A DNA stretch of 64,000 nt. Origin: Bolinopsis microptera. Its lineage: Eukaryota; Ctenophora; Tentaculata; Lobata; Bolinopsidae. Made by a program: the position numbers and the translations under genes. This document shows positions 1-64,000 of the stretch, in pieces (within the stretch, counting starts at the first letter, position 1; each line of letters begins with the position of its first letter). Where the stretch lies: assembly GCF_026151205.1 (NCBI RefSeq), contig NC_087073.1, positions 19,868,837 through 19,932,836 of the forward strand, in the 5' to 3' direction. The notes under the pieces are model-generated. The model was not told where the DNA came from. It ran no database searches and saw nothing but the letters and a program-made list of their open reading frames with translations.

Positions 1-415
1 GGCTGTCTTGTAAAATATGCAAACTATTTCAAACATGCTACCTTTCTGTTACTTAGCATCAAAATAACACAACTTTTCCCGGATTGTGTTTCGTTTTTCG
101 GACTGACATATTTTTAATAGTCTTGTCATGTTTTTTCCATGTTTTTGAGTCTTCTTCTTAATGCTATTAGATTTAAACAAATAAACCTCATGAGATAAAC
201 TATAGCATTGCAAATGTTTACCGATCATTGATCGGTTCTTTTGCGATGCCGATAGTGTAAACGCGACAACTAGCGCTGGATGGCGACAACTAGCCATCCA
301 GTTGTTTTGGTTAAAAATAATCACTCTACTGTGTACTGGTCTACATTCGATCGACTGTCACGAGAATTTTTCAACCTGTTCTCTAGCAGTAGCTGGCCCT
401 AAACGACTATTCGAA
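1..415. other. Left flank, no gene recognised
   Basis: No protein-like open frame or RNA gene could be supported here. The stretch ends at the 8-bp target duplication ACCATAAC (416-423) of the transposon that follows. Confidence 0.5.
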
Positions 416-762
416 ACCATAACGGGGGGGTACCAATGGCATAGAATGGAGACAAATGGCATAAAATTCATCAAATGGCATAGAAATTTCATGGCATAAA
501 TGGAAATTTTGTTTGGCCAATTCTCCATTTATGCCAATTTATGCCATGAATTTAGGTCTTCATATTTGACCTTTAGGATGACTTTAAATTCGCAAATATT
601 ATTAGTACTTGAATAAGAGACATGTTTCATGACAAATAAAGAAAATAGAAATGTATTATATCAAATATATACCAAACATTTCACTATTCAAGAAAAGCAA
701 ATTGTGAGATGTTTAAAATGTACAGAATACAAACATTGACAACACAACGATTTTGAATGTCA

Positions 763-1719
763 TCAAGGAACAATGCATCTGATGTATTTGTCTTCGACGA
801 GTAGCCAAACATTAGGAGATCCATTGATTAGGCTATGTTCCTGGCAGTAGTACTTCATGGGGCATGACTTATAAGAAATAAATCTAACCACTCCTGTTGC
901 AAAGTCCTGCTGAGATTTGAAGACTTTAAGAGTTTCTGTACTGCCAGCTTTCAAAACTGTTGAACATCCGCATTCAGGTTGATTGTATATGCGAACATCA
1001 GAAGACACTCCAAACGCGTCCCCCTTGAATCTTGAAAGACGAGATTTTGTTGATAAAGTGCTTCTTCCTCCATTGAGCGTGAGTGTCTCAAAAGACCGGA
1101 AGGATAGTGTTCCATATTTATCTGTTGATATCGTTTCTCCATCATCACAATCATCAACTCCAGGTTCTACCTCATAAGCTAAGTCGTCCTCATCCTCGAG
1201 GCATCCAGCTTCATCATCTACAGCTTCCCAAGAAAGTTCTTGGCCATGGACGATTGGCTTCCCACTCCGTTCTTCAGGATCTGCGACTGCGGCGAACACA
1301 GGGAAATTGTTTCTTTTCCCTTCTCGAATGCAGTCCCTCGATGCCCTGTCCAGCGTTTTTGCCAACTTGCCTAGGCTTATCATACCACCAGTCCATTTCA
1401 CTCGTTCTGCTTTCTGGCCTGTAGATTTAACCTTTTTGAGGTGAACTGTAGGATGCAAAACTGTACTTCCACGTGCATGTGCAATTGCAGATGTGTCTTC
1501 ATGTAATGATAAAGCACTGTACACATTCTTTCTCTCCATTCCATGGGCCATAGTTATCGCATCCATATTTCTTGAGCGACCAGATGAAAAAGAAACCCGA
1601 ATAAATGCAAACAGCTGCTCATTCTGATCACTTCCAAGGTAATAAGTGACGATTTCAGCATTAGGGAATTGCTTCTTCAGCAGAGTTAAATACAAAACAA
1701 GACCGTCACAATTGTACAT
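763..1719 (-). CDS. Transposon-borne ORF, 318 residues, unknown function
   Basis: This is the only long ORF inside the 424-3365 element. The N-terminal part contains GSDQNEQLFAFIRVSF followed by a GRSRNMD segment. The spacing is loosely like the conserved C-terminal block of P-element/THAP9 transposases (SQD..E..F...R, then NP/N), but this is only a resemblance. The middle is strongly acidic (D/E runs around residues 170-205). The C-terminal third has a C-x-C pair and a CPMKYYC segment, which could bind metal. I do not recognise a DDE/DDD catalytic set, so it may be the 3' part of a larger or spliced transposase, or an accessory protein. An in-frame stop lies just upstream of the chosen ATG. 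Confidence 0.5.
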   Translation of the reverse strand: MYNCDGLVLYLTLLKKQFPNAEIVTYYLGSDQNEQLFAFIRVSFSSGRSRNMDAITMAHGMERKNVYSALSLHEDTSAIAHARGSTVLHPTVHLKKVKSTGQKAERVKWTGGMISLGKLAKTLDRASRDCIREGKRNNFPVFAAVADPEERSGKPIVHGQELSWEAVDDEAGCLEDEDDLAYEVEPGVDDCDDGETISTDKYGTLSFRSFETLTLNGGRSTLSTKSRLSRFKGDAFGVSSDVRIYNQPECGCSTVLKAGSTETLKVFKSQQDFATGVVRFISYKSCPMKYYCQEHSLINGSPNVWLLVEDKYIRCIVP

Positions 1720-2194
1720 ATAAGATCAAGGTACGTCTGATTCGATATGCTGACAGCTGAGTAAGTATTCTCTTTCCAAGTAACGAAAAATGTTTTTTCT
1801 CAAACAGTTCCATTTTTATAATACTTTTATAGTTTAGAGTCTAATTTGGCATGAATATGATATCAGATCATGTGATATTACATGGCCCCATGGAGAGCAT
1901 TGCCAGAGCAATTGGCCAGAGAGCTCCATAGAAGTAAGGGGCCTACTCTAGCCAACAGCTCTAATACATTTCCTTCCTCAACTTCATTTTCTTCATCTAA
2001 CTGCTGCTGCTGCTCAGCAACTACTTGATAGCTGGCACATTGACAATTGTCTGCGTAGTGTATCTGTTAGCCTCAATTTTGCCTCAAGGAGGGAAGGTAG
2101 CCTCAATCCAACCTCGCATAAGTTTCGATAAAGTCTCAATAACCTTCGGGCTACAGTTACAAGTTTTATAGTGGGTCTATAACATGTTTCCGTA

Positions 2195-2745
2195 CATTAA
2201 AGTTACAACTTAAAATGCGGTCGAATCATTTATTAGCCTCATTTTGGCCTCCTACAAGAAGACTCTGCGATTTCTGAAATGTTGAGCTTGAAGAGGATGA
2301 ATAAATTTTTATTGTTGACACATTAGATAGTCACAATACCGAACATGCTCGAAAATATACACAAAAGTAGACTTGTTAGCCTCATTTCACCCTCTCACAA
2401 GGTGGTTAGCCTCATTTTCACCTCAAAAATTTGAAGCTATAATCCGACGGAATTTCATGTGCAACATAGATATCAAGTAACTTGTGAGTTGTTAACCTGT
2501 TTCCGTACATTAAAGTTAAAATGCGGTCGAATTTTTTATTAGCCTCATTTTGGCCTCCTACAAGTAGACTCGGCGATTTCTGAAATGTTGAGTTTGAAGA
2601 GGATGAATCAATCTTTATTGTTGACATATTAGATAGTCACAATACCGAACCAACTCGAAAATATACACAAAAGTGTACTTGTTAGCCTCATTTCACCCTC
2701 TCAAAAGGTGGTTAGCCTCATTTTCACCTCGAATATTTAAAGCTT
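2195..2745. repeat. Direct duplication of a roughly 250-bp unit inside the transposon
   Basis: Two near-identical blocks (about 2195-2465 and 2498-2745) share TGCGGTCGAA at the start, the TTAGCCTCATTTTGGCCTCC phrase, an AATACCGAAC stretch and a TTAGCCTCATTTTCACCTC end. The short phrase TTAGCCTCA also recurs at about 2069 and 2956. This is internal repetition within the 424-3365 element. Confidence 0.8.
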
Positions 2746-3373
2746 AGATCTCGATCAAGTATAATCACTATGGATTTTACTGGGCCGCGCTCAGCCTGTC
2801 ATTCCGCCGAATCTCTATGTTTATGAACATAATCTCTATGTTTATGAACATAATAGCCTGAGGTCCCCAGGTAATATGGATTATACTTGCAACTTGAATA
2901 TCATGGACGTAACATGAGAAAGTTCTTTTTTGAAAGTGGTGAGGCTAATTTGTTAGCCTCAATTGTCCCTCGCAGTTAAATCACTCCTACTGAGTCTAGT
3001 GAGTGAGCTAGGAGGTCGCCGAACATCTCATTTTAAAGCCGTATCGATTTTCTATACGCATACCAAAAATCAAATGCGTAACTAAAACAGAAATGAAATT
3101 ACAGAAGTTTTCAATTTTTTGTAAAAAAACGAACTTTTAGGGGTGTTTCTAATGACCAGGGTCAGTACAACAAATAGAGATAAAGGTGACAGTACTAGTG
3201 GGGTGCAGACTATTCGTTATTAAATTCTCAGTTCAAAGTTTTAATATTTCGAATGGCATAGAATGGAGACAAATGGCATAAAATTCATCAAATGGCATAG
3301 AAATTTCATGGCATAAATGGAAATTTTGTTTGGCCAATTCTCCATTATGCCATTGGTACCCCCCCACCATAAC

Positions 3374-4044
3374 CCTCTCATCTGATACCAACAAAATCAT
3401 ATGCTGAGACCCTAACGAGAAATTAGACAAACTTCCTTATAGTTAGTTATACGGTCATATCACGTGATCGAGTTTTTCGCCAATATCTCGCCAGGGGAGC
3501 ATTTTAACCCTGTCATGGGGGTGATTCGGAATCAGCGTTCGAAAATAAAATCGATCCAACTCCAAGTTGGTTTCGACTGTCGGGGCTGGGCCCTTTTAGA
3601 AAAATCTCGAAGATCGACTGTAGAGTGATTAAGTACGCTCGTAAAAATATCACCTTTTTAATTTGGTTAATGGTAAGGGTCCTTTACAAAGTCTTTGGTT
3701 CGAAATAAGGCAAAATTAAACACAACTTTTCTTATTTCAATATAATAAATAGGAAACTGAATCTTTATAAAGAAGGTGAGGGTAATGACAGAAGCCCAAT
3801 TCATAATTAATAATATCAATATGTACTACGATGGTAATTTGGTATTACACACTCAACCCTTATTGCTATTTACATCTGTCACAGTCAATTGATGCAGCGA
3901 ATTGGTTCACAATAATAGTAATACAATGCAATGGCGATTGAATTTTATCAGTTCTACTTTTTAAATCAAAAGGTGAATGATTCACAGTTTTCGGATAGAA
4001 TTAAAAATTCAAGTGTAAACACTGTTTAGTTTTAAAATCATAAA
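3374..4044. other. VWA8 3' flank / probable 3' UTR
   Basis: AT-rich sequence between the transposon and the VWA8 stop codon (minus strand). No coding signal was seen. The 3' UTR of VWA8 should lie here, but I could not fix the polyadenylation site. Confidence 0.4.
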
Positions 4045-7000
4045 TCACTGAATCATGGTAGAGGTGAAAATCTGCTGAAGAATTGTTGGCATTTCCTTGG
4101 TATCCATGGTAACGAATGATTTCCCTCCAGGAAGAACTCGTCTCAACCTGAATGACACATGTTGATACTAAATCTAAATACTGATAAAATCACATTATAA
4201 ACAACTGACTCTAATTATGGTTGCTACGATTTTGACTGTACAGTGTAAATCATAGTATCCATTTTATAATAGTGAATTTAATAATTAAAGTTTAATTATA
4301 TTGAATCATAATATGAAACTTGAGCTGACGACGAAATTGTCCAAAAAGGGAACTTTCTGCGAGCGATTTTGCGTGTTAACAGTTAAAAGTTCAGCAATTT
4401 GTGAAATTGTTCGGAAAAAGAAGTGGAATTAAGTGTTACTCACTGTTCAGCCTCGTCGCCGAGTGATCCAATGAATATCATGAACACAGACACTGCAGGG
4501 TCTTTCGTCATCGTGGAAGCAATTTGCTTCGGGTTAATAAAGTACCTCTTCAAATTGGCGTCACTGAAATTCGAATATATTATGGTAATGAAGGTGACTA
4601 ACTCTACTTTATATGCCACACATAATAGGTAAAGTAAAATCAAAACTGTGAACATTCAACATTGTTGTGGTCAACCGTACAACTGAAACCCACATATAAG
4701 AAATAATCCTCGACCACAATGATTGTGTGGTCACACAATATTTGGGCCCTGTCATAACATCCCTCCTGTTCACTGTTCGTTCACAGTCACATATTGGACT
4801 TTCCCACGTTTGTCAACATTTAACTATACGAGAGTGAAAGTTTGACGTAGTAGACTAAACATGAACATGATACTACATACCAAAACACCTGAACCGATGG
4901 CACTGCAGTTTTCACGAAAACAAAACAAATGGTACGGTTTTAAAAAAAAAAGGAGTGCCTCGTAGATCTAAAATAATGCCTGGCCATTTCCATCAGCAGC
5001 TTTGTTCTTTTCCGCTTTTCGAATAGAACTTGGACAAAATATTCTACGACAAGTTATCCCCGACTATTATCAAGGTAAAAATCTAGATATTTTAAATTTT
5101 TAGGGCTTGTCTGTTGAATATGGAATATGGTTTCACTAGAATGTATAATATATAGCGGTTATAGCCAGAAGAAGGACACTCATGCCAGTCATCTTCATTC
5201 TTCAATTATGCACGACTAGGTGAAGATTATAGTGCCATCGGGTTTACTATGACATTGAGATTTACTATTGGCTTTGGATATCTAATTATTATTTTAGATG
5301 CAGATGTCTGTAAATCTGATGATGATGATGATGATGATGCTGTTAGCTGGCAAGACGCGAGCTGCACGAGGTCCACTTTTCTTTTTTTTTGATCATGGGA
5401 TTATTGGCAAAGTATCTGAAGGATTCCTGCAGAATTTGGCCGGAAATATAGCCGAATTGATGTCAGATCAAATACAGGTAAGATATTATTATTAAAAGTT
5501 GATGACGTTGAAAGTGTTTATTAATGATTACCTTACTCGGGAATATTATGACTGGGATAAAGTGGTGGGTTTTGGAAAATTCCGCCATATTTTTCCCGGT
5601 CATTAATTTTCCCAGTCATAAATTAACCCGCTATAATGTTCCCGAGTAAGGTAAACTAATAGTAATACATTTTGATGCTTGGTGGGTTTTGGAAAATTCC
5701 GCCATATTTTTCCCGGTCATTAATTTTCCCAGTAATAAATAACCTGCTATAATGTTCCCGAGTAAGGTAACGTAATAGTAATACATTTTGATGCTTGGTG
5801 GGTTTTGGAAATTTCCGCCATATTTTTCCCGGTCATTAATTTTCCCAGTCATAAATTAACCCGCTATAATATTCCCGAGTAAGGTATAACTATAAGACGA
5901 GCAGGGTATTACCAAGTTCTTTATCACAGTTTGGCTGCGTCTCACGGGAAAATTTAGCAAAATAATCATTCATTGGTTTGACTCTAAGTCTAACTCTGTA
6001 AAATATAATACGCCTTCAGCCACTGCACAATTGGTTATGAAATAAATGAACATTTTCTTCAGGGAAAATCATTCAGCGGAAGTAATTGTAAAGGTGTGAA
6101 CGCGTGTGACTATGATATAAAAGTGACCTCACTGGATCTCCGTCCTAATATCAACCTTCAACACGATAGAAGCGATGGACTTGTTGGTCAACTTGTTGTA
6201 AAAGCAAGTATTGGCGGGTCGATTAATGCGTCAGGACGCTGGAGTGTGAAAAAAAAGGTGTGGTTTAAAACTTTCTCTTTAGGTGGTCATGTGGATGTCC
6301 TCTCAACCAAGTTCAGTTTGGAAAACCGTGTCGTTCTCGGACGCAAGTCAAATGGACGAATTGGATTTTCTCGTGAATTAAACGCCTGTAAAGCAAATAA
6401 AGGATCTCTCAACATAAAAGTCAGTGGCTCTTGGCTCAGTTGGCTTCTCAACATTATCTCTCGGATCTTTTCAGGCAAAGTGGAGTTTTTCTTGGAGAGA
6501 TTAGCTTGCAGAGAAGCGAATAAGGCTATCGATGAAGCTCTACAAAAATTTGAAGAGGCTGTGTTTAACAAGGACGTCTCGTTGAATCTAGAATCAGGAG
6601 GGGAGTTAAAGTTGGATTTCCATCCCTCTGTTATTACAGGAGGGGAAGATTGTGCTATCATTGTCTCACCAGTGCTAATTAAAATGATCGGCCAACCGGA
6701 GCCTTCCGAAACAGTGACGCCACCATTCATCAACATCCCGGCTGGTGCAAACGAGATAGAAGAATTCCAAGAACTCAGAAGAAAGAGAGAGTTTAACCAA
6801 GACTGGTGTGACGTGGTTCCAGGCTCAAAAGGAGGGGTCTCTGTTATCGTAACGGAGGACATGATCTCTAGAATAATCCAAAGTTTGCATCTTTTCGATT
6901 TGATGAAGTTCAGTTTGAAGGAAAGTGGCAGTTCTGGCAGCAATAAGAGGTTTGATGTTTTTCGTAGTGGACAACACTTAAGCACGTTTAATGTGGAACT

Positions 7001-10000
7001 TCCCAAAGAACTTGAGGATTTGGCTACCTTTACTGTAACTGATATGAAAATAAGGAGTACTTCACTACCTGAAGTTCAAATCACTACCTCTGGAGTTTCT
7101 GCCACAGTCAACCTCAGAGCAAGAATAATTTTGTCTATTGATTCCCCGCAAGTCGAGATGAGAACGGAATTCGAATCCAAAGCTGATTTCAAGGGAACGG
7201 TCAAATTAGCTAAAAAAGATGGAAGATACTTATTGCTGCCACGTGTTACTGCAAATGTTGATGTTTGGACCGGGAAATTATATGTTGAATCTGAAAATGG
7301 TCAGGACTTGAAGGAGTTAGATGACGGCGACCCAATGTTGTATGCTATTGAGCTTCTTCTAAATTCAGCGATAGATAAAAGCCTGGCAAAGTTGTTGGAA
7401 GAGGAAGTGCAAGACGGTATCCCCATAAATATACCAAGCGAGTTGCTGTCTATTGGTAATGCTGTTATCCATTACCAGGAAGATTACATCCTGGTAAACG
7501 CCCAAAACATTAGAATTAACCTTCACTAAAGTAATTTAATTATTGTATTATCCAAAAAAGTTGATTTTTGTAGGCTCTGCATTTAAAACATAAGATAACA
7601 AGGTCTTTCAGTTTAGTTTCGAATGTGTGCAGACTATTAATTTTTGTTATTTACACATATTGTATCAATACTTGGATATAGATTACAGATCTGATGCAGA
7701 TAACACTAGACATTCAACGTCGATAACGTTTAACGATAAAATTCCCCTCGCTAATCATTCCTCGGTTTGACTCTAACACCCCTGTTCCATGCCCAATGAA
7801 CGATGAACGAGGATGGGCACGAGGATACGATTTCCATAAATTCGTCGAATATTGCCTCCAAATCCTCGCGCAAATACCCATCCTCGCGAGGGTAAATCAT
7901 CATCGTGCACAATTTCCCAAGAGGATGATTTCCTCGCGATGAAATTATTGGACATTTCCATCCTCGCGAGGGTATCGCGAGGGTTTTCTCCTCATCGCAC
8001 GATGATGAAATTCGAATAAATCACTGATCTTTCCAAAAAGGTATGACAAATTTGGTATTGTGAAAATTCTCACAGTCTCTAGAAAACAGTGGTACAAAAA
8101 TTTTTAAAATCCGAGCAATTTTATTTTTATCGTGCACCCCCTAGTATCATCGCGAGGATCCCACGAGGATTGCACGAGGATCACCGCGAGGATACATATA
8201 TGAAATTTCGACGAAATTATGAAAATCATATCCTCGTGTGCATCCTCGTTCATCGTTCATTGGGCATGGAACAGGGGTGTAACTCGGTAGAATTCAGGGC
8301 TTGTCGAACTACATATCGTGTCAAACTAGAGTGTGAGTCGAACTAGAAGTAGAGTACGTGTACAGCTGACGAAGATAATGAAACCGATGATTACCTGAAT
8401 GCGATGACGATCCTGTCGTCAGCTTCTTGAGCTCCGGCATGTTTTATTGCCTGGTTTAGAGCATCGACAGTGTGGTCACCTGACCAACAAAACTGGGAGT
8501 GAGCATGTATCTCCTGGGCAAATGCTGTGTGACGATAGATAAACACGCATTTATATGAAGTAGAGTCATTTAAACAACTAATAAACCTAAACTCAGCAAT
8601 ATTTAGTCGAATAAATGTTCAGTAGTAAGCTAATTTAAACGAGACCCTATTTGCCGAACTTTATCTACCTCTAAGACTTCAAGACGCTTCTTTTCGTTAT
8701 CAGGTGGCATGTCCCTGTTGACGAACGAGATGTGAGGATTCTCTCCTGAGTGACCTATGATATCATATCTAACCCTGCTCTCCGAGCCTTGTAGACCCTC
8801 CATCACCATTGCCATCAGCTCCAACTCACGCTGTAATCTCTGGTCTAACCCGTTAAACCTAACCAGTGGTAATAATGTAATAATTATTATTAAACGCAAT
8901 CTTACAGCAAAGATGATATTACCTTACTGTCTTTATCTGGCCAAAACAAGCTGGGCCTAAACTGTTGCTTTAATCTTTTGACAGGAACATACTGTATCAC
9001 CGATCATTCAAGGGATTCAACAAAAATAAGACCTCTCCCATTCTCAGAGATTATTACAGCAAACACCTTACCTATACATGCTGCCGGAGACATCGACCAG
9101 AAGAGTAAGGTGTTTCGGCTTCGTCATGTTGAGCCCTTTCTCTTCGGGCTGGCCCCGTCTTTTGTAAACATTCCGTTCACCTGTCAATCCTAAGGAAGAC
9201 AGACTTGAGCAGGACTGGAAGTGGAACCGGGGATCAAATTTTTAAATAATGGTACTTAGGGGTCGTTCACATATTACGTAATCATTTTTGGAACATTTTT
9301 ACCCCCCCCCCCCCCTCCGCATTCAGTTTTACACATAGCTATTGTGTCGGTCGGCGAATTTCTTATTTTTATTGCATCTTCAATTTGGACTTTTAAGTGA
9401 ACAAAATTACGTTGCAGAATGCAGATATTAGTACCTTCTACGAGTTTAGCATCATCTAGTTCTCCATCTGTCTGGTTCTTCAACCACACTCTGTCACCTT
9501 GCTTTGCTTCTAACCCGGCTGCTAGCTGAACATTTATTATTATAGTAGTTGACTTGGACTTTAGAGTTCATTTAAATAACATTTCTAATCGGTTGATATC
9601 TGACCATGATTTAATGCACTACTGTATGAGAGGGGGAGTTAGTATATTGTAATACAGGAATTTGCATTTTATTTATTGTTACCAGTCCAAAGCCATAATT
9701 TTAAATAGCCCTAATCCAATTACTTTGAGAAGTAAAATTCTGTGATATGAATCTAGTTCGATTAAAAGTTGTAATAACATCAACATACAAACAATATATT
9801 TTAACGTCAATTAAACAAATAACGAATGAAATAAAAACGATCATTCTATGTCTGTATGTCAGTTTGTTGATCACGAAATATCTCGTTCCACTTCCTGGAC
9901 AAATATTTTTAAAGAAGTGTACGTTCACCGCTTGTTGATTATTTTATAATGGTAAAATATTAATTCGGGAGGGTTCACATATTACGTCAGAATCCTAAAG

Positions 10001-13000
10001 GGAGGGGGTTTCGATATTGGCAGAAATTGAGAAATACTGACGCTAATGTAATTTTCACTCAATAGCCATGTTAAAAATTGCTGAAGGAGGGGGAGAGGTC
10101 TAAAAAAGGCAAAATCTTGCAGAAGTAATATTTGAACGACCCATTACCAACAATATTTTAGATAGTAAATTCTCTATGATAGGAATGTAATAGAAAACAT
10201 TAAAATAAATTGCGTTTATAATTGATTCGATTTAAAATAACCGGGCTCAGTACTTCAATTACAATTCTCTGAGGAAATCAGCTATCACTATCCAGAGGAG
10301 TCAAATAAGGGATTTTTGGCTGAAATGAAGTATTCAGCTTCAGAGTAGAGTCCTTTTTCATTAAACTTTTCTGAGAAAATTTTGCTGGAGTTTTTCGCTT
10401 TTTGGTGGAAGTAACGTTTTCTTTGTTTTCGACTTTTGGTTTTCTTTGAGTTGTTCTCTTGTTCTTTCTCTTTGACTTGACTTCACTATTTTTCGGAATG
10501 GTAGAATTCTTTTTGTCGTTATGAGAGATGGAATACATCTGGTTGTCATAATAACCGAACATCTGTGTATTGTACGTAAAGTGAAGATAGAGGTCCCATT
10601 TTCTGCAGCAAACACAATAACAAAGTTTTGGGACAGGTCTGGCATTAAGCTCGCTTGCAGGAGGGTTGAAGTACAGTCGCCATTGGACACAGCAATTGCA
10701 ATAGCACTCGGTCTGACTCGGGGGCCCTCTAAGCGGCATCACATGCTCTCGTCTCATCTCTGCAAGTTCTGATTTAGTGGGTGCGGTTGTGGCATTAGCT
10801 GGGATAAACGTAGGTATTGGGGGTAATGCAGAAAGAAGGCCATCCTCAGGATGACCAGGTGAAGCGAAGAATGAGCTGAAGTAACGTTGAGCATCGTCCA
10901 GAAATTCTTGCTCCCCATTGAAAGGTTCGAGAATACTATTTTTCTGATAGGGACTGAAAGCACTTGTTCTCGTGTCATCTCGACTTTCATTCAATGTAAG
11001 AAATGCTTTATCTGATAAATTTGGACTAGAGCTGCTGGAGTCAGCCAACTTTTCTCGGCAGTAGTTCATATCATTATTTTGACGCAAGTTCATTCTGAAG
11101 AATTTTGATCTAGTGAAGAGAAAGAGCTCGATTGCATAGAAGTTAGATCAGTTTGTATTGGAAGTAAAACTTGAATAAACAAATGCCAGTGGATATTGAT
11201 GTAAATAAAGAAAATCATTTAATTGAGTTCAAATTAAGAACTATAATTTCGAACACTAAGTGAAACCGATTATCGTATTAATTTGTAATTGCTTGTGATA
11301 TGTATTCCCAATGATTGTGATTATATTATGACTTATATTTGGTAAAATGAGAAAGTGCACTGGACACAGTTATGGCCCGGATCGATTTCTCATTTCAAAG
11401 ACAAATTATCCATCTGTTGAAACTCATCCTGCAGGAGGACACGAAGTCTTCGGATGGCTATGTAAACAAATTTCTGTAAATTTCACGAATCACAATACAT
11501 TATACAATTTAAAGTGCACGAAAATTGATTGAATGAATGGTGCACGATCAGTTATGGTGGACGCTTGACGCGTAACTAAGCAACGAAAATTAGAAATGCT
11601 ATGTAAGATGCGCGCCTGAATTCATTTCAATCATACAAATACAATGCAAGGTCCAGCACGAATGACGCTTGCGCGCAATTTTATTATTCGGTATGCACGT
11701 GCGACAATTTGTACATAATCTCTGCGCCTTAATACTAATATAATACTAATATAATAGAAATTAATACGATGAAATATTGGAAGTTAGAAGTAACCATCGA
11801 AGATTATCGGAGACATCTAATGTAGTTTATCACTTTTATTAAAGCGGTTATTACAAGGGTCATGAAGTTATTTTATACCTGGTAGGCTGAAGGTATACAG
11901 TCTAAGTATTTTACTTTTAGTTGTACTTATGACACCTGACAATTCGAGGACAACTGCATACATTTTGTCAAAGAGTTATACATTTTCACGTCGACTTAAA
12001 ACAATGCAGCTACACTAATAACTAATAATTAGATATTTTGTTTGTACACTAATTAATTTATATTTTCTCATTTTTTGTGTAGTCGCTGATACGGATATGG
12101 GATGATTGCTTGTGGCGATGGCTCGACCTGGGCCGGGATCACCGCTTTCTTGGCCGGTACTGGGACCGGGATTAAGACCGGGACCGGGATTTTCTCAAAC
12201 TATATCGTCTTAGCTTAATTTGAGCCACAAGTAGTGGCTCAAATTAAGCCAAGACAATGGAGATGAGATTATCCGAAAACTTCCCACATTTTCGTAATGC
12301 ATTGTAGAAGACCGGACGTGACCAGATCTAACATACCAGATCTTCAAAAAGTCAAGTCTAGACAATCAATCATTCTTTATTGTTATACTAATTCAACAGA
12401 TATGGTCTAATAACAGAAGCGTGGACGAAATAAATCTTCACATTTCACAATAAATTGAACATCTTACTTAATTTTATTGGCTGCTGGTTTTCTTTTGTTG
12501 AATTTTCGACCATTTCTTGAAATTGTGAATAGCGCAAGCTTCTTCTATCAAACTTATAGATTTGAACCAGTTTTCAAGCAGCAGGATTCATGGCTTTATT
12601 TGAAAACCGGAAGGATGACTACATTCAAGGAATAACGTGGCTGTTGCTGATTATACTTTCTCTGTTCCTTAATCTTGTTGTGAGTTGACAAATCCGGGGA
12701 TAAATTAAAATTATAGTACTACCTTAGGAACGACAAATTTAGTCTACCATAAATTTAGTCAAACTTTTGACTAAAATTGTTGTAAACCAAATTTCGTGAG
12801 ACTAAATTTTTCGGCGAAAGATGGAGCGAGGGAAAGGCGTACATATGTACCCAAATGATCAGATAAGTCGAGTGCCAATACGCTAGAGCTTATAATTTTT
12901 CAACATGATCAATCAGGGTGGCACTGTGGTCAGTTATGCGGGAAGGTCGGGATATAACCTGTGTGAAACCGTAGGAAGCGGCAATGTCAATCAAATTTTG

Positions 13001-16000
13001 GGATTTTTCGTCACATTCGTGCTTTATTAAATCAATGTTAAAGTCACCCGCTAGAACAATCTGCTTTCTCCCGTGAGATCTTAATTTTGATAGGACCTCG
13101 TCGAAACTTTCGATAAACTTAGAAGAATTGCTGGACGGCGATCTGTAAACACTGACTAACAAAACTGTGTTATTTAGCTTTTTACATGATCGGATCTTAG
13201 TGATCAGGAATTCGCCATACAAACTCGGGTCTTGATCCATAGTTAAGTTTTCGATATCATCTGAGAAGCTACATACCCGTTTGTTGACATAAGTAAGTAG
13301 GCCTCCTCCTTTGCAAGATTTTCTGATTGGGGCTTGGTAGGTTGGAGGATGAAAACCATCAATAAGTAAATCATTCAGACCGTTAGCGAGTTTAGTTATG
13401 TTGCAATTGGTTTCATTAAGACGTCATACTTCGCATAACTGGTCGATAATTTGATCTAAATTTTTGTGAATAGAGCGAATATTCAAGGAAAGGATTCCAA
13501 GCTCGTCATCACCAGGCCACGGGATCTGTTTAGGAGATTGGTATGTGCACCTTATTAGTTTATCCGATAGTTCATCCCAAAGTTCACTGTTTTTCTCGGA
13601 ACTCCTAATCTGTTCCCCTATATTATTTATCAGTTTGTTACGGTCGTATGGATTGAAAATTTTGGACTGTAAATTAACAGTAGTAACAGTAGTTCGTAAG
13701 CATAATATCCAAAGCCGGGGATCATTTTAGCGCAGCATTGAAGACAACCGATTACCGAGGCTACCATTAATACACTTTCTATGGCACAAATTGTTGCACC
13801 AGGGACATTCGTTGAGATTTGGGAATTCGTACTAACCATTTATCACATTTGACCGTCTTACTAGATGTTAGCACCATGTTTAGTGTCAACTTTTAAAGTA
13901 TTAATAGATGATAGCGTGACGTGAGCTAGATGATTTTGATATGGAATAAAATAATAAGATCACAAAATAACGTGATGTAGTGAGTTCCTGTATGATATAT
14001 TATATATTAAATAGTTATTACGTGACCTATTAACGTGACTTTAACAATACTAATAGCGAATAAACCATAGATGAAATGTAATTATGGTACACTTCAAATA
14101 TATAGACACGTCATTATCTTAAAGTTCTTCAACAACGGTCGAATTATATTAATATTATTCTAGAAGCTCGACACAGCTGTGCTGTGAGACATTACTCATA
14201 ATGCCTTAACTCATACTTTCATAGTGGCTGACTCATTTGCTTCAGTTTGGTTTAGAATTTCGAGGCTTTCCTCTTATTCCCACAGAATAACACTTAACTG
14301 AATTGATTTCTCTAGTTAGGAGCTGAAGTTAGGGACCCGGACAGAGTGTTCACAAAACCTCGCACGTTTTCTCACTCTTCCCTGGCCCCATTTTCTTGGC
14401 TCACTCATCTGGAGTAGATACTTTCAGTAACTGTTTTTCCGTGTACTTTATTATATATTAATATACAGTAGCAAACCTATATCTACATTTAAACAAGAGT
14501 ATCATTTACAGCCAAAAAATGGTAGTTATCCGAAGTAGTAAAAATAGCTGTAAGGCCTGTACAAAGCGCCTAGTCTCACACAAGATAAGCATCACTTGTA
14601 GTATCTGTTATATGACATATCACCCAAAATGTGCTCACCTAACACCTAGCGACATAACTGAACTTACTGGAGAATGGTCTTGCTACAGCTGCATTTCAGA
14701 AATTCTTCCAGTGGGCGCCGTCATGCCTCTATTACCATCACGGCCTATACAAATCCCAGTCTCCAATAAACGAGAAAAATGTCACACTTGCACAAAAATT
14801 GGGAATGTAAGACAAATGACCAAATGTTGTTACTGTGACAAACTATCCCACACAAGATGTTCTGCTGGCTCAACAGGCTGCAAAGAATGCTTGAGAAAAA
14901 TTTTCCCAGCATATGATGTCTCCATTAGACAGCTTCACATGATAAATTTCAGTAACACTATTAGGTTTAACCCCTTTAATCGCGACCACCTATCAAATCA
15001 AATAGGTGATCGTGATGATACTGATGCTGATTTGAATCCATGGGAAACAACGTCTAGTCTTCTAAATAACTGCAAATACTATACCGCGAAAGCAATAAAA
15101 AATACGAAGGAGTATGAATTAAAACTTTTCTCGCTAAACGTTAGGTCACTTAATGGGAACATTGAAGAATTTCGGGAGAATATAGATCAATACACAAAAT
15201 ACGACGTTCTCTGCTTCAATGAAACAAATTGTAACACGGAATGTTTGCCTTTTCAGGGAGAGGAGCTCGAACTAGACGGTTTCTATCCACCGTAAGTTCA
15301 GACTCCCGCCAGAGCGTCAAATCGTGGTGGAGGATTAGTTATATATGTTAACAAAAAACTATGTGAATTATCTGACATAAACGTTAAGAGCGCTCTATGT
15401 TGCCACGATAATCCTAAGATAGGAGAATTCTTGGTTGCAGAACTTACCTTGAAAGGGCACAAAAACGCGTTAATCTGTAATATATATCGCTCTCCAAGTG
15501 GGGATTTGAATGGTTTCCTTGAACAATTAAAAATTTTCCTCCGTAACTTAGCAAGACATCGAAACAAAAATATCATACTGGCCGGTGATACTAACATAGA
15601 CCTACTAGATTACGGGAGAATAGACTCTGTCACTAAGTATGTGGACACTCTAGCAGAGCATGGGTTCGCTCCTGTGATATCTAGACCAACTAGAGTCACA
15701 GATCACAGTGCGACAATCATTGACCATATTTTCGTCAATAATTGCCACGCTGTTACAAAATCGGGAGTAATTTCTGAGTCAATCTCTGACCACTTGGCAA
15801 CTTTTGTCACAATCATGGTTGATCAGAATAGGCTCAGTTGTAAACTTCAAGAAGATACAACAGAAATGTCTTCTCGAGTAATAAACGATGACAGTATCCA
15901 AAAGTTCGAGAACGACATTTCTGCGGTAGACTGGAACTTGGTTAATAACTATGATTCTGTAGATGAAAAATTTGAGGCTTTCGATAAAAAATATAGTGAA

Positions 16001-19000
16001 CTATACGACCGAAATTTCCCAATTAAGGCAAAAAAGAGTAAACTAGGCCGCCGTAAAAACACAAAGCCGTGGATCCAAGAATGGTTACGGTGCGCATGTG
16101 ATCGCAAAAATAAATTTTATGAAGATTTTGTCACAAACCCGACCACTGAAAATGATATTAGGTACAAGAAAATGAAGAAATTTGTGAATAAACACGTGGA
16201 TAAGGCCAAAAACAAATATTACAACGCGTACTTTACAAAATATTCTAGCGACAGCAGAAAACAATGGCAAATGGTTAATAACTTGTTAAACAGAAAGAAA
16301 AAAGGCAAAATTAAGATAAACAAAATTAACTATAATGGGAGCGAGATAACAGATTCTCAGCAAATTGCGAATAGCTTCAATGACTATTTCTGCAATATAG
16401 CTGAGACTCTTAAGAGAGAAAATGGTCTCGTATGCTCTGAGGGCAGGACTATCGTAATAGAAACTCAAGATAGCAAATGCCAGCGGAGCATGAATCTAGA
16501 AGATTCGTCCGCATCAGAAATAATTGAAATAGTTAAGGGTTTGAAGATTAAGTCGACTTCTGATATGAGTATACTTCCCCTGAAAAAAGTGAGCAATATA
16601 CTTGCACCAGTGCTTAGCTGCCTAGTCTCTGCGTCTCTACATCAGGGGAAGTTTCCGCATAAATTGAAAATCGCGAAAGTAGTTCCACTTCACAAAGGTG
16701 GGTCACGTGCTGAAGTTTCAAACTATCGACCTATCTCACTACTCTCATGTTTCTCAAAAATCTTTGAAAAAATTATGCAAGCGCGACTATTACATCACTT
16801 AAAGACAGAGAAAATCCTATTTGACTCTCAATACGGATTTCGGGCTGGGCACAGCTGCGAACATGCTTTACTAGAAGCCCAAAACCATATTCACAGGGCA
16901 CTAGAAAAAAAGCAGGTCACAGCACTGCTTCTATTGGACTACAGCAAGGCCTTTGACATGGTTGACAGCAGTATTCTTCTGAGAAAACTTGAGCACTATG
17001 GAGTTCGGGGGTTGGCTTTATCTTGGTTTCACTCATATCTAACCGATAGAGAGCAATACGTGAGCGTCAACAACTGCAAGTCCTCTCATCTCAAACTTAA
17101 CTACGGAGTACCACAGGGCTCCATTCTCGGACCAATTCTGTTCATAATCTACATCAACGACCTTCCTCAGATTAGTAATTTAGCTAAACATATTTATTTC
17201 GCCGACGACGCAAACCTAATAATAAGTACAGATACATTTGAACAACTTAATGCATTGGTGAATGAGATTCTGACTTTGATAATTGATTGGGTTACTAATA
17301 ACGGGCTTAAATTAAATGCTAGCAAAACTAAATATATGATCTTTACAAATAAGAAAACTAAGGATATAGAAATCTACATGGGAGGTGAGCGACTAAAGCA
17401 AAGTTATCACGAAAAGTTTCTTGGCGTGATCATTGATACTAAGCTAAATTGAGCCCACCACATTAGACATTTAGCCACTAAAGTATCTAGAAATGCGGGT
17501 ATTCTCTACAAACTCAAAGGCTCAGTACCTAACAAAGCACTCAAGTTGATATACAACAGCTTTGTTCAGTCTCACTTGTACTACTGCTGCACAGTTTGGG
17601 GAACAAGATCGCTAAACTCCGTTAAAAGAGTCTTCTCGGCCCAGAAAAAGGGCATTCGCGCTGCAGATAACCAATACCACCGCTATTTTTATGACAAAGA
17701 TCTGAATAGCACACCTTCACACACAAAGGAAATTTTCAATAAACTAGAAGTATTAGCTTTACCGAACGTGATAGCTAAATGTATATTATGCTTAATGCAC
17801 AAAGTTTATTCTAACACTGCACCACCAAATATTATAAGAATGTTCACTGTTTCAAACTTAAACGCACCTAGAAGAGAACCTGAGTTCTTTGCAGTACCAT
17901 TTAACCGTTTATGTAATTCAGACAAGAGCATTTCTTACATTGGGCCTAAGTTATATAACCAAACAGTCAACATTATTAACAAGGACATAAAATATGTCAC
18001 CACTTGCCTACAAGACAATTTCCTAAATTCATTCAAGTCTACAGTCAACAAGCATGTGCTTACTGCACAAGCACATAAACCGGATGACAAGGACTGGGAC
18101 AACTCAAATTTCGTACTTTTAGAAATTTAAATAATTTGATACAACATACGTTGATCATAATAACGAGCAACAAAACTTTAACCTCATAACAAAATATGAC
18201 TATCTTCGAGCATTTTTTACAATGCTATCGACACCGCGCAATTTCACTGTCATTTACAACTTTTAAAAGATAAAAATATCACCGCGCATTCTTCAGACCC
18301 TGTGTCGCTGTTCTAAATTTATGTCAAGAGATAAGAGTTATTTAAAATTCTTAATAGTACTATTTAAATTTGCTAATAGCATAATCATATTTTATACATT
18401 ATTAATACTTTATACATTGTGTGCATATATTTATATTTGATTGTAATTAAAGATTTTAAGGCGTTAGTGCCGAGTAATGCCTTCGGGTAGTGCTCCTCAA
18501 TCAATTTATCCCTTATCATGTTACACCGTTTGTTAATCGTATCAAAAACCCTGAACCTATTCTCAAAAGAGTGGGAATTTATCCGCCTCGCTGTGTCCTA
18601 CGCCTTAATTAACTGCACTGAAATCCTGATGGCGTTCATTACCCTTATGTTCGCTGGACACATCAGCCCGGCTCATCTCACCGGAGTGGGACTCGCTAAC
18701 ACTCTCTTTAACTTGATAGTTGCCCCGATATCTGCTGGATTCGCATCCGTCCTCGTACTTACGGTCCTCAGGTGCATGGTTCTAAGGGTGAGCTTGGGAC
18801 GGTGTTTTTAAAATGTCTATTCCAGGGTTGGATCTTGCTCCTCATTGTTCTGGGTCCGTACTTAAATGTTGTGTTCATCATAGATCGTCTGCCGGACCCT
18901 ACGCTGCAACTTGATGATACGTTAGTTGACGAGTTGTCCATTGGTGGCGAGGACAGCTACCGAGATATTGCAGTGAAATATCTCAGGATAACATTCCTTA

Positions 19001-21419
19001 TGGAGTTTTTTGATTACACCTTTGCAATGATCTGCAAGTATTTCGCTATTCAGGAGCAGACAAAGTTTGTTTCCGTCGTTTCCGTGGTGATGGTGTCGTT
19101 TCACCTCCTTACTAACTATGTCATGGTCGTTGTGATAGAATTTGGTTTGGATGGGCTTGGACTAGCAGCTATTTTTAGCAGAATATTGTCTTTGGCCGTT
19201 TGCTTAACGATATGCTTCGTTATGATAAAGAGAGGCCAGTTATCTTGGAATGGGATCAGTACCCGCGCTCTCCAAGGCTGGACACCTATGTTAAAACTAG
19301 GTCTATTTGGTGCACTCAGCGTGTTTGCTGAAATGGCTCTATTCGAGATATCAACCTTCTGCAGCCAGTTCGATGGAGCCACAGCTTTCTCCGTTGTCAT
19401 TATCGTGCACCAACTGGTGACCATCTGGTGGTCAATAGCTCTGGGGATGTCAGAAGCAGCTGCCACCCTCATCGGAACAGCTCTGGGTGAGGGAGACGCT
19501 GTAAAAACAAAGCTGTGCATGAAGTTGACAGTGGTGAACTCTGTGTTAGTGTCGAGTGTGCTTGCTGTGGCGTCCTATTGTTTAATGAGCTACCAGGTTG
19601 CGTTATTCTCATCTGATAACGATGTGAAGAGTATGTTCATGACCACTTTCTGGATTATATGTCTTGGCATTCCTGTTGATCATATTCAGACCGTCTTAAA
19701 TCAAGGTATACTTGTTGCATTTGGGGCACAAGATTTCACCTGCTGTACAATGAATATATCCTGCTACTTTATAGGCCTCCCAATCGTGCTGGGGACCATC
19801 TTCTTAACTGATATGAGGTTGTCGGAGTCTTTATTGGGCTGATTACAGCGGCGGCGGTCATTTTGATATCTGCTGTGCTGAAAATTTGGACGGTGAACAT
19901 TGAAACAGAGATAGGGAAATCTAGAGAAAGAGTAGCTTCGGTTGAAAACGTTGGAGGGGCGGAAAGGCCAAGGCAACCCCTTCGGCCCTTCTGCTCGAAG
20001 ATCAAGAAGATGATACCTTTGTGATGGAATTAGATATTATATTGCCGAACGAAAGTGCAGATCGCTCACCTGAGCCATGTGAGGATAACAACAAAAAGGA
20101 AATATCACGCGTTTTTCTTGCGATTGCTTGCGCAGGGTTAGTTTTTGTAACTCTTGCTGGGGTTTCCCTGACCAGGAAATCTAAATAAGAATTTAGCCTC
20201 CATTCCTGAGTGATTCTCAAGAGTTTTTTTTTCGTTAATCTACTTTTTAATTAACTTATAGACAACAAAGAAACTTAGATCTTACTTATGGTGAGTTTCG
20301 GTTCTATTCTCGACAGTAGTCATTTTAAAAACCCTACCTTATCGGACCTTATTTGGACGGACATTACTTGAACGCTGGAGGCCCTAGCGTTCACCTTAAT
20401 GTCCGTTCAAATAAAGTCCGTTCAATTAATGTCCGTCCAAGTTAAAGTCCGTTCAATTTTTTTATATAAAATTTTAACAATCTGAATTGTAAATATCACA
20501 TTATTGCATGATCACTATCTTGAAGTTGATCTTCGGCTTCTTCTACCTCCACATTTTCTTTTACAACTGGTTGTCTGTCTAACTCGTAGTTGTACCGGGC
20601 AATGAATGATCCCAACTGCTCTACTAGAGAGATACTTGAATGCCTAAAGTACAGCTTAAACTTTATCTCTAGCCCCCCACTCGGTATAGGCGACCTTCAG
20701 TGGCTTATGTCAGCTACGATACATTCTACCATACCAACCATCTCGATAAAGTAGAAGACAAACCGGGATATCTCCCTGCACGAAAACCCATTTGATGAAG
20801 ATGATATGTGATATTAGTTATTACTACTAGCAGGAACCCGTCTAACCCTAAAATGGTGTCAAGAATCAAGAGACTAAAACAATTATTACCTACTAGCAGG
20901 AACCCGTTTAACCCTAAAGTGGTGTCAAGACTCGAGAGACTAAAATAATTATTATCTATTTAATTCGCGTTTTTGACACCACTTGAGAGTCCAAATTTTG
21001 GGCACTAAAATTATTATTCCTTGGCCAATTTTTTATTTTTTCATGCTGATTTGAAGGCCATTAAAGCATTTGACCCAGTCAAAAAAGTTTCAGTTGTATA
21101 TGTTTTACGGTTTTTGCGGAAAGTCGCGTTAAAGTTGATGCCGTGGTGTCAGTAAAATGGCACGGATATATACACATATATATATCGTCTCGCTTTATAT
21201 ATAGTAAGATTTAATTCGCGTTTTTGACACCACTTGTGGTACCAAATTTTGGGCTCTAAAACTCCTATTTCTTGGCCAATTTTTATTTTTTCATGCTGAT
21301 TTGGAGGCCATTAAAGCATTTGACCCAGTCAAAAAAGTTTCAGTTGTATATCTTTGACGGTTTTTGCAGAAATTCGCGTTAAAGTTGATGCCGTGGTGTC
21401 AGTAAAATGGCACAGATAA

Positions 21420-21450
<31 letters not shown>

Positions 21451-24400
21451 CGTCTCGCTTTATATATAGTAAGATTGTATTAGATAATGATCATGTACAC
21501 ATATTTTAACATTTTTACTGATTAAAGACTGATTTTCTTGCTCACTGTATGAAAAATGGATTTGAAAATCATTTGCTAAAATAAAAAAAACGTAAAAAAA
21601 AAGATGAAAAAAATTCGGATTTTTGATGGTTTTGATTGCCTTCTAGCGTTCATATTAATGTCCGTTCATAATTATGTCCGTTTAAGTAATGTCCGTCCAA
21701 ATAAGGTCCGATAAGGTATATATTATTCCAATTAGCTACTTTTTTTCTTGTCAATAACATTATCTATCATATTCATAAGTAAAGGTAACGGTTTTCTAAA
21801 TTCAAACTCAATTTCATTAATAAGTTCACGTCCTTGTTAAAAAATCATGGCAATTAATATTAATTATGATACTCTTGAAATGTTCAGATAATCCTTGCAT
21901 CATTAACCACGACGGTGGAATTCTTCTGAAGTGCGGCTACATTAATAGGATTAAGAACTACTGAGTCTCTGGTGCTCCTTATGCTTACAGTAGATATGCG
22001 AGTAAAATTTCTACTCGCATATCTACCAGAAACATCCTGGTCCCTCATCTCTATCTGCTTGCCCATCACCCACAACACTTTGTTATCAACATAAGTCTTG
22101 AAACTCTTGATGTTGAAGTAGAATATGATAGGATTTGAGAAGGGTGATATAAAAGTTGCTACAGCAGCTACTGTATAGAGTCTGAGGTTGTTCACCGTCA
22201 TCGGTTCTTTCCTGTGCGGAAAATGATGCTGTTTGAAAACAATAGCGTAGTAAATGTTATATCACGTAAATATGAGTCTGATTTCCGGCTTGCACACGTC
22301 ATTTATAAAGTTGCAGATAAATCTTGTAGCCGATCACTAAAAAAAAAAGAAAAAAAAAAAGAAAAATAAAAGAAAAAGCGATGGAGACAGCTAGAAGAGC
22401 CAACACGCTATGTCTGGTCAGTTTCCGAACACTTCTTATGAGCAGCATTAGCCAGATCGCTGTTGCTAGGATCACACCAAGTGGTACTAAGAGGTTGCTG
22501 TAGAGGGTGGCTTGCTCGAGCAGGTTCGGGGGGATGAACCTGTAGTCCAAAGTGCACGCGAAGACCAGCGGGCTGAACGTGATGTCTCGTGAGGCTACCA
22601 CATTACTAGTTACGATCAAGATGAGGACGATAACCCACAATGTGGCCGATATGACAGCGCCGCAATTTTTCGTTCTCAGTCTGGCTCGTAGTGGAAATAT
22701 CAAAACTGTCAGCTCACTGATGTTGAGACTGGCTATTAGGTAGGTACTCATGAAGCCCAGGATATACAGAGCGTATGTAGTCACCACACATAGCTCCCTC
22801 CCGTAGATCCACTCCTGTTCCACTGTAGATCCTACTGTAGGCAGGATGATGAAGACCGTGAAACCAACGCCGGCAACAGCTAGGTTCTGTATCAGGACAA
22901 CTGAGACTTTGTCTAGTTTGAGGACTAGCGATGAGAGGAGGAGAGCGAGGTTACCAAAGAGGGAGAAGATACCCGTCACCAAACACCATGTTATCAGACA
23001 ATATCTACCGTAATCTGGTACGCTGTATGGATCCAGTCGGTTATCTTTAGTTTCTGTATCCATAATTTACTCAACCTTAAATAAAATTACAAATTAGTCA
23101 GATTTAAAACAAGGAAATTGATATTATATAATGAGTAATGGAGGAGGGTCACAAAATTATTGTGTCCCGGTGCACTCACAAGTGGCTAATAGTAATAACA
23201 TGTCAATTTTATATTATATATGAATTTATAACTGCACGGTACCTTTGAGTCAACTGTTTATAAGTGCGTCGATACATAAGTTAAGCAGACGTATGATCCT
23301 TATTTCCAAGAATTGAGACAGTTGTACGATAACGCTGTTCAATAATTCCTACGACAAGTAGATACACAATAATTCATTACAAAATTTACCGCTAATTTAG
23401 TGCTAAATCTTGGGACAGTTCTGGAACTTCCAGATTGTTGGATTGGAACAGGAAAGCTGTTGAATCCGTGGTGCCATCCCTATGCTATGTTTCTGGATCG
23501 TGAAAGAAGAGGGGCTGTGTTGATTCCATCTGTTGTATGCGAACATTTCGGTATGGAGGATCCGATCCAGGAGCAAAGTCACAACACTGACTTATATGGC
23601 TCATGTGGTGCATAATAACAAGAATCACATGTGCGCTACCTACACTGTATATCGTCACGCACTGTATATCGATTGACGATAAAGGGGTGTCGATATACAT
23701 GGCGATATGCAGTGTGACTAATTCCTGCTAAAATAAAGTAGAATCGTCTGATTATTATGCTAATAAGCCTAATGGGCTAATCACTAAAATAATAATAATA
23801 TACTGGTTATAATGAGTATATATTATCAAGGGAGGACATTGTATGTTGAAACAATTGAAACTCGAGAATCTATGACTATTAGTATTATACTATTATAGTA
23901 AGGCACGTCAGATGGCATCTTGGGTTCTTGGAGTATTCAAAGACAGGACAAAACCTGTTATGCTCCAGCTCTACAAACCCCTGATAACTCGATAAGGTCC
24001 AGAGTGGAGTACCTTAAGAACGACAAATTTAGTCTACCATAAATTTAGTCAAACTTTTGACTAAAATTGTTGTTTTTTTGGCGACTAATATTAAAGCAGA
24101 CCAAAATTTTAGTAAGTTAGTAGAGCAAATATGACATGAATATTATTAAGCTAACATTGTTTATAATTAATATATGACATCACCGTTCCTACTGCACAAA
24201 ACCGTACCAAAGTCCTATTGCACTTAAAGGGTTAGAGCTCCTCTTAGACATTACATTTTTAATCGATCCATCCCGATGCATGCTCTGTTGAAACGGCTGA
24301 AGGATCATATCGACATAAACTACGTCGTTCCGACAGAAATGGTAAAGTCGAAAAAGGGTGAAAAAGAAACTGAACAGTGTACTGAAGAACGTAGTACTGA

Positions 24401-27400
24401 TACAGAGTCACAAACTCTGGATCTGATGTTATTGAAATTCCTGAGTAATGCATTGCAGCTTAATCTGTAATGCTCAGACGGGGTAGACTAAATTTGTCGT
24501 TCTTAAGGTAAATGGGAATGGAAAATGGTCTAGAAAAGTCGAAAAATGTGACTAAAATTGTTGTAGACTAAAAATTTGCGAAATTTGTGACTAAAATTAT
24601 GGTAACCAAAATTATGGTAACCAAATTTATTGTGAACCAAATTTATTGGCCCTAAGGTAATACTTAGGAGGCCTTTATAGTAATGATAAAACAACTAATA
24701 TAATGTTATAATTATAGGTACAAATACGACTTATATACTAATCGCTATCAGGTCATACTAAGACATTGGTCGGTTCGAGGGAAGATCGCTCCTCTACTGA
24801 TACTCTTGATAGCAGCAAGTGATATCCTCAAATCAGCCAGTAAAATATACAACATACTCGTTTTATTGTCTCCAGATCTCCTGGAAAAAGGTATCTACTT
24901 AAACATGTAATAGAACTACATAGAAATAGCTTTATCCCGACTAGCAAGTTCGGGGTACTACAGGTGTAGCCTAGACAGATAAATAAACATTAAACAGCTA
25001 TAAATACCAGTTAGATTTAGTCATTTCTACTTTTATCGTTATCCGTAGATAAATCTGACCAAGAAACTTATATTTCAGAGAACCCTTCAACCATGTGCAA
25101 GATATCCAGTGGAATGTTCGTGCTGTTCTTCAGGGCCTCTCTCTATTGCCATCTTTTTCTCAGCATCCACCGAGTGAAAATCCTCAAAAACCCAACTGCG
25201 AAACTCTCAAAACTTGCTGTAATCGTGCCCCTGGCATTGGTATCTGTCTATCTGCTCGTATCAACTATTATATTGTGTGCTGGTCCACATCTAGTGTGGT
25301 ATCCGGCAGCGCAGATAGCCTGGCACCCACGGCGACAGAACGACAAAGTTTACTGGTACGCTGAATTAGTGAGTATGGGAACTGACAGCGGTCTGGCAGT
25401 CATCGGAATTACAGTGTCATCAGTCATTACAGTGTCCCACATCAGGAACCACATAAAGGAGAGTCTGGTTAAGAACTCAGATAAGATAAAGAGAAGTGCA
25501 GTGACGGTCCAATGGCTCACTGCCAACACACTGCTACTTTTCACAACTTGGTTTCTCTTGACCATCGCTATTAAGGTAAGGGCTCTTCATGTACAGGGAA
25601 GAGGAGGAATTGCCTTTCAAGGCGACCCCAAAATTATGGAAAAGCTCCCTTTTCTGGTTACCATCTCTGTTGAACAGCGTATTCACTCCCCTCATATTGA
25701 TAATCAGGAACAACATCAATGTAAAAACTATATTCTGGAGTCAAAAAGAGGGACAGGATAAGTAAAATTTGACGTCTGGGAGACTATTTTTATACTTTTA
25801 TTGTTTGCTTATTCGACAGTACTCTTTTTCTTATTGATAACTAATCTGATGGAGATTTGAAATTAACGAGATTCTCTGGTATTTTACCTGTTTAAGTGAT
25901 GTTATCTGCTGGTTGACGCTTTTAACGAAAGAGTTGTAACGTTCTGCGTCGTATTCCGACATTCTAATCTCCTCTAATCGTTTCTTAAAAGCTCGTTGAC
26001 CCATTTCCCGAGCAGCTTTTTGCACCTAAACAAACCTTCGTTTAGATATCTGATATTTTTTCTAAGAACTAAACCAGTAAACAGTAAACAGTGTAGAATA
26101 ATAATGCATGTCTTTGAGTAATTTTGTGTGAATGATCTTATTGTGGCAAATTTGTAACAGCGACCTTTGTATTCTTTCAACAAAAAACAATTTTAATCTC
26201 ACAAAAGTTTCATATTGATAAGATAAAAGAAACCTCATCAGGAACTGAGTTCTTCTCCTCGTCAGAGAGCTGATGGACGTTGTGCCCGGCATCTAGCCTA
26301 TATGGTCCTCCTTTACCTCCTAGACCTGAGTAATATGGTAACTATCATGAGGGGATTCATAAGAGCTGGACTTGACAACAAAATAAGTGTAAAACCCAAA
26401 GTTTGCGGACCAACCAATTTGAAAAAAATCGATGAACAATAATCAGCGAATATTGAATCACAGTCAAGCTATTAAAATGATTAACTACAATTTACTGAAA
26501 TATAACCATCAAAGCCAGTAAAACAGTATTATATCTCACCGGCAGTGTCCCTACCCCCAGTACCACCTGCCCACGTGTTGCCACCCACGTGCGGGGCGTT
26601 ATCCGGGTCTATCTTGCCGTGTTTGGGGTCCGTCACATCCTCCCCACTGTCCCGGTCTATGTTGAGTTGAGTGGGTGGGTCTCCCACCATGCTCCGCCAG
26701 GTATCGTACGATACAGCTAATCTTTCATCCGTCAACTCCCACCCCTGGATTGCATAGTTTTTTTTGCCCTACTTTTTAATTTTGAAAATAAACCTGGGGG
26801 GGAGCCAAGTAGATATTTGTAGATATTTGTAGATTAATGTAGGATGGATAATCCACGAAAAAAGTGGATGACATTATACAAATTTATACATTTATCTCAA
26901 AAAATTCAGTAGAATTTCTGGGCACATATTTGAGATAACATTTTTTTTAGATAAATGTAGATATTTGTAGATTATTGTCAATGGATAATTCACGAAAATT
27001 CTACAAATTCTACAAATTTATACATTTATCTCCAAAAATTCAGTACAATTTCTGGGCACATATTTGAAATATACATTTTTTGTAGATAAATGTAGATATT
27101 TGTAGATTATTGTAATGGATAATTCACGAAAAAAGTGGATGACATTATCCAAATGTCTACAAAAATCTACTTGGCTCCCCCCCCCCCCCCCCCCCCCCAA
27201 ACCTGGCATTTCATTGTGTGATTAACGAATGCTAATCGGATTGAAGTCAGTAATATGAGAGTAAGTAAGTTACCTGAAGAGTTCCTCCAGTGGTGAGTGT
27301 GTGGATATCATCTAGTCCATTTAGTGCTGACATCATATCCAGGGGACTGTCGTATCTAGGATAATATGTCAAACTTAGGTTACCAATAAGTAATAGTTTA

Positions 27401-30400
27401 GTTAATATTGTATATACACTGTTGTACACACCGCTGTACACACTGTACACACCGCTGTACACTGTACACACCGCTGTACATTGTACACACCGCTGTACAC
27501 TGTACACACCGCTGTACACTGTACACACCGCTGTACACTGTACACACCGCTGTACACTGTACACACGCTGTACGCTGTACACACTGTACACACTGTACAC
27601 ACCGCTGTACACTGTACACACCGCTGTACACTGTAGTACAGCATTCAATATTGATATTTCAGGCATGAAGAAACTAATATGTATCATCAAAACTTCTAGA
27701 GATTTTGAAAAAGAAATTCACCTAGTATTACTGAAAGGTTTTTGTAAAGGAACGAAAGATACGGTATATCTAACTGTATCCACTACAGCTAGGAACCCAT
27801 TTGTTGTATCCTCTTTCTGGTCCTTCTCTTTCTGGTCCTCCTTTTTGAATTCTTTAGGTATATTTTTAACGGGAATTAGCAGGACTCCTCGGTTCAACAA
27901 CCCGACACCTGATTCGTCAATCTGAGAAATTATATCAGTAAATTTATATTTCAGTGTAATTGTCAATAGAATAGTTGTTTCACTGAATCGAGTAATTTAT
28001 AAATACTTTTATTCAAAATAAGATTTATCTTCGACTGAAAAATTAGCTCCATTAGCCAAAGAACCTTACCCCTGTATCAAGCTTTCTAATTTTGACATCA
28101 CTGTTGTTGCCCAACGAACCAAAACAATTCTCAGCCATCAGGACTCCCTCTGGACTTTGAATGATATCGCTGCTGTATGGTATATCTGTCTTTACGCCTG
28201 TGGGGTAACTTGCTTAGGATTGCGGCTAAAAACGTGTCTGGATTAACAATAACATTTTGATAGCAATGAAATTGAACTCAAGAATATCACTGTAATATCA
28301 CCTGCAGCCTGATCTAGTACCCAGTTTCCTTCCACCTCCGTTTCCCTGGTTAAAGGATAGCAGGTAAAGTTTTTATCAGAGAATTTAACAAAGTGCCAGA
28401 CTCCCTCTCTTGATTGCACCATTAGCTCGTCATTATCCGTATTCAGGTGACTTTGTCGCACGGAACTTATCTCAAACGGGAGTTCACACTCTTTAGTCTG
28501 GCAATTGAAAGGATGAACAATGATAATATACCTTGAAGAAATCATATTATATGTAGGTAATGAGTTACGAACTAAGCAAATTTGATATACTAATATTGAT
28601 AAGATGTTAATAACTTCACTCATGGTTTACAGTTCAACGTGGCGTGAAACCTTATTCTCAGGGATGTTGTATCGGATCAGGAGATTTTCCGAAAAGATCC
28701 AGCAGAATTGTCCCCTGCCGGGTGTAACCTGAAAACCTCCCGTTTTCTTCTGTTTGAAGTACGACATGCGGTTCAGGTCGAGTCGCAGTACTGTCCGCTT
28801 TTTGGTATCAAATTTCATCAACGTCTCTGACTGTAAATTTATAGGTGCAAATATTCGGCCACGTGGTAAAATAAGCTCTGAACAGCCGAAATCAAAACAT
28901 AATTTATAATAACTGATCTGTACACCTGCACGACAGGCTTCCTTAATCCTTACCGAGGTATCGGAAGCAATGAGAAATTGGTCCCAGGCTGCAACAGTAA
29001 GATTTGGTTTGTACCCTAAGGCTGGCCCAATGTCCAAACACGTGACTTCTTCCGAATTGCTCTGAATCGTGTAAATAGCATCGGGACTTGTGCTGATAGC
29101 ATGCAGTATCCCAGCCTCTCCACCTGAGATAATGACACATAATATGGATCATTCATGCCGAATTAGTAACTTTTTCCCCCGTTATAATCATGAACAAATC
29201 GAACTCTTACAAAAACTAACCAGCCAAAAGGTGAGTGTATTTAGTTTGAACTTTTGGTCTTGGTAAAGATCGGGTGTTTACACATTCACTGAAAGACTTG
29301 GCCCGCTCAAGGGATACTGGTGCATCAGCGTTATAGTGAGGCAGAAACCAAGGACCCTGAAATCAAAATACACGTTATTTTTATTCTTCAAAGACATTTC
29401 AAAGTGTCGATTGATCTCTGAATTCAAAGCAAGCTGATCACAAATTTGGGGCGGTCCATAAATTACTTAGGTGAATTTGGTTAATTTTATAACTCTCCCT
29501 ACACTACTCTAATCAATTATAAGTATCAACTTACCCTTTCCCTGAACGAGCCCTTCGATATTTTACCCACAGAAGTTTCATCTGTCTGTGGTAATAACGT
29601 TCCGACCATAAAAGGTCGTTTCAGAGGGTACCTGCAGAAAAAAGTAGGATTTAAAGACTTAATTAGTTATGTTTCTTATTTGGGTACATTACATCATTAC
29701 ACATGGTTCATTTTTCACGATGCATTTACTTTACTATTTACCAAAGGCATTAAAACATCATTTTTTGTTTGAAGTAAAATATAAAGCCAAAGATCCGAAG
29801 TGTAAATACATTGTAAAATCAATTTACTGACAACAATTATGGGATCAGTTTGGACTGACGAAATACGTACGTGGTGCAATTGAAAAATATTGCGCGGCGC
29901 GACGCGCGGCAGACATATCAACCAGCACGTGACATGACAATAAGAAACATGGAAAACTGTGTACTACCAACCCGAAATTAACCAAAACTAGCAATACAAG
30001 AAAATAAACTACCATCAGAACAAGCACTTCCCCTTGACGTTGATAAAAAATTCTTATCTACTGCACTGATAATATGATTTAATAAGCGGGTCCAAATTCG
30101 GTCTAACGCTTTCTAAAGTCCCTCACCGTGGTGAAATATTGGATATAGGTCTAGCCCCGAATGGGATGCCATGTTTGTGCAGGATAGAAACCAGCATGTT
30201 CCAAATGTCGCCCTGTTGCTGCTCGAAGTCTAGTACGTTGCTCAGCGCTGTTGTAATGCCATCTTCTGGGTACGCCTGAAAAATATTTTCAAAATAAATG
30301 CTGAAAGGAATGGAAGTGTATGTTATTCTAAGAATTATCGTAACAATTTAAGGAATTATATTTCAATCCTCATTTCTTCTCTAAACTTCATCTAAAAACC

Positions 30401-33400
30401 TCTGACCTGCATATGTTTGACAATGTTGACCAGCTCCCTGGTAGAGTAGGGATAAAGGAATGTGCCGGCATCTGACATGGCTCTCAGCTCACTGAACGAC
30501 CCAATGAGTTTCAGGAGTATTTCCTCTGATACATCAGGTCCGTACTGTTTTAACAGTTCCTGTACGGAGGTTTGGTGAGATAACAACATGTTCTCTTTTA
30601 TTTTCTACAAGATAGGAAACTTGATTGACGGTTAAATGAGGAGGGCTGCCTGTGCCAAAAGATCAAGAATCTTAGGATACTCCTTCAGAACATCTACAAT
30701 GTAGTGTACTGTAAAACAAGGGCGGTCGAACTATTCGATGACCCTGTAGAGGAATCTACGAACTTTACAAATTTAATTAATTAATTATTAAGATAAGATG
30801 GATCGTAATTTAACTGTTCTGTGTGCGTTCATTTTTGTTTATTTACGATACGTTATTTTAAGCAGTTATAATAAAATTAATGATAAAGAAAAATATCAAA
30901 TTCCAATCATGTTACCAGTTCGGATTGAGGATCAGGGTTATCAATAGCATGGCAGCTAAGCAGGTCTCCCATAACAGCATAAAAATCGTTGCCCAGGAAG
31001 GGAAAGCCAGGTCTGTTAGCAAGGAATATAGCCCGGAAGTCAGGGTGACAAACAATGTCCTTATCAGTCAGCTCTTCCGTTGGTGTTCCAGGTGGAACTA
31101 TTTTCCTACCATCTGCAATTATTAGTATTATTAAAGTTAATCAGAACACATTTAGTTAACAAATACATAACTATTAATACCAACAACTAAATCACGATGA
31201 AGAGCATCGCCTCCTCACCAGATAGCCACATAGACCCCGTGTCCAGTAGAGTCCTGAGAACGGAGGTAACATTGGTCGGTGCTTTATCAGCTTCGTCTAC
31301 TACCAGCACTCTACCATTTCGCACTGCGCGCACTAGCGCTGAGTCCGCGTATTCTACTCTTCCTCCAGTTATTGTTGGCTAAAATTGTTGTTGCGGTGAG
31401 ATAGTATAAGTAAATAGTAATTAAATAGAGTTCCTAACGCCAAAGCATAACAATTGTTAAATAATCACTAGCACATTTCCTAATTTATGAAATTACCTGA
31501 ACTGTGATAGCCTGTACTGTACTATCCCTGTGTAACTGTAAATACTCCCTACTCCCTTCCAACAGTTCCAACAGTCTGTCTATCAGTTTGTTCTTCCCAA
31601 CTCCCTGGTTCCCCACCAACAGAATGTGGGATCCATCCCCAAAACTCCGTAATAGATCCTCCAGCAGGTAGAGTTGCTGAAGTAGTGAGAAGGTATGATA
31701 ATAATTAATAACTGACTATAATTTGATTCCTGATAATTAATTACTGATAAGCGATGGGCGACATCACTATGTATCCCATAATAACAGGAAATTTAAAAAC
31801 ACGACCCTTCAAGAAATAGCTGGTTCCTGGTTTTAACAATGTTTGAAACTTTGAAATGACTAAACCACTCAAACTTACGTTTTTGTTTTCGTAGAACAAG
31901 ATGTTAGGTATAAGTTCCTTATCACCCTTCAGCTTGGGAACAGAAACAGATCCAATAGTGAGGATATCATTATCTGATGTGATCGTGACGTCATCAACCT
32001 TGGTAGTCTCCAGTATTCCGATGTTGTTCAGAGTTTGTGTCAGTGTTTGACGAGTTAGAGCGGGCATGAACCTGGTGGTTTTAGTTGCTACAGTATAATG
32101 GGGGCGAAACTTTTACTTCTACTTCGGTATTCTTGCTATTTGAAACAACAAAGTTAGATTACACCTTGTCATAGATGTGCCATTATATGTTATGAAATGC
32201 ATTAGGGTACATGCATATCATTAACTGATAAAATATCAATCTGACCTGGTTAGCAGAGAAGTGTGGACTGAGTTTCCCAGATCAGCACCGTTTGCTACTG
32301 CCCTACAAATAGCAATCAGTCTCCTCATAGTCAACATATTTCCAATACCAGTCAAGACTGGATCGGTATGTGTCCGCAGAGTTTCACTCATTGTTTGGAT
32401 CCGTTTTATGTGCACTTTTGATGTTTCGGGACACTGTTAAGCGGTAAATTATGACAAAATTAGAAAACACACATTTAAGACATACATTGACATTTGATCG
32501 TTACACCTAGCGATAGCGATTTATTCACTATACATTCTTGCAGTCGGAATGAGAAGCTAACAAAGAAACCCAGTTTAAACTAACGATCTGTGAGATGAGG
32601 TTGAGCTGCTGATCCAGGTCTAGTGAAGTGTGGTGATGATAGTGCCACAATCCCAGAACCTCCGGGGTAATCCACTCTCCTTTCTCTTCTCCAGCTGAGG
32701 GAATGTCGTGAGTTACAGAACCAGTATTATAACAGCTTCACACAGCAATGATAACAGCTTCACACAACAATTTAGTCGGGAAATCAGAACATATTTGAAC
32801 AGATGAGAGCGGTTCAAAACAATTACAGACGGCTGATCTTGGTAATGAACACTTGAAGGACACGTAAAGAAGAAGAGTGGCCACTAACTAGCGATGATCC
32901 TGAAGGAAGGATGTATCTGGAGCACTCCCCGTCTGCTCAACTCCTCAGCAGATATATTTAACTTGGAGCACATGTTGTGGTGTGTGGTGTGGGGTAGCAG
33001 TCTAGTTCCGTCTGGTAAGGTTAGGACTCGGTCTTGACATAAACTGCCAGGGTCAGCTTTTAGAAAATATAAAAATGGTACAGGTTGAAGTTTTAGTGAA
33101 TATAACCAAGATCACAGATGAGATTGAAGGTATATCTAAAAGTCATCTTGAGTGGAACAATCGAATATTATTGTAGATTTAATAATCAGTAAAATACCTG
33201 GCTAAAGTAGAGAGGGTGGTATGGTGAAGCTTGTGAGCGGAGTCCAGGACAAACAGCTCACCAGAAAGAGCTGCTCGTACCAGGGGGGCGTGCTCCCAAA
33301 CTGTGTTACCTCCTGAAATAACACAAGATGTGACAACCAGCTGAGACTAGCCAAGATTTGTTAATTCCCATTATTATTCTTTTCGTTATATGGACGCCGG

Positions 33401-36400
33401 GTTCTGACATAAAGTCGAGACACTCATCACCGGGTCCCATTATCATTTATATTTAAAATAACTGCGGGCAGTTGACAGAACAATGTTCTGTATATAATGT
33501 CGTATAAATGCGACATGTTACATCAATTATGCGGCTGATTACTCCTTTGCCAAAAGCTCTGAGAATAGAAAAACATCTTGTCATGTTATCTAACAATATT
33601 GTACGGGGCTTTATTGTAAATTCAAAGCAACTATTAGCTGGTTTAATGACGAATTATCCTAACTTCAAACAAGGTGTACCGCAGCTAAAACCATGCTTCA
33701 TGCTTTCATGATAGTTGCGGGACTTATGAACAGCATAATTGACAACGATTATTATAGTAACCAAGTGACTACAAACACTTATAACTTTAACTAGACGTGC
33801 AAACATATAATTAGATTTAACAATCTATGTTTACGTCAGCCGTAAGTAAGGAACAAAAATACAAATTAATTGTCCTACCAATTCGCACAATTATTACTAT
33901 ATAACCATAAAAATGCAACGACGCTCAGATGTTACCAATGTGGCAAAGATAGAGTTAGGAATTTTCCTAGAAACCCCAAATAATTAATATTTCCAAAAAA
34001 TTTAAATATTAAATAAACTAACTTGAGTCCGTGTGTCTCTGTTGAAGTAAGTCACGTGACGTCATATCATTGTACAAAACTATCGAGTCTGTTTCGTATC
34101 CCAGTCGCCTGGCAAACTCATTTATAACCACCGACTTTCCACATCCCTGCGATGAAGAGATGAGATTACCCAATCAATGGATTTTTTCTGCGTAAATTGT
34201 CGACTGAGAAAATGTTATCAAATACAGGACGAGGGCTCTGGTCTCTGCATTCAACTCAAATCCGGATGTACAGATCAAGAATACTTACAGGAGAAACGAC
34301 AAGAATACTTACAGGAGGACCGACAAGAATACTTACAGGAGGACCGACAAGGCAGATGTCAGAGACGGAGTGGGAGAGTATCATGTCAGAAAGAAGGGTC
34401 TCTTGTGACGGAGTAGGGATATAAGGGGACAGTCTCGGGGGACCGCTAGTATTTCTACCTGTCCGAATTGGGTTTAGTATTTAAAGTGAGATAGTGTTAT
34501 ATACTCCAATAGACTGCCTATATATAATTCGAAACTGTCGATTCTTGTTTATAATAAGTCAGCAGAATTCTCATCCAACGTAAACCAAAACAAAAGTTCA
34601 TCTGCATCGTATACACCCTTAAGCTGATAAAGTAACTTACATCGGCAAAAAACCTTTTAAAACTACTAACTAAAGAACATATTAATATAAATGTACCTGC
34701 AGGGACGGTGAACTGGTGTCTGCCACACTTTACAGTAGCAATACCATCAGTGATATCCCGGACCTGGCAGACGGGATCACCTAGCACGGTCCGGGGTGAC
34801 GTGATCCCCAGATCTGATAACATCACCTCAAACTGGGACCGGGTGTCTGGTTGTAGCAGCAGCTTGTACGGGTATACTGTGTTCACTCTGGGAACAGGTC
34901 AAGTGAATAAGCACAGAATTAGGCAAAGTTTTGTCGTGTTAAATTAACAGATAAAGTCATCGGTAAAAAACCGTTTTGAAAACTTTAGAATTTTAGATTG
35001 ATCTTAGAATAACTGTTAAAAAGTATGTAGGAATACAATTAACCTATTTAACACTTATTAAAAACTCTTACAGTTTGGCGGAGTCTACAGTAGGAACTTT
35101 AGACACGATCTTCTGGAGGTTATCAATTGCAGAACTATTGAGATAGGGCCAGGTTTTAGCTTCTGATTCTTTGAAAAATGAGGCAAAGGATAATAAACTG
35201 TGTACACTCTTTTCGTCAGAACCAGCTGCATTCTGGGAAAGAGAGGAGGGTTTAAAAAGTTTATAAACGATTTCTGCTAATATGAAATTTATCGAGTGAA
35301 TTCTAAATGAACATAAAGTCCTATTATATAGCTAAGATCTTTTAAATGAAAGTGGTAATTAACTACCAGAAGGAGATGCTGCTTGTGTTCGTTGTACAGC
35401 AAGTCCTCAACAATCCTAGCCTGGAATCTAGATCTGAGGGGAGGGTCTAGAGGGTACCCTCTGTAGGGTGGGACTGGTACACCTGAGAATAGCTGGTTGT
35501 AATGGAAGAAGGTGGACACATTCCATACCTCCGGTTACCAGGTATGAAGTGGGGGAAATCACAACAAAAGTCACGATTGAGAAGAAAGATATTTTGTTTG
35601 ATGACCATACAGCTCAGTGTAATAATTCTTACCCAAAGCAACGACCCAGAAGTCAGGATGAACTCTGACAAGGTCAGAAGAAGGGTTAAGAAGTGTGTCG
35701 TATCTCTGATGTGCCACCAGGAACCTGCCATCCTCCAGGTGCATCTCTCTGAATTATAGTTGGTACATCAATTAGCAATAAAGGCTATGTAATCGAGGTA
35801 CTGGTAGCTAAATATCTAGAGAAAACGTTTATGAAAGGGAAATTTTGAAAATGTCCTACTGGTAACCGGTAGGACATTTTCAGATTTCAGCTTTCCCTGA
35901 CCCAAATTTCACTGTTTTGACTCATTTTTCTTCAATAACCAATTACAGAGTTCACTGTGGACGGTACAAGACCACAATGGGGTTCTGAAAGTTACAAAAG
36001 AAAGCTTTGATAAAGGGAAAATCGTCAAAAAAGAAGAAAATATTTTCGAAGATTATTGAAGAAGAGCTTTTATGCCGTCCCCTTGACCAAAATTTCGTGG
36101 TTTTTACTGAAATCTTTACCAGTGACCAATCAGTGAGGTCGGTGAGAGTGAGACAAGTCGCCATCAAGGTACTGGAAGCAGTATTATATATAGATATATC
36201 CAGAGTAAACTTTGATGCAATGAAATTTTTGAATATGACCTACCGTACCGGTAGAACATATTCAAATTTCAGCCTTCCACGTCCCACGACCCAAATTTCA
36301 CTGTTTTGACAGACTTTTTCTTGAATGACCATCTTACATGGTCACTGAGGATGGCAAGACACGATTGAGGTTCAAAGTTCTATTCCCAATGAAAGCTTTG

Positions 36401-37674
36401 GTTAAGGGACAATTTTCCAGGTTACAGTTATTATCCTGGACAAGTAAACGATGTATTGGTTAGTTTAGGTACCATGCTTATATCATTTTTATATATAACA
36501 CAATTTCGGCGAAAATGGCACCTATTTTCTAGGAGGTTGTTAAGGATAGGAAGAAGGTTCTGCTCGGCTCGTTCTATCCCCTCTATTATGAGAGCTCTAC
36601 CCTCAGTAGCTGCTCGTACAGCAGGTCCGGGCAAGTACTGAGAGGATCCTGGAGAGAGAGATGTATCGTGAGATTAGTAATAGTAGGGTTGTAAAAGAGA
36701 TATCAAGTGAGGATAGTGGTGGGGTAACTACTACATTCACTCAACATCAGTAATCAAACCATACATATACATGTATATTGTGGTGAATTTAACTGACAGA
36801 AAATAGTTAACGGTAACCGGGATAAAAAGGTAGTTGTGTTACTGTTAGTAGATAATTACTTAATTAATTAGTAGCTAATTACCTGCACTGATCTCCCTGC
36901 GTTGCTTTATGTCCCCCTCAGTAGTATCACGTGACAGCACCAGATACTCCGTCTCTCTGTTCACCAGCTCCTGAAGTAGGAGCATGTGTACGTTTCTCAA
37001 GAAGTTTAATCCGTGTAGTATACTGACAAAAGGTGAATTGCGCGAAAGATTTAAAATTTGGCGTAATAAAGTTTATAAACTTATGTTTATACTTGCCATA
37101 AATGTGTGTTTAATGATACGGATGCACAGTATTAGTATGTATAATAAATGGTTACAAACACAGTAAAGAGACGCGAGTCTTCTCCGTGTAGGTCCGGGAT
37201 GCCCAATTAGGAACACATCTTGCTGGGCTATGTCCTGAACAGGAATCAGTTAGACACACGTTATAATAGGATCTGTTACATCATCCTTCAACTAACAATA
37301 TGAAGCGGGAAAACCGGAAAATTCATAAGCTGATTTGTAAGTAAATGATGTCTGAGAATGTTACCTTTTGCAGCATCCACTTGACATGAGCCAGTAAGGA
37401 TTGAGGTAAAGAAGTAAGGTCGCTGCCAGAGCTGGGAACCAAGTACTGTTTGTCAGAGTTATGTAGTGTTTTACTTACATTTCCTATCCGTAGCGAGCCT
37501 CCGCCTGTGGGCAGCGTGTTAGAGGGACAAGAAAGTGGGACACAATCACATCATCATCCTTGCGAGTGCTAACAATATAACGAAAACGAGTTCAATAAAT
37601 AAATAAGTACCAGATGAAGCGAAGTATCTCTTGTTGATAAGTCTTATCTGAACTTTAACACCCCATATCCGCAT
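4045..37674 (-). CDS. VWA8: VWA8: mitochondrial AAA+ ATPase with C-terminal VWA domain, 37 exons, complete
   Basis: The exons join in phase to 1,818 residues plus stop. In transcript order they are 37674-37611, 37504-37365, 37234-37160, 36970-36883, 36648-36522, 35748-35633, 35482-35367, 35232-35072, 34887-34697, 34458-34337, 34146-34023, 33312-33198, 33043-32889, 32694-32585, 32433-32246, 32071-31879, 31676-31497, 31378-31219, 31112-30916, 30604-30407, 30275-30127, 29631-29535, 29356-29221, 29123-28651, 28497-28302, 28197-28070, 27921-27722, 27355-27274, 26744-26540, 26325-26234, 26025-25888, 9525-9435, 9189-9072, 8858-8669, 8513-8395, 4563-4444, 4147-4045. The protein starts with a basic, presequence-like MRIWGVKVQIRLINKRYF. 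AAA1 has a degenerate P-loop (LIGHPGPTRR, about 77-86), as in the vertebrate protein. AAA2 has Walker A GPPGCGKS (about 398-405). AAA3 has GNQGVGKN (about 716) and Walker B VVDEADKAP (about 780). After a beta-rich middle come the glycine-rich GGNTWAGGTGGRDTA (about 1481) and a VWA domain with MIDAS DVSGS (about 1634). Family knowledge: a mitochondrial matrix ATPase. The end of exon 24 is the least certain junction. Confidence 0.96.
5298..7529 (+). CDS. BPI/LBP/CETP-family lipid-binding secreted protein, nested in a VWA8 intron
   Basis: Two exons (5298-5477 and 6063-7529) join in phase to 548 residues, close to vertebrate BPI with a longer N-terminus. The first exon gives a short signal peptide whose core is seven consecutive Met. 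Next comes a DHGIIGKVSEGFLQNLAGNI segment like the first helix of the BPI fold. The second exon has the GRWSVKKK patch and two Cys (in ELNACKAN and RLACREAN) at the positions of the family's conserved disulfide. It continues through the proline-rich linker into a second barrel. Family members bind lipopolysaccharide or lipids outside the cell, often in innate immunity; binding here is inferred. It lies opposite in strand to VWA8 between that gene's exons 35 and 36. The start could differ, because the ATG repeat offers several Met codons. Confidence 0.85.
5531..5884. mobile_element. TA-flanked MITE with internal tandem copies, in the BPI intron
   Basis: The element begins CCTTACTCGGGAATATTA at 5531 and ends with the inverted TATTCCCGAGTAAGG at 5884, with TA on both sides. 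The right terminal sequence with about 118 bases before it (TTGGAAA..TTCCGCCATA, CCCGGTCATTAATTTTCCC, ATAATGTTCCCGAGTAAGGTA) is repeated three times in tandem. This is a non-autonomous element of Tc1/mariner-like appearance. Confidence 0.7.
7776..8280. mobile_element. 505-bp inverted-repeat element rich in CCTCGCGAGG
   Basis: The left end ACACCCCTGTTCCATGCCCA (7776) is matched by its reverse complement ending at 8280, and the inverted match extends through an ATGAACGATGAACGAGGAT segment to about 39 bases. The interior repeats the palindromic phrases CCTCGCGAGG and CGCGAGGAT many times. No ORF of substance. It sits between the BPI gene and VWA8 exon 35. Confidence 0.7.
9259..9320. mobile_element. 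Fragment of a GGGGTCGTTCACATATTACGT element
   Basis: The terminal phrase GGGGTCGTTCACATATTACG is followed by a C-run, inside the VWA8 intron between exons 32 and 33. The same terminal phrase recurs at 9967. Only one end is visible, so this is a remnant. Confidence 0.4.
9967..10142. mobile_element. Short MITE with TTCACATATTACGT / TAATATTTGAACGACCC ends
   Basis: The left end is GGGAGGGTTCACATATTACG and the right end GTAATATTTGAACGACCC, which is its imperfect reverse complement. The interior has no coding potential. It lies in the 16.4 kb VWA8 intron, 135 bases from the 3' end of the 271-residue gene. Confidence 0.5.
10278..11093 (-). CDS. Unknown intronless protein, 271 residues, with two CYCxCCxxWxLY motifs
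   Basis: One uninterrupted ORF with no obvious homologue that I recognise. Residues 1-95 are Ser/Asp-rich and low in order. The core (about 127-175) has the motif CYCNCCVQWRLYF followed about 26 residues later by CYCVCCRKWDLYL. This looks like a tandem pair of cysteine knuckles that could bind zinc. The C-terminal 75 residues are very basic (KSKRKNKRTTQRK and KKRKTPAKF), fitting nuclear localisation or nucleic-acid binding. It lies in the 16.4 kb VWA8 intron on the same strand as VWA8. It could be a real nested gene, an old retrocopy or a transposon-derived protein. The repeated, well-formed motif argues for a selected protein. Confidence 0.6.
   Translation of the reverse strand: MNLRQNNDMNYCREKLADSSSSSPNLSDKAFLTLNESRDDTRTSAFSPYQKNSILEPFNGEQEFLDDAQRYFSSFFASPGHPEDGLLSALPPIPTFIPANATTAPTKSELAEMRREHVMPLRGPPSQTECYCNCCVQWRLYFNPPASELNARPVPKLCYCVCCRKWDLYLHFTYNTQMFGYYDNQMYSISHNDKKNSTIPKNSEVKSKRKNKRTTQRKPKVENKENVTSTKKRKTPAKFSQKSLMKKDSTLKLNTSFQPKIPYLTPLDSDS
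11094..12889. other. Non-coding intronic stretch with a hairpin and a G-rich minirepeat
   Basis: No gene seen. It holds a GGGACCGGGAT-type G/C-rich repeat at about 12125-12195, a 22-base inverted repeat at 12207-12255, and at 12720-12790 a partial copy of the CCTTAAGAACGACAAATTTA terminus of the 24012 MITE family. Confidence 0.5.
12207..12255. repeat. Near-perfect 22-base inverted repeat with 5-base loop
   Basis: GTCTTAGCTTAATTTGAGCC(AC), the loop AAGTA, then the complement GTGGCTCAAATTAAGCC(AAGAC), with one mismatch. The loop is too short for a typical animal pre-miRNA. It could be the core of a small foldback element. Confidence 0.7.
12890..13839 (-). pseudogene. LINE fragment: N-terminal part and endonuclease only
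   Basis: The minus strand encodes the apurinic-type endonuclease (EEP) of a non-LTR retrotransposon: ETNCN, then FHPPTYQAP, CKGGGLLTYVNK, SVYRSPSSNSSKF, LAGDFNIDL and ISRPSRITDHSATLIDH. The N-terminal part (13839 down) has a few cysteines and is broken by frame changes before the endonuclease. The copy stops right after the endonuclease and has no reverse transcriptase. Losing the 3' end is unusual for a LINE copy, since these are normally 5'-truncated. The motifs resemble the plus-strand LINE at 14519 but differ in detail. Confidence 0.8.
14519..18130 (+). mobile_element. Non-LTR retrotransposon (CR1/jockey-like) ORF with PHD-like fingers; two in-frame stops
   Basis: One frame of about 1,203 codons is interrupted by TAA at 15293-15295 and TGA at 17450-17452. 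The second replaces a Trp codon in a KLNWAHH context. The N-terminal 130 residues have paired zinc-finger motifs (CKACTKRL, CSICYMTYHPKC, CYSC; then CHTCTK, CCYCDKLSHTRC, CKEC). Next comes an EEP endonuclease (FCFNETNCNT-like start, RGGGLVIYVN, NIYRSPSGD, LAGDTNIDL, SRPTRVTDHSATIIDH). Then a reverse transcriptase (YRPISLLSCFSKIFEK, QYGFRAGHS, LLDYSKAFDMVD, YGVPQGSILGP, YFADDANL) and a C-terminal Cys/His-poor tail. The FADD catalytic site is intact, so inactivation rests on the two stops. The element ends cannot be fixed, but non-coding LINE sequence probably extends to about 18,480. Confidence 0.9.
18518..20187 (+). pseudogene. Intronless, frameshifted MATE (SLC47-like) transporter copy
   Basis: MATE efflux transporters exchange organic cations for protons across the plasma membrane. 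This copy begins with FSKEWEFIRLAVSYALINCT and an AGHISPAHLTGVGLANT block, then has TYGPQVHGSKGELGTVF, GAQDF and the final extra membrane helix (ISRVFLAIACAGLVFVTL) seen in animal MATEs. The reading frame breaks near 18755, near 19825 and near 19975. Each break is a one- or two-base change, and homology resumes at once in the next frame. Animal MATE genes normally have many introns; this copy has none. It lies about 390 bases 3' of the LINE coding region on the same strand. A retrocopy that decayed is the simplest reading; assembly indels are the alternative. Confidence 0.75.
20337..21716. mobile_element. 1.38 kb TIR element (CCTTATCGGACC...GGTCCGATAAGG) with transposase remnant
   Basis: The ends CCTTATCGGACCTTATTTGG (20337) and its reverse complement (to 21716) are flanked by TA. 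The inverted match runs about 38 bases. The minus strand at about 20,505-20,790 carries broken coding sequence (RDGWYGRMYRS, then a stop, HKPLKVAYTEWGARDK; then an acidic tail ending at a stop), which looks like the C-terminus of a dead transposase. The middle contains two copies of a roughly 250-bp block (about 20940-21215 and 21205-21475), each ending in an AT microsatellite, and two copies of a shorter CAGGAACCCGT block. Confidence 0.75.
21884..23063 (-). CDS. Class A-like GPCR, split over two frames
   Basis: The first part (23063-22299) encodes TM1 with a GN pair (FSLFGNLALL), TM2, the extracellular WIYGRELC with the conserved TM3 Cys, TM3-TM4, a second-loop Cys (VFACTLDY) and TM5 (SNLLVPLGVILATAIW). 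The TM3 end reads SELTVLIFPLR where DRY is usual. The second part (22201-21884) encodes TM7 with an NPIIFYF motif (the NPxxY position) and a cytoplasmic tail. Between them is a 50-base pyrimidine tract (T-rich on the minus strand, 22330-22375) ending in TTTTAG, and TM6 is not cleanly encoded. The tract may be a 3' splice site of a short intron, or a repeat expansion that damaged the gene. It is nested in the 16.4 kb VWA8 intron. The ligand cannot be guessed. Confidence 0.65.
23064..24011. other. Non-coding spacer between the two GPCR genes
   Basis: AT-rich, with no supported gene. Promoters of the divergent GPCR genes (minus-strand one on the left, plus-strand one on the right) would lie here. 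The missing TM1 exon of the right-hand GPCR was looked for and not found. Confidence 0.4.
24012..24508. mobile_element. 497-bp MITE with perfect 27-bp inverted ends, TA-flanked
   Basis: The left end CCTTAAGAACGACAAATTTA (24012) has an exact reverse complement ending at 24508. Identity covers 27 bases, or 29 with the flanking TA. A single-ended relative lies at 12720. Related A/T-rich phrases (GACTAAAATTGTTG, GTAACCAAAATTATGG) continue to about 24658 and end in CCCTAAGGTA. A second, older element may therefore be nested or adjacent. Confidence 0.8.
24718..25765 (+). pseudogene. Class A-like GPCR, TM2-TM7, with a frame break before TM7
   Basis: Exon 24718-24890 encodes TM2 with the conserved Asp (LLILLIAASDIL). 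It joins in phase to an exon starting at 25079 that has the TM3 Cys (TMCKISSG), a SIHR sequence in place of DRY, TM4, TM5 and TM6 (ANTLLLFTTWFLLTIAIK). After 25575 the correct frame shifts by one base. TM7 (LLNSVFTPLILIIRN, the NPxxY region degenerate) and a short tail ending at 25765 lie in the new frame. A GTAAGG occurs exactly at the break, but the implied intron would be only about 25 bases, too short for normal splicing. TM1 was not found upstream, where a MITE sits at 24012. It is probably decaying, or wrongly assembled at one base. It is nested in the VWA8 intron, opposite in strand to VWA8. Confidence 0.6.
26798..27198. mobile_element. 401-bp MITE with G-run ends and exact 8-bp target duplication
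   Basis: The left end is a G-run followed by AGCCAAGTAGAT. The right end is ATCTACTTGGCT followed by a long C-run. AAACCTGG stands at both flanks (26790-26797 and 27199-27206). The interior repeats TAGATATTTGTAGATT, GATAATTCACGAAAA and AAAAATTCAGTA(G/C)AATTTCTG. It lies between VWA8 exons 28 and 29. Confidence 0.75.
27406..27640. repeat. Minisatellite, 16-bp unit CACCGCTGTACACTGTA
   Basis: About 13 copies of a GTACAC-rich, largely self-complementary unit in the VWA8 intron between exons 27 and 28. It opens long frames on both strands that encode only Cys/Val/Tyr or Thr/His repeats. These are not genes. Confidence 0.9.
34283..34361 (-). repeat. Three tandem copies of a 24-bp unit containing the VWA8 exon-10 splice donor
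   Basis: On the minus strand the unit is CTTGTCGGTCCTCCT then GTAAGTATT. Donors (GTAAGT) follow positions 34337, 34313 and 34289, exactly 24 bases apart. The first use gives LVGPP joined to GCGKS of exon 11, a normal Walker A. The second and third donors would add 8 or 16 residues (VSILVGPP, then VSILVVSP) in frame, splitting the P-loop. The first two copies are identical at the donor; the third has small changes in the exon part. Confidence 0.9.
35749..36521. repeat. VWA8 intron 5 with a diverged direct duplication and a 15-base palindrome
   Basis: Two blocks (about 35840-36010 and 36220-36410) share TTTCAG(C)CTT(C)C, GACCCAAATTTCACTGTTTT, TTTTTCTT, a GACCA/TTACA segment and GAAAGCTTTG. At 35848-35880 the arms AAAATGTCCTACTGG and CCGGTAGGACATTTT form a hairpin with a three-base loop. 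The second block has a weaker version. No coding potential. Confidence 0.6.
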
Positions 37675-38702
37675 CCCCGATTAATAGAGATATTCGGGCA
37701 GATTATTAGCTGAAGACTCGGACCTTTTCTTTTGCTTCTGTAAGCTTGTGAGCAAGTTTAATGTTTTGAATGTTCTAATGGAAGATTTCGGTCCTCAGAG
37801 TGGATTCATCCTAAAAATAAGCAGTCAGAAAATTATAATAAAAGCTCTTCCAAATTCTGAAAAAACATGACGACTCCAGATTTATGAAGATTCTTCTTGG
37901 ATTTTAAGTGATTAGTTGTTTTTGCTTTCAGAGATTTGAGGTTTTTAGAATTCGAGGTTTTAAAGGATGGGCTGGATTTGATTTCATATTTGATCCCTGA
38001 TGTAATGCAAAATAAGACGAGGTTTTGATAATTTAATGGAATTAACACCGAAAATGAAATTCAAAAGCATGCACACACTCATTAAAACACGAGCAAACAT
38101 CTTAGTACATTCCGTTCGGATGCGACTTTTGGTATTTAAAGGAACAATTATTATTGTATCAAACGTAGCAAAAGTCAAAAATAATGTTAAATTTTATAGA
38201 ATTAAATAAAAAAATGTAAGTTTAAATAGAAAATAAAACTTTAATTGGAAAATTGATTGTAAATTGAACAGGGCAGTATCAAACAACATTCAAAAATTAA
38301 ATCATGCAATCTTAAAAACAGTTCACTCACTAGAATACAGCACACTCAATAAAATAATGCTCAAATAGGTTATCTATAATACATAGTATATTCTATCCAA
38401 CAACAGGATAAAACGAATATTTACAGTTGGAAAAAGTTGGTCGAAGCGTCACTTACGTCAAAAAAGATAACTTGAATATTAGACAAAATGTTATGATGGC
38501 ACGATCTCTTTTTTTGTCGCTTCGTAAAGATCTTCTGTTCAAGATTACTCAGAATGACAAGAGCGATACTTAAATTTCTTAGATTGCTCAGATTTCTCAG
38601 ATTACTCAGATTGCTCACAATTCTCAGATTGCTCAGATTACTCAGATTTCTCATATTGCTCAGAATACTCAGATTTCTCATATTGCTCCGATAGCTGATG
38701 AC
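37675..38702. other. Spacer between VWA8 (start) and the membrane-protein gene (end)
   Basis: Both flanking genes are on the minus strand. This roughly 1 kb must hold the VWA8 promoter and the 3' UTR of the upstream gene. A 12-base tandem repeat of the type AGATT(A/G)CTC occupies about 38570-38695. No other gene seen. Confidence 0.5.
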
Positions 38703-41700
38703 TCAGAGTTGTGTTTCCCCCAGAATGGTGACAGTCTGGTAGTCCTCAGCAGAGTCGGGAGAGGATTTGATTTCATCACTCTTGTCGCTCTCTGTGGAGA
38801 AAGGGGAATCTATCTCTATCACCTGTAAAAGGTATCTGTTTAAAAGTCTGGTATAAATAGGAAAAGTACGATAATTATGCACGTTACGATTATGGGATAT
38901 TATGGAATATCATTTGTCAAGCAAAAAAGGGAACATTAGCCTCCGGATGGGAACATTCTTGATTAGTCGTTTTTCTTATAATCACGTGCCCGTGTCGTGC
39001 CCGTGACACGGAAAGGAATTCCTCTTTATCTAAGACGAGTTAGTTTTCTAGAATCCAGATCGTTCACACGGGATCATATAAGTCATGCGCCTTTCTTTGG
39101 GATATTCACAGGCATTTTGCACAATCGTTAGCGCCTCAGCTTATAAACATATAATACATATCTCTTAGTTTTAATACCATTAATGCGGACATATCAATTT
39201 GGTAGGTCTGTTAAAGAGAGTGTCAGCTATAATTGGGTGTCAATAAATCAGCTGTGACTGGGTTGCCTCGTCAAACATTTTACATTTTTAATTAGAAATT
39301 TTTAGATGACAACACATTTAGTGCAGCCCACTAGCCCAGTACTATTTATATCATTAAGCAGACTAGATTTTCTAATAATAGTCGAAGCTGCATCGAACAG
39401 CAGCTTTGTTGAGTGATATATTCTGTTTTACCACAAAAAAACCAAAGTACGAAATTAGTCAATTAGTGATGTTACCAGCAGACCAAATGGACCTGTTAAT
39501 ATTGAGCTGACGCCGGAGAATATTATCTACAATCTACATGTTCAAAACATTATAAGAGACAATAATGTTATCTCTTCACTCACTTCAAATGAAAAGAAAT
39601 ACCAGCTGAAATTTTTTTTGCCACGTCCATATTTTGTCGGACCCAGACTATTTGAGGAAAATAATCCAGTTTGCACTCAACTCTCAAAATGTTTCGAGAT
39701 TGGCTTATGGCCAAAAAAGCTTTTAATAACAGCAATAATTCACGTTAATCGAATATTAGATCTAAATCCCGCTCAAACTATTAATAGTTAATTTGATAAA
39801 TCAAACGATCCATTTCCCAAGGACTAATTACTTAAATGTCCATTTTGTTCATGAAAATACATCCACTACTACCACTCAAGATAACGTATGAAATTTTATG
39901 AATTGTTGAATCACTCAAATAAAATACAGCTACAATTCATATCTAAAATTTTTTTTGCTATTTTACATTAAAAGATTAAAGGCGTTAACACCCGGAAATT
40001 GCGATAATTTGACCGGGGGAAAGATGTGCAGTTGCCATGGCAACGAATACGCAGACATGTAGACAACTAATCAAGTAATCAGTCGTGTAAATGGTAGGAA
40101 ACATCCGGAACAACATATTCTGCTTGGGAATGTCTCAGCTTGGCCGACTTCTAACGAAATGAGTATTACAGTGTATTGCTGTGGCTGCTAACTTAATCAT
40201 TCTAACCAGATTCAGCATTGTGCCAGTGTATTTAACTAGATGCATAGTACATACGTGACGTTTGTTACAGGATAATCATTGTCATTAAAACGAGATCACA
40301 GACAACATTCTGAGTTTCTGACGACTAAATAGTAAATTATAAATAAAAATTGCTAATTTCTAATTGCAAAGATGAGATTTTAACATTCCACTAACCACAT
40401 TAGAAGGACCTGGTTGTTCCTCTGAGATTTCACCTCCCTCGACAACTTCAACAGTTGTTTCAACACCCTCTGCCTCTAACTCCGGCATATTGGCTGTTTT
40501 TTTGCCGGAATGTCGAACAGATCTAACGATAGTGTAACCAACCTGAAACATTCATCATATTAATATTATTATATTTTGAAGTGATTAAATGTGACATTTT
40601 TGAGTGTTTTAAATAGACAACAAAGATGTATTACATTATATAGCTGTAGTGAAGCTCAGAATAGTTGATATAATATTGTGATTTAAGAACTCTAAACATT
40701 ATTTCCATACCAGTGCAAATGAAGAGATAAGAATGGTGAACAGAGCCCATACAGCGAAGAAATAGAGAGCTTGTCCACCTGCAGTGCCTTCTACTCTGAA
40801 AAATGTGGGAGATACTTCTCCTGGTTCAATTAGCTCGGACACTTCGTCCACATCATTCCTAGAGAATTTATTAGTTGAATATCAAGAAATTATTCTGAAC
40901 TTAAGATTAAGTAACCTTGATAAAGTATGAAATAAACCTAGGTATATCAAATATTTCATAATTTTACTATTCTATTCACCACATTACACAATGCACAATA
41001 TAAATTAATAAGTATGATGCTCCAATTTGCTGTTTCTCAAGGTGGTAACTTACCTCAAAAGTACATTATCAACGACACTTCTCCTCCTTGAGAAAACGAC
41101 ATCTTGTGAAACAGGGAGTCCTAGATCTGAATTCATTTCCCCGATTTCCTCATCATCAGGATTAGATGAGAGCTTGAAGGCAATAGGCTCTCGATTGATA
41201 ACAACATCCCAGTTTTGTTTTATGTCTCCTTCATAGCGCTGAGGTTTGAGTTCTGCTTTATTCTTAAGAAAGTCCGAAATGTCATCTCCTTCAACCACAG
41301 AGAGCACAAGTGATCCTGAAATCATATTTCATTAAACATTTCATTGGATATTGTTCAGTTTGATTTAAATGCAATTAAGAGTTGAAGTAGGAAAACAGAT
41401 TAATAAATGCCCCTCATCAATGTATGACCATATTTTGTATTATTAGCCTACTTAGGACGTCTTTTTAAAAATGTCAAGTCAAACCTAGAATCCAAGGAAG
41501 ACACACCATCTTCAAAAGCTGTCATTCGATGTCAGTTAGACTATAAGGAAATTTGAAGTCAGATTCAGACTAAAATATTAATATGAATTTTCTTCTTAAT
41601 ATGAATTTTCTTGTTAGTTAACAATAAAAATTGAAATGGAAAATAAAGTCTCTTAGAAGAAATCTTTAGTTCAATGTTTTTTGGCACTATTTATGAAAAT

Positions 41701-44700
41701 CTGCAAAATTCAATTATCAGTTGCAGCACACTCTGCAGTGGCGTAACGTTAGTGGCTGATTTAACTTGGCGCCCCCCCCCCCGGCGGCTCGAAAAAGTCA
41801 CCCAATTTTCAGTGGCGTAACTCTGCCCCCCTAAAATTTTTTGTGTCCCTAAAAAAAAAAAAGAAAAAAAAAGAAGGTCGGATACCTTTTTTTGGCGCCC
41901 CCCTACAGCTTTTTTGCGCCCCTGGAGCAAAAAAAGTGCCCCAAAAAATTTGTTCACACCGACTGAGCGCTAAATTGGACAGGGGAATACACCAATAAGG
42001 CGTTATTTTCAGTGAGAGGTCATAAAATTCAAGAAAAAACCTAGGGGCGACTTTTCGTTGAGAAAAGGGCGCCTTTTTGGCGCCCCCTGAGGGTGGCCGG
42101 GGCAGCGTTACGCCACTGACACTCTGTCTCATGTAGCTGACACACCTTACTTTACACTAGAATATGCCATCATTGCACCCCAAAAACTTTAATAATAAGC
42201 CTTATTTACCAAGCGTGTCGAATTTTGAATATGTCATTTTTATGTTATCAATACATAAAAATTAACATTTGGACAGGAAATAGTGATAGGATTCATATAA
42301 GATGAAGATGATTTTTACACACTTGCTCTTGCAGTGGCGTAACGTTGCCTGTTCCACCCCCCCCCCCCACTGAAAAAGCGCCGCCCTGATGGCGCCCCCT
42401 CCCCTTTTGGCGCCCCCTCCCCTTTTGGCGCCCCCTCCCCTTTTGGTGCCCCTCCCTAAAATTGGACAAATTATATGATTTTAGAGGATACGCCTATAAA
42501 ATCTCTACAAAAGTGTGTTTCTAGAGCAAAACGCGCAGTTTTGCTAGTACCGTAGTTAAGTTTTTTCAAAATTGTCCCACATTCAAACGACAAGTGTGCG
42601 TAAGTGGCGTAACGTTGCATGTTTCTCCCTCCCCCTCTAAAAAAGCGCCCCCCTATTGGCACCCCCTCCAGTGGCGTAACGAAGGGCGTAACGAAGGGCC
42701 CTGAAGGGGGGGGGGGGAGCGCAGTGTAAGGGAAGCGCCAAATCGGCGTTTGAATGTGGAACAATTTCGAAAACTTAAGTAAAATACTAGCAAAATTGTG
42801 CGTTTTGCTCTAGATACACACTTTTTAGAAATTTTACCGGCGTATCCTCTTAAATCACCTAATTTGTTCAATTTTAGTGAAGGGCACCAAAAGGGGAGGG
42901 GGCAGCCAACAGGGTGGCGCTTTTTTGGCGGGGGCGCCAACAGGCAACGCTACGCCACTGACCCCCTCCCCTTTAGAGCCCCTAGAACTGTAGATATTTT
43001 TTTCAAAATTGTCTTGTAGGTTTACAACCTAGTTGGATATTTTACGAGTATCACCCGTTAAAAATTGTCCCACATTCAAACGACGATTTGGCGCCCCTTA
43101 AGATTGCTAGTAAGCTAAATCAAAGAATGGTGAAAGAAAATACGATTAAGTGTGGGAGTTTACACTTTACCAATGCAGTATAAAAATTGTAAATATAAGA
43201 TGAGAAAATGTATTAAAATTTGGTACAGCGCTCGATTTTCTTGAAACGATTTAAAATAAAATGGAGAAAACATGCGCGGCGTTGTAATGTCAATGATAAT
43301 TTTCGATTTTTACTACAGGGTGGGCCAAAAGTCAGTGTGCAAACGTTAGGTCTTATACCTCCGCCGTGTTTTATATTTGAGAGCTGTTGCTTTGCAGATG
43401 GCATACTGTACTTACTGGTTCGAGGATTCCGTTGTCAAAATTTGAAAATTCGAATATTTCAGACCACGCCCATTCAATATTAAAACACCTATATTGTTTT
43501 CTCTGAACATTACATGCTGAACGCCTAATTTTTTCAGAGACGGTAGATTATCAAATGTTGCATAAGATCTGAAAACATGAAGCAAAACGGATTAGAAATG
43601 ACGAAGTTATCAAGCATTTTGTGTATCTCGTTAACAAAATTGACTGGGTGATGAAAATGTGACACCGTGACACGACACCTTAATTGGGCACCCTTAACAA
43701 TTCCCATAATGTTTAACGGGGTAGTTAACGGGGTCACCTTATCACGTGATTAGGTAAACCAATCACCTGATCACACGTAATGAATAAACTCGTTATGCTT
43801 CATATCTCGGTCATCTGAGAAGCTACAGTTCTAATTCTTTCATGACAAACGTAATTCGAATGGCCAAACACAATTCAATAACATTTAGCTTGATCCGACT
43901 ATCCAAACTATCAAATAAATGTGAAAATGAACCTTCATTTGAAAAAAATGAACGCGAATATTTTTCGAGTTGACAAATTCCTCGAACCAGTGGTGGTACT
44001 AAGTCATACCAGAAGGAAGTATTTCAATTGGGCACTCAGTGACTGAGCTATTAAGGCCAACGTTTGCACACTGACTTTTGGCCCACCCTGTATCAATAAA
44101 TTTGTATTATTATTTAGTTAAATAAGAACCTCATATAACTTAATTGTAAAACCAAAAACACAGCTTACTATAACATTATTAGTTAAATTATTTTTAACAA
44201 TTTATGTAAATTGCATTTGCATTGTCATGTACCATAAAATTAATAAATGCATTAATTTATAATAATACTTGCTTATTACTTTTAATTGATTTAAATTGAA
44301 ATCATGTCATAACTAAATATTGCATTGATTTTATTAGAAAATATGAATCTTAATATTTAATTGTAGCGCAATACATTATTTGATTGCGCCGCGCATAAAA
44401 TTATGTTTGCCTGCATGTTTAAAACAAAAATATTTTAAGATCAAATATAAAACTTTAATTAGCTCTAGCTGGGCGATGCGTTAAGAATTGAACAAAACGT
44501 TATGAATGCATTATTAATTAAGCAAAAAATTCTCACAATGATAAAATTAATTTGTATTTAAAATACAAATAATTTTATTTGTATTTTATGTTTTATTTGT
44601 ATTTTATGTTTTAAATATTTACACACGCTGTAACCCGTTTTGATCGTGCACGCTTCGCTTCGCGTGCACAAGAGGTATACAACGTATAGCATACTATAGC

Positions 44701-46529
44701 AATTTAAATACAAAATTTGCAGCTTTTACTCAAATGTTGTCTCTTTTACAAAGCAGACCTAACATGTAATAACTGTAGCACAACATTAATAATAGTGCTA
44801 TTTTTTGGATTTCATTTTATATTATCAATAATCTTGTTCCTATTATCAATCATAAACCTTTTTCAAGCGATATTTATTCTGCCAATTTTGTGCTTCAAAA
44901 TATGGTTATCTCTATTATAATTCAGAGAATTCTTATTGTAGAATGTATGTATGTACGACCGCAAATTAGATGAAAAATAGGAATTTAGGTAACAACCAAA
45001 AGGTTCTATAGCAACGGTGTTTTAATGCACACATGCACGTGCAAAGATTGTTTTAACGTCATTTTGATCGGTTTTGTGGTAATTACGTTGTGTTTAAAGT
45101 GTTTTATATTTAAATCGGCTGTATCTTCGGTTGAGATGGATATTTTTGATGCGATTAAAACTTTCTTTCAAAGAATACTACTAGCTTCGTCCCTGTTACC
45201 ACGGGCTTTCTAGTCTTCAATAATATGGTTATCTTCTTATCAATACAATGTGTGTATCATCAATCCGTGGTTGATCTTATTTGTTCCTTAGCTTTGTATG
45301 CCTTCTCCGATCCTTCCTGTTAGTGTTAGCATCACTATGATCATGCTAACTGGTCAGTAAATCCAGGCCAGGGAGTCTCAATGAGCTATATCTTATCGAA
45401 CTCGAAACTTATCCGTTCGGATTTTTAATCCTTCTGCTTTTATGAGATAATCAGTTGATAAACTATCTAGTACACACAGTGGCGTAACGAAGGGCCCTGC
45501 TGACCCCGCTGTGCAGGGGGGCGCCGTCTTAGGGGGGCGCCAAATCGTCGTTTGAATGTGGGACAATTTCGAAAACTTAACTAAAGTACTAGCAAATCTG
45601 CGCGTTTTGCTCTAGATAAACACTTTTTTATAGATTTTACCGGCGTATTCTCTAAAATCACCTAATTTGTTCAATTTTAGGGAGGGGCACCAAAAGGGGA
45701 GGGGGTGCCAACAGGGGGGCGCTTTTTTCGGCAGGGGGGCGCCAACAGGCAACGTTACGCCACTGAGTACACATCACCATGGCACTGTTACTACTCCTTT
45801 GTGCAGTGACGTGCAGCACTGAAGTAAATGTTTAAAGGTTTCAGCTTATTATTGTTTGGTTGCTTGTGGCCACATTTATATAATTGTTGCAATATGTCTT
45901 TTGAGGAATTAAAGTCAAGATTTACTCAGTTTTCTCGTGCCATTATTAGTCTACTAACTTGTTACCCGAGACTACGACAGGGACTTCACTATTACAGTTG
46001 AATTGTAATAGTACAAACGGTGCAAAAGTTTAAATGGTGCAAAAGTATGAACTCGCTCAGTCGAAGCCGGCCACATAAGAGTAAATTCAACCATTAATTC
46101 TGAGCTCCCAACACTTATCTAATAGTAATACTTAAAGGCAATCTTGCGGCTCCTGGCTCTATTGCCAAATTACTTTTAACAACCTATTTTAAATTAAAAG
46201 GTTAATATTAATATAGAACTGCACAGGAAAAAGATTTTACCCATAGCTCCCTGCTTTGGAACGAACAGATCAAAGCGTGTATCTCTGATAAAAATAGGGA
46301 CTGTAACTATGTAAATGACCGAATTTTTCTGTGCACTTCTTGATGTTAGGTGATTTTTTTCCTTCAATCTGTACATCGGGTTGATGCAATATTTTTTTAT
46401 CTCAAAAAAAGTCCCCATGATCGACTCACCTGATAGATAAGGAAACCATGTTTTAGGAGTGAATGAGAAAAGGCTCTGGAAAAATATCCTCAATCTTGTA
46501 AGGGCACCCTCAGTCCACATTGGAGTGTG
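38703..46529 (-). CDS. Unknown single-pass membrane protein with acidic tail and PDZ ligand (5' end uncertain)
   Basis: Five exons join in phase: 46529-46430, 41315-41054, 40858-40711, 40542-40396, 38822-38703. The protein part is about 258 residues. An outer region begins HTPMWTEGALTRLR and includes SGSLVLSVVEGDDISDFL, a basic FSRRRSVV that could be a furin-type site, and FFRVEGTAGGQ. One membrane helix (ALYFFAVWALFTILISSFAL) spans the junction of exons 3 and 4. A roughly 90-residue cytoplasmic tail is rich in Glu/Ser/Pro and ends ETQL-stop, a class I PDZ-binding motif. I do not recognise the family. The first exon starts after a strong acceptor (TTTTTCAG), so more 5' exons are expected; the only initiator here would be Met4. 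The 5.1 kb first intron carries several MITEs. Confidence 0.7.
38823..40395. other. Intron of the membrane-protein gene, nothing recognised
   Basis: AT-rich. A short GC-rich, partly palindromic patch (CACGTGCCCGTGTCGTGCCC and the following CGTGACACGG) lies at about 38982-39012. No ORF or repeat family identified. Confidence 0.4.
41736..42118. mobile_element. hAT-type MITE, CAGTGGCGTAACG ends, 8-bp duplication ACACTCTG
   Basis: The element begins CAGTGGCGTAACG and ends CGTTACGCCACTG. The octamer ACACTCTG occurs on both sides (41728-41735 and 42119-42126). A second CAGTGGCGTAAC copy inside at about 41811 suggests nesting or a composite. The interior is rich in GGCGCCCC runs. Confidence 0.85.
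42332..42960. mobile_element. Cluster of nested CAGTGGCGTAACG elements
   Basis: The phrase GTGGCGTAACG occurs at about 42334, 42604 and 42671, and the inverted CGCTACGCCACTG ends at 42960. Inner blocks share TTGAATGTGG.ACAATTT, GCGTTTTGCTCTAGA and CACCTAATTTGTTCAATTTT with the element at 45477. The outer flanks do not match, so this is a pile-up of copies rather than one insertion. Confidence 0.7.
43316..44090. mobile_element. 775-bp Tc1/mariner-like MITE, CAGGGTGGGCCAAAAGTC ends, TA-flanked
   Basis: The left end CAGGGTGGGCCAAAAGTCAG (43316) and its reverse complement (ending 44090) match over about 32 bases and are flanked by TA. There is no transposase frame. It is in the first intron of the membrane-protein gene. 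Confidence 0.8.
44091..45468. other. AT-rich intron sequence, nothing recognised
   Basis: Long A/T-rich stretch with a few ATTTTATGTTTTATTTGT repeats near 44575-44610. Short ORFs at 44717 and 45025 look random (Leu/Phe-rich from AT bias). Confidence 0.5.
45477..45765. mobile_element. hAT-type MITE, 289 bp, 8-bp duplication AGTACACA
   Basis: Ends CAGTGGCGTAACG and CGTTACGCCACTG with exact duplication AGTACACA at 45469-45476 and 45766-45773. The interior matches blocks in the 42332-42960 cluster. This is the cleanest copy of the family in the window. Confidence 0.9.
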
Positions 46530-46861
46530 CTGAAAAATATATTGATTAAAGATTATTGTGTTGTATCACCTGGTGTAACGTATCCATATCATAGATTAGA
46601 ATTGCTTGATAACTTCGTCATTTCGAATCCATCTTGCTTGATTTATTAAAGATCAACATGTTATTTCATGGGCGATATCAACTTGTTTAAACAGGGTTCC
46701 CAGTACGTATGTTCAGAAAGATATTTCTATAGCTATGAATCAAAACACGATTATTACCAATGTGGCATTTCGTAAATAGCAAGGCTCAGGTCTGATCGAC
46801 TAAGTTTGTGAAATTCTAAATTTTTTACAAGGAACCCTAAGTTTGTTTATTGTGAACTTAC

Positions 46862-46897
46862 ATTTTTCTTCACCACAGTCCCATGGTAATCCTGTTT
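46862..46897 (-). other. Possible 36-base antisense micro-exon of the membrane-protein gene
   Basis: On the minus strand an acceptor AATTCCAG, 12 codons ([12 protein letters not shown]) and a donor AAT/GTAAGT join in phase 0 to the 46529 exon. It overlaps the first 15 bases of the ADAM10 coding start on the other strand. Splice signals and phase fit, but 36 bases is little evidence, and no further upstream exon was found. Confidence 0.3.
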
Positions 46898-49800
46898 CTG
46901 GAATTATTACTCTTAGTCTTATGTGAAGGTGAGATATTTGTTATGCTCTTTGTCATGCTCTTCCTTAATGAAATTATAATAACTTTTCTGTCCCATGATT
47001 TGGCAGTTTACTATTTGCTAGACATCATCATATTATATTATGATGTATATATTACTGCAGGTGTCTTTGTGTTATATCAAGCATGCTGATATTAAATTGA
47101 CTCATGAAGTTTGATTGAAACTTCAAAAAGATATTATCACAACATGATATGTAATTTACAATTCAGGAGCAAAAGAAGTTCCAAAGAGTATAGAATACCA
47201 CGAACTAGTTGATTATAGCAAATCCACTTTAAAACACGAACACTACAGACACAGGAGAAGCTTAGCAGACTTTTTATCATTATCTTTTATAGCTTTTGAA
47301 AAGTAAGTTTTTCAGTTTCAGGCTCAATTCATTGTGTTAACTTGATGCATGTACGACGTAGGATGTCTAGGATATTGGATTGCATTCTTATAAACCTCAA
47401 TCGTTATCTTGTCTGAAGTGCTTGCAATGGTTTACCGCAAGATTAAATAAATAAATACGCCAACCAACATTGTGATGTAATGATATACCTTTTCAGATCA
47501 TTTAATCTCAAGTTAAGTAAAAATAACGACGTTTTTACGGACGACGTTCAGTTTACAAGTAGTTCAGGGAAAGATATAGACTACGATTTCTACAGTTTGG
47601 TTAAGGGAAATGTTAATGGTTGGTACCAAATCCTAATCTGAGCTTTTGATGTCTATTTTTCTGGACCTCCGATACTCCTTCAGGAAACTTCCTGCTTATT
47701 CCATATTTTTAGTCTAGTGGTGTATGTAATAAGATCCAACAATTTTTTCCTGTCTCAATTCCATTGATAAAACTCAGCCAACTCACCTGTATAACTGATT
47801 TACAGTTGTTATTTATCTGTGTTATTATTTACTGTACTATTTCAGATGATGAAGAGTCGATAGCACACGGTTCCATACACAATGGTGTATTTGAGGGCGT
47901 CATCAACTTTCAGAATGAAACTTATCACTTAGAACCCTCCCACAAATATTACGACTCCCCTGACAAACACTCTCTTATATACAGATTCAGTGATGTTAAT
48001 ATTACACCTCAGTAAGTTTAGAACATGACTGCACGCTTTACTCTACAAAGAAATTGAGATATTGTCTGCAGTTCTTTGCTGAGTGCAGTGCCTTTTTTTA
48101 GTAGATCTTACTTTTGCTTTTCGTTTGTTAAACCAAGTCATCTTTCAGTTATTAGATTATATATTCACATATATCTACACTATGAGAGTAGGCCCTGCCA
48201 TCTCGATGTAATAAATCATCTTTGTTTCAAGATTAATCAATGACTAATTTTCCAGGAATAATAAGTGTGGCGTAAAAGATGAACACGGCAGTTTTTATAA
48301 TATTCCCCATGAGAGGTAAATGTTTTAATTTTTTTAAATACTTCTTAAGTACATTAATGATTTAAGTAATTACATCATAACTAATCATGATTATGAGAAT
48401 GCCATGCCGTAAAACAGCGTAATCTTATCTGAATATTACGACTCCAACAAAATTTACGAATAAATCAGGCTAACAGAATATATCTTGAATGAATGCCAAA
48501 TTGGCATTCTTGATAGATAAATTTCTTGAGTGTTGTATACAAATAACCAACAACAGCTCTAGCTCTTGATAATTATGCTAAAATATCGAATTTTACTTAG
48601 ATAAATTGCTTATTTCTTCTTAATCAAACCTATAATCCCAGCTAACAATAGTGCCAGTGGTTCAATACATATTGTTTCAGCATATTTAAGCACACAGATG
48701 GGAAGATAAAGTACCATAACAACAGGAAGAAAAGAGATTTATCAGAGAAAAGCACCAGATATTGCTCGCTCTACATGGCGGCTGATAACAAGTTTTTCCA
48801 GCAACACAGCGCTGGATTGTGAGTAATGTTGTTGTTAAAATCTGTTCAACTAGCGAAGTCATCAAGTCATCTTTACATCCAAAATACATTACAATCCAAA
48901 ATACACGTACACGATCACATTTTATGTGGCAATGACTGCGATCTTAATATCGAAATTTTGCCTGATCTTTACTCTACTTTAAACTCTAAATGCCGTCCTT
49001 TGCAGTGCTCCGGCAATATTCAGCAAGTTGGGAACGTACGTGGAGCAAGTAAACGCTATTTACCACGAAACAGACTTTCCAACCTACAACCATCGAGTCA
49101 AATTCCTCATCCGGAAAGCTCATGTTAGTAAATTCATTGTTGCTTCGTTTGGAATTTCCCAGTAAATTCTTAGATAAAATAACTAACGTTCTAATCAAAC
49201 ACACTTTTGAGTACATACTCCGTGTTTTTATTATATCATACCTGACTTCTAAATATTAGGATAAAGAAGCAGTATGAGTAGTTTCCTCGTTGTTGCACGG
49301 TAATTAACACGGTAATCGTCACGGTAATCGTCAACAGACCAGTCTACACTTATACTATCTCGTGAGAGCCTAATTAGCAGATTACAAGATACGACGGTAG
49401 ATTATACTACACATTATACTACAGATTAAATTGTCATTCCTGCTCATTATCAAGCTATTGTAATATCATGAAGCGAGCTTATGTTATTATTGTTAGCCAA
49501 ATTGATACAATGCCGACCGGCTATCAACCGGCTAAAGCTGAGTAATAAACTTAAGATAAGATGATGAGTGATTGATTAACAATACTCGAGTACTATTGTT
49601 GACGAACAGTTCAAATTTCATGAGTTGATTTCGATCGGGGAACGCACAAAGAAAAAGAAAATAAGTATTTGTCTCACCTCGCAAATGATAATATCTCGGC
49701 CCCAAACTGACAGTAAACCTGTGCAGGTGTACGAGGATTCAGATAACGTGTACGACAGACACGAGTACGCAGTAGCCAAGTTCCTGGACCTATTCTCCAC

Positions 49801-52800
49801 CAAGGACGAGGACCAGCTCAACCCTGATGATTACTGTATCGCTTACATGTTCACCCACAGGGACTTTGAGGATGGTGTTCTCGGTGAGTGTAGTGTGTAC
49901 TGTGTGTGTACTGACACTGTGTGTGCTGTGTGTACTGTGTGTACTGTGTATACTGTGTATACTGTGTGTGTACTGTGTGTGTACTGTGTGTGTACTGTGT
50001 GTGTACTGTGTGTGTAGTGTGTGTGTGTGTGTGTACTGTGTGTACTGTGTGTGTACTGTGCAGTGTGTACTGTGTGTACTGTGTGTACTGTGTGTAATGT
50101 GTGTGTACTGTGTGTTCTGTGTTTGTACTGTGTGTACTGTGTGTACTGTGTGTGTACTGTGTACTGTGTACTGTGTGTACTGTGTGTACTGTGTGTACTG
50201 TGTGTACTGCGTGTGTACTGCGTGTACTGTGTGTACTGTGTGTACTGTGTGTACTGTGTGTACTGCGTGTACTGTGTGTACTGTGTGTACTGTGTGTACT
50301 GTGTGTACTGTGTGTACTGTGTGTGTACTGTGTGTACTGAAACTGTGTGTGTACTAATGTTGTGGTTTTGACTTTTGAGTTTTTGATCTCTTAGTTAGTA
50401 GGGTTATTAGTGTGTTTGTTTATTTGTAGTTTGACTAATGACTATTCAGAAATCAGATTGTAGTGAAACATTATTACTGTCAACTTTGTTTATTAGGTAG
50501 GATGATAATATTGATATCATTTAATTTTTATTAGTTCCCTATAATAAGTCTATTTTCAGGGCTAGCATGGGTAGCTTCATCTGGTAAAGATAGTGGTGGA
50601 CTCTGTACTGACTGCAAAAACTACGACTCGGTATGTTTAGTTAAATTAGGGTAAAAATAATCTCCTAACTCCTAGATACGCTGCTCTTGCTTCTTGTAAT
50701 CTCCTAACTCCTAGATACGCTGCTCTTGATCTTGCTTCTTGTAATCTCCTAACTCCTAGTTACGCTGCTCTTGCTTCTTGTAATCTCCTAACTCCTAGTT
50801 ACGCTGCTCTTACTTCTTGTAATCTCCTAACTCCTAGTTACGCTGCTCTTGCTTCTTGTAATCTCCTAACTCCTAGATACGCTGCTCTTGCTTCTTGTAA
50901 TCTCCTAGCTCCTAGATACGCTGCTCTTGCTTCTTGTAATCTCCTAACTCCTAGATACGCTGCTCTTGCTTCTTGTAATCTCCTAACTCCTAGTTACGCT
51001 GCTCTTGCTTCTTGTAATCTCCTAACTCCTAGTTACGCTGCTCTTGCTTCTTGTAATCTCCTAACTCCTGGATACGCTGCTCTTGCTTCTTGTAATCTCC
51101 TAACTCCTAGATACGCTGCTCTTGCTTCTTATAATCTCCTAACTCCTAGATACGCTGCTCTTGCTTCTTGTAATCTCCTAACTCCTAGATACGCTGCTCT
51201 TGCTTCTTGTAATCTCCTAACCTCTAGATACGCTGCTCTTGCTTCTTGTAATCTCCTAACTCCTAGATACGCTGCTCTTGCTTCTTGTAATCTCCTAACT
51301 CCTAGTTACGCTGCTCTTGCTTCTTGTAATCTCCTAACTCCTAGTTACGCTGCTCTTGCTTCTTGTAATCTCCTAACTCCTGGATACGCTGCTCTTGCTT
51401 CTTGTAATCTCCTAACTCCTAGATACGCTGCTCTTGCTTCTTATAATCTCCTAACTCCTAGATACGCTGCTCTTGCTTCTTGTAATCTCCTAACTCCTAG
51501 ATACGCTGCTCTTGCTTCTTGTAATCTCCTAACCTCTAGATACGCTGCTCTTGCTTCTTGTAATCTCCTAACTCCTAGATACGCTGCTCTTGCTTCTTGT
51601 AATCTCCTAACTCCTAGATACGCTGCTCTTGCTTCTTGTAATCTCCTAACTCCTAGATACGCTGCTCTTGCTTCTTGTAATCTCCTAACTCCTAGATACG
51701 CTGCTCTTGCTTCTTGTAATCTCCTAACTCCTAGATACGCTGCTCTTACTTCTTGTAATCTCCTAACTCCTAGATACGCTGCTCTTGCTTCTTGTAATCT
51801 CCTAACTCATAGATACGCTGCTTTTGCTTCTTGTAATCTCCTAACTCCTAGATACGCTGCTCTTGCTTCTTGTAATCTCCTAACTCCTAGATACGCTGCT
51901 CTTGCTTCTTGTAATCTCCTAACTCCTAGATACGCTGCTCTTGCTTCTTGTAATCTCCTAACTCCTAGATACGCTGCTCTTGCTTCTTGTAATCTCCTAA
52001 CTCCTAGATACGCTGCTCTTGCTTCTTGTAATCTCCTAACTCCTAGATACGCTGCTCTTACTTCTTGTAATCTCCTAACTCCTAGATACGCTGCTCTTGC
52101 TTCTTGTAATCTCCTAACTCATAGATACGCTGCTTTTGCTTCTTGTAATCTCCTAACTCCTAGATACGCTGCTCTTGCTTCTTGTAATCTCCTAACTCCT
52201 AGATACACTGCTCTTGCTTCTTGTAATCTCCTAACTCCTAGATACACTGCTCTTGCTTCTTGTAATCTCCTAACTCCTAGATACGCTGCTCTTGCTCTTT
52301 GTAATCTCCTAACTCCTTGATACGCTGCTCTTGCTTCTTATCCTTAATTAAATGTAGCTGTAACCACTGCTCACTTTCTCTCAGTTATTTATCAAGCTGT
52401 CAAGATAGTTCTACACAATGTCATGCATTTGAACGGTACTATCCGTGCTTGTTTACACTGCACACTCAACAACAATGAAACTTTACACACTCTGATACAT
52501 CCAGATTATTAGTTTAAAGTTATGAATTACGTTGGTGTGAGTTGCGTGTTGTATTTTAATCGGTTACATGTCGCACTTTGATTGTCTTAATAGCTCACGC
52601 CAGGTCATCATCATTCTAGACTGCGTTATAAAATGGCATCTCGGGACAAGTATATTCAACTTTATAGATATTACGTGGGGCTCGTGTATAGGATTCTACA
52701 ATACTACTGATCTAAAAATAGCCAAGCATCCCTATCATAAGTATGCCTTCGCGTTTTGACAGAATAGTATAAACAAAAGAGTATTTAAATGTACATACCA

Positions 52801-55800
52801 ATTTTACAGTGTTCCTGTCGAGGAACTCTGTCTTTAATGGAAAACTGGTGATTTAATACACTTAATAATGGGAATAATAAATATAATTAGATGATGCCTG
52901 GTAGAAATGTGTTGACCAGGTATTTGTTGTCAGCTCCCCTAGCTGCTCATGTCATTATTAAAGTATTGTAGGCAAAACGATATTATCCTGATCGCCAGGT
53001 CCAGAAGTACAGACTATTCAAACGGTAAAATGAAATGTCCTGATTATTATAGAGGTACGGAGATATTTAAATACAATCATACCTCACATGGTGATCTCTA
53101 GTCCCCTACTACTATACAATATACATTTTAATACAAAGTTAGGATATAATGCAGAATTACATTCCAACAACTCCACTACTACTACTACTTTAAATACAGG
53201 ACACCTAGTTAATACCACTAGTTTCTAACATTTACTCTGAGCCACCCTGTATATTCTGATCTCAATCCTGGACCTATTTGGCAAGTCAGCTCCCAAAACC
53301 AAAACCAAAACCAAAACTAAAACTAAAGTTCCTAACCTCCACTGTTTCAGATGAAGTCGCGGTGTTTGAACACTGGTATTGTAACCACAAGGAATGTTAA
53401 GGAGGTTCCTAACCTCCACTGTTTCAGATGAAGTCGCGGTGTTTGAACACTGGTATTGTAACCACAAGGAATGTTAAGGAGGTTCCTAACCTCCACTGTT
53501 TCAGATGAAGTCGCGGTGTTTGAACACTGGTATTGTAACCACAAGGAATGTTAAGGAGGTTCCAGCACTGCAGAGTTCCTAACCTCCACTGTTTCAGATG
53601 AAGTCGCGGTGTTTGAACACTGGTATTGTAACCACAAGGAATGTTAAGGAGGTTCCAGCACTGCAGAGTTATCTGACTTTTGGACACGAGCTCGGACATA
53701 ACCTCGGCTCTCCTGTATGTTAAATGAATAATTAATTATCTAATATAACTGCTAATTAACTAATTAGACTATTGGATGATTGAGTGCTGAAGACTAAACA
53801 TTTGTTATTAAGCATGTTATATTCCCTCTGCGACCGTAACTTGATGCTGCATCCTCGAGACACAACTCACAAGTTGTATTTTTCTAATCAAATAAATTTA
53901 AAACACAATATGTGAGCTCCCCGTTGTTTGTGCGATTAGTGAGTAGTGAGTTAAAATAAGGGGTACAGTATTGAGCAGGAGGATCGTGTTACCAGCGCTA
54001 ATAGAGTGTGTGTGAGAGGGGGTGTCACGTGTGTGTGAGAGGGTGTCACGTGTGTGTAGACTGTAGAGTGTGTGTGTGAGGGGGTGTCACGTGTGTGAGA
54101 CTGTAGAGTGTGTGAGGGGGTGTCACGTGTGTGAGAGGGTGTCACGTGTGTGTGAGAAGGTAACTAGTTTTTTACAGGGCACAGTGTCCTGTGTGTCCCA
54201 TGTTATTATGTATTGTTTAAAACACTCACACCGGTTGTGGGCTGTGATGGGGTGTGAGTCATGCTGTGTACTTTACTGGATTTAAACGGGAAATTTAGGT
54301 TTATAGGATTGTCTGTGAAAGGTGGAAGCTGGAATTTGTTTCCTTAATTTCAAGGTATTTGTAACACTGTGTCTCAACCTGACGTCTCGTGTTTCACCAC
54401 CTCTCAAACTGATGTTGTGGTGTTTTGTACACGACCCACCGTAAGTGACATGTTACGTAATAAGTAACTCCAGGAACAGCACATGAAGCAGCAAGTAACG
54501 CTGCTGTCCGTTGTGTAAAGTAGTGCTGCACTATCATGCTCCATCTCATTCTCTCCCTACGTCACGCGACTCAACATTATATCAGATGATAATCTTACTA
54601 TTAGTAGGACTGTGACTTGTGTCAGTAGGTTGCATTACTCGAATATTCTACATTCTCTGACTGATTCGTCAGTAAGCCGGACGTGGCTGAGATTAGTTGT
54701 AACAATGATAAGTTGTACAGTGCTGATAAGTTATTGCCGGCATGATTAGAGAGAAAATTGCTAGTCGGAGATAACGCTTCAGTTCTTATAGTTGAGCTAC
54801 CTGAACAACAAACCGAACCTCTTTAAGCTGAGTAACTCTACTTACCTCCCCCCTCTGTTTAACTCCCCCCCCCCCCCTTCTGTTTACCTCCCCCTTCTGT
54901 TTAACTCCCCCCCCCCCTCTGTTTAACTCCCCCCTCCCCCTCTGTTTAACTCCCCCGGCCCCCCTCTGTTTAACTCCCCCTCTGTTTAACCCCCCTCTGT
55001 TTAACCCCCCCCCTCTGTTTAACTCCCCCCCTTCTGTTTACCCCCCCCCCCCCCGCTCTGCTTACCTCCCCCCTCTGTTTAACCCCCTCCTCTGTTTACC
55101 TCCCCCTCTGTTTAACTCCCCCCTCTGTTTAACTCCCCCTCTGTTTACCTCCCTCCCTCTGTTTAACTCCCCCTCTGTTTAACTCCCCCTCCTCTGTTTA
55201 ACTCCCCCTCTACTTACCTCCCCCCTCTGTTTACCTCCCCCCTTCTGTTTACCTCCCCCTTCTGTTTAACTCCCCCCCCCTCTGTTTAACTCCCCCCTCC
55301 CCCTCTGTTTAACTCCCCCGGCCCCCCTCTGTTTAACTCCCCCTCTGTTTAACCCCCCTCTGTTTAACCCCCCCCCCCTCTGTTTAACTCCCCCCCCCCT
55401 TCTGTTTACCCCCCCCCCCCCGCTCTGCTTACCTCCCCCCTCTGTTTAACCCCCTCCTCTGTTTACCTCCCCCTCTGTTTAACTCCCCCCTCTGTTTAAT
55501 TCCCCCTCTGTTTACCTCCCCCTCTGTTTAACTCCCCCTCCTCTGTTTAACTCCCCCTCTGTTTAACTCCCCCTCCTCTGTTTAACTCTCCCTCTGTTTA
55601 ACTCCCCCTCCTCTGTTTAACTCCCCCTCTGTTTAACTCCCCCTTCTATTTAACTCCCCCTCTGTTTTACTCCCCCGGCCCCCCTCTGTTTAACTCCCCC
55701 CTCCCCCTCTGTTTAACTCCCCCGGCCCCCCTCTGTTTAACTCCCCCTCTGTTTAACCCCCCTCTGTTTAACCCCCCCCCTCTGTTTAACTCCCCCCCTT

Positions 55801-58800
55801 CTGTTTACCCCCCCCCCCGCTCTGCTTACCTCCCCCCTCTGTTTAACTCCCCCTCTGTTTAACTCCCCCTTCTATTTAACTCCCCCTCTGTTTTACTCCC
55901 CCGGCCCCCCTCTGTTTAACTCCCCCCTCCCCCTCTGTTTAACTCCCCCGGCCCCCCTCTGTTTAACTCCCCCTCTGTTTAACTCCCCCCTCTGTTTAAC
56001 TCCCCCTTCTATTTAACTCCCCCTCTGTTTTACTCCCCCGGCCCCCCTCTGTTTAACTCCCCCCTCCCCCTCTGTTTAACTCCCCCGGCCCCCCTCTGTT
56101 TAACTCCCCCCTCTGTTTAACTCTCCCTCTGTTTAACTCCCCCTTCTAATTAACTCCCCCTCTGTTTTACTCCACCAGCCCCCCTCTGTTTAACTCCCCC
56201 CTCCCCCTCTGTTTAACTCCCCCGGCCCCCCTCTGTTTAACTCCCCCTCTGTTTAACCCCCCTCTGTTTAACCCCCCCCCCCCCTCTGTTTAACTCCCCC
56301 CCCTTCTGTTTACCCCCCCCCGCTCTGCTTACCTCCCCCCTCTGTTTAACCCCCTCCTCTGTTTACCTCCCCCTCTGTTTAACTCCCCCCTCTGTTTAAC
56401 TCCCCCTCTGTTTTACTCCCCCAGCCCCCCTCTGTTTAACTCCCCCCTCCCCCTCTGTTTAACTCCCCCGGCCCCCCTCTGTTTAACTCCCCCTCTGTTT
56501 AACCCCCCTCTGTTTAACCCCCCCCCCTCTGTTTAACTCCCCCCCCTTCTGTTTACCCCCCCCCCCCCCCGCTCTGCTTACCTCCCCCCTCTGTTTAACC
56601 CCCTCCTCTGTTTACCTCCCCCTCTGTTTAACTCCCCCCTCTGTTTAACTCCCCCGGCCCCCCTCTGTTTAACTCCCCCTCTGTTTAACTCCCCCTCTGT
56701 TTAACCCCCCCTCTGTTTAACTCCCCCCCTTCTGTTTACCCCCCCCCCTCTGTTTAACTCCCCCTCCTCTGTTTAACTCCCCCTCCTCTGTTTAACTCCC
56801 CCTCTGTTTAACTCCCCCCTCTGTTTAACTCCCCCTCTGTTTAACTCCCCCCTCTGTTTAACTCCCCCTCTGTTTAACTCCCCCTCCTCTGTTTAACTCC
56901 CCCTCTGTTTAACTCCCCCTTCTATTTAACTCCCCCTCTGTTTTACTCCCCCGGCCCCCCTCTGTTTAACTCCCCCTCTGTTTACCCCCCCCTACTTACC
57001 TCCCCCCTTTATTTCAGCACGACCCCACATCCTGTGCACCTGGTAGTGGGTACAGAGGAGGCAACTACCTGATGTACCCTCACGCTAACACGGGCAACGA
57101 ACCCAACAACGTGAAACTGTCTCCCTGTAGTACTGAGATAATGGGACCTATACTTTCTATTAGAGCCAGCTGTTTTGAGGGTGAGACAGCTGTTTTACTT
57201 ATTGTTATCTTTGTAGTATAATAAATGTTCTTATTCCGTGATATTATATAACTTAATGTTGAATGTTCGTCGATAATAAGTTATAATATAATGTTGTTTT
57301 TCTTCGTCATCGTTTCTCTCATTATGATGACATTGTTATTAAAGATCTAGTGTAATATAACCGTTACATGTAATATGAAGGCGTGCAAGTGCATTATTAT
57401 ATGGGCAATTCCACGATAACAGTAACCAGTAACAAAATAATAAAGTTTGGAGGAGGTTTGGGAGAGATAGAAAATCTTTAAGATATTTGACCATATTTTC
57501 AGGGGCAAAAAACCGTTTGTTGATATCTAGCCTAGTTTAAAAACTGTAGCGCGTCAAAGTTGGCTTAAATTTAGTGTATCTTTAGTGTGAATATCCAGTT
57601 ATTTTCCGAAAGATTTTAGGGAGCTTTATTAATCGTAGAATTCAATATTTTATCCTGTATATCAACCTAGTGGGCTTCAGATAGAAGGCCAGCCTAATTT
57701 TAAGGGCCAAATTTCTTTACTTTTTGAGTGTCTTATGATCAAATTTTTCCTCTTCGCGTATGAATAACGCTACCAAATAGTGAAAAATGTTTTACTGTGG
57801 CTACACTATAAGTCTGTTTGATTCGTAACTCTCTCTCTAACAGCAACTTTAGTCATCTATAAAGGTCAGAAAATTTCATTCGTTTTTATTTGTCACACTG
57901 GAAGTGCAAAAAGTAGGGGTAGTGTGATTCACAGGTAGCGTAATTCACAGCTTGGTAGTGTAATTTACACAGTGGAAAATTAATAAAACAAGTGGTTTAA
58001 ATGCTTTGTTGTGAAATAAATTGTACTTTCAATGCTTCCAGGGCAATTCCAGGGACCTATTTTCAACAACTGCCTGAAAGTGTTGGTAATTTAATCGAAA
58101 TTAGGGTTCCGCCAGGGCAAAATGTGCCACTTTTATACCTTAAATCGCAAAAATAATGATTTTTAAATGGATTAGGACATCAAAATTGATTTGAAAGTGT
58201 TTTATAGTCATTGTTAGGTCTAAGAACACTTATTTGAGTAATTTAAAGGCTTATTTTCAGAAAATATCAGCAATTTGGGGCTAAAATTACCTTATTTTCT
58301 TGTCACGTAACTAAATTTTGCTCAAAAGAGCAGTGTTTTTGCCCCAAAAAATTCTAATTTTTATCAAAAACCATGTTTAGAGGTATCAAATTAAAGCTCT
58401 TGATGACCTCTTCACATTAAAAACACAAAGAAGTAGTTTAGAATTGATATAAGTGATAAAATGGTCTAAAAATGGATTCAAAAAGTTATAAATTTCGCCC
58501 AATTTCTGTCTAATCACGAACCTTTGAGAGCTCATAAAAAAATCATGCCACAATATTACACTGTACATTTTTCTAGGATTACTCTAAATGTCCTATACTT
58601 ACAGATAGATCAACTTATAGATGCTTACCAAAGTTAATTTGCAACTTATTTTTGTAGTTTGTCCTAAAAAATGGCAAAAAATTGCCAAAAAATGCAATTT
58701 TTGACAAAAAATGAGGTAAAATTAATATTTGAGGTCAAATATCCATTTAATCACTCTAAAAACCTTTTTAAACGTTATTTTGGGGCAAGATACCCCTAGA

Positions 58801-61800
58801 ATACATGTTTTGTGGTATATCATACCCCTTAGTCATGCCTATATCTTATGTCTACCTCGCATTGGCGCCCCGACCACTGTGGTATGGCAGTAGGGTGTAA
58901 TCTACACCATTACCAGTATCTAATTGGACCGATTAGTAGTCAATTTAATTTAAAATCAGTAATAGTCAGTCTACTTCACCATTTTACAATAGCAGCAACC
59001 AAATCAAGAACAAGCAAACATCAATACAACGCACAAACAGAGCAACTGGGCAGAGTGTGAGTTACACTACGTCCAAATGTGAATAACGTTTACTTCCTAT
59101 ATTGTCCCTGTACTACACACATTCCACAAATTTATGTTAGGAAGGACATAGGAAGTTGAAAAAATGTGTACTTTATTGTGATCAAGCCTTATTGTAACTT
59201 CTGCTATTACACTGGGGCACGAATTGCAATTTTAAGGCAAGATTTCTAAAACACCAAATTATGCCTGTGAATAACGTCTACTTTTTAAAATGCTGCTCAC
59301 ATAAAAAGTATAAGAGATAGACATTAAACTTTTGTTGCCACATCATCACAAACGTTTAAACTTCATTCTGACTTTATATTATCATGCTGCTAATGTTAGC
59401 CTACAATTAGCATGCAATTAAAAGCTAAATTTTGTGCAAAGCGTGAATTACACTACGTGGAATTGCCCATATGCAATTTACTCAAAGTTTCAATTTGACA
59501 AACTTAGGCATACAATAAGTTGTACGTGCTTATTATGATACTATGGACAATGACTCATACAGATAATATAGGGTAATATAGTGTGACTAAGAATAAGTCA
59601 TATGTTTGAAACTATTATCTCACTAGACAACGTGGACGGGTGCGGAAACTTTAAGAAAGACGAGGGAGAGGATTGTGACTGCGGGGACTCAGTTAATTGT
59701 GAGAAAGATAAGTGCTGCAAGACCAACTGCAAGTGGACAAAGCCTGACTACACGTGCAGGTATTACAAACATGCCGTCCACATACATAACATACCATTCA
59801 CATACATAACATACCATTCACACACGGATGTAATATGTACTAAGACTGAGAGTTGCTCCAGCGCAGGGCGACAAGTAATAACTTTAACCGAATAACATAC
59901 TTCCTTAGTAACTGTTAACCACATACATCCTACATACTTGTCAGTTGTCAGATAGAAGTTTTAGTGTGTGGTTAGATCGTAACAAGTATAGTCAGTAGAC
60001 ATGCAATACACTGTACAGTGTACAAACTGTACGTGCAATGTACTGTACACAATGTACACAATGCACTTTACACATGTATATATATATAGGTAAATACTAA
60101 ATAACCACTCCTCTCCCCTCAGTGCGATGGATGGGCCGTGTTGTAACGGTAACACGTGTATGCCCTACACTTCAGATGAACTTAACAGTAAACAGATCAT
60201 GTGTTCTAACGGGACTGATTGCAAGAAGGAAATATTCTGTAAAGCTGGCACTTTCGAGTGTCCTGTCAGTAAGTTACTTTACTTTATTACACTTTACTAA
60301 GTTATATACTGCTTTACTTTCATGTTTAGCTAGTACAGACTTGTTGGATCATGGAAACGCCTTGCTTTGGTAATTTATATTGCTATAACACATTAACACT
60401 GTCTCAATCATTTAGGACAATTTACCACTCTGCAGACTTACAGTTTGGTTCGGTTATTATCTAGCTATTGCCTATAATTACAGTACATGACAAGAATAAT
60501 TTATAATTATTATTGTAGATTTGACAAGCTACAGAGCATCACCCTTGTTCAAAATACAACTATAACACGAGATAATATCATATCATGATCTCACAGATGA
60601 TCCGATATACTGGAAGGTGGATGACAATAATGGACCTAACCCCTGGTGTAACAAGAAAACTGAACTTTGTTCAGAGGGAGAGTGTAAAATGTCAATATGC
60701 TCTAAAATAGCTGGAGCAAATGCTGATACCCCCAGTTGTCAGGTTTGTTTAACGAATTTGGCTACTAGTGGGGCACGATGTAAAATTTATTCCACTCTGA
60801 AAAGAATTTTGTGTCATTTTCCAATTAGTGGAAAATTCCAGGGGGAATTTTACATAGGGAAATCAGTAACATTATGTTTATGAATCCATAATTTATTCCT
60901 TGATTCATTCTTACTACGCAATTCATAATTTTATAACCTATCCTTATTAAGTCATCCGAATTCCTCGTAAAACCTTATTATCTCATTGCAGTGTTCTGAG
61001 GAGGAAAACAAGTGCAAGCTGTGCTGTCCTAAGGTAGTTGACGGTGAAACTCAGTGTTTAGTCGCATCTAACGAAACTTACTTCCCTGACCTTAAAAATG
61101 ACCTTAACGATGATAACAGCAAACTTCTTCCAGGTTTTTATCGAACAGATAATTTGGCTTTTTCGACACTATGATCTGACACTATCTGACACTATTTGCT
61201 ATTTTGATGTAGCTGTGCACTGTCACATTGAGTCATACAGCGTTATGGTAGTCCTAAAGAAAACGGTTGATTGTTTTTGTTGTTATTTAGACTCAGAAGG
61301 ACCATTTTCTAATGCCATTCATTAGACCATCATATTTACCTAGTATAGATAGAAGCAATCAGAATTATTGCTTGAAACAAACATTCCTTTCACCTTTGTC
61401 ATGTTAGACGTAACTTCATTAGGAAATACCTTATATCATGTGAACCTGTAGTGCACATGTAAATGTCAATAAAGAGTACTGTGTAACGTACCTGTGTGTA
61501 CTGTACCTGATTTGATGATTGATAACATAAAGTTCTGACTTGTGTGATAACACGGCGATGACTTTTGCAGGGAGTGTATGTGGCGATGACATGGGTTACT
61601 GTGACATCATGTACATTTGTAGAATAGTGGACGCGGACGGACCTATAGCGAGCCTGGGAAACTACGTCTTCAATGGAGTTCTGTTTGATGCTGCTCAGAA
61701 TCTAGCTCAGGAATATTGGTATGATAAGTATTTGACATCCTTCAGCCTACTTTCCCTTATTGTTCACGGTTTATTGGAGAATTTATTTTGATAGAAATAA

Positions 61801-63272
61801 ATTTTTCGGAACGATTCCATTGCGGATATGAATAGAAAGGTAACGTAACGTTATGTTCAAATCGTGCAAGCAAATGGAGCCTCTGTTGTTGTAGTGCCAA
61901 ATGACAAAAGACAAAGATCGCGTGAAAATTGTGTATTTTTTGTAACGCGCGGACAAATTTGTCGTTATTAAACTGCACTCCTTTTCGCGTCTACTGTAGT
62001 ATGTTGAAGACGCGACGACGCGACGCGACGATTCGAACGATTCGATTATATTCACGGGTCCGATTAAATTAATTTTTGCGCGTCAAATTAATATATAAGT
62101 TTGCTCGATCGTCTGATCTGCGAGGGTTTAACAACAAAGAAGGCGCGTTCTTTGTCTGCTTAAAAAGTTTAAAAATTATCATGTTTTATTTGAAATAGCT
62201 TGAAAATACGTAAGTTAAAGTAACCACCTGCACCCGACAATCAACATTATCGCGGCGATCTTCGTTCGCCCACTCAGTACCCATGATGATGTCTTCAGCT
62301 CGTAACACTGGTACTATTCATCATATAATACGTTGTGTGTCCGTTTTACCCAAAAAGGGACGCAGTGTGTTGCAAGGTACTATTGAGTGATGTTAGCTCT
62401 CGTAACACGGTAATATGTTCAGGTACTACTGCGTGATGTTGGCAATTGGGATGATATGCTTTATGTCCGCATTTATTGCAGTCTGCAGTAAGACTGTCAA
62501 ACCTCCGCCCTACCCTAGAGGAGGTAAGAAATCTACAAGATTAATACTGTGCTCCTATACCTTTAAATATGATGTTATGAACATTTCAAAATTGTGAAGC
62601 ACTAAAGTTGAATCCTCAAATTTGTGTAGTGTAATCTGAGAGATGCATTGCCCAACTTCCCAGTGGTTGGTGGAGATTACTTCCAACTGAATAGAGGCCG
62701 TTATATGCAGTGACATGGTACGTTTCGGTTAAACTGGTAAATCTTTGGATGTGAGGTGTAATATATGATGACGTGAAAGCCCTGGTGTCATGCCTGTCCC
62801 AAATATTAGCTGATGTCGGAGGGGAGCGACGAAAGTTTCGTATCCCTCTGATAAATTCTCTCAGTGAAATTGAACGTTGCAGCCCTATGTAATATCCGCC
62901 AAATAGACTGTGCAGTATGTAAAGTTACAAAACCCTCGAGTTGAATATAGGAATGTACTCTAATTAATCCTCTCCTTTTATAGATCACAGTAACCTCCGC
63001 TGAAACACTGCTAATGTTCAGATCTGCTAGATCCATTGTTCTGTACGCGCTGACTAACACAGTCAATATGCCTCATCTTTTGCATGAAGCCTGCCTGACC
63101 AAAACCGCTCGCGTGCATGAACTGTGAGGCTGCTACAATTAATGGCATTTACATGATAGGACAAGTGATGAGAAGCTGACATACACTATTTCCCTCAGGT
63201 GAACGGATGAGTTACCCGGTTACTTACAAAAACGTCAACTCAATCGAGATGAGGGCGACAGGGCACATGTAA
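46883..63272 (+). CDS. ADAM10: ADAM10 (Kuzbanian) membrane metalloprotease, 18 exons, complete
   Basis: Exons: 46883-46928, 47167-47302, 47497-47618, 47846-48011, 48256-48315, 48681-48818, 49006-49123, 49727-49883, 50560-50630, 53598-53714, 57018-57180, 59627-59759, 60123-60268, 60597-60742, 60992-61133, 61571-61718, 62423-62523, 63199-63272. They join in phase to 727 residues (human protein 748). Order: signal peptide ([14 protein letters not shown]); prodomain with an NKCGVKD cysteine-switch-like site; furin site RKKRD; metalloprotease with [20 protein letters not shown] and zinc site [12 protein letters not shown] split between exons 10 and 11; Met-turn LMYPHAN; a short disintegrin-like region (CDCGDSVNC); Cys-rich region with [16 protein letters not shown]; one membrane helix; short tail with PPPY and a GHM end, as in ADAM10. 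ADAM10 sheds Notch and other surface proteins. The ATG context (CCCATGG) is good. Exon 10 is discussed under the 53328 repeat. Confidence 0.96.
49885..50360. repeat. TGTGTAC-type microsatellite / minisatellite in ADAM10 intron 8
   Basis: Irregular repeats of GTGTACTGT with TGTGTG insertions start directly after the exon 8 donor at 49884. Long Cys/Val/Leu/Tyr frames arise from the repeat and are not genes. Confidence 0.9.
50642..52340. repeat. 39-bp minisatellite, about 43 copies, with 312-bp higher-order period
   Basis: The unit is CTCCTAACTCCTAGATACGC followed by TGCTCTTGCTTCTTGTAAT. Rare variants recur exactly 312 bases (8 units) apart: CCTGG at 51067 and 51379, CCTCTAG at 51221 and 51533, CTCATAG at 51806 and 52118. 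The array therefore grew by copying blocks of eight units. Each unit contains CTAAC followed by pyrimidines, resembling a branch point and tract. It starts 12 bases after the donor of ADAM10 exon 9 (50630). Confidence 0.95.
52341..53327. other. ADAM10 intron 9, unique part
   Basis: No gene or repeat family recognised up to a short AAAACC repeat at 53296-53325, just before the exon-10 duplication. Confidence 0.5.
53328..53651 (+). repeat. Four tandem copies of the ADAM10 exon-10 acceptor and first 54 exon bases
   Basis: The unit GTTCCTAACCTCCACTGTTTCAG (23 bases, a branch-point-like CTAAC, pyrimidines and AG; positions 53328-53350 in copy 1) precedes 54 bases of exon. Copies start at 53328, 53405, 53482 and 53575. 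The third unit is 93 bases and includes 16 more exon bases. Only copy 4 (exon start 53598) runs on in frame to HELGHN. Entry at copies 1 or 2 meets TGA, and at copy 3 TAA, soon after the copied segment, because 77 and 93+77 are not the right multiples of three in sequence. Copies are virtually identical, so the expansion is recent. Confidence 0.93.
53995..54165. repeat. GTGTGTGAGAGGGTGTCAC minisatellite in ADAM10 intron 10
   Basis: About eight irregular copies of GTGTGAGAGGGTGTCACGTG and GTAGAGTGTGTGAGGGG variants. Non-coding. Confidence 0.85.
54175..54839. other. Unique part of ADAM10 intron 10
   Basis: No gene or repeat family recognised between the two minisatellites. Confidence 0.4.
54840..57005. 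repeat. 2.2 kb C-rich minisatellite (CTCTGTTTAACTCCCCC) next to an ADAM10 exon
   Basis: More than 100 copies of a 13-20 base unit, CTCTGTTTAACTCCCC with variable C-runs (up to about 15 C) and CGGCC insertions. The plus strand is almost pure pyrimidine with TTTAA spacers. Larger blocks (for example the GGCCCCCCTCTG and GCTCTGCTTACC blocks) recur, so it grew by segment copying. It ends 12 bases before the acceptor of exon 11 (57018), so it forms that exon's upstream pyrimidine region. The minus strand has many G-runs. Confidence 0.95.
57403..59468. mobile_element. 2.07 kb element, GGGCAATTCCACG ends, ATAT duplication
   Basis: It begins GGGCAATTCCACG at 57403 and ends CGTGGAATTGCCC at 59468, with ATAT on both flanks (57399-57402, 59469-59472). 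No transposase frame was found. Repeated inner phrases such as GTGTAATTCACAG and GTGA(A/G)TTACACTACGT occur toward both ends. It is inserted in ADAM10 intron 11. Confidence 0.75.
61719..62422. other. ADAM10 intron 16 with a CpG-rich patch
   Basis: A GACGCGACGACGCGACGCGA patch (about 62009-62034) followed by ATTCGAACGATTCGATT stands out in AT-rich surroundings. No gene recognised. Confidence 0.4.
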
Positions 63273-64000
63273 ATTGTAACCCCGTCCTTGTTTCTTTCTG
63301 TGACATAAAGCAAGACTAATTGGATGACGAGCTGTGTTATTTATTCAGCTATCATGGAAAATATTGTAAATAAACAAGCCTGGATGAGGCACTCACGGGG
63401 AGATGAAGAAGATGATGATCGACTCAATTATTGAACTGCCACGCAAGAACCTTAATTTGTAGTTCAGAATTTCTTTAATATTTTTAGCAGAATCTGCACA
63501 TTCGTTGATTTTTATGTTACTGTATGTGTATTGTTTTATCGAGTTGTTGATCGTCTTTCTCGAACGATGCAACTCACCTGGTATGTGAAATGAGAAGGTC
63601 TCTGTAACACCTCTGTAACACCTCTGTAACACTTTACGTAACACCTTGAGTACACGATATGCTGTTTTGTATGTAGCTTAATTGATGACCTTATTAAAAC
63701 CCGATATAACGTATATATATATGCACTATGCAGATTGCAGTTTAATCACCTTTGACAGGATTGGTCTATTCATGCACTTTTGCAATGTGCAACTCAGTGT
63801 CTCACATGTCATTAAAGCTATTTTGCTGCTAAAATATTGTGAACACACAAACTTGCAGGAAGAGATTGTTACATTTCCATCTTGAATTTTGTGGCAGCTA
63901 GTATTTCGTGAAACTTTGATTGTGTTGTGTGTATGTAATTTGAATACGGTCGGAGCTTTATGTAAAATGCCAAGTTTGTTCGTAGGTGTAAGGGTTGTTT
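63273..64000. other. ADAM10 3' UTR and downstream flank
   Basis: A plus-strand AATAAA at 63369-63374, about 100 bases after the stop codon, is a plausible polyadenylation signal. Beyond it are three copies of CTCTGTAACAC at about 63599-63630 and otherwise nothing recognisable. Confidence 0.5.

Follow-up and report, generated by a model that had tools for sequence, protein, structure and literature searches.

A fourfold tandem copy of a splice acceptor ahead of the zinc-site exon of an ADAM10-like gene in Bolinopsis microptera

Introduction

When a splice acceptor stands in a gene four times over and only the last copy opens the frame to the catalytic site, which copy is used? This question is raised by a gene of the ctenophore Bolinopsis microptera, located in a 64,000-nucleotide stretch of contig NC_087073.1 (positions 19,868,837 to 19,932,836 of the forward strand) that was analysed as a whole and is here called the window. 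The initial annotation of this stretch had proposed that transcripts spliced to the upstream acceptors would undergo nonsense-mediated decay, making ADAM10 activity dependent on acceptor choice.

Tandem copies across exon edges have a precedent in lancelets, where so-called mirages are described for Adh3, the globins BflGb6 and BflGb9, troponin C, and PGBD5, and where RT-PCR of the tested genes agreed with normal splicing, one of these genes carrying its mirage at an acceptor (available extracts of PMC3087553 and PMC3902484). Competition between duplicated sites is the subject of the proximity rule of Reed and Maniatis, cited in PMC9225289, and of its exon-definition form, set out in that study; the systems behind them are minigenes and human transcript counts. 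As far as the extracts of that study report, upstream acceptors are preferred overall, and strongly so under intron definition, while exon definition moves the choice towards the site that is nearest when measured across the exon. For acceptors, the human data reveal that exon definition weakens the upstream preference without cleanly reversing it.

Results

Four identical copies of an intron end and exon start

Within the window, a 77-base unit was read directly in four copies, every one identical to the others (4/4), at start-to-start distances of 77, 77, and 93 bases (Table 1), in agreement with the quadruplicated acceptor of the initial annotation. Each unit comprises 23 intron bases (GTTCCTAACCTCCACTGTTTCAG, i.e. 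a CTAAC branch-like element, pyrimidines, and CAG) and the first 54 bases of the exon, and all four acceptors are identical over positions –23 to +54. Copies 3 and 4 continue with 16 further exon bases, yielding a 93-base unit. Searched at the DNA level, with simple repeats and very common words skipped, the whole assembly returned the array stretch as one match. Local copies (at least 85% alike and at most 180 bases away) accompanied 133 of 1500 random 22-base points of the window (GC content 38.6%), as opposed to none of 1500 in the window shuffled by 500-base blocks; repeats of this sort are thus not due to chance, although the genome is rich in them. Elsewhere in the window, long open frames at 14462–18127 have, by eye only, the appearance of a LINE-type element.

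Short sequences are shared at the junctions of the array: AGTT stands at the first copy's left edge (AAAGTTCC) and again at the right edge of the 93-base unit (AGAGTTAT), and GTTCC is found at either end of the 77-base unit. This suggests that the array was born of slippage or of microhomology-mediated duplication between short direct repeats. The piece so duplicated would have been the 3′ end of the ADAM10-like intron plus the 54 bases that open the following exon, and slippage or microhomology repair may have produced, in this presumed order, a 93-base duplication, a 77-base one, and a later expansion. The identity of the copies further suggests a recent origin.

Table 1. Window coordinates of the array, of neighbouring parts of its gene, and of a second exon-edge array. 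A slash marks the splice site.
Feature	Position	Strand	Remarks
VWA8-like P-loop exon donor (LVGPP/GCGKS)	34276..34351	-	Three donors, 24 bases apart
Preceding exon	50560..50630	+	Phase-0 donor TCG/GTATGT; read directly
Minisatellite, 39-base, ~43 copies	50658..52339		Intronic, starts just past the 50630 donor; Tandem Repeats Finder
Copy 1	53328..53404	+	23 intron + 54 exon bases; acceptor immediately 5′ of 53351; stop after 26 codons
Copy 2	53405..53481	+	Acceptor immediately 5′ of 53428; stop after 26 codons
Copy 3, 93 bases	53482..53574	+	77-base unit 53482-53558; acceptor immediately 5′ of 53505; stop after 25 codons
Copy 4, 93 bases	53575..53667	+	77-base unit 53575-53651; acceptor immediately 5′ of 53598; sole route to the zinc site
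Zinc-site exon, 117 bases	53598..53714	+	Donor CCT/GTATGT
Next exon, HDPTSCAPG...	57018..57179	+	Completes HExxHxxGxxHD; exon end approximate

Only the last acceptor keeps the frame open

Acceptors 1 to 4 define exons of 364, 287, 210, and 117 bases, respectively. Entered in phase 0 from 50630, the first three lead to early stops (Table 1) that sit 283, 206, and 132 bases ahead of the exon end, and 53598 is the only acceptor with an open frame through the zinc-site exon into HDPTSCAPG at 57018; the earlier statement that the HELGHN frame is reached from the last acceptor alone thus held. The zinc motif of ADAM10, HExxHxxGxxHD, is present across the zinc-site exon and the exon at 57018. The introns flanking the zinc-site exon measure 2967 bases (before) and 3303 bases (after, from coordinates). 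Three adjacent introns of the gene harbor minisatellites near splice sites, the sites themselves being uncopied (49916–50339, 50658–52339, and 54873–56993).

Acceptor scores are equal in all four copies and fall at the 23rd percentile of the acceptors sampled from five protein families (see below). The donor of the zinc-site exon scores 2.8, under every sampled donor (minimum 5.07, median 9.0) in a comparison sample preselected for strong donors. Inside the copies, GAG/GTTCCT is a candidate donor with a score of 4.13. Introns of 23 bases between adjacent copies, running from GAG/GTTCCT to the next CAG, were considered and rejected, as 23 bases are too short for an animal intron.

The same candidate donor might, at 53405 or 53482, allow the exonic 54 bases from one of the upstream copies to be spliced in as an in-frame micro-exon of 18 codons. 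The frame would be preserved with 18 residues repeated, the introns left behind would be of feasible length (193 bases, 53405–53597, or 116 bases, 53482–53597), the candidate outscores the exon's own donor, and an intron-gain model has been drawn for lancelet globins (extracts of PMC3087553). However, GAG/GTTCCT lacks a G in the +5 position, every sampled donor scores higher, and the insertion would land directly ahead of the zinc site, so that we regard inclusion of a micro-exon as extremely improbable.

A second ADAM10-like gene on the same contig

Among solved structures, those closest to the translated exons are human ADAM10 (6bdz and 6be6, E = 1.9e-25), compared to 2.9e-14 for ADAM17, which upholds the original ADAM10 assignment. 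The zinc-site exons by themselves gave 2.5e-18 for ADAM10 and 2.3e-13 for ADAM17. Downstream of them, the frames are, judged by eye, open and ADAM10-looking, and the candidate disintegrin-like region after the protease is an open frame whose structure match reaches only 3.6 bits.

The contig that carries the window gene (C2 in our numbering) contains a second ADAM10-like gene at C2:12340250–12341250 (minus strand; ADAM10 8.5e-25 vs. ADAM17 1.8e-20). Over 109 positions of the zinc-site exons (matching part C2:12340474–12340942), its identity with the window gene is 45%, and no array and no tandem repeat was present in the 1 kb read. This rules out the window gene as the sole ADAM10 of the genome, and we therefore refer to it as an ADAM10-like gene, not as the ADAM10. 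In the second gene (L132), the protein spanning the window gene's array-bearing intron lies uninterrupted in one exon. Classification of the matches elsewhere to the zinc-site exons covered this gene and the top-scoring match, at C2:1943198, which is ADAM17-like; the other matches lie at C2:6.46 Mb, at C2:13.5 Mb, and on C7.

With a second ADAM10-like gene present, the animal could live even if the window gene were not intact. The window gene might be a damaged gene or allele in which the first acceptor dominates and little functional protein is made, tolerated through a second allele or through the repeat-free, 45% identical relative. In line with this, the intron proximity rule would pick the first acceptor (extracts of PMC9225289), and the assembly stems from one individual, with haplotigs purged (extracts of PMC10232365). 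The downstream frames, which by eye are open, speak against damage, as do the lancelet precedents, which according to the extracts of PMC3087553 and PMC3902484 are spliced normally, and we hold loss of function to be improbable.

Arrays recur at exon edges of unrelated genes

Arrays at exon edges were found in several unrelated genes, namely VWA8, a kinase, two myosin exons, three dynein exons, and another ADAM. The VWA8-like donor array reported earlier for the window proved real (Table 1): use of the first donor forms the P-loop, whereas splicing from the second would place eight extra residues in frame before GCGKS. This exon matches AAA_5 (E = 7.8e-23), the name VWA8 coming from the initial annotation. 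A kinase exon (VVTLWYRSPE; Pkinase match) at C1:216896–217010 (L009, 297–411), which was encountered at a locus retrieved because of a different array, has its acceptor in three copies at 39-base spacing. In a myosin-head gene (L049, 1–277; C2:3177150 onwards, minus strand), donor and last exon bases form seven identical copies at 40-base spacing, and at least seven in all, since the array runs beyond the fetched stretch. Donors are present twice in a further myosin exon (L048) and in one dynein exon (L074), and five times each in two other dynein exons (L083 and L079). Finally, another ADAM (L129; C1:14124300–14126000, minus strand) contains eight slightly diverged copies of its disintegrin-exon donor, mostly at 44-base spacing; it was found via a search with AGGTAAGT and, consequently, left out of the donor rate.

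Against this background, we considered that a sizeable share of the window gene's transcripts might be spliced upstream and decay, setting the level of the ADAM10-like protein, with copy number tuning the dosage. The three upstream acceptors do retain the branch-like element, pyrimidines, AG, and 54 exon bases and are followed by early stops, the zinc-exon donor is weak, and upstream acceptors are preferred overall, strongly under intron definition (extracts of PMC9225289). On the other hand, like arrays in myosin, dynein, kinase, and VWA8 genes argue against gene-specific control, the identity of the copies gives no sign of long retention, and mirages left splicing undisturbed in the lancelet genes tested (extracts of PMC3087553 and PMC3902484). 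Regulation by upstream acceptors thus seems unlikely to us.

Tandem copying is frequent in introns and spares exon interiors

The frequency of such arrays was assessed in 202 exons with matches to myosin-head (72 of 73 matches), kinase (5 of 136, short ones chosen), dynein DHC_N2 (70 of 72), ABC_membrane (16 of 36), and UCH (39 of 45) domains; since the sample includes paralogues, its exons are only partly independent of each other. From generic splice-site tables, 124 donors and 96 acceptors were obtained, with matches lacking a site above threshold being dropped, and a site was counted as copied if a copy lay within 180 bases. Five of the 124 donors were cleanly copied (95% interval 1.3 to 9.2%), namely those of L048, L049, L074, L079, and L083; a first search window had given 4/106, and L048 was caught by a second window and added afterwards. 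None of the 96 acceptors was cleanly copied, an intronic array abutting the acceptor of L122 not being counted as clean, and even with L122 included the difference between donors and acceptors (5/124 vs. 1/96) is not significant (p = 0.24).

ABC transporter exons with near-equal scores lie in opposite orientation at C13:13534985–13536769 (plus strand) and C13:16223416–16225037 (minus strand), which suggests either a recent inverted gene duplication or a leftover haplotype in the assembly.

Within introns, tandem copies are a frequent finding, whereas the interiors of exons have almost none: local copies were found at 132 of 2173 intronic vs. 2 of 880 exonic points (p = 1e-17 per point, points within an array being non-independent), and both exonic points fall in the donor arrays of L049 and L074, already counted above. 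Donor-side introns exceeded acceptor-side introns per point (71/867 vs. 22/671, p = 5e-5, again with non-independent points within arrays); counted per site, intron flanks with a copy (20/124 donor-side vs. 10/96 acceptor-side) did not differ significantly (p = 0.24). Copying reaches donors somewhat less than the neighbouring intron, and acceptors less.

Splice sites as hotspots of copying were rejected: 5/124 donors were copied as compared to 14/124 introns at +20 to +40 (p = 0.054), and 0/96 acceptors as compared to 8/86 introns at –120 to –180 (p = 0.002, i.e. depleted). The earlier suggestion that this genome is given to tandem duplication over splice sites is right, but the sites are not favoured targets, introns being copied at least as often.

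The scarcity of copies in exons also bears on whether the array exists in the animal. A single copy could have been multiplied by assembler or polisher, given that the assembly was made with wtdbg from PacBio reads and polished with Illumina data (extracts of PMC10232365) and that a draft lancelet genome contained an aberrant assembly of one mirage (extracts of PMC3087553). Yet such an error would not spare exons, the breakpoints share short sequences, two unit lengths are nested, and a typical long read is much longer than the array, all of which makes an artefact very unlikely.

Genome-wide pattern searches gave 8152 + 8537 matches for three GTAAGT hexamers spaced by N12–42 (1746 + 1399 for the reversed pattern), 2900 + 2978 for TTTCAG arrays (656 + 710 reversed), and 572 + 775 for AGGTAAGT (11 + 0 reversed); outside repeats, the window contains GTAAGT 32, TGAATG 44, TTTCAG 66, and GACTTT 48 times. 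Hexamer arrays were discarded as a genome-wide measure because each matching position counts separately and the matches listed come mainly from large arrays, because AG precedes only ~8% of GTAAGT matches, which is roughly chance, and because one 32-base family recurs at two places. A 32-base array (AGGTAAGTACCTGAGTAAAGAGCGCTATCATG) lies at two distant places, C1:36576–37703 and C1:761375–762150, perhaps inside a mobile element.

Taking sampled exons and individual arrays together, we lean slightly towards the view that a few percent of conserved-gene donors, plus some acceptors, are multiplied two- to eightfold and that, by extrapolation, many genes carry competing-site constructs.

The last acceptor as the probable site of splicing

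For the ADAM10-like gene, we consider it probable that the array is a recent tandem duplication, the ctenophore counterpart of a mirage, and infer that 53598 is used in most transcripts while the upstream three acceptors leave with the intron. The zinc-site exon would be recognised as a unit between introns of ~3 kb, so that the acceptor nearest its donor, 53598, would be chosen and the three upstream copies spliced away as intron; leakage to the upstream acceptors would yield stop-containing, decay-prone mRNA. Use of 53598 is expected because introns of ~3 kb on either side favour exon definition and because lancelet genes of the same structure are spliced normally; in addition, the catalytic motif is restored from 53598 only. 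That local copies are scarce in exons and common in introns fits survival only where splicing removes the copies.

Several observations count the other way. With the four acceptors scoring equally, nothing local favours the last one; the weak donor of the zinc-site exon weakens the exon-definition argument; and the duplicated donor of L074 is located in a 143-base intron, outside the reach of that argument. For acceptors, exon definition lessens the upstream preference without cleanly reversing it (extracts of PMC9225289), and the second ADAM10-like gene would allow this one to be damaged. A dosage effect through leakage to the upstream acceptors is possible. The proposal that acceptor choice and decay set ADAM10 activity is nevertheless unsupported: a second ADAM10-like gene exists, lancelet mirages are spliced normally (in the extracts cited above), and the ~3 kb introns favour exon definition.

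Discussion

The architecture described here is already known from lancelets. As in the mirages, short tandem units (10 to 160 bases in lancelets) lie across an exon edge, at donors and acceptors alike, with the splice signals copied, and the mirage of BflGb6, as the ADAM10-like array, copies an intron 3′ end together with the exon start (extracts of PMC3087553 and PMC3902484). In contrast to BflGb6, whose units are 81 to 100% alike according to the same extracts, the four ADAM10-like copies are identical. Lancelets belong to a different phylum, and in them splicing and haplotype differences have been studied. By its structure, the ctenophore array is of the mirage type; its origin is likely independent of the lancelet arrays.

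Intron gain by tandem genomic duplication, in which a duplicated exonic AG/GT reportedly creates a new intron, also duplicates splice signals, whereas the array copies an existing intron end. In human segmental duplications, internal tandem repeats at exon–intron boundaries alter splicing, with 27 intron modifications listed; they are located in recently duplicated genes and are able to give rise to alternative introns (extracts of PMC2812944). Like the set-up of Reed and Maniatis, the array offers equal competing sites in the same exon context, as a natural construct; unlike the human cases, the only ADAM10-like relative seen for its gene is 45% identical. Among the full-text matches listed, in a search that left most subscription papers outside, there was no report of mirage-type arrays in ctenophores. 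What looks new is the frequency, a few percent of donors, and in this apparent frequency lies the specialist interest of the arrays.

For the ADAM10-like gene itself, the practical point is modest, in that gene predictors may pick the wrong acceptor. More broadly, each array constitutes a natural duplicated-splice-site experiment, in which equal sites in equal exon context differ by position alone. If arrays are as frequent as sampled, existing RNA data could reveal, across many genes, whether an animal from one of the earliest-branching lineages selects its splice sites by exon definition, and at what rate new introns arise from tandem copying. RNA-seq and Iso-Seq reads of B. microptera went into its annotation (extracts of PMC10232365). 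If our reading is true, array survival would mean that splicing reliably takes the outermost authentic site (the first donor or the last acceptor), and the arrays would keep supplying the genome with new introns and alternative junctions.
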